The translations under genes and the position numbers were made by a program. From Cladocopium goreaui (Eukaryota > Sar > Dinophyceae > Suessiales > Symbiodiniaceae), in NCBI GenBank assembly GCA_947184155.2, contig CAMXCT020000125.1, positions 372,001-436,000 of the forward strand: a stretch of DNA of 64,000 bases, written 5' to 3'. Under the pieces are notes generated by a model. The model made no database searches. It was given only the letters and a program-made list of their open reading frames with translations, and was not told where the DNA came from. How positions within the stretch are numbered: position 1 is the stretch's first letter; the number at the start of each line of letters is the position of its first letter. Shown piece after piece: positions 1-64,000 of the stretch.

Positions 1-120
1 GGGCAGGTGGGCAGCTGCCTGGGCAAAATTTGGCTCAACATTTTTTCCCCACATCTTTGTGTGGGGTTCTTGTTTTTGGTTCTGTATCCCGCCGCCGCCT
101 CCTCCTCCGCCTCCCGCCCC
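1..120. other. left-edge unique sequence
   Basis: This is a short non-repetitive lead-in with C-rich CCGCCGCCTCCTCCTCC just before the first tandem array. If the pyrophosphorylase gene continues to the left, this is intronic. No exon with an AG|G acceptor and family similarity is visible. Confidence 0.3.
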
Positions 121-800
121 TCCCGCCCACAACTTGTCCACACACAACTTGTCCTCACACAACTTGTCCACACACAACTTGTCCACACACAACTTGTCAT
201 CACACAACTTGCTCACACACACAACTTGTCCTCACCAAATCGCTCACACACAAATTGTCCACACACAACTTGTAACACAACTTGTCCACACACAACTTGT
301 CCACACACAACTTGTCATCACACAACTTGCTCACACACACAACTTGTCCTCACCAAATCGCTCACACACAACTTGTCATCACACAACTTGTCCTCACACA
401 ACTTGTCCACACACAACTTGTCCACACACAACTTGTCATCACACAACTTGCTCACACACAACTTGTCCTCACCAAATCGCTCACGCACAACTTGTCTTCA
501 CACAACTTGTCCTCACACAACTTGTCCACACACAACTTGTCCACACACAACTTGTCATCACACAACTTGCTCACACACAACATGCCCTCACCAAATCGCT
601 CACACACAACTTGTCCACACGAAACTTGTCCTCACACAACTTGTCCACACACAACTTGTCCTCACCAAATCGCTCCCACACAATATGTCTTCACCAAATC
701 GCTCCCACACAACTTGTCCTCACACCACTTGTCCACACACAACTTGTCCACACACAACTTGTCATCACACAACTTGCTCGCACACAACTTTGTGAGGACA
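121..800. repeat. 15-bp minisatellite (cacacaacttgtc type)
   Basis: Seen directly: about 45 units of roughly 15 bp, core CACACAACTTGTCC, with a regular higher-order interruption CTCACCAAATCGCT about every 110-120 bp. Because the unit length is a multiple of three, all frames stay open and give artefactual proteins rich in HNLST or HTTCP. It is not coding. Confidence 0.95.
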
Positions 801-834
801 AGTCGCTCACACACAACTTGTCCTCACACAACTT

Positions 835-1680
835 GTACGTGCATTCTGCGCGGCAGGCGTGGCACTTATGGCACTGGGCTGGCTCTGGTGGCGCGCTTGG
901 TTCCCAGTTGACGCCGTGGACGCCGCCGCTGTTTGCGTGGCAGGCGTGGTACTTGGCGACACGTGCGTGCATTCTGCGTGGGAGGTGCGGCACTTGGCGA
1001 CATGTACGTGCATTCTGCGTGGCAGGCGTGGCACTTATGGCACTGGGCTGGCTCTGGTGGCGCGGTTGGTTCCCAGCGTGGACGCCGCCGCTGTTTGCGT
1101 GGCAGGGGTGGTACTTGGAGACATGTACGTGCATTCTGCGTGGCAGATGAGGCGCTTGGAGACATGTACGTGCATTCTGCATGGCAGGCGTGGCACTTAT
1201 GGCACTGGGCTGGCTCTGGTGGCGCGCTTGGTTCCCAGTTGACGCCGTGGACGCCGCCGGTGTTTGCGTGGCAGGCGTGGTACTTGGCGACACGTCATTT
1301 GCGTGGCAGGTGCGGCACTTGGCGAATGGACCTCCACTTTGCGTGGCAGGCGTGGCACTTATTATGGCACTGGGCTGGCTCTGGTGGCGCGCTTGGTTCC
1401 CAGTTGACGCCGTGGACGCCGCCGCTGTTTGCGTGGCAGGCGTGGCCTTGGCGACATGGACCGTCACTTTGCGTGGCAGGCGTGGCACTTGGCGACCATG
1501 GACCTCCACTTTGCGTGGCAGGCGTGGCACTTGGTGACATCGACTTCCACTTTGCGTGCCAGGCAAGGCGCTTGGTGACATCCACCTTCGTTTCACGTGG
1601 CAGGCGTCGCGCTTGGAGACATCTACCTTCGTTTTGCGCGGCAGGTGTGGCGCTTGGTGACATCCACCTTCTTTCGCGAA
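835..1680. repeat. GC-rich minisatellite (gcgtggcaggcgtggcac type)
   Basis: Degenerate tandem units of GCGTGGCAGGCGTGGCACTTGG, grouped into larger repeats of about 180 bp that include GGCACTGGGCTGGCTCTGG. It is far more GC-rich than the flanking arrays. Open frames on both strands follow from unit lengths divisible by three. Confidence 0.9.
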
Positions 1681-2345
1681 CCATCTCTCACACACCACTT
1701 TGTCACCCACCATCTTTGACACACCATCTTTCACACACCACTTTGTCACACACCATCTTTGACACACCACTTTGTCACACACCATCTTTCACACACCATC
1801 TTTGACACACTATCTTTCACACACCATCTTTGTCACACACCATCTTTCACACACCATCTTTCACACACCATCTTTGGCACACACCATCTTTCACACACCA
1901 CCTTTCACACAACACTTTGTCACCCACCACCTTTGACACACCATCTTTCACACCACTTTGTCACACACCATCTTTCACCACACAATCCTTCACACACCAT
2001 TCTCTCACACACCAGCACACACCATCTTTGACACAACATCTTTCACACCATCTTTCACACACAGTCACAGACCCATCTTTCGCACACCACTTTGTCTCAC
2101 ACCATCTTTCACCACACCATCCTTCACACACCACTTTGTCACACACACACACACCATCTTTCACCACACCACCTTTCACACACACACACAACTTTGTCAC
2201 ACATCATCTTTCACCACAGCATCTTTCACACACCACTTTGTCGCACACCATCTTTCACACACAACTTTGTCACACGCTCTCTTTCACACAACTTTGTCAC
2301 ACACACCATCTTTCACACACAACTTTGTCACACACACACACAACT
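1681..2345. repeat. CACACCATCTTT / CACACCACTTTG minisatellite
   Basis: Tandem 12-17-bp units alternate CACACCATCTTTCA with CACACCACTTTGTCA. It abuts the preceding GC-rich array with no unique spacer and shares the CACACA rhythm of the first array, which suggests successive expansion of neighbouring repeats. Confidence 0.9.
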
Positions 2346-3137
2346 TTGTTTTACTTCTCGGTCCTCCACCACCTCCTTTGTCTTTCCTTTCTTCCCCGTC
2401 CCCGCTACAACATTTGGTGCTCATTATTGGAAGACTTTGCCATGTGGGGTTATCTGGTCCTTTAACTCTGTGCCCCGCAATGTTCCAGCATCGCTTAGAC
2501 ACAGAAAATCTTTAGACCAAAACACAACCGAAAGGCAATTGCTGACCAAGTGAGCTGTAAACACAACAATTTCTGAGCACTAAGTTTGATCATTCGACAC
2601 CACAACAATCTGATTGAAAATGATCACTTGTTTTGCATATGACACAATTCCAGAAGCCGCTTGTGCAAGCCAACGGCTGCATACAATATCCTTTGGCCAT
2701 GCAATGTGCCATCTGCTTTTCCCACTTACGCGTCGCGTCTTTAGCCCTTGCCACATTTTTTGCCAGAGCTTTGCTACCTGTGTTGCTATTGCTTTTGCCC
2801 GCAATGCAAGTTTGCCCTTTCGTTGCCACGTGTGTTGCCAAGGGCTTTTGCTCGCAGCCAAAATTTTGCCATTCAATTTGCCGCCTGTGCTTTTGCCCCC
2901 GCCAAGTATTTGCCAGTGTTTTTTGCCACCGATGTTGCCATTACATTTGCCCCCGTCGGTTTTTTCCATCCATGTTGCCCTGCAGATTGCCACCGCCATT
3001 GCCATTGCCATTGCTTTTGCCCTCAAAGTTGCCATCTTTGTTGCCATCAAATTTGGGCGCCTAATAGAGCATTATTCTTGAATTTTAGATAAACTATAGT
3101 CATATTCACATCCCTTTCACCCATGGGTTTCAACGGT
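2346..3137. other. gene-free stretch with a TTGCC-rich decayed repeat
   Basis: 2346-2640 is unique sequence with no convincing exon. From about 2650 to 3050 the word TTTGCC or TTGCCA(TT) recurs every 6-12 bases, a decayed simple array. Open frames here (over 150 codons on the minus strand) are by-products. No pyrophosphorylase exon was found left of 3375. Confidence 0.5.
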
Positions 3138-3246
3138 TTACCCTCTGGTAATTTAACATAGCTATAGAAAATGGCCCATTTATAGTTGATTTACCCATTA
3201 ATAGCATGGTGATTTTCCATAGCTATGTTAGTTTACCAGAGGGTAA
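3138..3246. mobile_element. MITE-like element, CCCTCTGGTAA family
   Basis: A 109-bp inverted-repeat element. It opens TTACCCTCTGGTAA and closes TTACCAGAGGGTAA in inverted orientation, with subterminal AACATAGCTATAGAAAATGG mirrored by CCATAGCTATGTTAG. It has no coding capacity. It lies next to the last visible exon of the pyrophosphorylase gene. Related copies occur at 4369, 10358 and 18628. Confidence 0.8.
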
Positions 3247-3374
3247 GTGCCATTAAATCCCATTAAATCCCATTAAACCACCATTTTCCTATGGTTTTCC
3301 TATGGTTTTCCCACCAAAACCCATCAGTTTTCACGGCACAAAAACCACGGTGCCCCCGGCGATCGCCGAGCTGC

Positions 3375-6300
3375 GGTGAGTTTGCAGATGCCGCCCACGG
3401 CCTCGGCCGGCAGCCGCGGCACCGTCACGGAGTTCATCACGAAGCTCCGGGCCGCGGAGACGCCCAGGATGGCGCCTAAGGAGGGAGAAGATATGGATCA
3501 ATTTATATATATATACTATGGTTAATCTATGGTTAATCTATGGTTATATGTATGGTTAATCTATGGTTATATGTATGTATGTAAATATATTATAATTATA
3601 TATCATAAACTGTATTGTGTAATATCTAGAATATAGCATACACATATATTGATGGAATTATATATATAAGTAAAATAGCTACACTGCGTACATCATTATA
3701 GTTGCAATGGGTGTGTGTATAGTATTCTTAAAGTAGAACACTATAAAGTTGAAGAGTGCGGCGATTTATTGAACAGGTGCAAACTTATATATCTATGTGC
3801 AGCAGAATTGGGAGGAAGTTGTTTGTCCTTCGGGACACATTCTATGAATACCATGGAAAAACTGCCTTGAATTGGAGGGACTCCATAGCTTCAAGGGAAA
3901 CATGTGTCATAATTTTGAAAACATGGTTATTGAGCTATTGAAGGATACTTCCCATCAGTTTTGTTGGAGAGAACATTCACCATGAGTTTTTGGAACCCCC
4001 TTTATTTCAGGGGTCTGAAATGGCCTGAAAAGATCTGAAAAGCATATGTTTCCATCAAAGATCTTACAGTAAACCATGCTATGGCTGCAGCGATGGCGTT
4101 ATTGCAAAAGTTACTAAACCCTGGGGAATTGCACCTTCCAATCTCTGCCAATCGCATGTAATGTCAAACTAATAACTAGGCTATTTAATTGCGGAGGGTA
4201 CACTTTTAGTCTCAGATTATCAGCATTTTTGGAGTGTACCATAATTCCAAGGTTTTTCGAAGGCTGGCATTAGTCAAGGACTGTCAAAGTATCCAGACAC
4301 CCCGTACGACACTCATGTTACCCTGAGGAAGCTTCATCTAGCAATGGGGATCGACCATGTTTAAGGCATACCCTCTGGTAAACTTTCATATAACTATGGA
4401 AAATCACCATGCTATTAATGGGTAAATCAACTATTTCGACTGGGCCATTTTCAATAGCAAACTGTTAGTTTGCCAGAGGGTATATGTTTGTGGTGCACCT
4501 TTTCGATCCCAGTGAATTGACTCCCATCCACCGACGTGCATAGCATTCTCTCCAAACAGGCACACACACACACCTACATCTCAAATCGAAATTTATGTCA
4601 AACTATAAAATATGCCATGAAATATGTCACTGTACTATATGTACTTTATATGTGCTATATACAGATCTATAATATATAAATATAATTAAATATATGCTAT
4701 GTAGATTTAGAATGATTTAGAATCATCAAATATTTCAACATATTTCAAGCTACATGTAGTATATGTCAGTACAGTACATTCATCATGATCCAAGGCATCC
4801 AGGGCGCACAAACTTCGGAAGGGCAGGGGATTGGTGTCCTTGGCGATCCAGGGATTGTTGGCAAACTTGGGATATCTAAAATGAATGCAAAGGAAGCTCT
4901 TAAATGATATCAAATTATCATATCATATATATATATACATACAGATGTATTCATACATATATATATATATGCTTTCATATATATATGTATATATATATAT
5001 GTGTGTGTGTATGTGTATATATATATATGTGTATGTTTTCATATATACATATATCTCATATTTCGATAACATAACCCAATTTTAAATGATCAACTCATTT
5101 TAGGACCCCGTCTTTTTCTTGTGCCAAGGCCAGCTGGAGAGAATCGAACCAAGAACCAATGGGTGAGTCAATTGGGATCCTCACCACATTTTTGGATATG
5201 TTTGGGGTGGAAAAATAACATCTTAACGAAACCACCAGAACCATCAGCCACTTGATTTTGATACATCGGATTATTTCTCTCTCTTTCTCTCTCTTTTCTG
5301 TTTCTCTGTTTCCTGTTGCGCTTCTGGGTGAATCCCCATTCCTTGTGCCATTCCTGGGGCAACCTGAAACCGCCAGAAAAGGTCACGCCACAGCCGCCAC
5401 AGCCGCCACAGCCATGAAATCCGAGCATCTTGGAAGAGCAACAACCACTCTCTGCCTGACCCGCTGGAAATTGCTTGCAAGGCATGGTCTCTGTCGGGCC
5501 ACTGAAGTTGAGTTGAGTATTGAGTGTCTGACGTTTAAAACTAGGTATGGGTCAGTGGTCTGACAATTCGCTTCTACTTGAACGACTTGAGCATTTCATT
5601 CTTTGAGGTCAACCAGTTTACAGATAGTGACACATTTGCCGACAACGAGAAAGCCATGTGCTTCAGCTGACAAGACTCAAGAAATCGAAAAGGGTCCCCA
5701 TAAAATTGGCAAACCATAGGGGTGTGTCTGAACACGAAGACGCCCGAATGATGATAAAGCACTGGATGGACTGGCGTAATTACATACAGTACCCATTTTC
5801 AGACAAAACCATGTATCTAGAATTTCTCTATCCATATAAATTCTATAAACAACCATCTATACATCCACGTTCATATGTATATATATATATATGTGCGTGT
5901 GTGTGTTTTACAAAAAGCAAAATATCTAGAACTCCATCAGAATTATGTATGCATCTAAGTATCTGTATTTTTTCCCACCATCTGGTAACTTAACATAGCT
6001 TTTGTTAACATGGCCCTTCCACAAATGAATAGATGATTTACCCTGATTTACCATGATTTACCTATATATACCATCTATAGATTACCTATATTTACCATGA
6101 TTTACCTATATTTAACCATGATTTACCATGAATAGATGATTTACCATAGGGGTTTTCCAGGAAGCTATCCTTTTACAGTCACCCGGCTGCCGCCGGCTGC
6201 CGCCTTCACTGGTCCATTTCTGTGGCAGCCCATGCTGATGCAGCAAGGCGTGCACGTCGCCGTGGCCGTGGGGCCTCGCGAATCACCCACCATTGGATTG

Positions 6301-9300
6301 TTGGATTCACTTGATATATTATATAGGTAATCCAACATGGTGGGATGATAAAATGCCATGGTGGGATCATTTTTTGATATTTTTTGTAGGTAATCCCACC
6401 ATCCTTTACCTACAAATGGCATGATCCCACCAAATCGTATTTTTTTTCGTAGGGATTCACTTTTTGTTTGGTAGGCTTACCGTTTATATTTTCAAAAAAT
6501 AAGACTATTTGGGTTAATAAAAAACGATCATCCGTGATGTGACTGTTGGTTATCTTTAGCAGGACATCATTAAAACTTGGGGGGACATTTCAGGAAACAT
6601 TAAATATATATATATATATTTTTATTTATTTATTTTTATATATATATATATATGTATGTATATATATATATGCAGGAAAACCCAGCTTTTACACTATAAT
6701 CATCCTATTCGCGGGTTGGGAAACCACGGTTCTATGTCTACTGAATCTACAAAAGCCACACTGGTAGGGATGCATTGATCCTCCAGTAGACGCTAAAGGA
6801 ACTTACAGGACATGTACTTTTGCTGTAGGCACTGCAGCTGCATTTGGCACCAACTTGTGATCCACAGGATAATCAAGTATCAAATGTTGGCAGGGTTTGT
6901 GTGTTCTGCTTGTCCATCTTCGCCGGTTCTGCCACAAGGCTATTCCTTTGTATCGCTATTGTTGTTTGGACAAATCATGTTTCATCCACATCCACAGTTG
7001 TGTTCATGGTTTTGCTGGCACGATAAATCTATATGAAGGAAACCGCGTTATTTCATGGGATATGCTTCGTTGTTGTGGGTTGCAATGCCGATTTGATCAT
7101 TTCGGTCGCTTCTTTCTACCCAAGTTTATACCAATTCTTTCATGTGATTTCTTTCTTACCCATTTCTCAATTCTTGGATATCGTGAAAGTTTATATAAGC
7201 TGGTAAGGTAACTATACGTCCGTGTAGGGAGAGAAAAAACACGACGAACTACCTATCCAGTGGTTTTTCCAGATATATGTTCTGCATCGATACCAAATCC
7301 CACAAACTATTCTACAAGAATCCTCATCAATTAAAAAAGGGGTGCTTCATGCGATTCATACGCCATGCCTTATGATCTTTGGATCTTTGGTGGATTTAGG
7401 GAGCGTCATCCACATTTTGCTCAAAAAACAGTTCCATCCCTTCAAATCCGCCCATATTAATCTCAATTCGTACAAACTCAGTCCAATATGCGGGTAAAAC
7501 AATGAACTATCCGATATCCCCCAGTCATCACCATTTTTATACGTGGTATCGTTACCATTCACAGTCATGGGTTTATGAATGTTTAGGACATTGTTTGAGC
7601 CATGAGTGAAATCCTCATGTTTCATGGTCACAACGTCCCGCGCCAAGGGACTTCTTCTCCACCTTGCCATCCTTCACCGCGATTTTGGCATCGATGTCCA
7701 TCAACGCTGGCACCAGCTCCTGGAGTCGGGGGTGTTGTACCTATACATGGTGTACATAGAGTGGCATGTATCTATTTTGTAGAAATAGATCTAGATGTGG
7801 ATGATTGTGGATGTAGATGTGGATGTAGTAAACCGCAACAATGTGGCATGTTCAAGCAACGATGATAACTGTAGCATGTAAAAAGTTGCAAAGAAATTAA
7901 AATAGTAAATATATACATATATAATTATATAATGATATGTAGATAGAATTATTGTTATGTATATATATATAAACATTATATACATGCATTAAATTATGTA
8001 GAACTATTCATCCTCAAATATGTGATTCAAACTAATAGGGGTGGCCAGTTCAAGCATCAACCCGTTGGGCTCCACAAGAAATGGATGTTTTTTTGCACTT
8101 GGATACACCACCCATCACCACCCCAGCCTTTTGCTTGACACAAATCGGGGGTAACTCCCCGATTTTCATCACTAAACCAGTGGCAATTTGGGACCTCACA
8201 TCTATGGCATTGACTTTCCGAAAATGGAGCCCCATCCGGTGATATCTGGCCTGCGGTAACCCATCCCAGTGGTTCACCCCACAAAACATATTGGGATCAT
8301 CAGAGCAATGGCGCCAAACATTCCCCTGTTGCAATCCCAAAGAAAGATCGAACACTTTATCCTCATACTTTTTTTAGAAAAAAATGCACCATAAATTATA
8401 TACTGCTACTGTACATATTTCTTCTATCGCTTCTACAGCCTCTTTTTTCAGGTCAGGAAAATGTCCCACTGCCATCGTTGGGTCCTGCTTCATGATGGTC
8501 ACCTGGCTCTTGCTGAGCCTTGGTGGCTTCAACCCATCTGCAAACAGTCAGTTTAGCCCGGAAGAAAAGGAACAACATAATAAAACATATTGGAAAACAA
8601 GCATTCAGCTGTATATGTTCCTACATGTTAACGATGTTCATATATTAGCTATATGTCTTGTTGCTAGATATACATATCATTAAGTATTCCCCAGAGATAT
8701 ATAACGATATCACATATTCTCAAGTATGGGAATGATCATCTGAAAACGACAAGCATACGTCAAGGGAAAGCGTAAGCTGAAATAAATCCGGGAAACCAAC
8801 AAAAGGTGAACTGGTGGTGAACCAGCCCAAACAATATCAATCAATCACGAGATTGGGAGTATTTTGCCTATCTTTTATCCACGGAAATCGCCATTGAGCA
8901 ACGGCGATTGGACCGTGGGTTCTGACCAGTGGCGATTGTTCCAGTGACAGTCAACTCCAACATACCTATAGTGATTCACTATGATTATTCAGATCCAGTG
9001 ACTACACAGCATTGGATGAAGGGAACATGTGCCCCCTTTTTCATGCAGTCCGAGGGGCCCAAAATAGGCATTGGCTTCCAGAAGTTCCAACGTCTTGGCG
9101 TTGGTATCTCCAGATGTCATAATGGCCTGGGGCACATGAAGTGACTTGGTGACTTGGCCGGTGCAATCCACCCTTAAAGTTGGGGAATTACCGATTAAAC
9201 TTACACCAATCACTTGGATGAACAGAGATGAATTAAGCCATGAAACAACCATTGACTCAACTGTGGCTGGTCACATCAAAGCCCATGTTCGCTGGCCAAT

Positions 9301-11879
9301 CACCACCAGAGTCATTCACACAACTTTCAGCCCCCCAAAATAATGTAAATCTTATGATGTAAATCTTTATCATTGAACGATAATCCCTTCCTCTAAATCA
9401 ATCAGCGAGCTTCCAAGGGCAGCTCCAACGCTGCGTTTCCGCTGCTCTTGCGCGCGTATTTCTGGAAGGCCAGGATGGAACGGGCGTAGAGTTCCATGAA
9501 AGTCATGCCCGAGGTGAGCTCAGCCGTGATACCGATCTTGATGCCTGGGAGGTCTGGGTTCCATCCTATTTTTTTTGGGGGGCTATAGCGGCTATAGTAC
9601 TAACTCATCCACTGACATTTTTTTATCATTTCAGGAATTGGTTGATAATGTTGATAAGGAAAAACACATATGCTTGAGACCCCAATATTTCGGGAAGCTT
9701 TTGACAAGACCTTCTGCTGTTTTGTTTGGGCTTCCCAAGTGGGTAAAAATCAGGTCAAAGCGGTGAAACATAGTGTGTGATTTCAGAACTTTGTTTCATA
9801 ACCCCAGCGATTGGGGGCTTTATGATCACCTATGTAGGAGCCATATGCCCTGTAAATCCATGTGGCTATGGTTCAGAACCTTGGCACCTCCACCTTTGCA
9901 TCCAAAATTTCTCTGGCAAATAGTTGAATAGATCTTCATCCTCGAAATATTCTCTAAAAATGCATCATTTTTTTGCCAGGGCTTCCGAAAGCCCACGGCC
10001 GTTGGAATGCAATGATCACTGCCGAGCAGCCAGGGTAGCCTAAGCGCTCACCCAAACCACCAGCCACCAAGCAAAAGCCTCGGCCAAGGCCGGGCGACAA
10101 CGGAATATCACTATTTTTGGTAGGTAAACCCTGGCAAATCATCATATATAACAGGTAAATCATCCATAAATCATCTATAAATCACCATCAAACCCTGGTA
10201 AATCATCATCTTCCTCTATCAACGGGCCATGTTCCATAGATACGTGCAATAACCAGGGCAAAAACCCAAGGTTTCTGTAAAATATCCCATGAACCAATCC
10301 ATGGCAAGTGTCCACGGATCAGACTGTCAATAATCCCAACGGATTCTGAAGTGTATCCTAGGGTAAAGTAACAGTTCGATGCGGAACACCGGCCATTTGT
10401 AGATCAATTTCCTAGGGAAACCATGCATGGTTTTTCCATATCTGTGTTAGTTTACCCTAGGGGAACTGATTTCCAGATGGTGGAATTCTCACTGCCAGGT
10501 CTGTTTATGGAACACTTCGCGACTTCGCCGAAACATGTTTTTCAACTGCTTTGAACATGCACCTGCGCTGTTTGGTGCTTTCACATGTTTCAACCACCAA
10601 CATGGCCTTAGATCGTCCCAGGAAAGCTTCCGAAACTGGAGGGTTCTCCCTACATTCGACACTCAAAACTTCATCAATTGTTTTTGCGGTTCAAATCTGG
10701 GGATACCAACCAATTCTCTTCATGTTATCATCTTCTTTAAGAAAATTCCAGATCCCTCATACCCCTTGCCACCTGAAAATGGTGAGCCAATGACCGGATT
10801 CCTTTCATGACCGGGGTGTTGGATTCATGACTGGGGTATGCCCCGATTCCGGAGGTATGTTCACATCATCTTAGATACCCTCATACTTTACATCCAAAAA
10901 ACAAATATTGTAAGGAATGGATGGGCTTATATCATCTTATATCCTCCATACTGTGGCTGGTTGCGAAATCCTGCACCACCAAAAAAAATTGTTGAAAACC
11001 TAAAATAATGGGATAAACCATGATAAACCACCTATCAACTGGTGTAGGACGAAGATGTCTTGGGATGCAGGTCCATCCCTCCCATTCCCCAGCCAAGGCA
11101 CAGGTCTTCGCCAGTAGCGCCATGCCTTTGACTTCGAAGTCGGCGTAGGCCTTGGAGCCTGGACCCGACTCCGGGCCTATTAAGCGCTCGCCCTGGGGCA
11201 CCTGCGCTGGGGAAGGTAGAAACACATGGGGATATCCAGCATCAACTAGACAAATGGCCGGAGAGCGTAGAGGAGCAAGTAACTCAATTGGAAGTTTAAA
11301 CACAATGTAATAAACATGCAAGAAGTACGTTAAAAGTAGAAGAACAGGCTGTGTTCTTTTAGAAGAACCCTATGTTCAGGCGCTCTCGAGAAAAATGAGG
11401 TAATTGATATATCATGATATATGTCTATGTTTATTTATTTCTTTCGTTATGATTATTTAAAACTATATTATATATATATACATATATGTGCAAATAGAAC
11501 TATGTATAACCATGTGTTATTTAAAGACAAGTCAAACATGACATATCGAAATTATCAAATAGCATGATCGGATAATGATATGATGTGAGGTCATACGTTG
11601 TGATAGGCGTGACCATGCGTGACCTATGATATGCCTAGTGATGGGGCGAATTACTCAACAAAAATCTTTCGATCTGCAAATTGAAATCAAATATTCCAAT
11701 AACTAAAACCACCAGAAGCAACATGAAATAAGTTGCCAATCTCCACAGGGTTGACCCATTTACAATGGCGGGATCCAACTTGGGATGAGAAAACTGTTTG
11801 ACACACTCCCAGGAGGTCCCTGATTTTAGAGAGAAAGTCCCGGACGGTGATAAATGATGATAAATGTACATTCACACAA

Positions 11880-11926
<47 letters not shown>

Positions 11927-13553
11927 ATATCAATATAAAAAACTATACTATGAGTATAATCTAAATGTACTATGATCATGTTGACATGGATATTATATCA
12001 TAGGCCTTAAAAATCCTAATCCTTTTGTGGGTGACCAGAACGCCACCACCTTGGCGCCTGAGGCGTCAATCCTTCAAAAGGGTTCTTGTCCGCCTTGGCG
12101 TCCCGCAAAAGTCCTGGAGCCAGCGATGACGGAGTTTTGGCCCAGGGAATGTTGTGCATCTATCTATCTACCTATCCATCTATATCGATTTCTACATGTA
12201 CATCATTCTACATATACATTATGAACATGAATGAATAAATACATAAATATATAAATAAATACGTGTATATATATATATATGCATTTATTTTGGTTATTGC
12301 TATTCCTATCGTACACATATGCCAACACCCATATATACATATATACACTACAATTTTAATGGTCTGCGTCCACTGTATGTATGTAGCTGGATTAAAACTT
12401 TTTCTGAAGTGTTGGCCATGGGCCTTTCACCTTGGAGCTGCGACAACTCTGAGAGGCCCTGTCTGGGTGGGATGCACTGGTCTAGGACCATCCCTCTGTC
12501 GTCCTCGAGCCCTCTCCAAATACCCTTTCCTCAGCTGTAGTCCATGACGCTATGAGTAACGCTCGAATTGAGACCGCAAATGGGCTATTACAGTAGCAAC
12601 TTGAACTGCCCTGGTGTGCGGCTGAAACTTCGAGAGGATCCGAGACCTACCAACAGTAAAAAACATCCCACGATCACACCCCCAATCAAAAATGTGAAGA
12701 CAAATCCCAAAATCATGAAACATGGGTGACTCTCCCCCGCCCCCTTCTTGATGAAAACACAACATTTTTGGAAAATGGCTTCCCTCCTCCACCCCAAAGA
12801 ACATCCCGGGGGTGCGCCCCAGGCATTGAAGCGCTATATATAGATGACCCATGCGTGTTCCTAGGGTATATCCTATCATCATCCTCATCATCATCCTCAT
12901 CCTCATCCTCCTCCTCCTCCTCATCATCATCATCATCATCACCACTAGATTTCACATGCTTCCATGTTCCCACTTAGGATGTAATCCATCTAAATAAGTT
13001 CGACCCCATATATTTTTTCCCCCCCTCAAAAATAGCCTAAAATCAGACCTCAAACATATCTTGTTGATAGACATTTATAGATTACTGATGATTACTGTCC
13101 CATCTGATATCTGATGATTTCGCCGCCCAGCACCCATCACCCATCACCCGCTGAAGCGTCAATCCGCCACCCGGAAGCTTGGCATCCATCTCGCTGAGAT
13201 CGGCAGCCACCTGCTGTTTCTGATCCTCCGAGAGGCCCTCAAACATGTGCGCCTGGAGAGTCATTGATCACTGCGGAAATGGTCCAAAGCCGGATCTTTT
13301 TAAAGGAACACACCATGGTTCTTAATCAATGCAGGATGGTGGTAAAACATGTATCAAACCATCGATTAGCTATGGCATGTGTTCTTTTATATATATATAA
13401 ATTTGTTCTATCAATTATCAATGTGGCACTGCAGCTCCATTGAATTTTCTGCAATGTCGCCTGAGGGCAGATCGGATTCAGAATCCGTGCCTGGTTGTAC
13501 GGCTCATTGGACAGCGCATCGACTGACAAGCTCTTGCTGAACAGTCCACCCAT
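3375..13553 (-). CDS. UDP-sugar pyrophosphorylase, N-terminal half (13 exons, runs off left edge)
   Basis: The enzyme makes UDP-sugars from UTP and sugar-1-phosphates. Exons in coding order: 13461-13553, 13168-13252, 12058-12113, 11102-11201, 10031-10078, 9414-9544, 9059-9126, 8485-8518, 7652-7719, 6204-6274, 5430-5455, 4808-4838, 3375-3475. They total 912 nt in one frame (304 codons; the family is about 600). Visible family motifs in order: KNPFEGLTPQ, the nucleotide-binding loop LVAGGLGERLGYPGIKIG, IMTSGDT, PHGHGDVHALL, WLLLFQDTNP, LGVSAARSFVMNSV, AVGGICKLT. The GGLGERLGY form fits this family rather than UGPase or UAP. Donors are GC (8), GA (3) and GT (2); all 12 internal acceptors are AG|G. 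The start is the first ATG after a TTTTGCAG acceptor; the protein begins MGGLFSK, a possible N-myristoylation signal. Several junctions share short direct repeats, so exact cuts may shift by 1-3 nt. Confidence 0.9.
4369..4482. mobile_element. MITE-like element, CCCTCTGGTAA family
   Basis: A 114-bp copy with ends TACCCTCTGGTAAAC and GTTTGCCAGAGGGTA, and interior CACCATGCTATTAATGGG. It lies in the pyrophosphorylase intron between 4808 and 3475, in inverted orientation relative to the copy at 3138. Confidence 0.8.
4920..5070. repeat. TA-rich microsatellite
   Basis: Runs of TATATA with TATG and GTGTGT interruptions, inside an intron of the pyrophosphorylase gene. Similar short TA tracts recur at 6604-6672, 7905-7980, 11885-11930, 13720-13780 and 16375-16520. 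Confidence 0.85.
10358..10461. mobile_element. MITE-like element, diverged TTTACCCTAGG variant
   Basis: An inverted-repeat element of about 104 bp with ends CCTAGGGTAAAGTAAC and GTTAGTTTACCCTAGGGG, and interior GGCCATTTGTAGATCAATTTCC. The organisation matches the CCCTCTGGTAA family but the termini differ, so I treat it as a sister subfamily. It is intronic. Confidence 0.65.
12870..12950. repeat. ATC/CTC trinucleotide tract
   Basis: Imperfect (TCATCATCC)n and (CTC)n microsatellite in the pyrophosphorylase intron 12114-13167. It yields artificial poly-Ser and poly-Asp/Glu frames. Confidence 0.85.
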
Positions 13554-13700
13554 GATGCGAGCAGACACTGCAAAATCGATCGGTCGTTGCCGGGCTGAGA
13601 CCGGGTTGGCTACTGAGCCAACGGTGACGCGAAGAGCGAGCGAGGGGTAGTGTCCAAAATGTGGTTGGCGGCTAGAGATGGGCCCAGTTCCGAGGCCACA
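13554..13700 (-). promoter_or_regulatory. 5' region and likely trans-splice acceptor of the pyrophosphorylase gene
   Basis: On the minus strand TTTTGCAG ends at 13568, 14 nt before the ATG at 13553. In dinoflagellates nuclear mRNAs receive a spliced leader at such an AG, so this is the likely mRNA 5' end (inference). Upstream lies a GC-rich segment with the stem-loop TTGGCTcagtAGCCAA at 13606-13621. The frame is open above the ATG, so a longer N-terminus cannot be excluded. Confidence 0.45.
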
Positions 13701-14106
13701 TCATGCCACATTATCAAATATATATATATAAATATACACATATACATATAAATTATATATATATATATATACACACATCACAATACGTTGTTTCAAAGTT
13801 ATTTCCTTTTTGAACTCCTTATTGATCCAGATTGACTGATTATACTATTCTTCTTATTGTTATTGGTCAACCAAGATTCATGCCACTTCGTCACTTGGTG
13901 AACCCATGACTTGGACTTAGCTTCTCGAGCTGCGTTTTGGGAAACCCCGAGGCTGACAATGGATGAACCACAAGTGGTTCAACCAATTGGTCCACTTGGT
14001 CGATCACAAATACATGGTCAATGGATTTAGTCGGATGAACCACTGCAAAATTTCATGGCAATCGGACAAGTAGCAACCCAGAGCACCACAGCACAACCAT
14101 CCCGGC
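13701..14106. other. intergenic spacer
   Basis: The gap between the last exon I can place for the helical-repeat gene and the pyrophosphorylase 5' region. It has TA microsatellite at 13716-13775, then unique sequence. No TATA-box claim is made. The 3' end of the upstream gene could extend into it. Confidence 0.4.
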
Positions 14107-17100
14107 CCGGCTGGTGAGGTCCTTATCATTGAAGTCCAGAGCAGCCATGCCCCAAAGAGCATGCGACCTTTGGGTTCAAAATTGGAGTCACCAAAAACAT
14201 GGATAGCTTATGTTACAAATGACCATCTCAAGAGGTTTTGGGATGTTGAATGGCTTTGATTTCTTTCAAGTCTGGGTTCAAACCTATCTACTGTATCTAT
14301 CCCCGTGCTCACTGTTATCAGTGGACTATAGAAATCATGCATAGAACACCATAGTCTTAGAACGTGCATGTGACCCTCTGAAGAGGAAAACAATGAGGAG
14401 GTCTTGGCCGCATTTCAGTGCAGCCCAGAAAAACAGACTCAGAGCAATCCAGGTGATTCCCCCGGAAACTAGCATCACCCCAGAAATTTAGCACAACACA
14501 TGTGCGATTTGTGGATGCCATTGGAGGCTGCAAATTGCCCCAAAAGCATCACCATTGGTTCGTCAATCTGTGAGTTGGTGGTCGCAAGTGAACTGGAAAA
14601 GTGGTACGTCCCAACCGTGGGGCTCCCTTGACTGCTAGGATCTGCTGATCCTTATGGATTAACACGTTTGAGGGCTGGTCATCATCGTTCCCATCTTGAT
14701 TGATCAAATCACATGAAATCACCATGTTTTGTTGATTAGCCTCCCATAGTTGATCTCCTAAGCTGTTGTTTCGATCAAATTCCTGTGCGTTTGCTGCTGC
14801 AAATCCAACTTTGGCTGATCATATCACCTCCTGATCCATATAACCTGATATTCTCATGGCTGATGGCTTCCTACTCCAACACAAATGTTCTTTGCATTTT
14901 GGATTGTAGGTTTCTTTGCTCCCGGATTTTAGGTGTCATTCTTGTCTTATGATTGTTCTGTGTTTGCACCCAAACCATCTACATGACTGATGATGTACTA
15001 ATCTAGCAGAAACAAAAAGCGATCCCCCAAAAAAATCAAAAACAACATCCAATTTATCCAATCCTAGAAATATTGAACAGTTGAGCCCCTTTTTCCAATC
15101 TTTTTCTGGGGGCAGCTTGTTCATTTGCGCATCGCCTTCATTCGCCAAGATGCAAGTCTCTCATCTCCAGCTCGCCCAGCACAACACCAATCTGGTGCGG
15201 TTTTTGTGGCCATGGATTTAGCCCCAAAATTGGCTGTCTAATGAACGACACATATATATAAAGATATACAAAAAATACAAATAATTATATATATATATAT
15301 GCACATATACATATATACATATATACTATACATAATATATGTGCAAAGTCATATGTGAGTTGCAAAATCTTGGAGGAGTGATAGTTTGATATTCCCAATC
15401 GAAAACTCAGGCTTATCAATCTAGGGCTGACACTACACGCACACTCATATACATAGTATATATATATAATGTGTATATATATATATAAAAGGAATTGCCT
15501 ATATATATATATATAGGGAGTTGTGTACATATATATATATATATAGGGAGTTGTATATATATATATATATCTATATGTATGATTATATATATATATATAC
15601 ACATATGTATAAACAATATATAATATAACATTTCAATAAGTGCAGTATAAATTTGTATAAATTCATAATATTTTCGTATGTCGGTTTGCCGAACTGCTGA
15701 CGATTACGACCAAAGAAACACTGTTTTTGGATGTTTTTTGGATGTTTTCAGCAGTGCTTAGACCAGCTTAGGGTGGCCTACCTTCCCAAAGCATATGGCT
15801 AGCAGCTGGTTGACAGGGTTTCCCAAGCTTAGCAACTGAGTACCTGATGGCAACCTATGGTTATTCAGTGGCCCTGAAAAAATTGAAAGCGTTATATACA
15901 TGAAAAACAAAAACTGTCAATTTCTATGGAATTTAAGGGAAAATTTGCAGGAAACCCCCCATATTTCATGGGAAAATCAATGGTTTCTTGTATATTTTCC
16001 CTTAAACCAAATCCATGGACAATTATTACCTGATGGTTGGTGGTATACCTACACCTCTGAAAAATATGAAAGTCAGTTGGGATGATGACATTCCCAATAC
16101 ATGGAAAGTCATCAAATTCATCTTCCAAACCACCAACCAGAATATATGGACATTTTAGGATTGGAACATCAATGGTTTTCCTGTAGATTTTCCATGGGTT
16201 TCCAAGTTTTCCTGCAGGTTTTCGATTGGAAAATCATGGGAACATCGTTTCAGGGGCCAAGACAGGTGCTCCAGCAGCACCTCGTCGCGCAACCTCTCAA
16301 GGTGACCTGCAACAGAGCTTGATGGCAGGAAACCCATGCCCCGAAATACTACTATATAAGATTAACAAACAGTGTATATATATATATGTATATGTATGTG
16401 GGTATAAATATATATGATTTTACATATATATATATATATATGTGGGTATATATATATATATTTTACATAACCCTGATTTTAATGATAAAACACACATATC
16501 TATATATATATATAAACACATAGATTTCATAGCTCTGAGCTCTGTATCCAAAACTGGGTGCAAAGGGAGGACCAACATAAGGCTGTGAACTCCACCTTAG
16601 ACGCACATACAAAAAGGGACCAAACGTGTTTTTTGAATGGTCTAATCACAACTTTCCTAATACACCTAAAAAAAATGCGGGAGATCAAACGCTCTTGGCC
16701 AACCATACCGGATGAAGTACTGTTAATGAGTCATGTATAGCTCAAGTTTTTAATTCTGATGCATTCGACAACAGGCAAATCTGAATTTTGGTGCTACAAA
16801 AAAAACCCAACACGACGAAAACATGTGCGCCCAATGTGCGCCCATTGGTAACCTAAGTGGCTAGTTTAACCAGCAAAAATTGAGACTTAACCACAAAACA
16901 ATGATTAAACAGTGGGATTCAACCAAAACACAGCCATTGATCAAATGATCAAGATTCCAAAAGATTAACTGATTGAAATCCCAAAAGGCCAAAATAACGA
17001 TTGGAACAAACACATGTAGATTATATGCGTATAAATCCTGAAAAGTAACAACACCTGGAAGAAAAACATGCAGATTATATGCGTATAAATCCTAAAAAGG

Positions 17101-20100
17101 AAAAACACCTGAACACCACAATAAAATAACCATTACATAGTATGCCATAAATGAAAAACACTTTGATTAAGTCAAACATATACATGTATATATATATATA
17201 CACTTCAACAATAGCAAACAACACAACAAAAACAAAGAATCAACACGGTCGCGCGTGGTCGCCTCGGCTGACGGTGGCATTGGGATCGGCCCAGCCCAGA
17301 GCCCACAGGCACCCGGCAAGTTGCTCGGGCATCCTGCCAGCATGGCCAAAAAAGATACATGTGAACACATACTAGACATATGTTGCATATGTATATCATA
17401 CAGTATGCATAATTTATATATATATATATATGTGGCAAATACTACGTATGTATATATATATATACATATGCGTGTTTTTAATATGATATAATCCTGTTCT
17501 ATAATTATTTTCGCCAGACCATTGCTTATCTAAGAATCAACAAACTTGAAAAAAACGAGAAAATGCCACACAAATGGAACACCAATTTGAATAAGCAATT
17601 GAGGAGAACATCATTCTATATATGATTATATATCTATTAGAACAAGGGGTTGAGCAGCTGCGTGTTCTGGTGGCATCCCCCTGGGTGAAATCACATGACC
17701 TGGCGGGTTCCCTGAATTTGCAGTGCGGCATTCAACACGATTGAAGCAACAAATGGAATAATCGTTGGATTTCCACCATGGAATTGTTGATCATTGATTG
17801 AACAATTGATAATTCCAATGGATATGGCATTATTAATTAATAAAAAATGAAAGAAACATTGACAACCCAATGGAATTTTAATGAAAATTAAACCGAATGG
17901 ATATCAAACATAATGGAATAAAACCTAACATTGACAATAAACCTAATGGAATTTAAAACCCAATGGATCATTCATAATGAAAAACAATATTTCCATATAT
18001 TTCCATAATAGGATTTGCCAATGGGATTCAAACAGTGGTCAATTATTTCATTGTAGGTAAGTATCAATTGGTTTGATCACCATCAAATATTTCATTACCA
18101 AACAATGTATGAGTACCATCAATTAGTTCAAACCTAGGGTAGGTACTCTACAAACAAATACATGGTGCTGGTAATGCCATATTCGCATATATGGCCAAAA
18201 AAACATACAAAGAAAAGTTGGTTGGTGTTTTAGCCGCACACTGACAAATATGTTAATTTCAATGGGGTTCATCATACCAAGCTTGTAATCCACCAACCAG
18301 CAAATGCATACACCCGTGTGTATATATATATGCAATATATATACTAGTATACTGATATATCGAACTGGTCTACTGAACTGCTTGCCACACTGTTTATCAT
18401 GAATGCCAATTGTTGAATGGCTATGTGCCTACAGTATATCATGCTACTTTCTCATCTTTGAAGGGTACTGTGTATATTATATATATACACTGTATATCTT
18501 ACATGGATTTGTCTGAAAATCATCATGTTCCCATTGAATTGAAAAAAACACTGTTTGGGTTTGGGTGGTATACGCCATCACCACTATACCATTTAAGTTG
18601 GTTGTATATCCCATGTTGTCCTCATCATCCTCTGGTAAACTTTCACATAACTATAGAAAATCATCATGCTATTAATGGGAAAATCAACTATTTCTATGGG
18701 CCATTTTCAATAGCTATGTAGCAAATTACCATATTTCGACTGGGCCATTTTCAATAGCGAACTGTAACAAATTACCAGAGGGTAAATCCCATTCTATTCC
18801 CATTACCGTTGGCCTCATGGCTTTTCTACCCCCCATTTTTTCGTATAGTTTGCCAGTGAAGTCCCCATGATATACATATTCTAATATGATATCCCCGTTC
18901 TTGATGGTTTTGTTAAATAATATATGCCTATATATAACTATAATTATATATACACATCTCTCTCTCTCTCTCTATTATCCATCACTATTACATATTTCTA
19001 TTAAATCACTATCCCTGAAAAGTGCCATCCTTCCACAACGATATAGTAACATAGTAGTGATATTTAGATATACCTATCATTATCCCTATTTTGATATCCG
19101 TCCCGCCATAACGGTCATGTCTTCCGCCACTGCTTCCAGGGAGATCAGCACGCTGGGAAGCAGCTTGAGAGCTGTGCCATGGACGCAGGTCTCCTGGGCG
19201 CTTTTTTTTCAAAAACCATGGGGGAACGGAATCAACAGCAATGGTGAACTTAGGGGGATTGAATCATCATTGAACAGCAATGGTAAACTTGATTCAACAG
19301 CAATTAGGATCATTCAAGCGGAAAGATGAGGATTCAAGATGTTCTAACAGTGTTCTAACCAACAGCAGTTGGGATATTCCTTACAAAAGCGGGACAATAT
19401 CACAAACAAAACGAGGGATGTAAAGAACTGCCCAACTGCCCGGAGAGACGACTCATGGGACATGGCGACGAAATTGGATGGCAACCTCTATTGACTGTGG
19501 GCAGGGGCCGGCTGAAGTTGGAGGGTTATTTGATGTTATTTGTATCAACCATTAAAAAGCCATAGGCACAATTCTGGAAATATCTGGATGCTCAGGATTC
19601 AGCTTTAGACCTGGGAAAATGATCCCAAGGTGACCCCATTGTCATGGGGATGAGGGATGCGAGTGATATCCCGCAACCCTCATTCGATTCTACTGCTTTG
19701 GTGAACAGAGATTCCCACAATTCATGGTGATCATCATCTGGTTGGTGGTTTCAACCCCTCTGAAAAATATGAGTTCGTCAGTTGGGATTATGACATTCCC
19801 AACAGAAGGAAAGTCAATTTTTATTCATGTTCCAAATTTTCCAGTCACCACCAACCAGTCATTATCAACAGGGCTTTTGAACACATTCGCATGACGCCTG
19901 CAGCATGGCGATGGAGTAGAGCAAGGAGTACCTGGGTCCCAACGGCCCCAACGGGGCGATGGACTCTGGTTGGGCACTCTGGCAGATTGCTCCCAGAGTC
20001 CAAGGGTGGCTCTTGATGGGAACATCATCTATTAAAATAGGTTACCAATATATAAAAATATCATCAAATGATATAACCCAATCATCTACTATAGGGATAA

Positions 20101-23100
20101 TCAATCCCAATCCTATAATAATTGTTTCATTTGATGATAAATGATATTACCAATTTCATTTATCCGAAGTTTGTTGATCAAAACTCCCAATCAAACTTCG
20201 GGACTTTGAACCGGAAAACTGGGAATGGGATCAACAGGAGCATAGAGTACTGTGGTCAATCATAGTTAAACAAACAGCTAATAATGATTCCTCCAAATTA
20301 AGCATAGTTAAGCCATAGGTACACCATTGTTAAACCATAGTTAAAACATACTGTGGATGGAAGAAATCCTGCATCACCTTAGATGGTTGAAACCCTGTAA
20401 ATAAAGGGATAAGCCACCTATCAACTGGTGCAGGATTTCTTCCATCCACCGTATGTACACCATAGTTAAGCCATAGGTACACCATAGTTAAACCATAGGT
20501 GCACCATAGTTAAACCATAGTTAAAGCATAGTTAAACCATAGGTACACCATAGTTAAGCCATAGGTACACCATAGTTAAACCATAGTTAAACCATAGTTA
20601 AAACCATAGTTAAACCATAGTTAAACCATAGGTCCATAGGTACACCATAGCTAAACCATAATTAAAACATAGGTACCATAGTTAAACCATAATTAAACCA
20701 TAGGCACACCAAACACCATAGTTAAACCATGGTTAAACCCTAGGTAAACCATGGTTAAACAATAGTTAAACCAAAGTCAAACCAAAGTTAAACCAGTCAA
20801 ACCATAGTTAAACATAGTAAAACCAAAGGCACACCATAACTAGACCATAGTTAAACCATAGTTCAACCAGAGCTAAACCATAGTTAAACCATAGTAAAAC
20901 CAAAGGCACACCATAACTAGACCATAGGTACACCATAGTTCAACCATAGCTAAACCATAGTTAAACCATAGCTAAACCATAGGTACACCATAGTTAAACC
21001 GTAGTCAAACCATAGTTAAACCATGGCAAAACCTCGCGTCGGAAACTATGCGCGCTTCACAAACTACGCGCTAGAAAATAAAACCACCGCGTCAGAAACT
21101 AAAAAGCCGTGCGTCAGAAACTAAAACCCGCGCGTCAGAAACTAAAACCCCACGCATCAGAAACTAAAACCTGCGAATCCGAAACTAAACCCAGCGCATC
21201 AGAAACGAAACTCTGCGCTTCAGAAGCTAAAATCTGCGCAGCAGAAACAAAGACTTCACAAGGGATCAAATCGGCCACCCCTTCTGACAACTATGTTCAA
21301 TGGGCTATTACCTTCAAGTTATCTTCATTCTGCCCCCCCTCTGATCACAATGTTGATTAGGATGTTACCTTCAACTTATCTTCATAAGGGATCAAATCCG
21401 CCACCCCCTCTGACAACTATGTTGATTGGGATATCACCTTCAACTTATCTTCATGAGGGATCAAATCCGCCACCCCCTCTGACCACTATGTTGATTGGGA
21501 CAACTTATCTTCATGAGGGATCAAATCCGCCACCCTCTCTGACAACTATGTTCAATGGGATAGTACCTTCGTGCAGTTTCCATCCAGGTCTTTAGTTTCC
21601 GCAGCGCCGGTTTTTGTTTCTGATGCACCGTTTTTGGTTTCTGATTCACCGGTTTTAGTTTCCGATTCCGAGGCATGGTTTCTGATTCATCCTTGGTTTC
21701 CGATTCACGGGTTTGAATTCCCGATTCACAGGTTTTAGTTTCCAATTCACGGCTTGGCCGTTAAACCATAAGTACACCATAGTTAAACCATAGGTAAATC
21801 ATAGTTAAACCATAGCTACACTAAACTACACCATAGTTAAACCAGAATTTAACCAGTTAAATCATAGGTACACCAAAATTAAACCATAGGTACACCATAG
21901 TTAATCCGAAGACAAACCATAGTTAAACCATGGTTAAACCATAGGTACACAATAGTTAAACCATAGGTACACCATAGTCAATCCATAGACAAACCATAGT
22001 TAAACCATGGCTAAACCATAGTTAAACCATAGGTACACCATAGTTAAACCATAGGTACACCATAGTTCATCCATAGTCAAACCATAGTTAAACCATGGTT
22101 AAACAATAGTTGAACCATAGGTACACCATAGTTAAACCATAGGTACACCATAGATAAACCATAGCCAAACCATAGTTAAACCATGGCTAAGCCATAGTTA
22201 AACCATAGGTACACCATAGTTAAACCATAGATACACCATTGTTAACCCATAGTCAAACAATAGTTAAACCATGGCTAAACCATAGTTAAACCATGGCTAA
22301 ACCATAGTTAAACCATAGGTGCACCATAGTTAATCCATAGTTAAACCATGGTTAAACCATAGTTGAACCATAGGTACACCATAGTTAAACCATAGGTACA
22401 CCATAGTTAATCCATAGTCAAACCATACTTAAACCATGGCTAAACCATAGTTAAACCATAGGTACACAATAGTTAAACCATAGGTACACCATAGTTAATC
22501 CATAGTCAAACCATAGTTAAACCATGGCTAAACCATAGTTAAACCATAGGTGCACCATAGTTAAACCATAGGTACACCATAGTTAATCCATAGTCAAACC
22601 ATAGTTAAACCATGGCTAAACCATAGGTAAACCATGGCTAAACCATAGTTAAACCAAAATTAAACCATAGTTAAACCAAAATTAAACCATAGTTAAACCA
22701 TAGGTACACCATAGTTAAACCATAGTTAAACCAAAATTAAACCATAGTGAAACCAAAATTAAACCATAGTTAAACCATAGTTAAACCATAGGTACACCAT
22801 AGTTAAACCATAGGTACACCATAGTTAAACCAAAATTAAACCATAGTTAAACCATAGGTACACCATAGTTAAACCATAGTTAAACCATAGTTAAACCAAA
22901 ATTAAACCATAGTTAAACAAAAATTAAACCATAGTTAAACCAAAATTAAACCATAGTTAAACCAAAATTAAACCATAGTTAAACCATAGTTAACCATAGT
23001 AAATCATAGTTAAGCCATCCTTTCAGCACATTCCCGGCTCCACTCCTGAGACGCCCAGCGTGTTGTGTGTACTAAGCTTCCTTCCCTTCAGCTGATCCAC

Positions 23101-26100
23101 CGCGGATGTGACCAACGCCTTTTACGGCAGGGGGTTCCTGGGGTATCATGTGTATTACACATGTACCCTGTATCATCATTTATTATTATTAATCTTTTTT
23201 TCCTAAGATGTATCTTGATGTATCTATGTCAGTTCAATGCTAGGATCCACATGGATTTACATCGTGTGTTTCACTTCGTTTGATGTATCAAACAAAGATT
23301 TATAATAAGGAAGCTCTTTCAAAAATTGGATCCAACGTGTTCCAAGCCTAAGTTCTGTTGGCCCGAACCTTTGAACAATTGAGACGCAGGTTTTTGGAAG
23401 TTTCTACACCCCGTTGCCGGCAACCTGGCGTCACAACATGTGGAATATCAAATGGCGTCAACATTGGACCCGCAGCAGTTACATCTGCCTAGAAAGAAGT
23501 CACATGAAACTACAAGTTCCCCAAATAAAAACAAACGATCTCCAAGTTTCCTCAAGTTTCAACAAACTCCAATGATTTGCAATTCAAAACCACGTCCACT
23601 CATTTTCCATCTGTCAAGAAAGAATCTTCCAACCCCAAGGAACGGCTGAAATCCATTGCTTTTCGCACCTCGAAAAGATCATCCGGCAGCGTCCGGGTGA
23701 GGGACAAGGAATAGAAGAAATCCACCAACTCCTCGGTCCGCGGATGGGATTTTTGGGTTGTTTTTAGGTGACGGAAGCAACAACTTTCTGTGGATTCAAT
23801 ATGATTTAAGGTGATTTTTCATTAGTATTTCCATGATGGAACTGGTGGAAGCACCATCGAAAATGGTGGTGATAGTGATAACAGCCAACTGTCACCGTAA
23901 CCAATGCACATAACTTAACAAGTCATCTGCAAGTTCTGTACTTAGTAAGCCGTAAGCTGTGAGCTGTTGATTGTCCTTCAGCTGGACCGACTGAGGAGCC
24001 AGCCGAAACATGGTAGTTTAACCCCAGAGTGAATCCCTTGAAACCATGGCAGGTGTAATATATAATGTGGGTAAATAACATGGTAAAACAATAAAAAACC
24101 ATCCATGTGGGAATGGTTTATAGAACTTATTTATGGTGATTTGGGGTATGGTTTCTTATTGTTTTATCAACATTAAAGAACATAATAAACTAATGAGTCA
24201 TTGTAAGCCTGCATTTTTGTGTTTTTGCTTTGAAAACCAAGCAATGCTAAGCACCCCAAATTGAATGGCACATGGATGTCTATGGCAAAATTGCATCATG
24301 GGCCATTTCAGGGACCCGCAAGCGGGTGGTTCAGCAAGTTGGATAGCTTTGGAAGTAGATAAAACTTTGGGGGTACCCAGGCTATGTGCTAGATATCTAA
24401 GGTTTATGTATATGCCGAGGTTTTGACAAACACATAAATTATATAGTCCAACAAGAATAACAAAACAGCAAAAAACAGCCAAACTTCCACATCTGCAAAC
24501 ACGAAACATGCGAATTGACCAGGAAACTCGGGCATCTCACAACCACCGTGCAGCGGGTATAACCTACACCTATGGGGCGGCACCCGCATTTAAACTTGCT
24601 CAAAGCATTCGGACCTAGGAATCCATGAGATAAAACAGCTGGCAACTTGGCAGAGTGCATCGTGCCAACCAGTTCATCTAACCCCCCAACTTTCACTAAC
24701 CCCTCAAACTTAGAAAGGGTATTGAACCACTATGAACCACTTATGGGGATTAGAAGCAATTCACTCCGCATGGGTTCAATCCCCAATGGCACTCAACCTT
24801 TGTTCACCTTTTACCGGGCATCCAACCAGCATCCAGGGACCGTCCGCATGGTCTCCCCATGACCCCGTCCTGGGTCTTCAGATCCTCAAAGGACACTTTG
24901 CTCATGGAGTTCGCCAAGAACGCCGTGAGGGGCGCCATGTTCAGCTTCAGTTCCTGGATGTCCGGGTCCAAGGGGATTTGCTTTACATGGTTTAAATGGT
25001 CTTCATATGATTTTAACTTTTAACTGATTTTATATATGGTTCTAACTTTATGTGACTTATATGATTCAATTCTATCTTAGATTTTTTGTGTGTGATTTTG
25101 TCATGTCTTGATGCATTGATGATCAGTGATGTATTTTCTTCTCATTTCCAATAATTACTTTCCTGACAAACATCACCGTTTGGAAGCTTAACCACCACTT
25201 CACTCCCAAAAAAGCGACCAGTGCGACCCCTCCACTAATTGCGCTAGCCCTCTTTCAAAAGGTCCTACGGTGTAGGTGAAGACCATCTTACGAACATACA
25301 TCGACGTAGAAATGAGACCCTGATTCTCGCTGGCCAAACGCTTCAGACCTATTTAAGATTGAGGCCAACTCTTCACCTACTATGGTTGATATCTTTAGAA
25401 AGGGCAGTCCACCCCCATCTTGACATCTGGTTATATAGCTTCAACAGCTTCAACACAATTCTATTTTTAAGCGCGCTGTGTCAAGTCAATCAACACTTGC
25501 AGCAAGGAACAACAGACCAGCATAACTCATTCAAACAGGTTCGGATGAATTATGGTATTTCACCATCTGATTCGTCCCACCCACCCCCAGCCTGGAAAAA
25601 TACATTTTTTGTTAATTTGGGGGATAATGCGGCCAATCCTAACTATTCCAGTGACGTCACGACGTGAGGTGGTTGTAATTCATCCAGGCATACCAAGTCG
25701 CCAAGTATATCAAACGCAGCAGTATCTCCAGCCAGGAATCCAGCAAACGAACCGCGGCTTTTCCATCTATTTTAGAGGACATCATTATAATTATATATAT
25801 ATATATACGTATACACATTGGATACATCCTCATTGATTACAGGTGTTAAATGCCTAATTTCAAAGCCAAAATCCGCCCTTCCCGGCCCCAGGGGACCCCT
25901 GGGGCTCTAACTCGAAACTTCGATCGCAGCATGGCAGTGGAGAAGAGGCTACTAATGGTCTCCTCGCGCCCCACGGATCTTCCGAACATAGGGCCGGGAT
26001 GGGAGATCCCAGTAAGGTATATTTAATTGTGGTTCATACCCTGTGATGCACCTACCATAAGCTCATAGCCCCGTGATGCCCCTACCATAAGCTCATAGCC

Positions 26101-29100
26101 CCGTGATGCCCCTACCATAAGCTCCATCGGTTTTATGAGAATGGCAATAGCAATCTGGAAAAATCATAATTTAACATGAAAGCTTCGGCCACTTTACGAT
26201 AGTCACCCATATACCTCGCAGCCTTGCAGTGAGCTTGTGCAAATGTTCGGATTATAGAGTGGTTGACAATACCGCTATATCCCCATGAAATATCCCAAGT
26301 ACGTATGCCCAACTAATCCACATGAGTGGATATCCCCATCAATCATCATTCCATCATCATCCATTCATCCTTAAGTCATGTCCATCAATTGCTATAGTCG
26401 TTCATCAATGGAAACCCTTCGACATTTCGATTCTCCAGTTCGCAAACTGTTGGCTTGAGGCGAATCTTCCCACGATACGATTGCCATCGCTCAGTCACCT
26501 CTGTGGTCAGTTCTGGAGCTGTCTTGGCCAAGCGATAGAGCAGCACCGGCAGCAAGGCCTGGAATCTGGAACATCCCAACGTCGGGGGAAGATATGTAGG
26601 AGGCCCTGGGGTAAACGTGAACAAAAAGATGTGAGAACCCAATCTGCATTCAAGTCCACATCTATAGCTCTCTCTCTCTCCATCGCCATCTGGTTCAGTT
26701 CAGCAAGGCTGAAGGCGATCAGGTGGCCCAGCCATATCAACCAGCCAGCTCTTCGGCTAGCAGCTTCCCAAGTGAAATTTCTGGTGGAAAAAATTAGAGA
26801 GAGATATATATATTTATTATTATTATTATATATATATGGGAAAAGGGCACCCAAACGATAGTGAACTGGTAGGGTAGAGAGAGCTATATAATACTATATA
26901 CATATCTAGGCCAAGCTACTTGGGTTTGTGGCAGACATATCGAGCTAGTCGGATGGGCGAGTTGATTAAACAAAAACTATGGTTGAGGAGAGAATTAAAT
27001 CCTATGCAATCCTGTATCCCGTTTAAAAAAAAACATGAAATCCGAAATCCCCGTGCTTTTTCTGCTGAAAAAAGTCTCCAACGGAAATCATCCTGGCCAG
27101 GTGCCCCGTAGCCGGGCCTGGAGCATGGGAGCTTCGTCGCGCATTTCGGCAACAGCCCAGAGGGCGTCTGAGGTGCCAGTGGCCTACGGAGACGGGAAGA
27201 TCTGTGCGCTGACGGTGAGAATACTCACATGTTTGTTTTTTTTTGGGGGGATATATATATATATATAAATAAAATATGTATACACAGTTATTATATCGTA
27301 CAGAATGTATGGAATTATAATGCAATATAATATCTGAATATATAAAAAATAGTTATAATATTAGTTGTGTGATTACATCCTACAAATATGTGGCTGTGTA
27401 TGAATACAGGGTATACCCCCCAAATGGTAATTTTGGACAAATTAAAAATGATGACTAACGAATGGATTAGTAGCCTATTTTCAGACAAACCCATATATAT
27501 ATATATACACATAATATGAATGGAATATAGCTCTGTAATTACCTCCTTGTGGAATGATTATATACAGTAGATATTTTTCGTACGGTACGCGTCCCGGATC
27601 ATTACGCTTCTAAAACAAAACTACATAATTTCAAGAATTGGGATGATCTAACGATGAGGAAATTCCTTGTGACAATTGGACAGATGCAAAGTAGGGAACT
27701 AAACCCACAACACGAATTTGTGGGAGAAATGTTGAACAAAAAACACGATTTTGCTGCACCAAAATGTGAAAACGGCTGCAACCATTTACATAAATCTCCT
27801 AACAAATGATATGTTGCAACCCCATCATGCAAGACATTCCAGTAGGAATCCGTCATCTTCATTGCCTGATCTCATTCTTAGGCCCGGAATTCATAGATGG
27901 CTGGGAATCTTTTTGAAATCACTAGCATCCAGGAACCAGAATCCTTGGATTTGCTTCGGGTACATGTTGATCTTTTGTGTGTCGCATCCCAAATTCATTG
28001 TTAGGACAGTCCATCATCTGGTTGATTCAATCCTCGGCTAAATCCTATTGTAATATGTTGTATATTTCTTAGTTACGCTGTGATAGTCAAATGGATCCTG
28101 TTCTGGTCTATATTCCGGCCCAGCGTTCGAATCATGAAGTCCTTCACATCTTAGCTCTGGAACTCGCCCGCATCAGGGATCCAAATGATCAAAATTTCGC
28201 CCGCATCTCCGCTCCATGGAAACTGCCACTGGGATTCCAATGGCTTCACATCATTTCTCAGCTTCACATAACTGATCCAAGATATCAAAATACAATGGAC
28301 AAAACCCAAACCTACTATAGCTGGGCCGGAGAAATTTCCATCAACACATACAAGAACGCCTGCCCTTCAAACTTTACTTTACTCATTCATATTTTTGTTT
28401 TTTCTTTTGAAGGGCATAGGGAGTTCCAAAAAGGATATGTGAACATTTTTTGACAATATGATGGATTAATTTTCCTCATAATTCCAGGTTTTTCTATCCC
28501 TTTCCATCTATCTTGGGGTTGCTGTGCCTTATGAATCCAAGGTGACACCTTCAATGCCAACCCCAGGATGCCATAAAAAAAACTGCTTTGATTTGAACGT
28601 GTTCGAACTCATTCGCAAAAAGGTACCAAAAAAAGAGACGAATGAATGAAACACTACAAGGTAATGAAACACTCTGATTGTAGTGGAAAGGTAATGAAAC
28701 ATGGAGAACTGGAGATCAAAAATCTTTCCTCTACAATCAGAGTGTTGGCACTGCCTGGACCCCCCCGCCTGGAGGTCTAAGGCCCGCCCAAGAAGGGTAT
28801 CAGAGATGACGCCCAAATGAGTCTGGCGCCAAATCAAGGCTCTGGATCATCTTTTTCAGGGGAAAACGGCAATGCTTTAGCAATCAAAGTAATTGTATGG
28901 TGTATGTATATATAAATAAACAAATATTTTTTTTCTAAAAAATATATATATATACACAATTATATACATGTTATGGGGACGGTACGTAACACCAAGGCAC
29001 CATCGGTTGAACCAAATGATGCAGACTCTGGATGCGTTCAGCTACTATGTAGGGTCTTTGTTGCTTGGTGGTTTCGGCCCCCGAAGACATCATATAGTTC

Positions 29101-29217
29101 ATTTGGCAACACCATAAAAACATCATTGTCATCAGAATCATCAGAGTCATCAGAACCATCAGAACCATCAGAATCAGAATCATCAAACCATCATCAAACA
29201 ATCATCAAACCATCATC

Positions 29218-29249
<32 letters not shown>

Positions 29250-30122
29250 CAACAATCACCCCAGGTAAGTTCAAAATATCAAGAAACTAAACCATCAACC
29301 TGTGAACTTCTTCAACTTCAATAGTTTAAGAGCTGGTCGATCACATGGCTGCCCCAGCTAACATCATCTCTATTTGCTTTAAGCATCATTGCAATAAGCT
29401 CAGAATCTCTCAAACATGGATCTTGCCAGCGGGCTGGCCAGCCTTTCCAGAAAAAGAGTCATTCTCTAAAGGGCATACAGTATTTATACATCTTCAAATC
29501 TGTGCCCAAACATGTATCGGATACAATATGCGCATATGTAAAAATATAATTAAATAAATAAATAATATATATATATACATACCGATGCAAATCTTCCTGA
29601 CGAATACTGTTGACATCAAGCGTTTCTATGCTTGGGTCAGGAGAAGTATCACTACGAGTCCCTCACTACTAGCTGAATTAAAGCAAGTCGCAAACCTGAA
29701 ATCCGCCGAATGTGAGGATGATCCCCCCAAAATGATACCCCAAACATATATTGATATATACATTAATATACATATATGAGCAATGTCGAAAACCCTAGGT
29801 TCACGGAAAGGACATCCACAAATTTGGGAAGGTCCCATCGCTTACCACACGTTTGTACAATAATGATATATGGTAAACTTGGGGGGTATCGTTTGCAGGA
29901 AACTGCTACATTTTTTGTATATATTTCACAGAAATCAACGTCCAATTTGGGTATCGCTAATGTGGATATTAGAGAAATACAATGACATAACCTTGAAAAG
30001 GGAATCGCTAATTTGGGAAGGTCCCATCGCTTACCGTGTGTTTTTAACACTTTCCATCAATTTCCATAAACCAATGTCCGTCCAATACATATTTAGTATT
30101 GCCGGGGTTTTTGCGGTGGCTC

Positions 30123-30154
<32 letters not shown>

Positions 30155-30615
30155 GCATGACATAAAGTATAAGTCACAGTATAAACCAACACACACATAC
30201 ATAATATATATATATATATGGATCGGTCACACCATATGAGTAGCGGACAAAATTATATGTTAAATTTGAATAAATTTAATGCTATGCACAAATTGGGGTC
30301 GTCCCCTATCGGTTATGACGGTTTTGTGCAACCTCGGTTGGTGGCCAAGGCGAAGCAAAACGAAATTTGTATTACAATAATTTTGTCGGTTTCTCGTATA
30401 TGTATATGTATATGTATATGTATATTTATATCTATATGTATATGTATATCTCTATCTCTATCTATATCTATCTATATCTATCTATCTATCTACCTACCTA
30501 TCTATCTATCTATCCATCTATCTATCTATCTATCGGTTGTCTCTCTACAGATCGCCTTCAAGGCAGGCAGCTGGTTCTTGAAGGTGGCGATGGCGCGCAG
30601 GGTGCTACTGAGGTC
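14107..30615 (-). CDS. predicted all-helical repeat protein, possibly organellar RNA-binding (13 exons placed, 5' end unresolved)
   Basis: Phase-consistent exons in coding order: about 30556-30615, 28109-28141, 27118-27183, 26499-26558, 25912-25962, 24885-24953, 23669-23731, 23090-23118, 19898-19931, 19117-19193, 17263-17333, 16252-16306, 14107-14167. The joined product is almost entirely amphipathic helices with a recurring A-L-W-x-hydrophobic-A signature: GTSDALWAVAEMRDEAP, PEQLAGCLWALGWADP, SHALWGMAALDFNDKD, and between them ALLPVLLYRLAKTAPELT, SVLISLEAVAEDM. This resembles the helix pairs of FASTK/RAP-, heptatrico- or octotricopeptide-type proteins, which bind organelle transcripts; that assignment is inference from pattern, not a search. 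I saw no RAP domain, but the C-terminus is not fully resolved: the last exon could read on to a stop about 20 codons later. Internal donors are a mix of GC, GA and GT. The intron at 19932-23089 holds a large tandem array. Confidence 0.6.
15245..15625. repeat. TATA microsatellite block
   Basis: Low-complexity TATATA with two copies of TATAGGGAGTTGT. Intronic. Open frames rich in Tyr/Ile are artefacts. Confidence 0.85.
16030..16140. mobile_element. MITE-like element, CTGGTTGGTGG family
   Basis: A 111-bp element opening CTGATGGTTGGTGGTATACC and closing CCAAACCACCAACCAG. The interior ACCTCTGAAAAATATGAAAG and CAGTTGGGATGATGACATTC is shared with the copy at 19738. It lies in an intron of the helical-repeat gene. 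Confidence 0.8.
18628..18784. mobile_element. MITE-like element, CCCTCTGGTAA family, with internal duplication
   Basis: Ends CCTCTGGTAAACTTTC and AATTACCAGAGGGTAA. It is longer (about 157 bp) than its relatives because GGGCCATTTTCAATAGC occurs twice, separated by AAATTACCATATTTCGACT, which suggests a fused or internally duplicated copy. Confidence 0.75.
19738..19858. mobile_element. MITE-like element, CTGGTTGGTGG family
   Basis: A 121-bp element, ends CTGGTTGGTGGTTTCAACC and CACCACCAACCAG, interior CCCTCTGAAAAATATGAG and TTGGGATTATGACATTCCC. It sits about 40 bp from the exon at 19898-19931 of the helical-repeat gene. Confidence 0.85.
20348..20455. mobile_element. MITE-like element, GGAAGAAATCCTGCA family
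   Basis: Inverted termini TGGATGGAAGAAATCCTGCA and TGCAGGATTTCTTCCATCCA enclose GGTTGAAACCC and GGGATAAGCCACCTATCAAC. A relative with eroded left end is at about 10945-11055 (GCGAAATCCTGCACC ... CCACCTATCAACTGGTG). It is inserted within the CCATAG array. Confidence 0.75.
21045..21760. repeat. inverted island: GAAACTAAAACC arms around a 65-bp tandem repeat
   Basis: The left arm (21045-21255) has about a dozen GTCAGAAACTAAAACC units. The centre (21255-21575) has about 5 units of roughly 65 bp with GGGATCAAATCCGCCACC and ACAACTATGTTGATTGGG. The right arm (21580-21760) carries GGTTTTAGTTTCCGATTC, the reverse complement of the left arm. The whole is flanked on both sides by the CCATAG array. Confidence 0.9.
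25795..26110. repeat. three copies of CTACCATAAGCTC(C)ATAGCCCCGTGATG near an exon
   Basis: At 26040-26125, GTGATGCCCCTACCATAAGCTCATAGCCCC is present about three times in tandem, about 80 bp upstream (in transcription) of the exon at 25912-25962. The remainder of the interval is that exon and unique intron sequence. Confidence 0.6.
30380..30535. repeat. TATATG/TATC microsatellite
   Basis: (TATATG)n followed by (TATC)n, immediately downstream, in transcript orientation, of the most 5' exon placed for the helical-repeat gene. Confidence 0.9.
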
Positions 30616-31619
30616 CTGGAACGTGGCGATGGGTTGATGATTTGGTCACTGGATTCCATGGGGATTTCATGAAATCTGGTGGATTTTACGTGATTTTACA
30701 TGATTCATGGTTGTACTGGTCGCACTGTTTTTTAGGGGTTGGCATGGGTAACTTGGTTTATATTTCAAGGGTGCTATAGCATAAGTGTGGAAGAGCATGG
30801 CTAAGTTGGTTTATAATTGCAGGGTGACATAGAAATGGATCAGCTCATGGGTTGATCAGTCCAATTTTAAAGTTTGACTTGCAAACTGACATAGACATGG
30901 AATCAAAACAAACCGTTTGCCTAGGAGCCCGCTGCACTTGCCATATCTGCTGACGGCGCCTTGACAAGTTCGGTTCTTTGGATTTCACCAGTGGCACTGC
31001 TCAATGAACTGCCGTTCACGAAAACGGGATGTGTCAACTGATTAAATGGCTTACAGAAAATCCTGTGCAAATCACATAAACAATGCCAGTGTTAGAAGAT
31101 GTTTGAAAGGGATTGAATCCCATTGCCAACCATTTAGCTGACTTCAGTGATCATTCCCGTACGTAGAAGAGTTCGTCCAAGGCATGGTTGTTTAAATAAA
31201 TTGCCCATGTGTTTAATGTGTTTTGTGTCCTGACAAAAAAACATGTTTTCATAAAACGGTCACATATATTTCGATATATGCATCCAATTTCATACCACAT
31301 CTAATTACATTACGCAAAGCACAATACATTATCATAGTGTGTGTGTGTTGACTGTGTTGACTTTTCTTGGCTTTTTATTCGTTGCAAAAGAAAACATATG
31401 ACATGTGTATTCTTTAAACACCACATTTTTGTAACAGAGTACCATTTACTAATGTTAGTTGGTTGCACACACAAATATAAATAAACACAGATACACACAT
31501 ATAATCATATATAAATATAAATATATATAGGTAATTTATATATTCATGACATAGACCCGGGCAAGCCGGCGGCGGAAGTTTCCCAAACATAAATGACCTA
31601 TAGTTCAAAGACAACCTGT
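30616..31619. other. stretch without a confident exon
   Basis: Unique sequence. A minus-strand exon candidate near 30935-30985 (frame AVSRYGKCSGLLGK after an AG|G) could belong to the helical-repeat gene, but I could not place it in phase. The remainder is AT-rich. Confidence 0.3.
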
Positions 31620-31950
31620 CCCGACCGTGTCCTTCCCTCGACACTCCACACCTCACACTGCACACTGCACACTGCACTCTTCGCACTCCAAACTTCAAAC
31701 TTCACACTCCACACTTCACACTTCACACTCCACACTTCTCACTTCTCACTGCTTCCTTCACACTCCAAACCTCACACTTCACACTTCACACTTCACACTG
31801 CGCTCTTCGCACTCCAAACTTAAACTTCACACTCCACACTGCACACTTCACACTCCACACTTCACACTTCTCACTTCCCACTGCTTCCTTCACACTTCAC
31901 ACTTCACACTGCACTCTTTACGCCCCACACTTCACACTGCTCTAAACCTA
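31620..31950. repeat. CACACTTCACACTCCA minisatellite
   Basis: Tandem 7-8-bp units CACACTT / CACACTCCA / CACTGCA with two larger repeats of about 130 bp that include CACTGCTTCCTTC. Not coding. Confidence 0.9.
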
Positions 31951-31975
31951 CGTGGAACAAAAAAACACTAATGCG

Positions 31976-32800
31976 ACAAAATGGAGAAAATCTGCTGACA
32001 AATCACTGTGGCAGCCTTCATGCAGCCACTCCAATACGATTTACGAAGTCGAGCTGCAAAAGACAATAGTATTACGAATGCAGCCACAGCACGAAGCAAC
32101 CTTGACGCAGCCATTACAATGCGATCTGCAGAGACTGAGTTGCAAAACACAATAGAACTACGCGCAACGGCGTCGGAAATTGTAGCTCCAAAACCGGATC
32201 TCGACGCCAGAGCGAAAAAAAGACGATTTTGAAGCACTTTTTAAAAGGATTTTTAGAAGGAAAATCACTAGCGCCAAAATGGAGAAAATCTGCTGACAAA
32301 TCACTGTCGCAGCCTTCATGCAGCCACTCCAATACGATTTACGAAGTCCAGCTGCAAAAGACAATAGTATTACGAATGCAGCCACAGCACGAAGCAACCT
32401 TGACGCAGCCATTACAATGCGATCTGCAGAGGCTGAGTTGCAAAACACAATAGAACTACGCGCAACGGCGTCGGAAATTGTAGCTCCAAAACCGGATCTG
32501 GACGCCAGAGCGAAAAAAAGACGATTTTGAAAAGCACTTTTTAAAATGATTTTTAGAAGGAAAATCACTAGCGCCAAAATGGAGAAAATCTGCTGACAAA
32601 TCACTGTCGCAGCCTTCATGCAGCCACTCCAATATGATTTACGAGATCCAGCTGCAAAAGACAATAGTATTACAAATGCAGCCACAGCACGAAGCAACCT
32701 TGACGCAGCCACTACAATGCGATCTGCAAAGACTGAGCTGCAAAACACAACAGAACTACGCGCAACAGCGTCGGAAATTGTAGGTCCAAAAACTGAGCTG
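31976..32800. repeat. about 300-bp tandem repeat, 2.8 copies
   Basis: Copies start near 31978, 32276 and 32576 with AAAATGGAGAAAATCTGCTG. They are nearly identical (a few substitutions and short indels), indicating recent amplification or ongoing homogenisation. The third copy merges at about 32795 into the next array. Frames such as LQYDLRSRAAKDNSI recur in each copy and are not evidence of a gene. Confidence 0.93.
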
Positions 32801-34062
32801 CAAACCGCAATCCCATTTACATTGCGGGAACGATCCTACAGTTGCAAAGCACAATGGAATTCCATCGGCAACTCATCCACCAGCACCACTTGCAATCCCA
32901 TTTACATTGCGGGAACGATCCTACAGTTGCAAATCACAATGGAATTCTGTCGACCACACATGCACGAAAAACAGGTGAAACCCCATTTACAATGCGGAAC
33001 CGATCCGAGACCGATCCGACCATGATCCGAGCATGATCCGCCCATGATCCGACCACACACGAGACCGTCTCGCAACCGTCGCACCGCAGAGGTAGATCAT
33101 CGAGGTTCGGGGACGGACTTTGTATGGAAAAACATAGGGTTTCGTGCATCTGCTATCTCTCAAAAACGCATTTTGTGCGAGACTTCCTTCAAAACTCCAT
33201 CGGCAACTCCTCCACCAGCACCACTTGCAATGCCATTTACATTGCGGGAACGATCCTACAGTTGCAAATCACAATGGAATTCCATCAGCAACTCATCCAC
33301 CAGCACCACTTGCAACCCCATTTACAATGCGGAAACGATCCTACAGTTGCAAATCACAATGGAATTCTGTCGACCACACATGCACGAAACACAGGTGACA
33401 CCCCATTTACAATGCGGAACCGATCCGAGCATGATCCGACCATGATCCGAGACCGATCCGACCATGATCCGACCACACACGAGACCGTCTCGCAACCGTC
33501 GCACCGCAGAGGTAGATCATCGAGGTTCGGGGACGGACTTTGTATGGAAAAACATAGGGTTTCGTGCATCTGCTATCTCTCAAAAACGCATTTCGTGCGA
33601 GACTTCCTTCAAAACTCCATCGGCAACTCCTCCACCAGCACCACTTGCAATCCCATTTGCATTGCGGGAACGATCCTACAGTTGCAAATCACAATGGAAT
33701 TCCATCGGCAACTCATCCACCAGCACCACTTGCAATCCCATTTACATTGCGGGAACGATCCTACAGTTGCAAATCACAATGGAATTCTGTCGACCGCAAA
33801 TGCACGAAACACAGGTGACACCCCATTTACAATGCGGAACCGATCCGACCATGGTCCGAGACCGATCCGACCATGATCCGACCACACACGAGACCGTCTC
33901 GCAACCGTCGCACCGCAGAGGTAGATCATCGAGGTTCGGGGACGGACTTTGTATGGGAAAACATAGGGTTTCGTGCATCTGCTATCTCTCAAAAACGCAT
34001 TTCGTGCGAGACTTCCTTCAAAACTCCATCGGCAACTCCTCCACCAGCACCACTTGCAATGC
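32801..34062. repeat. about 420-bp tandem repeat, 3 copies, with an 84-bp sub-repeat
   Basis: The landmark GGTAGATCATCGAGGTTCGG recurs at about 33091, 33511 and 33920 (spacing 420 and 409). Each unit contains two or three 84-bp sub-units with ATTGCGGGAACGATCCTACA and a GATCCGACCAT run. Copies differ mainly in the number of GATCCGA(CC/GC)AT words. Confidence 0.93.
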
Positions 34063-34375
34063 CATTCTAACTCTTTCTTTGACTAACTCTTTCCCTGACA
34101 GTCTAAAAAGTTACAATTAACTCTTTCCCTAACTAACTCTTTCCCTCACTACCTCTTTCTTTGACTAACTCTTCCCCTGATGAACTCTTTCCCTCTTTCC
34201 CTCACTAACTCTTTCTTTGACGAACTCTTTCCCTGATGAACTCTTTCCCTAACTAACTCTTTCCCTCACTAACTCTTTCTTTGACTAACTCTTTCCCTGA
34301 TGAACTCTTTCCCTAACTAACCTTTCCCTGACTAACTCTTTCTTTGACTAACTCTTTCCCTGACATTCTAAAAGT
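34063..34375. repeat. AACTCTTTCCCTGACT minisatellite
   Basis: Tandem 16-17-bp units ACTAACTCTTTCCCTG and ACTAACTCTTTCTTTG alternate, directly abutting the 420-bp array. Confidence 0.9.
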
Positions 34376-35165
34376 CCGTAACACGGAAGTTTCTCCCCCT
34401 AAACTTCCTTTGATTATATAAATAAAATATAATATAATATATATATGTGTGTGTGTGTGTCTAACAAAATCCCCCCCTTTGGTTGGTTCTTGCGGCTCTT
34501 TCGGGAGCCCGTTGGATTCAATGGTCAGCGTCCTCGGCCTGCAGGGCACCGCACTGCGCCTGCGGACGAAAGTTTCTTCATTGGAGCCTGGATGGATCGC
34601 TTACGGTGACCCCAGTAACTAATAGTAACTATAGTGACCTAATATAAGCTATAACTATAATAGTAACCATAACTCCTCTAGTGTTTAAGCCCAGTTATGA
34701 AAACTGAGATTAGACGTATACATACGTATACCGGGTATACCGTAGTTTTTGTAAAACCAACTTAGAGGCGCTGATGAGCCACCAAGTATCCAGATTTATG
34801 ACAAAAGATTGATGTACTAAACTATTCATCATCCATCCAATCTATATGAACAAAACCATTCCAATTCTGTATTACTTTAAAACGGGATCTTGTGGGATGG
34901 TGTCTTGACTGGAATCAATTTTTGGAACTGACTTAAGTTTCTTCTGCTTCAGGACTTGCTCACAGCTCCCAACCTGTTTAATTCAAACACCCTTCTCCAT
35001 TGATAAGACATCCTGATCCTCTCCCAGTACGAACTTGAAGCACTTGAAATATATGAAATTATGATTTCCAGTAATGTTTGCATCTGATTAGTGTGAGGGC
35101 CCCCACCCCCTAAACAATTTGAGGCTACTCTATAACTCGCACTTTTTTTTGCCCTCCCTCAACTT
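34376..35165. other. unique spacer with one exon-like GC-rich patch
   Basis: 34490-34610 is GC-rich and open on both strands: plus-strand frame LDSMVSVLGLQGTALRL and minus-strand frame SNEETFVRRRSAVPCRP. It may be an exon but I cannot decide strand or gene. The remainder is unique and AT-rich with a TGTG run at 34445. Confidence 0.3.
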
Positions 35166-35169
35166 TTTT

Positions 35170-35415
35170 TTGGTCAATCAACTTAAGAAAGGATTTCAAT
35201 TTACTTTCAATTGATTTCAATTGATTTCAATTTACTTTCAATTTACTTTTAATTTACTTTTAATTTACTTTCAATTTACTTTCAATTGATTTCAATTTAC
35301 TTTTAATTTACTTTCAATTGATTTCAATTTACTTTCAATTGATTTCAATTTACTTTTAATTTACTTTCAATTTACTTTCAATTGATTTCAATTTACTTTT
35401 AATTTACTTTTATTT
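35170..35415. repeat. TTTCAATTTACT / TTTCAATTGATT minisatellite
   Basis: About twenty 12-bp units, TTTACTTTCAAT and TTGATTTCAATT. It leads without spacer into the 246-bp satellite. Confidence 0.93.
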
Positions 35416-37260
35416 TTTTTCACTCCCAAAAGTTGGTGCTCACAATAGAGTACCATCCAAACAATTATATTATTCAGTAACTGAGCCACTCATGAGGTAC
35501 CCCTTTGAAAAATTGTCTGGATGCTGTTTTTTAATAAGGGTTTAATAAGGCATCTAATTATTTGGGAAACCTTGCATTTTAAACTCTTAACACAAATATG
35601 GCTTTCTAAAGTGAAAGGACCAGCTTTACCCAAAGAAAGGTGGAGAAAGGGTTTTTGTTTTTTTTTCACTCCCAAAAGTTGGTGCTCACAATAGAGTACC
35701 ATCCAAACAATTATATTATTGAGTAACTGAGCCACTCATGAGGTACCCCTTTGAAAAATTGTCTGGATGCTGTTTTTTTAATAAGGGTTTAATAAGGCAT
35801 CTAATTATTTGGAAAGCCTTGCATTTTAAAGTTTTAGCACAACTATGGCTTTCTACAGTAAAGGGGCCAGCTTTACCCAAAGAAAGGTGGAGAAAGGGTT
35901 TTGCTTTTTTTTTCACTCCCAAAAGTTGGTGCTCACAATAGAGTACCATCCAAACAATTATATTATTCAGTAACTGAGCCACTCATGAGGTACACCCTTG
36001 AAAAATTGTCTGGGTGCTGTTTTTTAATAAGGGTTTAATAAGGCATCTAATTATTTGGGAAACCTTGCATTTTAAAAGCTTTAACACAAATATGGCTTTC
36101 TACAGTAAAGGGACCAGCTTTAGCCAAAGAAAGGTGGAGAAAGGGTTTTGTGTTTTTTTTCACTCCCAAAAGTGGGTGCTCACAATAGAGTACCATCCAA
36201 ACAATTATATTATTCAGTAACTGAGCCACTCATGAGGTACACCCTTGAAAAATTGTCTGGATGCTGTTTTTTAATAAGGGTTTAATAAGGCACCTAATTA
36301 TTTGGGAAAGCTTGCATTTTAAAGTTTTATCACAACTATGGCTTTCTAAAGTGAAAGGACCAGCTTTACCCAAAGAAAGGTGGAGAAAGGGTTTCGTTTT
36401 TTTTTCACTCCAAAAAGTTGGTGCTCACAATAGAGTACCATCCAAACAATTATATTATTCAGTAACTGAGCCACTCATGAGGTACCCCTTTGAAAAATTG
36501 TCTGGATGCTGTTTTTTAAAAAGGGTTTAATAAGGCATCTAATTATTTGGAAAGCCTTGCATTTTAAAGTTTTAACACAAATATGGCTTTCTAAAGTAAA
36601 GGGACCAGCTTTACCCAAAGAAAGGTGGAGGAAGGGTTTTGCTTTTTTTTTTCACTCCCAAAAGTGGGTGCTCACAATAGAGTACCATCCAAACAATTAT
36701 ATTATTGAGTAACTGAGCCACTCATGAGGTACCCCCTTGAAAAATTGTCTGAGTGCTGTTTTTAAATAAGGGTTTAATAAGGCATCTAATTATTTGGGAA
36801 ACCTTGCATTTTAAAGCTTGAACACAAATATGGTTTTCTAAAGTAAAAGGACCAGCTTTACCCAAAGAAATGTGGAGAAAGGGTTTTGTTTTTTTTTTCA
36901 CTCCCAAAAGTTGGTGCTCACAATAGAGTACCATCCAAACAATTATATTATTGAGTAACTGAGCCACTCATGAGGTACCCCCTTGAAAAATTGTTTGGGT
37001 GTTGTTTTTTAATAAGGGTTTAATAAGGCATCTAATTATTTGGGAAACTTTGCATTTTAAACTTTAAACACAAATATGGCTTTCTAAAGTGAAAGGACCA
37101 GCTTTACCCAAAGAAAGGTGGAGAAAGGGTTTTGTTTTTTTTCACTCCCAAAAGTTGGTGCTCACAATAGAGTAACATCCAAACAATTATATTATTGAGG
37201 AACTGAGCCACTCATGAGGTACCCCCTTCAAAAATTGTCTGAGTGCTGTTTTTTTGAATA
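35416..37260. repeat. 246-bp satellite, about 7.5 copies
   Basis: The phrase AAAGTTGGTGCTCACAATAG recurs every 245-248 bp from about 35427 to about 37150. Monomers are over 90% alike by eye, with a variable T-run at each boundary and small differences (CAGTAACTGAG vs GAGTAACTGAG). The last monomer decays after 37255. Repeated 60-90-codon minus-strand frames (LLNNIIVWMVLYCEHQ) are monomer by-products. Confidence 0.95.
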
Positions 37261-38597
37261 AGTATTTGGAAACAATAATTTAAAGTATTTGGAAAAATAA
37301 TTTTAAACACAAACCAAAAAATAATTGAAAAAATAAAAATAAATTTAAAGTAATTATTTGGAAAAAAATGAAAAATATGGAAAAATCTCACAATAGAGAT
37401 CCCCCCCAACAATTAGCATGTGACTGAATAAGGAGCAAGAAATTTCTCACAATAGGGTACCATCTCTTTAATCATTCCCAAACACTAATCGAACCTGGCC
37501 ATGAAGAAACCTCCTTTTACAAACAGCTCTCCGGGAAAAAAACAAAACAATACAAAACATGTAAATAGAATACTTGGCATTTCCCCAGCCAATCAGGTTG
37601 GACTCCACGGCATATTTCTCCACTCTCCGCGACTCCCCGCGTCGGTCTACGGTCTGCTTTGAGTCTGCGCGGTCTCCCGGGGTTCCCGCCGGTCACAAAG
37701 CGGCCAGGGCTCAAAATCGCAGTCAAGGCCTGGCAGGGCAACGTCAGGACTGGATCTCATGTGGACCATCCTCACATTTTTGATCCATGATGGCATGATG
37801 GGTGATTTTTCCAGAATGAGGATGGAGACTCCCTGAGAATGGCATGGATTCTTGGTGAAGAATTTCGACAAGGAAGTGGTGAATGGGGATATCTTACCGA
37901 CAATGGCTTCAGTGAAATGGGTGGTGGTTACCATTGGTTACCTAAACAGGGTTAAAACATGTTGGAAGTATGTATGCTGATGCAGATTTCTGGGAGTTTG
38001 TTGCTTAGAATTGGGATGATGTGACTATTTAAGGCTATCTACAACAGGTAGGGAACTCATTGTGGGATTCAATGGCCGCGTTCGTGCCTGCACAAATGCT
38101 ACGAACTTGGGCGGCACATTGAAAATTGCACTTTGCAAAAAAACACACAAAACTATTGCGCCCATCCGTGAAACGTAAAACGGTACATGACATGTATAGT
38201 ATACATATTGATGTGTGTGCTTGCATGCAGGTCTGTACATGCTTTGAGAAGCTTCAAGATGCTTTAAGTACATCACTTATGAAAAACAAAACCTCCATTG
38301 TACACCTGGATCCCAGGTGGACCATCCACGTCACACAGTCTCACTTGGACGTCACTTGGCCCCATGGGTCCCAGCTGTTTCTATTGATTTCAGATGTTCA
38401 ATACAAAGGCCAGTCTGGGTAATTTGTCTTAAAACTAGAGAAACAAAAATTGGAGCTTAAAATATACACTGCCGTAAACAAACAGTTCAATGTGGAGAAC
38501 CCACTATTTGTCAATCATTTTCCCGGCGAAACCATTTTTTTAAGGGTTTTCCACATCTTTTGGTACACGTTTACCCCAGGAACGTCTCCGGCCTGGA
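37261..38597. other. unique region with one exon-like patch
   Basis: 37261-37450 is AT-rich sequence decaying from the satellite. 37580-37745 is GC-rich and open on both strands (minus frame ALTAILSPGRFVTGGN after CTGCCAG|G; plus frame LDSTAYFSTLRDSPRR), so it is probably an exon of unassigned strand. 37746-38597 shows no convincing exon. Confidence 0.35.
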
Positions 38598-39706
38598 TCA
38601 ATGCCCTCCATGCCCTCCTTTCTGCTGCGCGGCCATGGGTTTGGTCAAGAACTCCTCGTAGTAGTACTCATGGCAATCCTCGGCCGTGGTTCCCATGGCT
38701 GGGGAAAGCAACAAAAACATGGAGACTTGGGGGGGCTGACTCGAAGTATGTATCCTATACATACATATGTATACATATGTGTGTGTGTATGTATGTATGT
38801 ATTGTATTGCGTTGTATTGTATTGTATTGTATTGTAATGCAATGCAATGTACTGTAATGTAATGTAATGTATGTGTGTGCGCGCCATATGAAGTGATGTA
38901 GTTGTTTAAAGCAGTATATCTGATCAAACATGTCAGTGCCATATCAGCATACGGTTTGAGGTGGTAAAATAGCATTGAAAATGATTGATGCCGACGCATT
39001 TCCATGTTTCCCGTGCAATTAGGAATCCAACCATGTCCTAGTTTGAATCACATTCTGCCAGCGATCTTCCAATCACAACAAGCCATACATGAATCCCCCC
39101 AATCATCAAACAACAGCAACAACAAAAACAACAACAGCAACAACAATAACAACCAACAACCAGGTCACGCCGTGGCCAGCGGCCTGTGGGCCGCAGGCAT
39201 GATCAGTTTTAGCTTATCATCATCATCATCAGCATCATCATCATCATCATCAGCATCATCATCAGCATCATCATCATCGTCGTCGTCATCGTCATCATCA
39301 TCGTCCGGGTCCTTTGTGCAGGTTCCTTTCTTTTTTCGGTTCGTGCTGCTTACACAGCGTAGATGTGCAAATGTGCAAGAACGCTACCTCAACGTAGCAT
39401 GACGTCGCTCAGCAAGCGTACATGAACGTTATTACCCTACCCCACCCCACCCCACCCCACCCCAATAAGGACAAAAAAGGCAACAAAAACAAACAATCAG
39501 CTTTCACACACAGGCCGCGTGTCACGGCGCCAGCAACAACCAACAACCAACAACCAACAAACAACCAACAACCAACAACCACAACAACCACAACAACCAC
39601 AACAACCACAACAACCACAACAACAACCACAACGACAACGACCACAACGACAACGACTACGACAACGACTACGACCACGAGGACGAGGACGAGGACGACG
39701 ACGACG

Positions 39707-39744
<38 letters not shown>

Positions 39745-39872
39745 CACAACCACAACAACAACAACAACAACAGCCACAACCACAACCACAACCACAACCA
39801 CAACGACAACGACAACGACAACGACAGCGACAGCGACAACCACAACCACAACCACAACCACAACAACCACGA

Positions 39873-39907
<35 letters not shown>

Positions 39908-39918
39908 ACAACAACAAG

Positions 39919-39959
<41 letters not shown>

Positions 39960-40194
39960 GCAGCAGCAGCAACAGCAGCAACAGCAACAGTGGCAGCTGC
40001 AACAACACTAGCAGCAACAACAACACTGGCGGCAGCAGCAGCGGCAGCGGCAGCAACAGCAACAGCAACCACAACCGGCCATGCCTTTGTCGATGTCGAG
40101 GCTCCAAGTTCCCCTTCCTCCAAGGAGGATATCCGATGGACTTGGGGTTGGCCCAAGCACGGAGGCAATCGTAGAAGTCCACCAGGCAGGGCAT
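38598..40194 (-). CDS. possible very small Cys-containing protein (three-exon model)
   Basis: Proposed exons: 40153-40194 (MPCLVDFYDCLRAW), 39169-39183 (a 15-nt microexon, AAGHG), 38598-38678 (DCHEYYYEEFLTKPMAAQQ, then a Gly/His tail and TGA). Joined in phase this gives about 45 residues with three cysteines, reminiscent in layout of small CHCH-type mitochondrial proteins, but the spacing (C-x6-C-x10-C) does not match twin CX9C. An AG at 40259-40260 after CCGCAG could receive the spliced leader. The two outer exons are protein-like and the last ends in a stop. The microexon and the claim that the outer exons belong together are speculative. Alternatively the frame is open upstream of the ATG (SLSNDSLRKT), giving a longer N-terminus. 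Confidence 0.35.
38790..38880. repeat. TGTAT / ATGTA short tandem tract
   Basis: (TATG)n then (TTGTA)n and (TAATG)n. It begins about 110 bp upstream of the last exon of the small-protein model and lies in its intron. Confidence 0.85.
39215..39305. repeat. TCATCA trinucleotide tract
   Basis: (TCA)n with CGT/GCA interruptions, in the same intron as the CAACAA tract. It gives a poly-Ser artefact. Confidence 0.9.
39425..40075. repeat. CAACAA / ACAACG / CCACAA trinucleotide-hexanucleotide tract (650 bp)
   Basis: Ordered sub-blocks run CCCCACCCCA, AACCAACAACC, CCACAACAA, ACGACAACG, CCACAACCACAA, CAGCAA and AGCAGCAGC. On the plus strand it reads poly-Thr, poly-Gln or poly-Asn, on the minus strand poly-Val, poly-Cys or poly-Leu; these long frames are artefacts. 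It lies in the first intron of the small-protein model. Confidence 0.95.
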
Positions 40195-40446
40195 GGTTTT
40201 TCTCAGCGAGTCGTTAGAGAGCGAAAAGCGAGAAGCGCAGTTGGGCCGGCAAAAAATGCTGCGGTTTGGATGGGAGCTGTTGGGTTGGTTGAAATGTCCC
40301 AAAAGACCCGGCACTTACTCCATTTTTCTATGAATGATCATAATTTCCATTCTCAAAACATTAGATATTTCAGGGTAATTTCGGGTACCCTCCAGTGTGG
40401 GACAAATGCTACATCTGGAAAGCAGCAACAGCCGCCCGACTTGGAC
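40195..40446. promoter_or_regulatory. short intergenic gap between tandem minus-strand genes
   Basis: About 250 bp separate the last exon placed for the upstream gene from the ATG of the small-protein model, and the upstream gene could read through to a stop at 40315. Such tight head-to-tail spacing fits co-transcription with trans-splicing (inference). Confidence 0.35.
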
Positions 40447-43400
40447 CTCTTCAGAAGCTTGCTCCACCAGAGCGCGAACGTCCTCCCCCACCACAGGCAA
40501 TGCCTGGGCCGGTCATCTGGTGAAATGCCCCGGGATGCTGCGCAACGGCCGCTGCGCCTCCTGCTTGGCGAGAGAGAGGTAACGGAGCTCCTGGCCCACC
40601 TGCAAAGGACCAAAACTTGGATTTGCTTCAGGAACCCTCAACAAATAAAAACATCTGTCCTGTAGATTCCCCAAGCAATGGATTTCTCATTGAAAAAATC
40701 TTGCTCTGAGTGTGCATGTGCTTTTTCATGGAGCTTAAAGTATTCATGGGCACGGAATTCAAAGCATGGAAAGTCCAAGATGTGTCTTTCTGATTGGTGG
40801 TGAGCATGCATGAGTTGACTTTGGATTTTGTGAGTGGAATACGGATGGTCCCAGGGTTTACTCCATGATATCCTGAATCCTGAAATGGGACAATCAGAGG
40901 CTTTTTGATTCACGAGATTAATTGGGGACTTAATGCGGGCTATCGCCCACCAGTGATACTCTGAAACGGTTGTCAAGGAGAGGGTAGCTGGGTACAGAAA
41001 CCAGAAAAGTTGGTTCCATTTTTGCGGATCTCTTACAAACATTCACTAATAATCAATTTCTAGGGCTGAGTTATAGTTTCGCCGTCTCAACGGCTCTATT
41101 TTCTGCTTATATCAACCGGCCATAAGAATAGACTTTGGTAAAGTCTTCCCAAAATAGTGGTACTTCACTGTTCTATAAGTCTATTTGGGCATGGGTCAAA
41201 ATCAGGTAGCCCAAAAATTGAATGCTTGTCAGTAAAAATAGACTACGATCTGCGGCCCCCGGGTCTTGATATCCGAATCCATTTGGGGATTACTCCTAGT
41301 CATAGTTCATCAGGACCTCACCAGACCGCCGATCGGCAATGATCGGCACCTGCTTGTCTTCCACTCTGAGCATAGAAACCTCCGAGGTCTCAGCTGAGAC
41401 CTGAAGGCTACGAATCCGTGGAACCACCAGGGTTTCAACGTGATCTGACTGGGTTTGCTGGGTTTATCCTGAAAAAATGGAACGGTACCATGTCATCCCC
41501 TTCTTCAATCATAGTTGTTTTTTCCTATAAAATGGCTATATTGGGTGAGATATACCATGACATTTACCAATTTTGAATTTTGAGACCAAACCCTGCCTGG
41601 TTAACACATTTTTTCATCAGCACGTATGATCTGATAAATAAATAAATAAACAAATAAATATATATATATATATATATACATCATATGATAATATTCTTAC
41701 TTACATTGATTACATATCAAAGACATCGGCACTGAAGATAGCATCTTGAGTGTTCACAGTGCCTGGTGTCTGGCAATGGGTCCTCGTGGTGACTGGGGTT
41801 GGTTTTCAGGCAATTTAGCAATCAGTCTCCGTTCGTAAAGTTTGGGTCTTCGCTTCTGAACCAAGTCTCACCAACGTATCGTTTTCTTTGCAACTTTGGG
41901 AGGTAGATCCAGGTCGGTATGATGTACACAACAAATGTGCGACACAAGCGCAAGATAGTCGTCAAATGCAACACCTTGGTGCCCCGTCAGCTTCGGCCTC
42001 TGGTTGAGGCTCCAATGGGGAGTTTTTGATTCGACCTGACGCTTGTGGACACAATGGGCACCCTGAGCTGTCGGGGTATCTGTGAGATTCTGTGCTAAGT
42101 CGGCTATGTGAAAGCGTGCTCTCAAGTTCATAAACCATCATAAGCCATCATTATTAGTCACAAGTTCATAAACCATCATAAGCCATCATTATTAGTCACA
42201 AGTTCATAAACCAATCATAAACCATCATTAGCTAAACACTTAAATTCATAAACATCTTCGAGCCATCATAAACTTCATCAACCAGCCGATTTCGGGGACC
42301 AATTCCAGCACCAAACGGTGAGACTTTGCTTTCACCAGTCGCTTGGATGAGTAAAAAATCTTCAAGATCATTTAAAATCAACGCTGTGTAGGAAGGGCCG
42401 TTTTTCCACCTTTTTTAAGCTGCAGCAAGAGTAATCAATGTTGCGAGAGATTCGATTCAGTTCTCAACTTGCCAACCTTGAAGGAAACCAATTCATCAAT
42501 TATATCGTTCACAAAGCTAGACCGAATCTTATGCCCAGTATTTTACTCCATGTCTCTCTCTGGTGAATCTGGCCACGAGATGCCATAAGCAAATGAGGTC
42601 CATGCAATTTCACAGCAAACTGAGATCAGCAACAAAGTTGTATACATACATCTATATATACATAATATGTATATGCATTTAACAAAAAACTATAGTAATA
42701 ATGTAAAACGTGTGTGTATGTAAAACACCATATTATATATATAAACAATATAATATACTATAATATATTACATTGTATTTTAAAATAAAATAATATAAAA
42801 TAAGATACGATAAGATAATAACTTAAAACAATTTGTAATATAGAATAAAATAATATAACATAATAGCACATCATATCATATGTAATTATAATGTGTATAT
42901 ATATATATATACATATTTGTAATATATGATATGTAAAACAACATAATGCATGTGACTGTTGAAAGATAGTCCTCCATGAAACTGGCTGCCAGTTTCAAAA
43001 CATCTCAAACAAAAAATCAAAAACGCCCAAGACCACCCTTCGCCACCGGATTCCATTTCGATTCACCATTTGCTGTTCAGAAATGCCATAACGACGACTT
43101 TGGCAAATGAATCACTTAATAACACCTCTCAATAATCCGCAAATTATTGGCTGACAATTATGGCTGATGACTGAATGCCACAATTTTCCGCTTCGCAGGA
43201 ACCGTCCATTCCTTGCCTTCCATCAGGAACTTGGGAGGCTTCGGTGGGTGTAGCCCACGCAGCTTAGCACCTCTTTTCAAAGTCAGTTGGGTATTTCCTA
43301 TGAAGGGATAATGAATATGACAAGCCAACTGTGATAATCCGTTCTTGGGGATTGTAATATTTTTTGAATGAAATAAAATAATATTGGGTTTACGGTTTAC

Positions 43401-46400
43401 CGTACACGAAGGGATTTCCCCTATAGTGACACATGATAAGGTTTATAGAATACGGGTGAAACCAGATATCTTTTGAAACTCAAAGATGACAGAAGATGTC
43501 AGGCATATCTGGGATTCAAGATAATAGATTTAACTTGCTATGTGGGTTGAAGTATTTCCCAAAATGAAATCTGTAACCAGTCGGGTCACTATGAACTTTT
43601 TTGTTCACAAAAACATTGCCGCAAAAAAAAACAGATAATGCACGAGCAATACAACTTGTGACCATCAACTTTGGATTCAATCACCAGAATTGGATCTTTT
43701 TCCGAACTCCAAAGCAAACGTGCCACCGCCAACACGATCGTGACACCGCTCGATGTGACAATCCATCGGCGACATCGGTTTCTGCAAGATGATCATCGTC
43801 GAAACATGAAAGGATTTTAAGACTATTCCCCGCTATGGTGCGAAGTGGCTAATCTATTCATGCTCCAGTTGTCTGGGCATTGGGATCCAGATATATCCAG
43901 ATCCTTTCAGGTCACAGTCACGGCTCCATTTCAGTTGGTCCAGTGCCATGATGCCTTTGTAGAGACATTCCTCTTGGTATAGTTCAATTCTACAGATGAA
44001 TCATATGAGTTTGTCTGATATATATATTATACATATATTATATATATATATTATATATATATAGTCCCCGAAATCTTGTCAAAGATGGTTCATAGTGTAT
44101 CATCACGGCGGTGCTAACGGGTACAACCCAGCTGTCAGACCTCCTTCCGGCGCTACAAGCCGCTCTTCCTGGCAGGGGACATGATCACTACAAATGTCTG
44201 TAGACTTTGTCCTTATTTTAAGGGAAATTCACCAAACAAACGTATCTACCACATGATTTTAATACATTGCAACCTTTTAAATGGACCAGATTCTCCTTGC
44301 CACAGTGTTCTACAGGTGCCAAGTTGTGTTTCTATCCACTGGTGGCCGGAAATCCATGGGCTGTGACCGACAAAAATCCTTCCCCGTCCCACAGGGATTT
44401 TTGACTTGGCGGCTAATGGGATATAAGATATCTTATGGAATTTAACTTTAACCATATTTAACCAACCAGTTACAGTGGAATGACTATCTGATATACCATC
44501 CGGTATCTGATATACCATCCGGTAATTCTTCAGACTTTGCGAGCTGGTATAGATAGCCCATTTAGCTTGATGATTCACTAATTGAACACGTGGTGGTTTT
44601 CGATAGCTACCTGAAAAAAAAACGGGAAATGTGAATCAGTGTTCATTGCCAAGTGCAAATTCCCAAGTATATCAGGGGGTTGTTCCCAACAATCCCAACT
44701 GTCCATCCAGTGGAAATGGCGGTGCACCCGGTACACCGAGTGATTTGGGGATCCCAATCACCATCATCCCATCGTTGGGTTGATCGGCAGCACATAGCCA
44801 GCTGTGGCGGGGCTGCCGCAGTGTTGAGCTTTGGGTGGATGTTATTAATTATCAATGCGTTACATAATTACATATAATTACATATGTATATATATATATA
44901 ACATAGACTATATGAATAATATGATCCTCAGTTGGCCTGTTAATATTCTTTTCAAACAATAGATCGTAGTTCATGGAAGATGCGTGAGGACTGCAGTTTC
45001 AATTTTGAAACAGCGAGCCAGTGAGGTGTGTACATGTATATATACATATAATCAAACCATATCATTCTCATGTGTGTCTCCCCCGAAGCTCCAGTACATG
45101 CTTTACATTCTCAGTGTTAAAGGCTTTCTTACATCTTCTAGACAAGCAATGAACCGCATAAAAAGGCACAATACATCAATATAAACGCATACATATATGA
45201 TGTACTGTATATATATATAAATATATATGTGTGTATGTTGCCTATGGATCCAAGTACCTCTGAGGAAGTATTTCCAGAATGATTGGGGGTTGCCTTCCAA
45301 AAGCATCTGGATCCAAATAGGTATTTCGGCCTCATACCAGCCCTGCACAGGTCGCAGCTTGGGCGGTTTGATCCAAAAGCAGGGCCCCGAGGACCTAGCG
45401 CGTGTCGCTGCTATGGAAATCCATGGGTTTCCCGTCCGGGAATCATCAACAAACAGTGGATTTTCCATAGCTATGTTAGAGCTATAAGTGTTATGCTTTC
45501 AGAACTTCAGAATCCATGAGCATTTAGACATGCAAATAGAATTCTAAAACTCCATTGTGATATAGTTTGGATAGAACTTGAATTGGACCTATAAAACAGC
45601 AACCTCATTGGTGGGTGTTTATCATCTACTGTATACAGAATACTATGGAAATGACCCTGTAATACAGCAAACACCATATGTGTATATATCTATATATATA
45701 CATACATACATACATACTATGCACAAAAAAATCAGGATAGAGGTCAAACAAAAACATACTGACACAGTTAGACGTTTGGTAACTTAATATTTGGAGTCAT
45801 ATGTGTATATGTGCATATATATATATATACAATTGTATACATACATATATAGAGTTATGTGTGTATATGTGTGTATACAAAGTGAAAACTATGTGTATAA
45901 TGTATATATTTATATATCTGTGTCAAACTGTTGGTAATCCCGGGATTTCCTTTGAACATAACATAAAACCACTACTGGTTGGTGGTTTTAACCATCTTGA
46001 AAAATATGAAAGTCAATGGAAAGGATTAGCCCGTATATATGTGGTGGAAAATAAAAAAACGTTCCAAACCACCAGCTTACTTCTGTTCTCAAAGCATCTT
46101 TTCCAGTCCCATCTCTACTTGGAAAGGTGGAAGTGCGGAGCTTCGAGATTCTGATACTGCTCCTCCTGTACCACCACGCACAGGTTTCACCCCACAAAAA
46201 GGTACCATAGAATCAACGGTTCATGGAGGCTGTTCCCAAAGAATCCAGCCTGGTAAACATCCCCAGTGAGGCCAGAAATGCAATGGTGGCGATGCCATGC
46301 CTGCCATCGGCTGGGAAGATCTCAAGCTGTTTTTGGGGTAGGCTACAGAACAGGAAATCATATGGCTTTGCCATCCATTTTTTTGGGTCGTTTCTACGAC

Positions 46401-49400
46401 GTAAAGAAAAAACAGCAGGGCCAATTCGCTGCAACATCAACTCATGGCACGATGTCCCAAGGTTTCACCATGTGTGTGTGTGTGTCTGTGTGTGTTGATT
46501 GACATGTATACCCGTGGTAGTAAGATTAAATAATACAGTTTAGCAAACTGCAAAAGGCTATCTGAAGATAATCATCCCATTTAACATATTTTAACATCGT
46601 CTACCGATTATGTATGATGAGATCGCACTGAGGTCGCTACAATTCATCCAGCTATACGGCTATACGTGCTACTGTAATGTGAATAAAGTCGCTAGGGGGC
46701 GGACCGGCCAAAGGCAGCTATAGATCAGGACTTGGAAGTGGAGAATGCTGTAGGATATGGTTCATCATACAATACCACCTGTAGGATATGAGATACCTTC
46801 GAAAAAATGAACAAGCACATCTAATGAATGTACTTGCCCGTCAATCTAGTTTCAAGGAGTAAATCTCTAGGCACATATCCATTTATTTGGTCCTGAACCA
46901 ATGGTTGCCTGCAGATTTGTCCTATCAATCCCAGGTGAATATGTCCTTCTCCTAGCGCCCAGGGCGGCATGGACACATACCTGGTGGCTTCGAGCTTGGA
47001 ACAAGTGGGAGATATTGGGAGCTTGGGAACCTTTTTGGCCTGGATTTTTTCCGGAAGTGGTGATCACCAACAGTTGCTGCTTTCAATCCGTCCGGAAAAA
47101 GCAAGGCACTTATGGTAGGATAGGTAAAGCCCATTCAAAATTGCTTAAGTCAAGCTGTACACTATGAGGATCTATGTAGGGGGCATTTTGGATTGCAGCC
47201 ACCGAAACGTCACTTTACGAATTACATCAATTTACCATAATTTACCCCTATGTTTACCAACCAGTTTGGGGGGTGGTAAAACCACAGCTGACACCACCAG
47301 CTGAAACCACTTTTAGACAGTCCGTTTTCTCGTAGATTCCAAGCGCAGCGGCCCGCCGCCAGGTGAACTTCGCAACCAATTCGAATATACGTAATGTATA
47401 TGTGCAGTGTGTATGTATATATATATATATGATGTAAATAAATAAATAAACATATATAATATGTATGTGCTCAGATATGTGCATATAAAATATGTAATTA
47501 TGTATATATAAAAATATAATTGCATATATGTATTGGATTGTATCGGTTGGAGTATTGGCCAGTTCCCACCTTCTACCAATCATTTTCGAATACCACGATC
47601 CATCCCAGGAAATCGGGGGTAAACATGTCTGACCAATGATTCCTGACAGCTTGGAGCCGATGAAGCATCAAATGGCTTAGTACTGACCTTTTAGACAGAC
47701 AAAGAAGTCTGAACTCAATGATCGGTTGACCAAAGATGCTCAACTTCTGCAAGTTTTTTTCCGGTTCCTCCGGTTGATCTGGGAGTTGGCCTGGCTACAC
47801 GTTTAGATCTGATGATGTGGTCGATGTACCATTGATCAAAAAAACCGAGCAGTTGGCAAACAAAAACCAACAACCATGTCCTTTTGGTAAAAATAGAGGG
47901 GCCTGTTTGGTATAACATCTATCATCATTTACCTGTTGTTAAAGGGGTTTGTGAAAAAACAACCTCTTTTTTCATCAACCAACCAATGGGAATCCCAGGC
48001 CTCCGCTATACTCACCCGATCAGGAACCTCACCCGAGGTGGCGCTGTAATCACAACAGCGCCTCCCAGTCGCCAAACTATACTAGACCACTGGACCACTG
48101 GACCTGTCTCACAGGTCTTCCCTCGCAAACAGGTACCAGTAAGGTTTCACACAGCGCCATCTGTGGTGAGTGACTTGATATTGAGAATGTATCTTTCATC
48201 ATGCCCAAATCGATTCTGGGCACCGTGCATGTTCAGAAATGAACCCATCTGGTAGTTGTGAGGTCGCTAAATTTTCCCCCAGTACACGAAAAGGAACACC
48301 AAGAGAACATCGTGGGGTAATCCCTGGGTGTCCGTCGAAGCAAACTAATGTATTGGGAGACTAGTTTCTACAGGCACTTCACCGTCTCTGAACCACTTGG
48401 GCTTAGTCCGAAATTGGATATATCATGATATAGCCCAACAGTATCTGAGCTCGTGGGATGATGAACGATATACCATTCCCAAGGTTCAACCTGGCTTTAC
48501 CCAAATGGATGCAGAAACTTAAAGCGATGACGCCATGTTACTGTAAAAATCATGGCACAATGATAACCATGTCCCTTGTGTTTTTCAAGGCATTCTTTTG
48601 GACAAGTCCATTTGACTATTCGTACTCATTCATGCCAGTCTTGTTTACGGCATGTATTTATATAAATATAATATATATATATATATATAATTATAATATA
48701 TATATACATACATATATATATATATATACATATATATATACATATACATATATATATACATATACATATATATATATATACAAATATATATATATATATA
48801 AATATATACACATATATATATAAAAGGGATTCCAAAAATTGGGGGTCTCCAACATGTATGGTATATATTGGAAAATCTTTTGAAAAAAGGATGATTTAGG
48901 GGTACCCCCTATTTCAGGAAATTCCCATATGTATATATATATATATACACATATATATATATATATATATCCAACCGCATTTTCATACAACCCTGAAAGC
49001 TTATTCCACCAATGAACAGCGCATGCCTCACTGCGGCGGCTGTCAGTGGCCGCTCAGCACGTCACTTTCTCCTGGCGAATCGACTGGTTTAGATAGACTG
49101 CTAGGCTTAGTTGCTTTAGTTTAGAGATCATGTTCCCCAAATATGTGTTGTACATGGTAAACAATAGCGCGCACATATTATATATAATATTAATTTTAGG
49201 TTTACATATGATATTATAGGTACTGATCAGAGATGCTCAACATATATGGAAAATAATGTTCTTATATATCTATATATCATTATATCTCTGTGTGTGTCTT
49301 CATCAGTTCTACCTAGCCAATGTGAAACGCACAATCACCTAGCACATACAGCATACAGCAAATAAATTATTGTTTGTTTTAAATAGCCCCAAGAAGTTCA

Positions 49401-52400
49401 TTTCTAACCCCAAAGCATCCCAAGGCCTATTTCTTCCCTCGCAGTTAAAGAGGCCGATCCAGGTACTATATATTGTATACCCCATTTTGAAACACCCCCG
49501 AAAATAACTACGGTTGGTGCTGTGCCAGTTCGTTCAATAAGTTTGTTTAGTTCACATTTGTTCAACCATGATGGATGGATGTTTATGCCAGCGGGGGGAA
49601 AACCGCGCGCGTAGTCGTGCAGATTTTGTTAATTGTTGTATTTTTCTCTGGGGTTTCGGGTGAGGGGGTGGGGGGGTGGGGGGGTGGGGGGGTGCGGGGG
49701 TGGGGGGTGTAATAACGTCAATGTTGACACCTTCTTGATCCTTGCGTTTGTAATATTCTGTCTGATTGTGTGGTAGTTTCTCTGGGGTTTCGGGTGGGGG
49801 GTGGGGGGGTGGGGGGGTGGGGGGTGTGTAATAACGTCAATGTTGACACCTTCTTGATCCTTGCGTTTGTAATATTCTGTGTGTTTGCTGCTACGCTTTG
49901 AACTCTTTCATATTACATATCAGACTTTCTTGTTGCTACGCTTTGAATTCTTTCATATAACATCTAAGACGCTCTGGTTGCTACGCTTTGAACTCTTTCA
50001 TAAAACATCTAAGACTTTCTGGCTGCTACGCTTTGAACTCTTTCATAAAACATCTAAGACCTTCTTGCTGCCACGCTTTGAACTCTTTCATATAACATCT
50101 AAGACGCTCTTGCTGCCACGAATTGAAATGTTTTTTTAAACAACTAAGAAATTATTGTTGCTACGCTGTGAAACTCTTTCATAAAACATCCCAGACTTTC
50201 TTGCTGCTACGCTTTGAACTCTTTCATACAACATCTAAGACGCTCTTGCTGCTACGTTTTGAAATATTATTTTTATAACATCTCAGACTTTCTCGTTGCT
50301 ACGCTTTGAACTCTTTCATACAACATCTACGACTTTCTTGTTGCTACGCTTTGAACTCTTTCATATAACATCTCAGACTTTATTGTTGCTACGCTTTGAA
50401 CTCTTTCACTATTCTTGCAACCACAGTAAGGGTATCTTCTGTTTGAAGAAAAGGAGACGAGATGGTAGCACGCTGTTGGTGCACACTGTTAGCATTGATG
50501 GGATATGGAAGCTTGCAAAGCAAGCTATCCATAACAGTTTGAACACACGCATCAATGGCTCAGTCAACCCAAAGCTGCTGCAAGGAGTAAGAGTTTTCCA
50601 GTGGCGATGGCAAAACAATGACAAAAATGACTTGATGTCTGTCACAGGCCACGCCTTGAGCAAAAGACTGCGGAGCTGATGAATGATAAGAAAACGTCGC
50701 GCTCTGAACACATTTTCCCCTGTAAAAACCAATACATCATTAAAATGCACTTTGAAAATCCCCGGGATTTTTGAACAGTTATCTGATCATAAAATTGCTA
50801 CGGGGCCACAGCGCCAGCCACATAGAATTGCAAAAATTGAACAACCGCTAGCGCGGTTTTCCCCCCGGCGGGATGTTTATGGTAGATATACCGAACGATT
50901 TGATGTAGTTTATTAACCAACTGACATCATGTTTAGGGGCACCACTTTTTTTACCAACCATCATTTATCAATTATATCAGGCTCTATCCCCATGGTGTTG
51001 ATGGTTACAACCCATATAAACAAACATGGCTGGAAAATCCATCACGTCCTCCTCGTCCGAGCTGGTGACGTTTTCCTGAGGCTTCAACCGGTGTCCCAGA
51101 ATTCTTGGGTCAACCCATAAAAGCATAAATCAATGTAGAAATATCTAGAAATTACCCATAAAAGCTGCGAAATCATGTAGATGTCCATGAATTTCCCTTA
51201 ACTCAATCCATTGAACATTGATAGTCAATAGAATTTCCAACATGAGGGGAACTGAATGACAGAGTTGACATGCAAAGCAAGTGTTTTTTGGCGAACCAAG
51301 TTTGGACACTCATTGTTTCGATATCCATTAATTGCCAACATGACCAAATATTCCAAAGTATCAATCTGTAACTGGTTTTATCCAGTTATCAGTTATTGAC
51401 TGGATTCTTTGCCCAAAATTGAAACTTGAAAATTGGACTCAAGTTGGTCAGCAGCCCTGGCTGTCTCTGGAAACTACCTTGTGGGGAAGGAGAGGCCACG
51501 GCTTGTTTGGCAACTGGGCAAAGGACAGGGTGTCTCCCCATTGGTGATCCACCCGGGATTGATACCAAATATCTTCTTACATTTCTTGCTTCTCAGTCTT
51601 GAAACCATCAGCCTCATCAGCTCCAAATTTTCCACCTTGTTTGACCTAAGTGTTTCCCTTTTTCGGGGGATACCCCGAATGTCTGAGAGAACTGGATCAT
51701 CCTTGGCTCGCAGCCGAGCGACTTCAGCCATTTGGATCATGTTCTTCAGCTCCATGTCAGAGTCATCCGATGAAATCTCCTGCTGCGTGACGAAAATAAA
51801 TGACAGGGAATTAAGTGTTGAATCTGACAAAAGTATTGACGATTCTATCACAGTATATCAAAGTATAGTGTTACAAACCGTCAGTGACGATGACTCCGGT
51901 TTGAATCCTTTTCATAGGTGATGTTCCCCTTCGGACATCGTTCAACAGGCCAAGAACCATCCCCAAAAGCTAGTCTACTGGTTCAAGGACGAGGGGCCTT
52001 TCTAGGTATACCAAAACTGTTTCTTCCGAATTGCAACCAATGTGTCTGACAAAGTGAATGTCAGAAAAACATGGGGCATGGACATTTTTTGTGAACAACA
52101 CCAGGATCCCATGAGGCATCATATTCCCCCTCTATACTAAGTGATGGTTGAAAGTCAATGATACCACATGATACCACATGATACCATTGCCATTGCCAGG
52201 CCTGGCACTGTTCCTGTTCTCCCAGAACTTGGATGATGAAAACGGTCATCAAACTCTGCTGTGCTGCAGGAACCAAGTCACCAAGTCCGAGAATCAGCAA
52301 TTCTCCAAGTCTCATTTCCAACACTTTCCAACCATACTAGGTGAATTCACCATGTTCCATGCGTCGTATTTTTCTTATTTCGCCATGTGCCCCTATACTC

Positions 52401-52930
52401 TTCAATGTACGCCCCAATGTTTTTCATATTCTTCCATGACGTTCCATATTGATGTTCATGTTCTTTCCCCAACCTTTTCTGATATGCCCTCCATGTTTCT
52501 TGTTTTCTTCTTGTTTCCACCATGATTGTCCCGCCGCGTTTTGGGGGGCACCGCTCCTGGACGTTGAAGTAGTGCGAGAGGAAGCGACTCAAGGGCGATC
52601 CGGCGGAGGAACTTGTGAGCCTCGGCCCCGATGATGGGTGACTTCCCCAATGATGGGTCACCCTTTGAATCCGGCTATTGGTTAATCCACGATAAAACAG
52701 AGCCTTAAAGCCCCACAGGAACTTGGGGGAGTTTTTTTATATTCAAAATATGTCCATTAACCTTGATACAGGAACTTGGGGTCTAAGATCACTTTCCATG
52801 GTGTTGTATCATTTCATGGCATTTCTGTGACGAACCAAGTTGCTGATGCTGAACATCATCACATATCAGGATTGCTTGTTGAACATCTACATGATTTGTT
52901 TTTTGGGATACCACCACATTAGTCCACATT

Positions 52931-52965
<35 letters not shown>

Positions 52966-55900
52966 ATGTGGAAAACCCAGGACCCAGTGCCTTAAACCTC
53001 CAATTTCGGATGACCTATTTCTATCAATTTCAGGTGGCATAGTTTGTTGCAGTGGGTTTGCCACATTGACACTTAAGAACTTTGACAACTTGAGTGGGTT
53101 TGAGATACCTTTGGTGGCTTGAACTTTAGTGACTTTCAGGCACTTGTATTTATTGTAGTTTCTTACATGTTAATGCCACTATTTCCCGGCACACATGTAA
53201 GTATAAAAAAACAACAGCAGCATTGACATTCTGGATAAATATTGGGGCACAGATCTTTCTGAAGGTGATGGACGGAGGAAAAAAAAAACCTCCCTAGGGA
53301 TCCAAATGCTACCTGGGAAGGTACGGCTAGCCCCCGAACTCAACCCCCAGGTCGTACTTCAGAAAGTATGACTCGACCTCCCTCAGTTCATATCAAGTGC
53401 CCGAAAAAATGTGGGGCACCCCTGAAACTCCTGAACATTTCAAGGATGTCCATCGTGTCCTCTGAAAATCATGGGATTATGATTAAACCCCAAACCCTAG
53501 TGAGTTTTAACAACAAAAACGATCGACCTGAACTTCAGACCTGGTTTTCCCGAATGTACCATTGCCATAACTGCTGGTAAGCAATCCATTTTTCTGGAGA
53601 AACCTACAAAAAGTGGCATTTTCCCGTTCATTCCGGTGGCTTTGATAAGCATCTGCTGCCATTTTGAATTGTCCCTGTTGTGCTTGATCAGAAAAAAGGA
53701 AAGCCATGACCATAGGTTTGAAGAGACGATTTTGAGCAAAGTCTAACTCAGTCTCTCAACATGTTTCAACGAAGATTTTCAATTCTCAGGGTCAAATTCT
53801 AAAGGCAAGGACACAGATCTCTATGCGTACAGTTTTGAAATAATTTCAATGTATTGTGAAATAGCCACACCTAGACACCCAACAAGAAATGCATGAGTTA
53901 CAGCCCATCAAATTAGACCCAACTATAATCCAACATAACCCAACAATGCACAGTAGCAGCTGCTAATGCCGAGTCCAGTTACCCCTTGATGGGATCCTTC
54001 TGGCTGATATTGGGAATCAGCTGGAAAACCCTCAGCATGCTGCTTGGTCACCCGGTGCGGAGCAAGGTTGAACCAACCAGGAGGTAGAACATATAAGAAA
54101 AGAAAGCTAAGGCCTCTTATATGAATTATACCACGGAGATATCATAATATATCATAAACATACATAATTATACCGTATATAATTATTAAGTTGGTCATGC
54201 ATCCCATTTTATCACATACACACAGGAAGTCTCACTATATCCCTATGGTTGATGGTTATAATAAATCCATTTGAGATAGCCAAGAGGTACTGTAACTTGG
54301 GATGAGTACTTCCATGTCTCAGAACCAGCCCTAACCCCACAGCTATTGAGAGTTGGATTTGTCTTCGGCTTGAGGGGTAACCTGTAACTCCCCAAGAAAA
54401 GGTTTTGGATGATCATGTTCTCCTTGGCAATGGCAAATGGCAACGTAAATAAATAAATAAATTGATGAATAAATAAATGAATAAATAAACAAATCAATGA
54501 CATAATCATATTAATTAATTAATTAATTAATGAATTAATTATTAATTAATTAATTAATTAACTAACTAACTAATCAATTAATTAATATACACATCATAAT
54601 ATACATGAATTACAACATAGAGTACATAAGTTGAATTTTGGGTGGTCGCTTTATGTTCTCCTGGGTGTCTCCATGCACGTCGAACAAACACGTCTCCATG
54701 CCGTAAGCAGTACAAGCCTGCAGGGTGACCATCAAACATTTTCATTATAATCTGGTTGGTTGTTTTTAAACATCTTGAAAAATATTACCGTTTATTGCCG
54801 TTTATGCGAAAGCACAAGGGCGGCGCACGGCCCTTGCACCCAACCTCTTCGCGAAGCTCAATGTCCTGCAGTGAGACTCAGCATGTCCCTTTGGGACGTT
54901 AATTGACGTCCCAACTGGTTAAACACACATGAATCAACAGCTTGGATCTTATCAATGGGCCATTTCAAATAATATGAAACCAACCGACGACCAATAGACA
55001 AACCATATGGGCGAGCCATCTTGTGAGGAATTTCAACCCCATTGCACCGCATATACGCCTTCCACAAAAGCAAAAATGGTTTGACACGCTCACTCCATTT
55101 CAAAATTCCTCCAGTTGGGACTTGCTCTTGACTTTCATACCATCTCTTTCGATGGACATACGGCCCCTGGTGGCCCGTGGCCCATGCAAAGTCAAAAAAT
55201 AATTGAATCCCTGAGACCAGTTTGAGGTCAGAACGCCCTTCCAACGCTTCTGAGCCGCAAACAGACCACCACTGGTGGATGGCATCTACGTTGGCTTGGC
55301 CGTATCGTTTGATCATTGATTCCGGTTTCACCCATCTCGCCGGAGCATTCGGCAAGGTTGCTTGGACTGGCAATGTCACTTGAACAGCAGAAACCCTACT
55401 ACCCGCCTTGGCTTGGCTGGCCAACCTGGACTGCTTCAGCAACATTTGGAGAATCGCCATATGCAAAGCTCGACGCTCTTTCAGGGCAATTGCTAAGTCA
55501 TGCCAAGCTCGCCAGAAAGCTTCGCTTCGTCGACCATCAATTGCAGCTGCCGCCTCATCTGTCAATTTGTTGTGCCAGTACGCCCATTCCTCTTCCGGGG
55601 ACGTTGCTGAACTAACCTGACAATGAGAAACCACTTTAATGATCTGAACCTCCATGCTATTCTGTTGCAAGATGTCAGCGATGTTCTGCCACAGGTCCGA
55701 GTGAGATCTGTTGGGGCGTGGTTTGCCTCCTCGCAACAACTTCCTCACCCCTTGAACTACTCCCTGGCAATCGCACCACAAGCGAACTTGATAGCACCGC
55801 TCAGAAGCCCAAACCAATGCCTGGTAAACAGCTGTAAGCTCAGCTCTGAAAGCAGACTGGCAAATACCTCGCAAGTGACCCCCCAAAATTAGGTGATTTT

Positions 55901-58900
55901 CCAAGGAACCAGGACCACCAGAAGCAACAGTCACTGCCCATGCTCCATGTCGTAGTTTTGGTTCAGTCGGATGTGCGCACGTGCCATCCACAAACAAATC
56001 GATCCATTGCTGAGTTCGAAAGGAAGGGAGACCTACTGGTGACATCCGCCGAGTGCAATCATCCTGATTTAGAAAGTCCACATAAACATCCCATTCAGAC
56101 AATTCCAACGCCCACCCATGAACGGAAAACGCCTGAGGAAGTGTGGCAGCATGACGACGCTGCTCGGACGTGAGATGATGTCGGCAACCCTCAAAATAGG
56201 GACAATCCCAAGTACGGTGGGCAAATCCATCTTTCACTCCGCACCAAGGACACTTATCATCCACCCCTGGCTGGAATTTCGCCTTTCCGTTTTGGACAAA
56301 TAGGGTCCCATCCATGTGGCATCTCAGATAGACTTGATCCGCTGCTCCAAAGTACTGCAATGCCTTTTGAGTGGCCACAACATCAACCTCATGCAGGCCA
56401 TCAAAAGTAGGCCGGTGACCCACATCAGTTGCCAACACATGAGCCCAGGCCAAACGAAAACGAACACACAAGTCGTCCCATGAAACTGCAAAAAGACTGA
56501 AGGACCCGAAGCTGTCCTGGACCAACCCATGCGGACCCACAATCCATCCCAAACGCTGGAGGCGCGCAGTAAGCACTGCAGTAGGGCCATTTCGAGGAAG
56601 TCCATCAGGGGATGTCGCAAATAAACCCAAGAGATTTTCCATCCGCTCAAATCCACCTAGTTCTCTTGCGTCCCTAATGGTTTGGAAAATGGACCATGCC
56701 TCCGGGTCTGCCAAGACGGCATTGGTAGCCAAATGGAGTTGCGGATTAGCTCCCTTTCTGTCTGCTTTCAAGCCTCGCATTGCACCTGAGCGCAAGGCTT
56801 TATAGTGAGCAGAACCCAAATGGACAACTGAAACCCCATGCAGTGCTCTAGGCCATGCCAAAATCTTGAGAGCTTGAACCTTATGGGCCATTGGGCATAA
56901 GGGCTAAGGCTCGCCCGCAGAAGTGGCCATACTTTGGTCATACTGGCAAGGCGTGTTTGGATTACCCCATTCCAGCAGTGCTTGGTAAAGTTTTGATGGG
57001 CCCCCAAGTTACGCGCATAGTAAGCCACCATGACCTCAGAGTCTTTCAACTCAGCTCGAGCAGCTCCATGTGAACTCCACGCTCGGGTTTTTTGCATGTC
57101 CAGGGACAAATCCAAAGCCGTAACAAATTCTTGGACCTTGTTCCACAGCAACGGAAAAGAAGTCACATCCCCAAACAAAAGCCCCCAATCATCAACAAAG
57201 GCACGCAAGCTAACCCCCTTGGTATGAGCCGCCAACCAACAGTCCAAAATCCAGTCAACCACAATCATACCAACCACCGAAAGTCCACATCCTTCAGGAA
57301 GTCCACAATTGGAGGCCACAGGTTCGCCCACTGCTTGTCTCACTTTAAACCGCCTAGTCTGACCAGCAACAAAGGCACACCACGCTCGCATGACATGGAC
57401 AGGAAATCCAAGGGTCCGGAGAGCACACCATAATGGCAGTCTTGGGATTGCGTTGAAAGCTTTGCGGATATCCATCAAAAGTCCATGAACCGGGGAGTCA
57501 TCCATGAATGCAAATTCCAGGGATTGGGCAACTTGGTACCATATGGTTTTTGCCTGCTTACCCGGAACACCACCCAAGATACCTTCAGGCAAGGCCGGCA
57601 TCAGCGTGTGCAAAGCTTCACGTGCCCTTTCAGAAGACCAAACCCGGTAAAACAAGCTGTACACCGTGACTGGACGGTAGTCATCGATATTTTGAGCCTG
57701 CAAGTGTTTGGCCAAACTGTTAACAAAACCAGAAGCTACCTGAATCGGCCATGGGGTGCCATCTTCAATGGCCTGGAGAACGGAGACAAAAGCCTGGACA
57801 GCTTGCACCGGGAGAGCCGCTAAGTCAGGTTGTCCGACTCCATCTGGACCTCTACCCGCTGTCTTTTTCTTTTTCCCCACGGCCTGCTGGAATCGCCCAC
57901 AAGTCCAGGGCTGACAAGTCCAATCCAGCTTGGGAAGGGTTCTCTCAGCAAACTGACAAATCTGGTCCCACTGGCCTGGTGCAACATGGTGTGCTTTATT
58001 CCATCTTGGCAACCAAACTTCATGAAACTTGGCGATAATGTCTGTCTCGGTCATCGTGACTCGTTCCTGGACCAAAGTCTGACCTGCTTCAATGCCCTCA
58101 AGATCCTCAACCCACAACTGGTCATGCTCATGATGGATGACTTGCAAAACTTTCCCAGGGCAACCACTGGCAAATCCGGTAACAACTGAATGGGAGCTGT
58201 CAAAACCAAAGCTGACTCCTCGGCACGCACTTCATCAATCCCTACCTCCATGCGCTGCAGCAAGGTATCCACAGGAGGGGGAGCAGCACCCTTGCAATCT
58301 TGAAAGACATATTGCAAGGAGCCAGACCGGCGTTGTTTCCCAAATTGATATCTTTTCTGTGCCAACTCAGCTTCGTATGCTTTCACCCATTTGTTCATGG
58401 AATCAAACATATCTTGTAAGACACTGGCAGGGGGGCAAATCAAGGGAATCCCAGAAGGAAAGACAGGGAGAAATCCATTGGCAGACCACCAACTACCAAA
58501 TCCACCAGCAAAACCAGGGGCACGCCGCACTGCACGCCAAGTGTCTTCTCGGTTGAGACCTGCATTCAAGTTTGAATTACCTCGTGCTCGTTGCTGGCTC
58601 AAGGCTTGCAGTCGTCTCAGCTGTTTGAAGTATCTTGCATGTTGAAGGCTAACCCCATAGAAACTGGGTGCCACTTCGCCAAAACGTTCTTTGCGACACG
58701 GCACTTGGTGAGGGACCCTGTTGACCGTGTGAAGGGTCTGTCCTCTGCCTTGTTGAGCACGGGTGCATGTGATGCCATGATGTGCATTCCATGTGACTGC
58801 GTTCTGTTCAATCTGTGCCCACAACCTGGCATACTCAACCGTCAAATCAGAACCAGAGTGAAAACTGACATCACAAGTCCATGAAGCAGGCCAAGGAAAA

Positions 58901-61900
58901 GGTTGAGGCATGCGCCAGTAAGGGAAGGAGGTGCCACCTACCGAAGCAAACTTGGCAACTACCGGTGCATGGTCAGCCCACATGTCATGTTGAACTTCAA
59001 CACCAACAAGGATTTGTTGAAGTTCCGGCGATAGCCACAACTGATCGATTCTTCGTCGACCACGGCCGGTACGCTCTGCTGACTGGCCCCATCTGAGTGC
59101 CGCAAGGTCCTGGGCTTCACGGAAGCCTAGATCCAACAACCGTTTTGTTTGACCAAGCTCGTGAGCTGAATAGTTAAAGTCACCCCCAATTGCACGTGGA
59201 CCCGTGCTCTGATACGCAACTCGTTCAACCAACTCAGAAAGCATCACCTCTGTTTGATATTTGGCATCTGTGTGTTGTGCATTGGCTGGAACTCCATACA
59301 ACATGCCAACTGTGACCCACATGTTACCAACCACCATGCCCGCTACTTGTAACCGTGCAGTGCTAAAAGTATGGGCTGCAAAACTGTTTGGCAACGGCCG
59401 TGCAGGTGACTGGCTAAGCAACATCACCCCTGAGTGGTTGCCTGTTCCCTGCTGATTCCTGGCTGGACAAGGAGCACCCGGCACCACTGCAACCCATGGT
59501 GATTTCACTGCTTTAAGCCCTTTAACAAAATTGCGCAAGCCCACCACTGACAGATGCGTCTCCGACAGGATCCAAGCATGACCACCCATGTGCGCAATCT
59601 GATCAACCTTCGAATTCAGACCAGACGGGTTTGCAATCCCAAGTGACCATCCCTGTGAATGGGGTCCTGGATGGGAAGCTTCTCCAACGCGCAAGAGGCA
59701 AAGCAACAACACAAAGAAAGTCCAACTCCTTCGAATCGGATGGGAACTACGGGTTTTTCCTGGCGGTCTCCCCAGAGCCCAGGCACAAGTCCAAATCCAA
59801 CCTGTGGCGTGAGGAGAAGTGCTGCTGACATCTTCCGTCTCAGTTGGCCACCTATGTTGAAAGTCCAAAAGCCCAGATGTAAAGTCCAAAATCCAAAATC
59901 CAAATGTGGCCAAGGTCAAAAATGCAACAGCCCAAATGCCAGATTCGACTGGACCACCGCACAACCAGGCCAAACCAAAAATACCTCCCAAAAGTACCAC
60001 CCAATTGCTCAGGGAAGGTTTCCAAACAACCGGGCACCGTCATTCTGGGCGATGACGCTTGGCAAGCAAAGATTCAAATTAATTCATCTGTTGTTGGAAC
60101 ATGGAATCCAACATGCTCTGTTGATGAGCTGACTGCTGTCGAAACTGCTCTTGGAAGGATTCATGAAACGATTGCAGCTGGACATTTTGATTGGCAAGTG
60201 CTGTCTCAAAGTGGGCACCTTGCTGGGACACCTGAGTGCGGATCTCCTGAAATTGCATGTCGATATCATTTGTCTGCTTCGCAACTGCATGTTGAAGAGT
60301 CTGTGCATGCTGGTGCAGTTCCTGGACTTGCTGCTCCAACTTGCCTACTCTGTCATTTGTTTCAGCATCAGCATCAACATCCATGGCCGCTCTGGGCAAC
60401 TGGGCCATCACTGCATTGATGACCTTTTGTTCAATGTCATCAAGTGGACTGCCAATGTGGACAGGTGCCGGGGTCTTAACCGCCTTGGTGGATGGCTTGG
60501 CCCAGGGGTCATTCACTTGGAGTTCATCCACTGTGGCATCAGTGGAGACCTTGGAAACCGTCGATGGGGTAGCAATGACTCCAGGCTTGTCAGGGCCTTG
60601 CTGGGCAGTCTCAGATTCACGTGTGATCACAACATCACCATGGCTCATACGCATGACTTTGCGGGGAGGCTCTGTGATGGCTTGGACACGAAACACCAAC
60701 CCTGGCACATGGGAACGTGTTGAAACTGGCTGCAAAGGTCTCACCGTTCACCCATTCTCACTCATGGCCTTTGTCAAAGAGGACTTCAAAGTACCATATG
60801 GCATGGGGCCAACCAAAAAAGTAAGCTTGTCTCCCTGTGGGAGGAAGACCTGTTCGGGTCTGATCTTTGCTGACAATGCCGCTGCAAATTCAACCCGGCA
60901 TCGAAGTCCAAGCTTGGTTCCTAATCTTGCTACTCCACAAACCTCAGGCAAGGTCTGACGTTGCATGATCAGCTGGCGAAGGTCAGCACGAGGAGTCCAT
61001 GAATTACAACATAGAGTACATAAGTTGAATTTTTCGGTGGTCGCTTTATGTTCTCCTGGGTGTCTCCATGCACGTTGAACAAACACGTCTCCATGCCGTA
61101 AGCAGTACAAGCCTGCAGGGTGACCATCAAACATTTTCATTATAATCTGGTTGGTTGTTTTTAACCATCTTGAAAAATATTAGTCAATGGGAAATATTTT
61201 CCCATACATTATGGAAAATAAAACATGTTCCAAGCTACCAACCAGAAAACTATCTTGGAATAGTTACCCCTACTAATCACCATCTTTCCATTGAGGGCGC
61301 AGTGAGTTTTTTTAAATATCCAAATGTATCTAGCTCAGCTTATGAGAGGGACGACTCCCTGCAACATTTGAAGGTCCGGAGACAGGGTTGGAGATATGTT
61401 CCTTCCAAAAACATCACCCTGCAGAGTGGCCAGATGTGGCCAGTCAGTTAACCACCAAAAATATCTCAAGACCTTGATGAGATTCGCACAGAATCTAGTC
61501 CCCTGCCGTGCCGAGTTGCAAGACCAAAGGAATACATGGGGCAATTGCAGACACCTTGGCACGGGCGAGTCTTCAACCGAAAGAAATGGGATTTCAACAG
61601 CCAAATGTCGGATATAAATAATGAATGATGACAATATGCTGAACTCCTTTCCAAATGGGATGACTTACTACATCAAGTTCATGGTTGCTAGGTCTTGCAA
61701 TCTGGACCCAGTGCGACATCTTGCTCACGTAAGCCACCGAAATCACACTCGTTTTCACACATGTGCCATTCCCATTCAACACCAAACATCTGGGCATGGT
61801 CATCCACAAGGAGGAATTTTGCGGATTCCTTCTACATCCTTCTACTGGGGGTTGAAGACCCTGTTGAAGCCTGTTGAAATAGGTCCAAAGGCCCATGACC

Positions 61901-63859
61901 ATCCTCTTTGTCAAAGGGTCTTGGTCTTCTTTCAATGAAACACATGGAGGGGATAGTCGGACGACGCAGACGTCGTCCCCCAGCCGTCGACTGCAGTTGA
62001 GCAGCTACCGCCGCAAGCCACAAATTTTGGAATTGTTCTTCATCCCCCGCCGCGCCAGTCGGCTGGACGCCTGTGGTTTACCACGGTGCAAACCCCTACT
62101 GGGCACCACCGTGGGACCATCAAGAAATCATCATCAAACAATCCATCGGTCCATCGTCTAACTCAGCTATGGAAAAAACAACAAGGTCACAGGGCCATGC
62201 CTAAGAGCTGCAAAAGGAAGGCACCAAAGTAGTTCCCCAAGTTGGCGCCCAGATTGCCTCAGCCACAACAAACAACAAAATATCAAAGAGAACGATGGTG
62301 TGTGTGTGATCCAGAGTTTAGCGTGAGGGATCTGCAAATACGCATATATACATATGATACATATGAATGTATGATATGAATATATGTGTCAATACCAGTA
62401 CTAGATATGTATTGTTTGATAATGTGTCTTGCTGAACAGCATGCCAGTCCGGAATTCCAAAACGATTCCTTGGCACAAACAAGACTCATCAGAAGTTCAG
62501 AAAGTGCACATATGCATATTGCTCCCCAGTACGCACGTATACCCTGATACGTCGTATGAGCCATGAAATATACCCCCATTCCAATCATTCCATCCCAATG
62601 TACTATTTGGATCTATTTGGTTATATAATAGATATCATCCCTCTGATGGTTTACAATAAAACCGCCAATAAACCGGGCAGTAGAACCCCAGTAATAACCA
62701 ACCAGTAGATTTGGGCAAATTATCATAATTCACAAACCTGAAAGGTTCGGCCATTTTGGGATGATTTCTCTTACTAAGCATTATTCCAGGGTTCGGGAGA
62801 ACAATGAGGTCGTCAAAAAATCCTGAGATTCCAACCAATCCAACCAGTTGGTCATGGGTTGATTTTCTGAACAATGAACAACAATAAGTCGTATGTGTGA
62901 GGGATATCTACAGATTTCATGGTTCATATATGTTCATATCAATCCAGTCCTGCCAAGCATCCCATTCCAGCCAGCAACGCGAACATCGTCGCCTGCTCTG
63001 TAAAAATAAAGTGCGAGCTGAGCTGCTGCCCGATTTGGGGATACGCGGTGTTTGTGTATTACATATACTTGGGTATATATATATATATATCTATCTATAT
63101 ATATATATATATATATTATGTATACGTATATATTTTGTAAATATGTATGAATGTATATATGTATATATGTATACATGTGTATATGTATATATGTAAATAT
63201 GTGTATATGTATATATGTAAATATGTATATAAGTATATATGTATACATGTGTATATATGAGTATATGTATATATGTAAATATGTAAATATGTATATATGT
63301 ATACATGTGTATATATGAGTATATGTATATATGTAAATATGTAAATATGTATATATGTAAATATGTAAATATGTAAATATGTTTATATGTAAATATGTAT
63401 ATATGTATATATGTATAATGTATATATGTATATATGTATATATGTAAACTGTATATATGTATATATGTATGTATGTGTGTATGTGTATACGTACATATGT
63501 AAATGTAAAAAATATATATATGTATAAAATGAATTCATGCATATATGTATACATGTGTGTATATATATGTATGCATCTACATATGCAAATAGGTATATAT
63601 GTATATATGTGTATATGTAAATATGCATACATGCATACATATATATACATATGTAAACACCTTTGTATATGTAAATATATATGTACATATAACTGTACAT
63701 GTATATATGTATATATGTATATGTGTATATATATATAATTAAATATATATGTATATGTCTAAGCAGCATATGAACAGGGACAAGCATCCCTAGCCATCCT
63801 TAATCATCTGTTTCTGCATCTTGTAGCGGAACAAAGAGTATGACTCGCCGTTCATGAAG
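40447..63859 (-). CDS. multi-exon gene of unknown function (16 exons placed; hosts the LINE in an intron)
   Basis: Phase-consistent exons in coding order: 63799-63859, 62962-62992, 61985-62070, 61520-61554, 53983-54030, 52557-52620, 51636-51779, 51040-51075, 46981-47039, 46262-46300, 45342-45394, 43904-43954, 43179-43270, 41317-41400, 40558-40599, 40447-40503; about 327 codons so far. I do not recognise the protein. It begins [17 protein letters not shown], then a hydrophobic stretch ([42 protein letters not shown]), an acidic-charged segment ([32 protein letters not shown]) and a basic, Pro-rich part ([27 protein letters not shown]). The first exon faintly recalls SURP-type splicing proteins, which I would not rely on. 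Fifteen junctions keep frame with GA (6), GC (5) and GT (4) donors. Weak points: 51040-51075, 46981-47039 and 61520-61554, which are open in other frames. The start lies right of the window. It may prove to be two genes. Confidence 0.5.
41868..42131 (-). other. unplaced 87-codon open frame inside an intron
   Basis: The frame runs [16 protein letters not shown] ... [19 protein letters not shown]. It is ungapped, of ordinary composition and lies in the intron 41401-43178. It has no acceptor that fits the surrounding chain. It could be a mobile-element remnant. I do not recognise it. Confidence 0.2.
42120..42240. repeat. short tandem repeat CATAAACCATCATAAGCC
   Basis: Three near-identical units of about 45 bp (ATTAGTCACAAGTTCATAAA ...) within an intron. 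Confidence 0.8.
42640..42960. other. AT-rich intron segment
   Basis: Over 80% A+T with ATAATATAAAATAAGATA words. No exon seen. Confidence 0.7.
45975..46075. mobile_element. MITE-like element, CTGGTTGGTGG family
   Basis: A 101-bp copy with ends CTGGTTGGTGGTTTTAACC and CGTTCCAAACCACCAG, interior CTTGAAAAATATGAAAGTC. It is in the intron between 46262 and 45394, and closest to the copy at 61147. Confidence 0.85.
48655..48985. repeat. TATA microsatellite blocks around an inverted GGGGTATT patch
   Basis: Two TATA tracts (48660-48820, 48925-48970) flank 48820-48925, which reads AAAAGGGATTCC and GGGGGTCTCCAACATGTATG. Intronic. Tyr/Ile-rich frames are artefacts. Confidence 0.85.
49640..49885. repeat. 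two tandem 150-bp units each with a long G-run block
   Basis: TTTCTCTGGGGTTTCGGGTG followed by (GGGGGGGT)n and GTAATAACGTCAATGTTGAC occurs twice. The G blocks at 49660-49708 and 49795-49827 contain many runs of at least five G. The pair leads directly into the 45-bp array. Confidence 0.9.
49886..50410. repeat. 45-bp minisatellite, about 11 copies
   Basis: Units GCTACGCTTTGAACTCTTTC + ATATAACATCTAAGAC + TTTCTTGTT, spaced about 45 bp. Since 45 is divisible by three, one plus-strand frame ([14 protein letters not shown]) stays open and fuses to the following open frame. Confidence 0.93.
50410..50679 (+). pseudogene. possible DDE-transposase C-terminal fragment (ISXO2/IS1595-like)
   Basis: The plus-strand frame ends in TGA at 50679. 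The segment [17 protein letters not shown] ... [18 protein letters not shown] follows the pattern V-H-T-x-x-I-x-G-x-W-x-x-x-K and the K-x-L ... F-x-x-R that close ISXO2-type transposases (Merlin-like in eukaryotes). This is pattern recognition, not a search. No upstream catalytic part is present: the frame runs straight into the 45-bp array. It is the only protein-like plus-strand piece in the right half, lying in an intron of a minus-strand gene. Confidence 0.4.
52930..52965. repeat. perfect TA dinucleotide run
   Basis: An uninterrupted (TA)n of about 30 bp in an intron. Confidence 0.9.
54440..54602. repeat. TAAA / TTAATTAA microsatellite
   Basis: (AAATAAAT)n then (ATTAATTA)n, ending exactly where the left 184-bp direct repeat of the LINE locus begins. 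Confidence 0.9.
54604..54787. repeat. left copy of the direct repeat flanking the LINE (184 bp)
   Basis: About 98% identical to 60998-61182 and in the same orientation. It starts CATGAATTACAACATAG and ends CTTGAAAAATATTA. Differences: GGGTGG vs TCGGTGG (one base shorter), CACGTCGAAC vs CACGTTGAAC, TAAACATC vs TAACCATC. It includes only the first 36 bp of a CTGGTTGGT MITE; the rest of the MITE is missing here and the LINE 3' end follows at once. Confidence 0.93.
54752..54787. mobile_element. truncated CTGGTTGGT MITE (split at the LINE junction)
   Basis: CTGGTTGGTTGTTTTTAAAC up to CTTGAAAAATATTA. It stops exactly at the LINE 3' boundary. The complete counterpart is at 61147-61245. Confidence 0.85.
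54814..54836 (-). other. 3'-UTR hairpin of the LINE
   Basis: Stem CAAGGGC/GCCCTTG with an 8-9-nt loop GGCGCACGG (plus-strand view), about 25 nt from the 3' end of the element. LINE reverse transcriptases of several clades recognise a 3' stem-loop; that role here is inference. Confidence 0.6.
54858..56891 (-). pseudogene. LINE ORF2, part 3: zinc finger, RNase H and C-terminal region
   Basis: 677-codon frame in the third phase. The true join to the RT part is near 56885, where [10 protein letters not shown] of the RT frame overlaps [14 protein letters not shown] of this frame. Order: RT thumb-like region; a Cys/His finger [17 protein letters not shown] (about residues 220-236); RNase H with [13 protein letters not shown] (first Asp), [12 protein letters not shown] (Glu), [11 protein letters not shown] (second Asp) and [10 protein letters not shown] (last Asp), so the four acidic residues are present; then about 200 residues of unassigned C-terminus ending in TGA or another stop before 54858. 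Apart from the frame break it is intact, suggesting a fairly young copy. Confidence 0.85.
56768..58147 (-). pseudogene. LINE ORF2, part 2: reverse transcriptase
   Basis: 459-codon frame. Motifs: [19 protein letters not shown] (motif A Asp), [10 protein letters not shown] (motif B), [12 protein letters not shown] (motif C, with FVDD in place of the usual F/YADD) and LDMQKTRAW (motif D region, K conserved). The first coding residues overlap the endonuclease frame around 58130-58150, where a one-base indel within GGGAAAGTTTTGC moves the frame. The second break is at about 56880-56890, near GCCCAATGGCCC. Domain assignment is firm from motif order. Confidence 0.88.
58051..60000 (-). pseudogene. 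LINE ORF2, part 1: AP-like endonuclease
   Basis: 649-codon frame. Residues 1-95 are hydrophobic and low in motifs and may precede the true protein. Then [10 protein letters not shown], a leader motif I associate with dinoflagellate LINEs (recalled, not searched), the endonuclease [25 protein letters not shown] (Glu), [12 protein letters not shown] (Asp/Asn), [12 protein letters not shown] and [11 protein letters not shown] (Asp-His), in the order of APE-type nucleases. A charged linker follows before the RT. The frame ends at 58051 because of the frameshift at about 58140. Confidence 0.88.
60079..60747 (-). pseudogene. LINE ORF1, C-terminal part (after in-frame TGA)
   Basis: In the same frame as the piece at 60748-61140, separated only by TGA at 60748-60750. 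The first half is polar and Thr/Pro-rich ([18 protein letters not shown]). The last 100 residues are Gln-rich with heptad spacing ([31 protein letters not shown]), i.e. a coiled coil as in many LINE ORF1 proteins that form RNA-binding trimers. The stop at 60079 is followed by an 80-nt gap to the ORF2 frame. Confidence 0.75.
60748..61140 (-). pseudogene. LINE ORF1, N-terminal part, starting inside the direct repeat
   Basis: 130 codons to TGA. The first 48 ([20 protein letters not shown] ... [11 protein letters not shown]) are encoded by the right direct repeat, the rest ([19 protein letters not shown] ... [14 protein letters not shown]) by the element body, in one frame. Cys/His spacing C-x3-H ... 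C-x2-C-C could make a small zinc site. If the repeat is a target duplication, this N-terminus is a fortuitous or host-derived extension and ORF1 would start at the internal Met near 60967. Confidence 0.6.
60998..61182. repeat. right copy of the direct repeat flanking the LINE (185 bp)
   Basis: Pairs with 54604-54787. At its outer (right) end it runs uninterrupted into the remainder of a complete MITE, whereas the left copy is cut at the same base. Confidence 0.93.
61147..61245. mobile_element. MITE-like element, CTGGTTGGTGG family (complete, overlaps the direct repeat)
   Basis: A 99-bp element with ends CTGGTTGGTTGTTTTTAACC and CCAAGCTACCAACCAG, and an internal dyad GGGAAATATTTTCCC. Its first 36 bp lie in the right direct repeat. 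Confidence 0.85.
62160..62960. other. intron sequence without recognisable features
   Basis: Part of the intron between exons 62962-62992 and 61985-62070. Unique, moderately AT-rich. No repeat family or exon-like frame stands out. Confidence 0.4.
63070..63760. repeat. TATATGTATATATGTAAATATG microsatellite block
   Basis: About 690 bp of (TATATG)n with AAATATG and GTGTATATGAG variants, some repeating as units of about 70 bp (63236-63320). It fills the intron between exons 63799-63859 and 62962-62992. Confidence 0.93.
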
Positions 63860-63894
63860 CTGCAGAAACAGATTCTGAAACACCAGAAACAAAA

Positions 63895-64000
63895 CATGTC
63901 TACTAATTTAACAATTTTAACATATCGAAAATTGCCCATTTGTAGATGAATTCCCTATCACAAGCGGTGCTTTTCCATAGCTACAAGTATGTTACATTAC
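63895..64000. mobile_element. possible edge copy of the CCCTCTGGTAA-type MITE (incomplete)
   Basis: ATTTTAACATATCGAAAATTG then CCCATTTGTAGATGAATTCCC and TTTTCCATAGCTACAAGTATG match the interior layout of the copies at 3138 and 10358. The window ends before a right terminus can be seen. Confidence 0.45.

Follow-up and report, generated by a model that had tools for sequence, protein, structure and literature searches.

A 5'-truncated LINE flanked by a probable long duplication of its target site

Structure and coding lesions of the LINE

The window (the whole stretch of DNA analysed, 64,000 nucleotides) carries on its minus strand a LINE body of about 6.2 kb (54788..60997), with its 3' end at 54788 and its 5' junction at 60997, which is truncated at the 5' side inside ORF1. 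What remains of ORF1 (60079..60999, minus strand) contains two in-frame stop codons, TGA at 60748-60750 and TAA at 60079-60081, and several relatives match on to 60043. ORF2, on the same strand, lies in three parts. The first codes for an APE-type endonuclease (58051..60000; PF03372, E 0.0016, below the Pfam cut-off in the window copy), the second for the reverse transcriptase (56768..58147; PF00078, E 4.4e-11), with a frameshift near 58150, and the third for the C-terminal region with RNase H (54858..56891; PF00075, E 4.7e-07), with a frameshift near 56897. The two in-frame stops in ORF1 and the two frameshifts in ORF2 show that this copy of the LINE is dead.

Relatives of ORF2 were collected by scoring the 7996 candidates that shared most words with it, and 37 proteins were listed, one of which (P0016) is essentially the window's own; among these 37 matches, P0028 is named as coming from Cladocopium goreaui, a dinoflagellate of the Symbiodiniaceae, and the host of the LINE is probably a dinoflagellate too. 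The relatives P0046 and P0052 have endonuclease and reverse transcriptase within one ORF, the endonuclease being upstream in P0052, and PF03372 is found above the cut-off in P0052 (E 1.8e-07) and below it in P0046 (E 0.0022). Both aspartates of the FVDD motif are invariant in the 11 ORF2 hits that were aligned, out of 37. The element is an APE-type LINE, that is, a non-LTR retrotransposon, as indicated by its reverse transcriptase, an APE-like endonuclease upstream of it and the lack of long terminal repeats of its own, the last of these because the repeats that flank it are target DNA, as described below.

The 3' UTR that follows the ORF2 stop (54788..54857, minus strand) has no poly(A) and ends in ATAAACGGCAATAAACGG, and this end may overlap the target by up to 4 nt (ATTA on the plus strand). 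The fold predicted for a 3' hairpin as a recognition structure was no stronger than that of shuffled sequences (z -0.13). No other LINE piece was found in the window outside the locus by tblastn with the 15 proteins found for ORF1 and with the three parts of ORF2 in the window, by tblastn with the 37 ORF2 hits, or by blastn of the LINE body, which gave one 24-nt inverted self-match inside the LINE. The only extra tblastn match was between the left repeat and the part of P0001 that the repeat encodes. No relative was found in the viral contig collection with the endonuclease protein or the ORF2 alignment, nor in the prokaryote contig collection with the ORF2 alignment, as expected for a eukaryotic LINE.

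Direct repeats, the interrupted MITE and the 5' junction

Two direct repeats directly abut the ends of the LINE. The left copy (54604..54787, 184 bp, unstranded) adjoins the LINE 3' end, whose edge was set by the end of the repeat and not by other LINE copies, and the right copy (60998..61182, 185 bp, unstranded) adjoins the truncated 5' end. They lie in the same orientation and are identical at 181 of 184 aligned bases; the differences are three substitutions and, within a T run, a gap of 1 nt. The longest exact word common to the two 488-nt stretches that contain them (54300-54787 and 60998-61485) is 88 nt, and the maximum was 14 in 300 first-order Markov simulations of both stretches. The whole 185-bp repeat has no third copy within the window, where only its MITE part matches elsewhere. 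At the 5' junction, 2 nt (CA at 60998-60999) fit both the LINE and the target, and since the LINE tail might contribute up to the 4 nt of ATTA at the other junction, the duplicated stretch is in fact about 179-185 bp long.

An intact MITE-like element of 101 bp (61146..61246, unstranded) contains the outer edge of the right repeat (61182/61183). Its terminal inverted repeats of 10 bp are perfect and consist of TCTGGTTGGT (61146-61155) and ACCAACCAGA (61237-61246). The left repeat contains only the first 37 bp of this MITE (54751-54787), followed directly by the LINE 3' end, and the 73 bases that follow the left copy show no match to the remainder of the MITE. Further copies or part copies are present in the window at 45975-46074, 19730-19774 and 16058-16142 (E 4e-14, 2e-5 and 0.003, respectively). 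The base at which the left copy is cut is well covered by the alignments of those near 45975 and 16058; that near 19730 passes this base by 2 bases only in the BLAST alignment, and further only in the MAFFT alignment. Because other MITE copies are continuous across the cut base, the arrangement at the right is the original one. The repeat is thus host DNA from the target rather than part of the element, and the arrangement of the MITE is the structure expected of a target-site duplication (TSD) and hard to obtain otherwise.

At the 5' junction, the evidence comes from the relatives of ORF1. A query in which one stop was read through returned 15 proteins, two of which, P0001 and P0002, represent the window's own sequence, the latter with a coverage of 59%. 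Six of the remaining 13 span the junction and extend N-terminally. Each of these six alignments breaks off at base 60999, which forms the inner edge of the right repeat and corresponds to residues 45 (P0003), 209 (P0004), 144 (P0005), 209 (P0006), 100 (P0009) and 122 (P0014); beyond it these proteins continue for 44-208 other residues. The others (P0007, P0008, P0010-P0013 and P0015), as well as P0002, start downstream and are uninformative for the junction. The nearest relatives that cross it, P0009 and P0014, are 86% and 87% identical to the window copy where they match, and upstream of the junction they differ from the repeat, their sequence there resembling that of more distant relatives. 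None of the six informative relatives has the repeat sequence at its 5' end, although MAFFT set some repeat-encoded residues against the N-termini of relatives; the BLAST alignments stop short of these residues. A search with the repeat-encoded peptide (residues 1-48), which covered proteins of about 194-618 residues sharing short exact words with it, matched the window's own protein alone. Since the matches of the relatives stop there, the N-terminus upstream of it differs in them and no relative of the repeat peptide was found by that search, the element begins at the W codon at 60999-60997 and is truncated inside ORF1.

The ORF1 frame is nevertheless open from an ATG in the right repeat (61138-61140) into the LINE body, so that the repeat encodes a 47-residue N-terminal run-on of ORF1. 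In Markov simulations, at least 47 open codons together with an ATG that far upstream were obtained in 1.3% of cases with the composition of the repeat and in 2.1% with the composition of nearby sequence, and an open frame regardless of the ATG in 4.8% and 7.8%, respectively. The evidence from homology overrides so mild a coincidence, and therefore we take the run-on of ORF1 into the target to be due to chance. An earlier note on this DNA had described repeats of 184/185 bp in the same orientation and about 98% identical, a MITE whole at the right and cut at the left exactly where the LINE 3' end starts, and an ORF1 that reads in frame from the right repeat into the body. Our results agree with it on each of these points, with the addition that ORF1 itself has two stops.

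Duplication of the target and alternative readings

The point at which the matches of the relatives end and the continuity of the MITE together indicate that the LINE is truncated inside ORF1 and flanked by a TSD of about 179-185 bp, and this reading of the locus, a truncated LINE between two copies of duplicated target sequence, is very probable. The very long TSD that the earlier note had put forward is thus supported by the end of homology at the junction and by the MITE. Two observations were counted against this reading, namely the length of the repeat, which exceeds the usual 10-20 bp of APE LINEs about tenfold (PMC6895275), and the open frame with an ATG, a mild coincidence on the simulated frequencies. 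This confidence applies to the LINE and the duplication of its target; the manner in which the strands were cut is less certain.

The LINE would have been inserted into the MITE by target-primed reverse transcription. A first nick in the plus strand inside the MITE, at AATATTA/GTCAATGG, would have primed cDNA synthesis from the 3' end of the LINE RNA. The cDNA would then have ended inside ORF1, and its joining would have taken place at a second cut, in the other strand about 185 bp away at ATA/CATGAATTAC, and involved 2 nt of microhomology. Fill-in of this wide stagger would have duplicated about 179-185 bp of the target, among them the 37 bp with which the MITE begins. The truncation point, the edges of the repeats, the cut and the whole MITE and the coding lesions are seen in the sequence itself; both the order of the nicks and the wide stagger as the cause of the duplication are read from the final structure and are probable rather than observed. 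The mechanism itself is ordinary, and it is the length of the TSD that is unusual.

A variant of this explanation, which is included in the confidence given to it, is that the LINE was inserted independently of its endonuclease at a pre-existing staggered break that was then filled in, and not after cleavage of both strands by the LINE. The 5' truncation, the short microhomology at the junction and the lack of a poly(A) tail are consistent with it, and it also produces direct repeats, so that its product would still be a TSD. However, the 3' UTR runs from ORF2 to the junction, and an overlap of its ending with the target (ATTA) is possible, in agreement with priming at a nick, although the 3' end is known here from one copy. 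We consider this variant unlikely.

The same final structure would be reached if a 185-bp tandem duplication had first arisen in the host DNA and the LINE had then inserted exactly between the copies and itself produced a TSD that was short or absent. Such a history requires an insertion that is exact to the base between two existing copies, and the window shows the whole repeat only twice, its MITE part alone matching elsewhere; it is very improbable.

The earlier note had also suggested that the repeat may be the LINE's own 5' end, in a terminal-repeat or tandem arrangement. In this reading the 5' UTR and the N-terminus of ORF1 would recur past the 3' end, either as a terminal repeat or as part of a broken tandem copy. 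The frame that is open from the ATG of the repeat into the body would be explained by such an arrangement and is otherwise left to a chance of 1.3-2.1%. However, homology to LINE ORF1 stops at the inner edge of the repeat: in 6/6 relatives that extend past the junction, BLAST finds nothing that matches the repeat and the N-terminus is a different one, no relative of the repeat peptide was found, and the outer edge of the repeat lies within a separate, multi-copy MITE. The suggestion is therefore rejected as very improbable. An LTR or Penelope-like terminal-repeat reading was rejected, because the flanking repeats are target DNA.

Comparison with other LINE insertions

The TSDs of APE LINEs are usually of 10-20 bp, and one of 126 bp is reported for R9 (PMC6895275). 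At 184/185 bp the TSD in the window lies outside the usual range and is therefore a case of a long TSD and not of the usual form. The earlier note had held that either a very long TSD or a repeat belonging to the element would be unusual for a LINE, and this stands as regards length only, since TSDs above 100 bp are uncommon but already documented in L1 and in R9. Both the R9 element of bdelloid rotifers (PMC6895275) and the LINE in the window are non-LTR retrotransposons whose TSD clearly exceeds 100 bp, but R9 is specific to rDNA, whereas the window LINE codes for an APE-type endonuclease and lies within a MITE.

Human L1 provides further cases. L1 TSDs of more than 100 bp never exceeded 10% of the events recovered in HeLa cells, but were found in 4/7, 21/23 and 22/28 insertions in three NER-deficient cell lines (57-91%) and in 3/9 insertions in complemented XPD cells, and a distant second nick was proposed as the cause of these long TSDs (PMC5223499). 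A HeLa assay cited in PMC2912911 associated 5'-truncated L1 insertions with often extremely long TSDs, deletions or short TSDs, and full-length and 5'-inverted insertions with TSDs of 10-17 bp. These L1 insertions resemble the window LINE in that they are APE-type and 5'-truncated and have very long TSDs (PMC5223499, PMC2912911), but they were obtained in cultured cells and are mostly poly(A)-tailed, unlike the LINE described here. SymbioLINE-Dnmt, one of the LINEs of Symbiodinium, carries Exo_endo_phos, RVT_1 and RNase_H domains, is flanked by TSDs and has no poly(A) tail (PMC5890265). The two share domains, TSDs and the lack of poly(A), but a DNMT domain was found neither in the truncated ORF1 of the window nor in the four ORF1 relatives scanned, unlike in SymbioLINE-Dnmt. 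Among the papers listed for LINE TSDs of dinoflagellates or Symbiodiniaceae, none dealt with LINE TSD length in dinoflagellates, judging by titles and abstract openings.

The genomes of dinoflagellates lack ordinary nucleosomes, and for this reason the second strand might be cleaved far from the first nick. It is doubtful, though conceivable, that TSDs of at least 100 bp routinely arise in this way from dinoflagellate LINEs of this family; if they did, the long TSD would be a trait of the family or of the host and not a one-off. If long TSDs were common in dinoflagellate LINEs, the poorly understood second-strand step would be opened to comparative study. As a single case, the locus documents one LINE insertion in legible form: the MITE marks the probable first nick and the relatives mark the point where the cDNA stopped. 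It also illustrates that the TSD of a 5'-truncated LINE can supply the element with a plausible start of a protein, and this may mislead annotation and the building of consensus sequences.

ORF1 N-terminal motif and near-identical proteins

A C-x4-C-x2-C-x3-H motif is found in the N-terminal region of five ORF1 relatives (P0004, P0005, P0006, P0009 and P0014), as exemplified by CDDDECSGCEAWH in P0009, and a Pfam scan of P0004, P0006, P0009 and P0014 returned no match at this motif. In the window LINE copy, the motif is lost through truncation. Two further proteins are near-identical to the window, P0016 from the ORF2 search (54861-56780) and P0002 from the ORF1 search (60082-60708). Each differs from the window by a single residue, located at or by the protein start, and for both the longest contig is given as 9201 bases. 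They may derive from this locus as assembled elsewhere, or from a copy that arose very recently.

The LINE 3' end

The LINE 3' UTR (54788-54857) carries no poly(A) and its terminal sequence is AAACGGCAAT AAACGG, with a second unit at the terminus that is complete (AAACGGTAAT) only when the first target bases are included. This ending is reminiscent of LINEs with 3' terminal repeats. A potential GC-rich hairpin also lies within the 3' UTR; its predicted fold was no stronger than that of shuffled sequences.

Other repeats in the window

A small MITE-like family with inverted ends of the CTGGTTGGTGG type and a conserved TGAAAAATAT core was observed in the 64-kb window, where it is represented by four copies or part copies (the copy at 61146-61246, and copies or part copies at 45975-46074, 19730-19774 and 16058-16142). 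Large tandem arrays are located at 21760-23018, where an 11/22-bp GTTAAACCATA unit recurs (57.5 times if counted as 22 bp), at 31973-34066, which holds 2.7 copies of a 298-bp unit and 3.0 of a 420-bp unit, and at 35413-37254, with 7.5 copies of a 247-bp unit.
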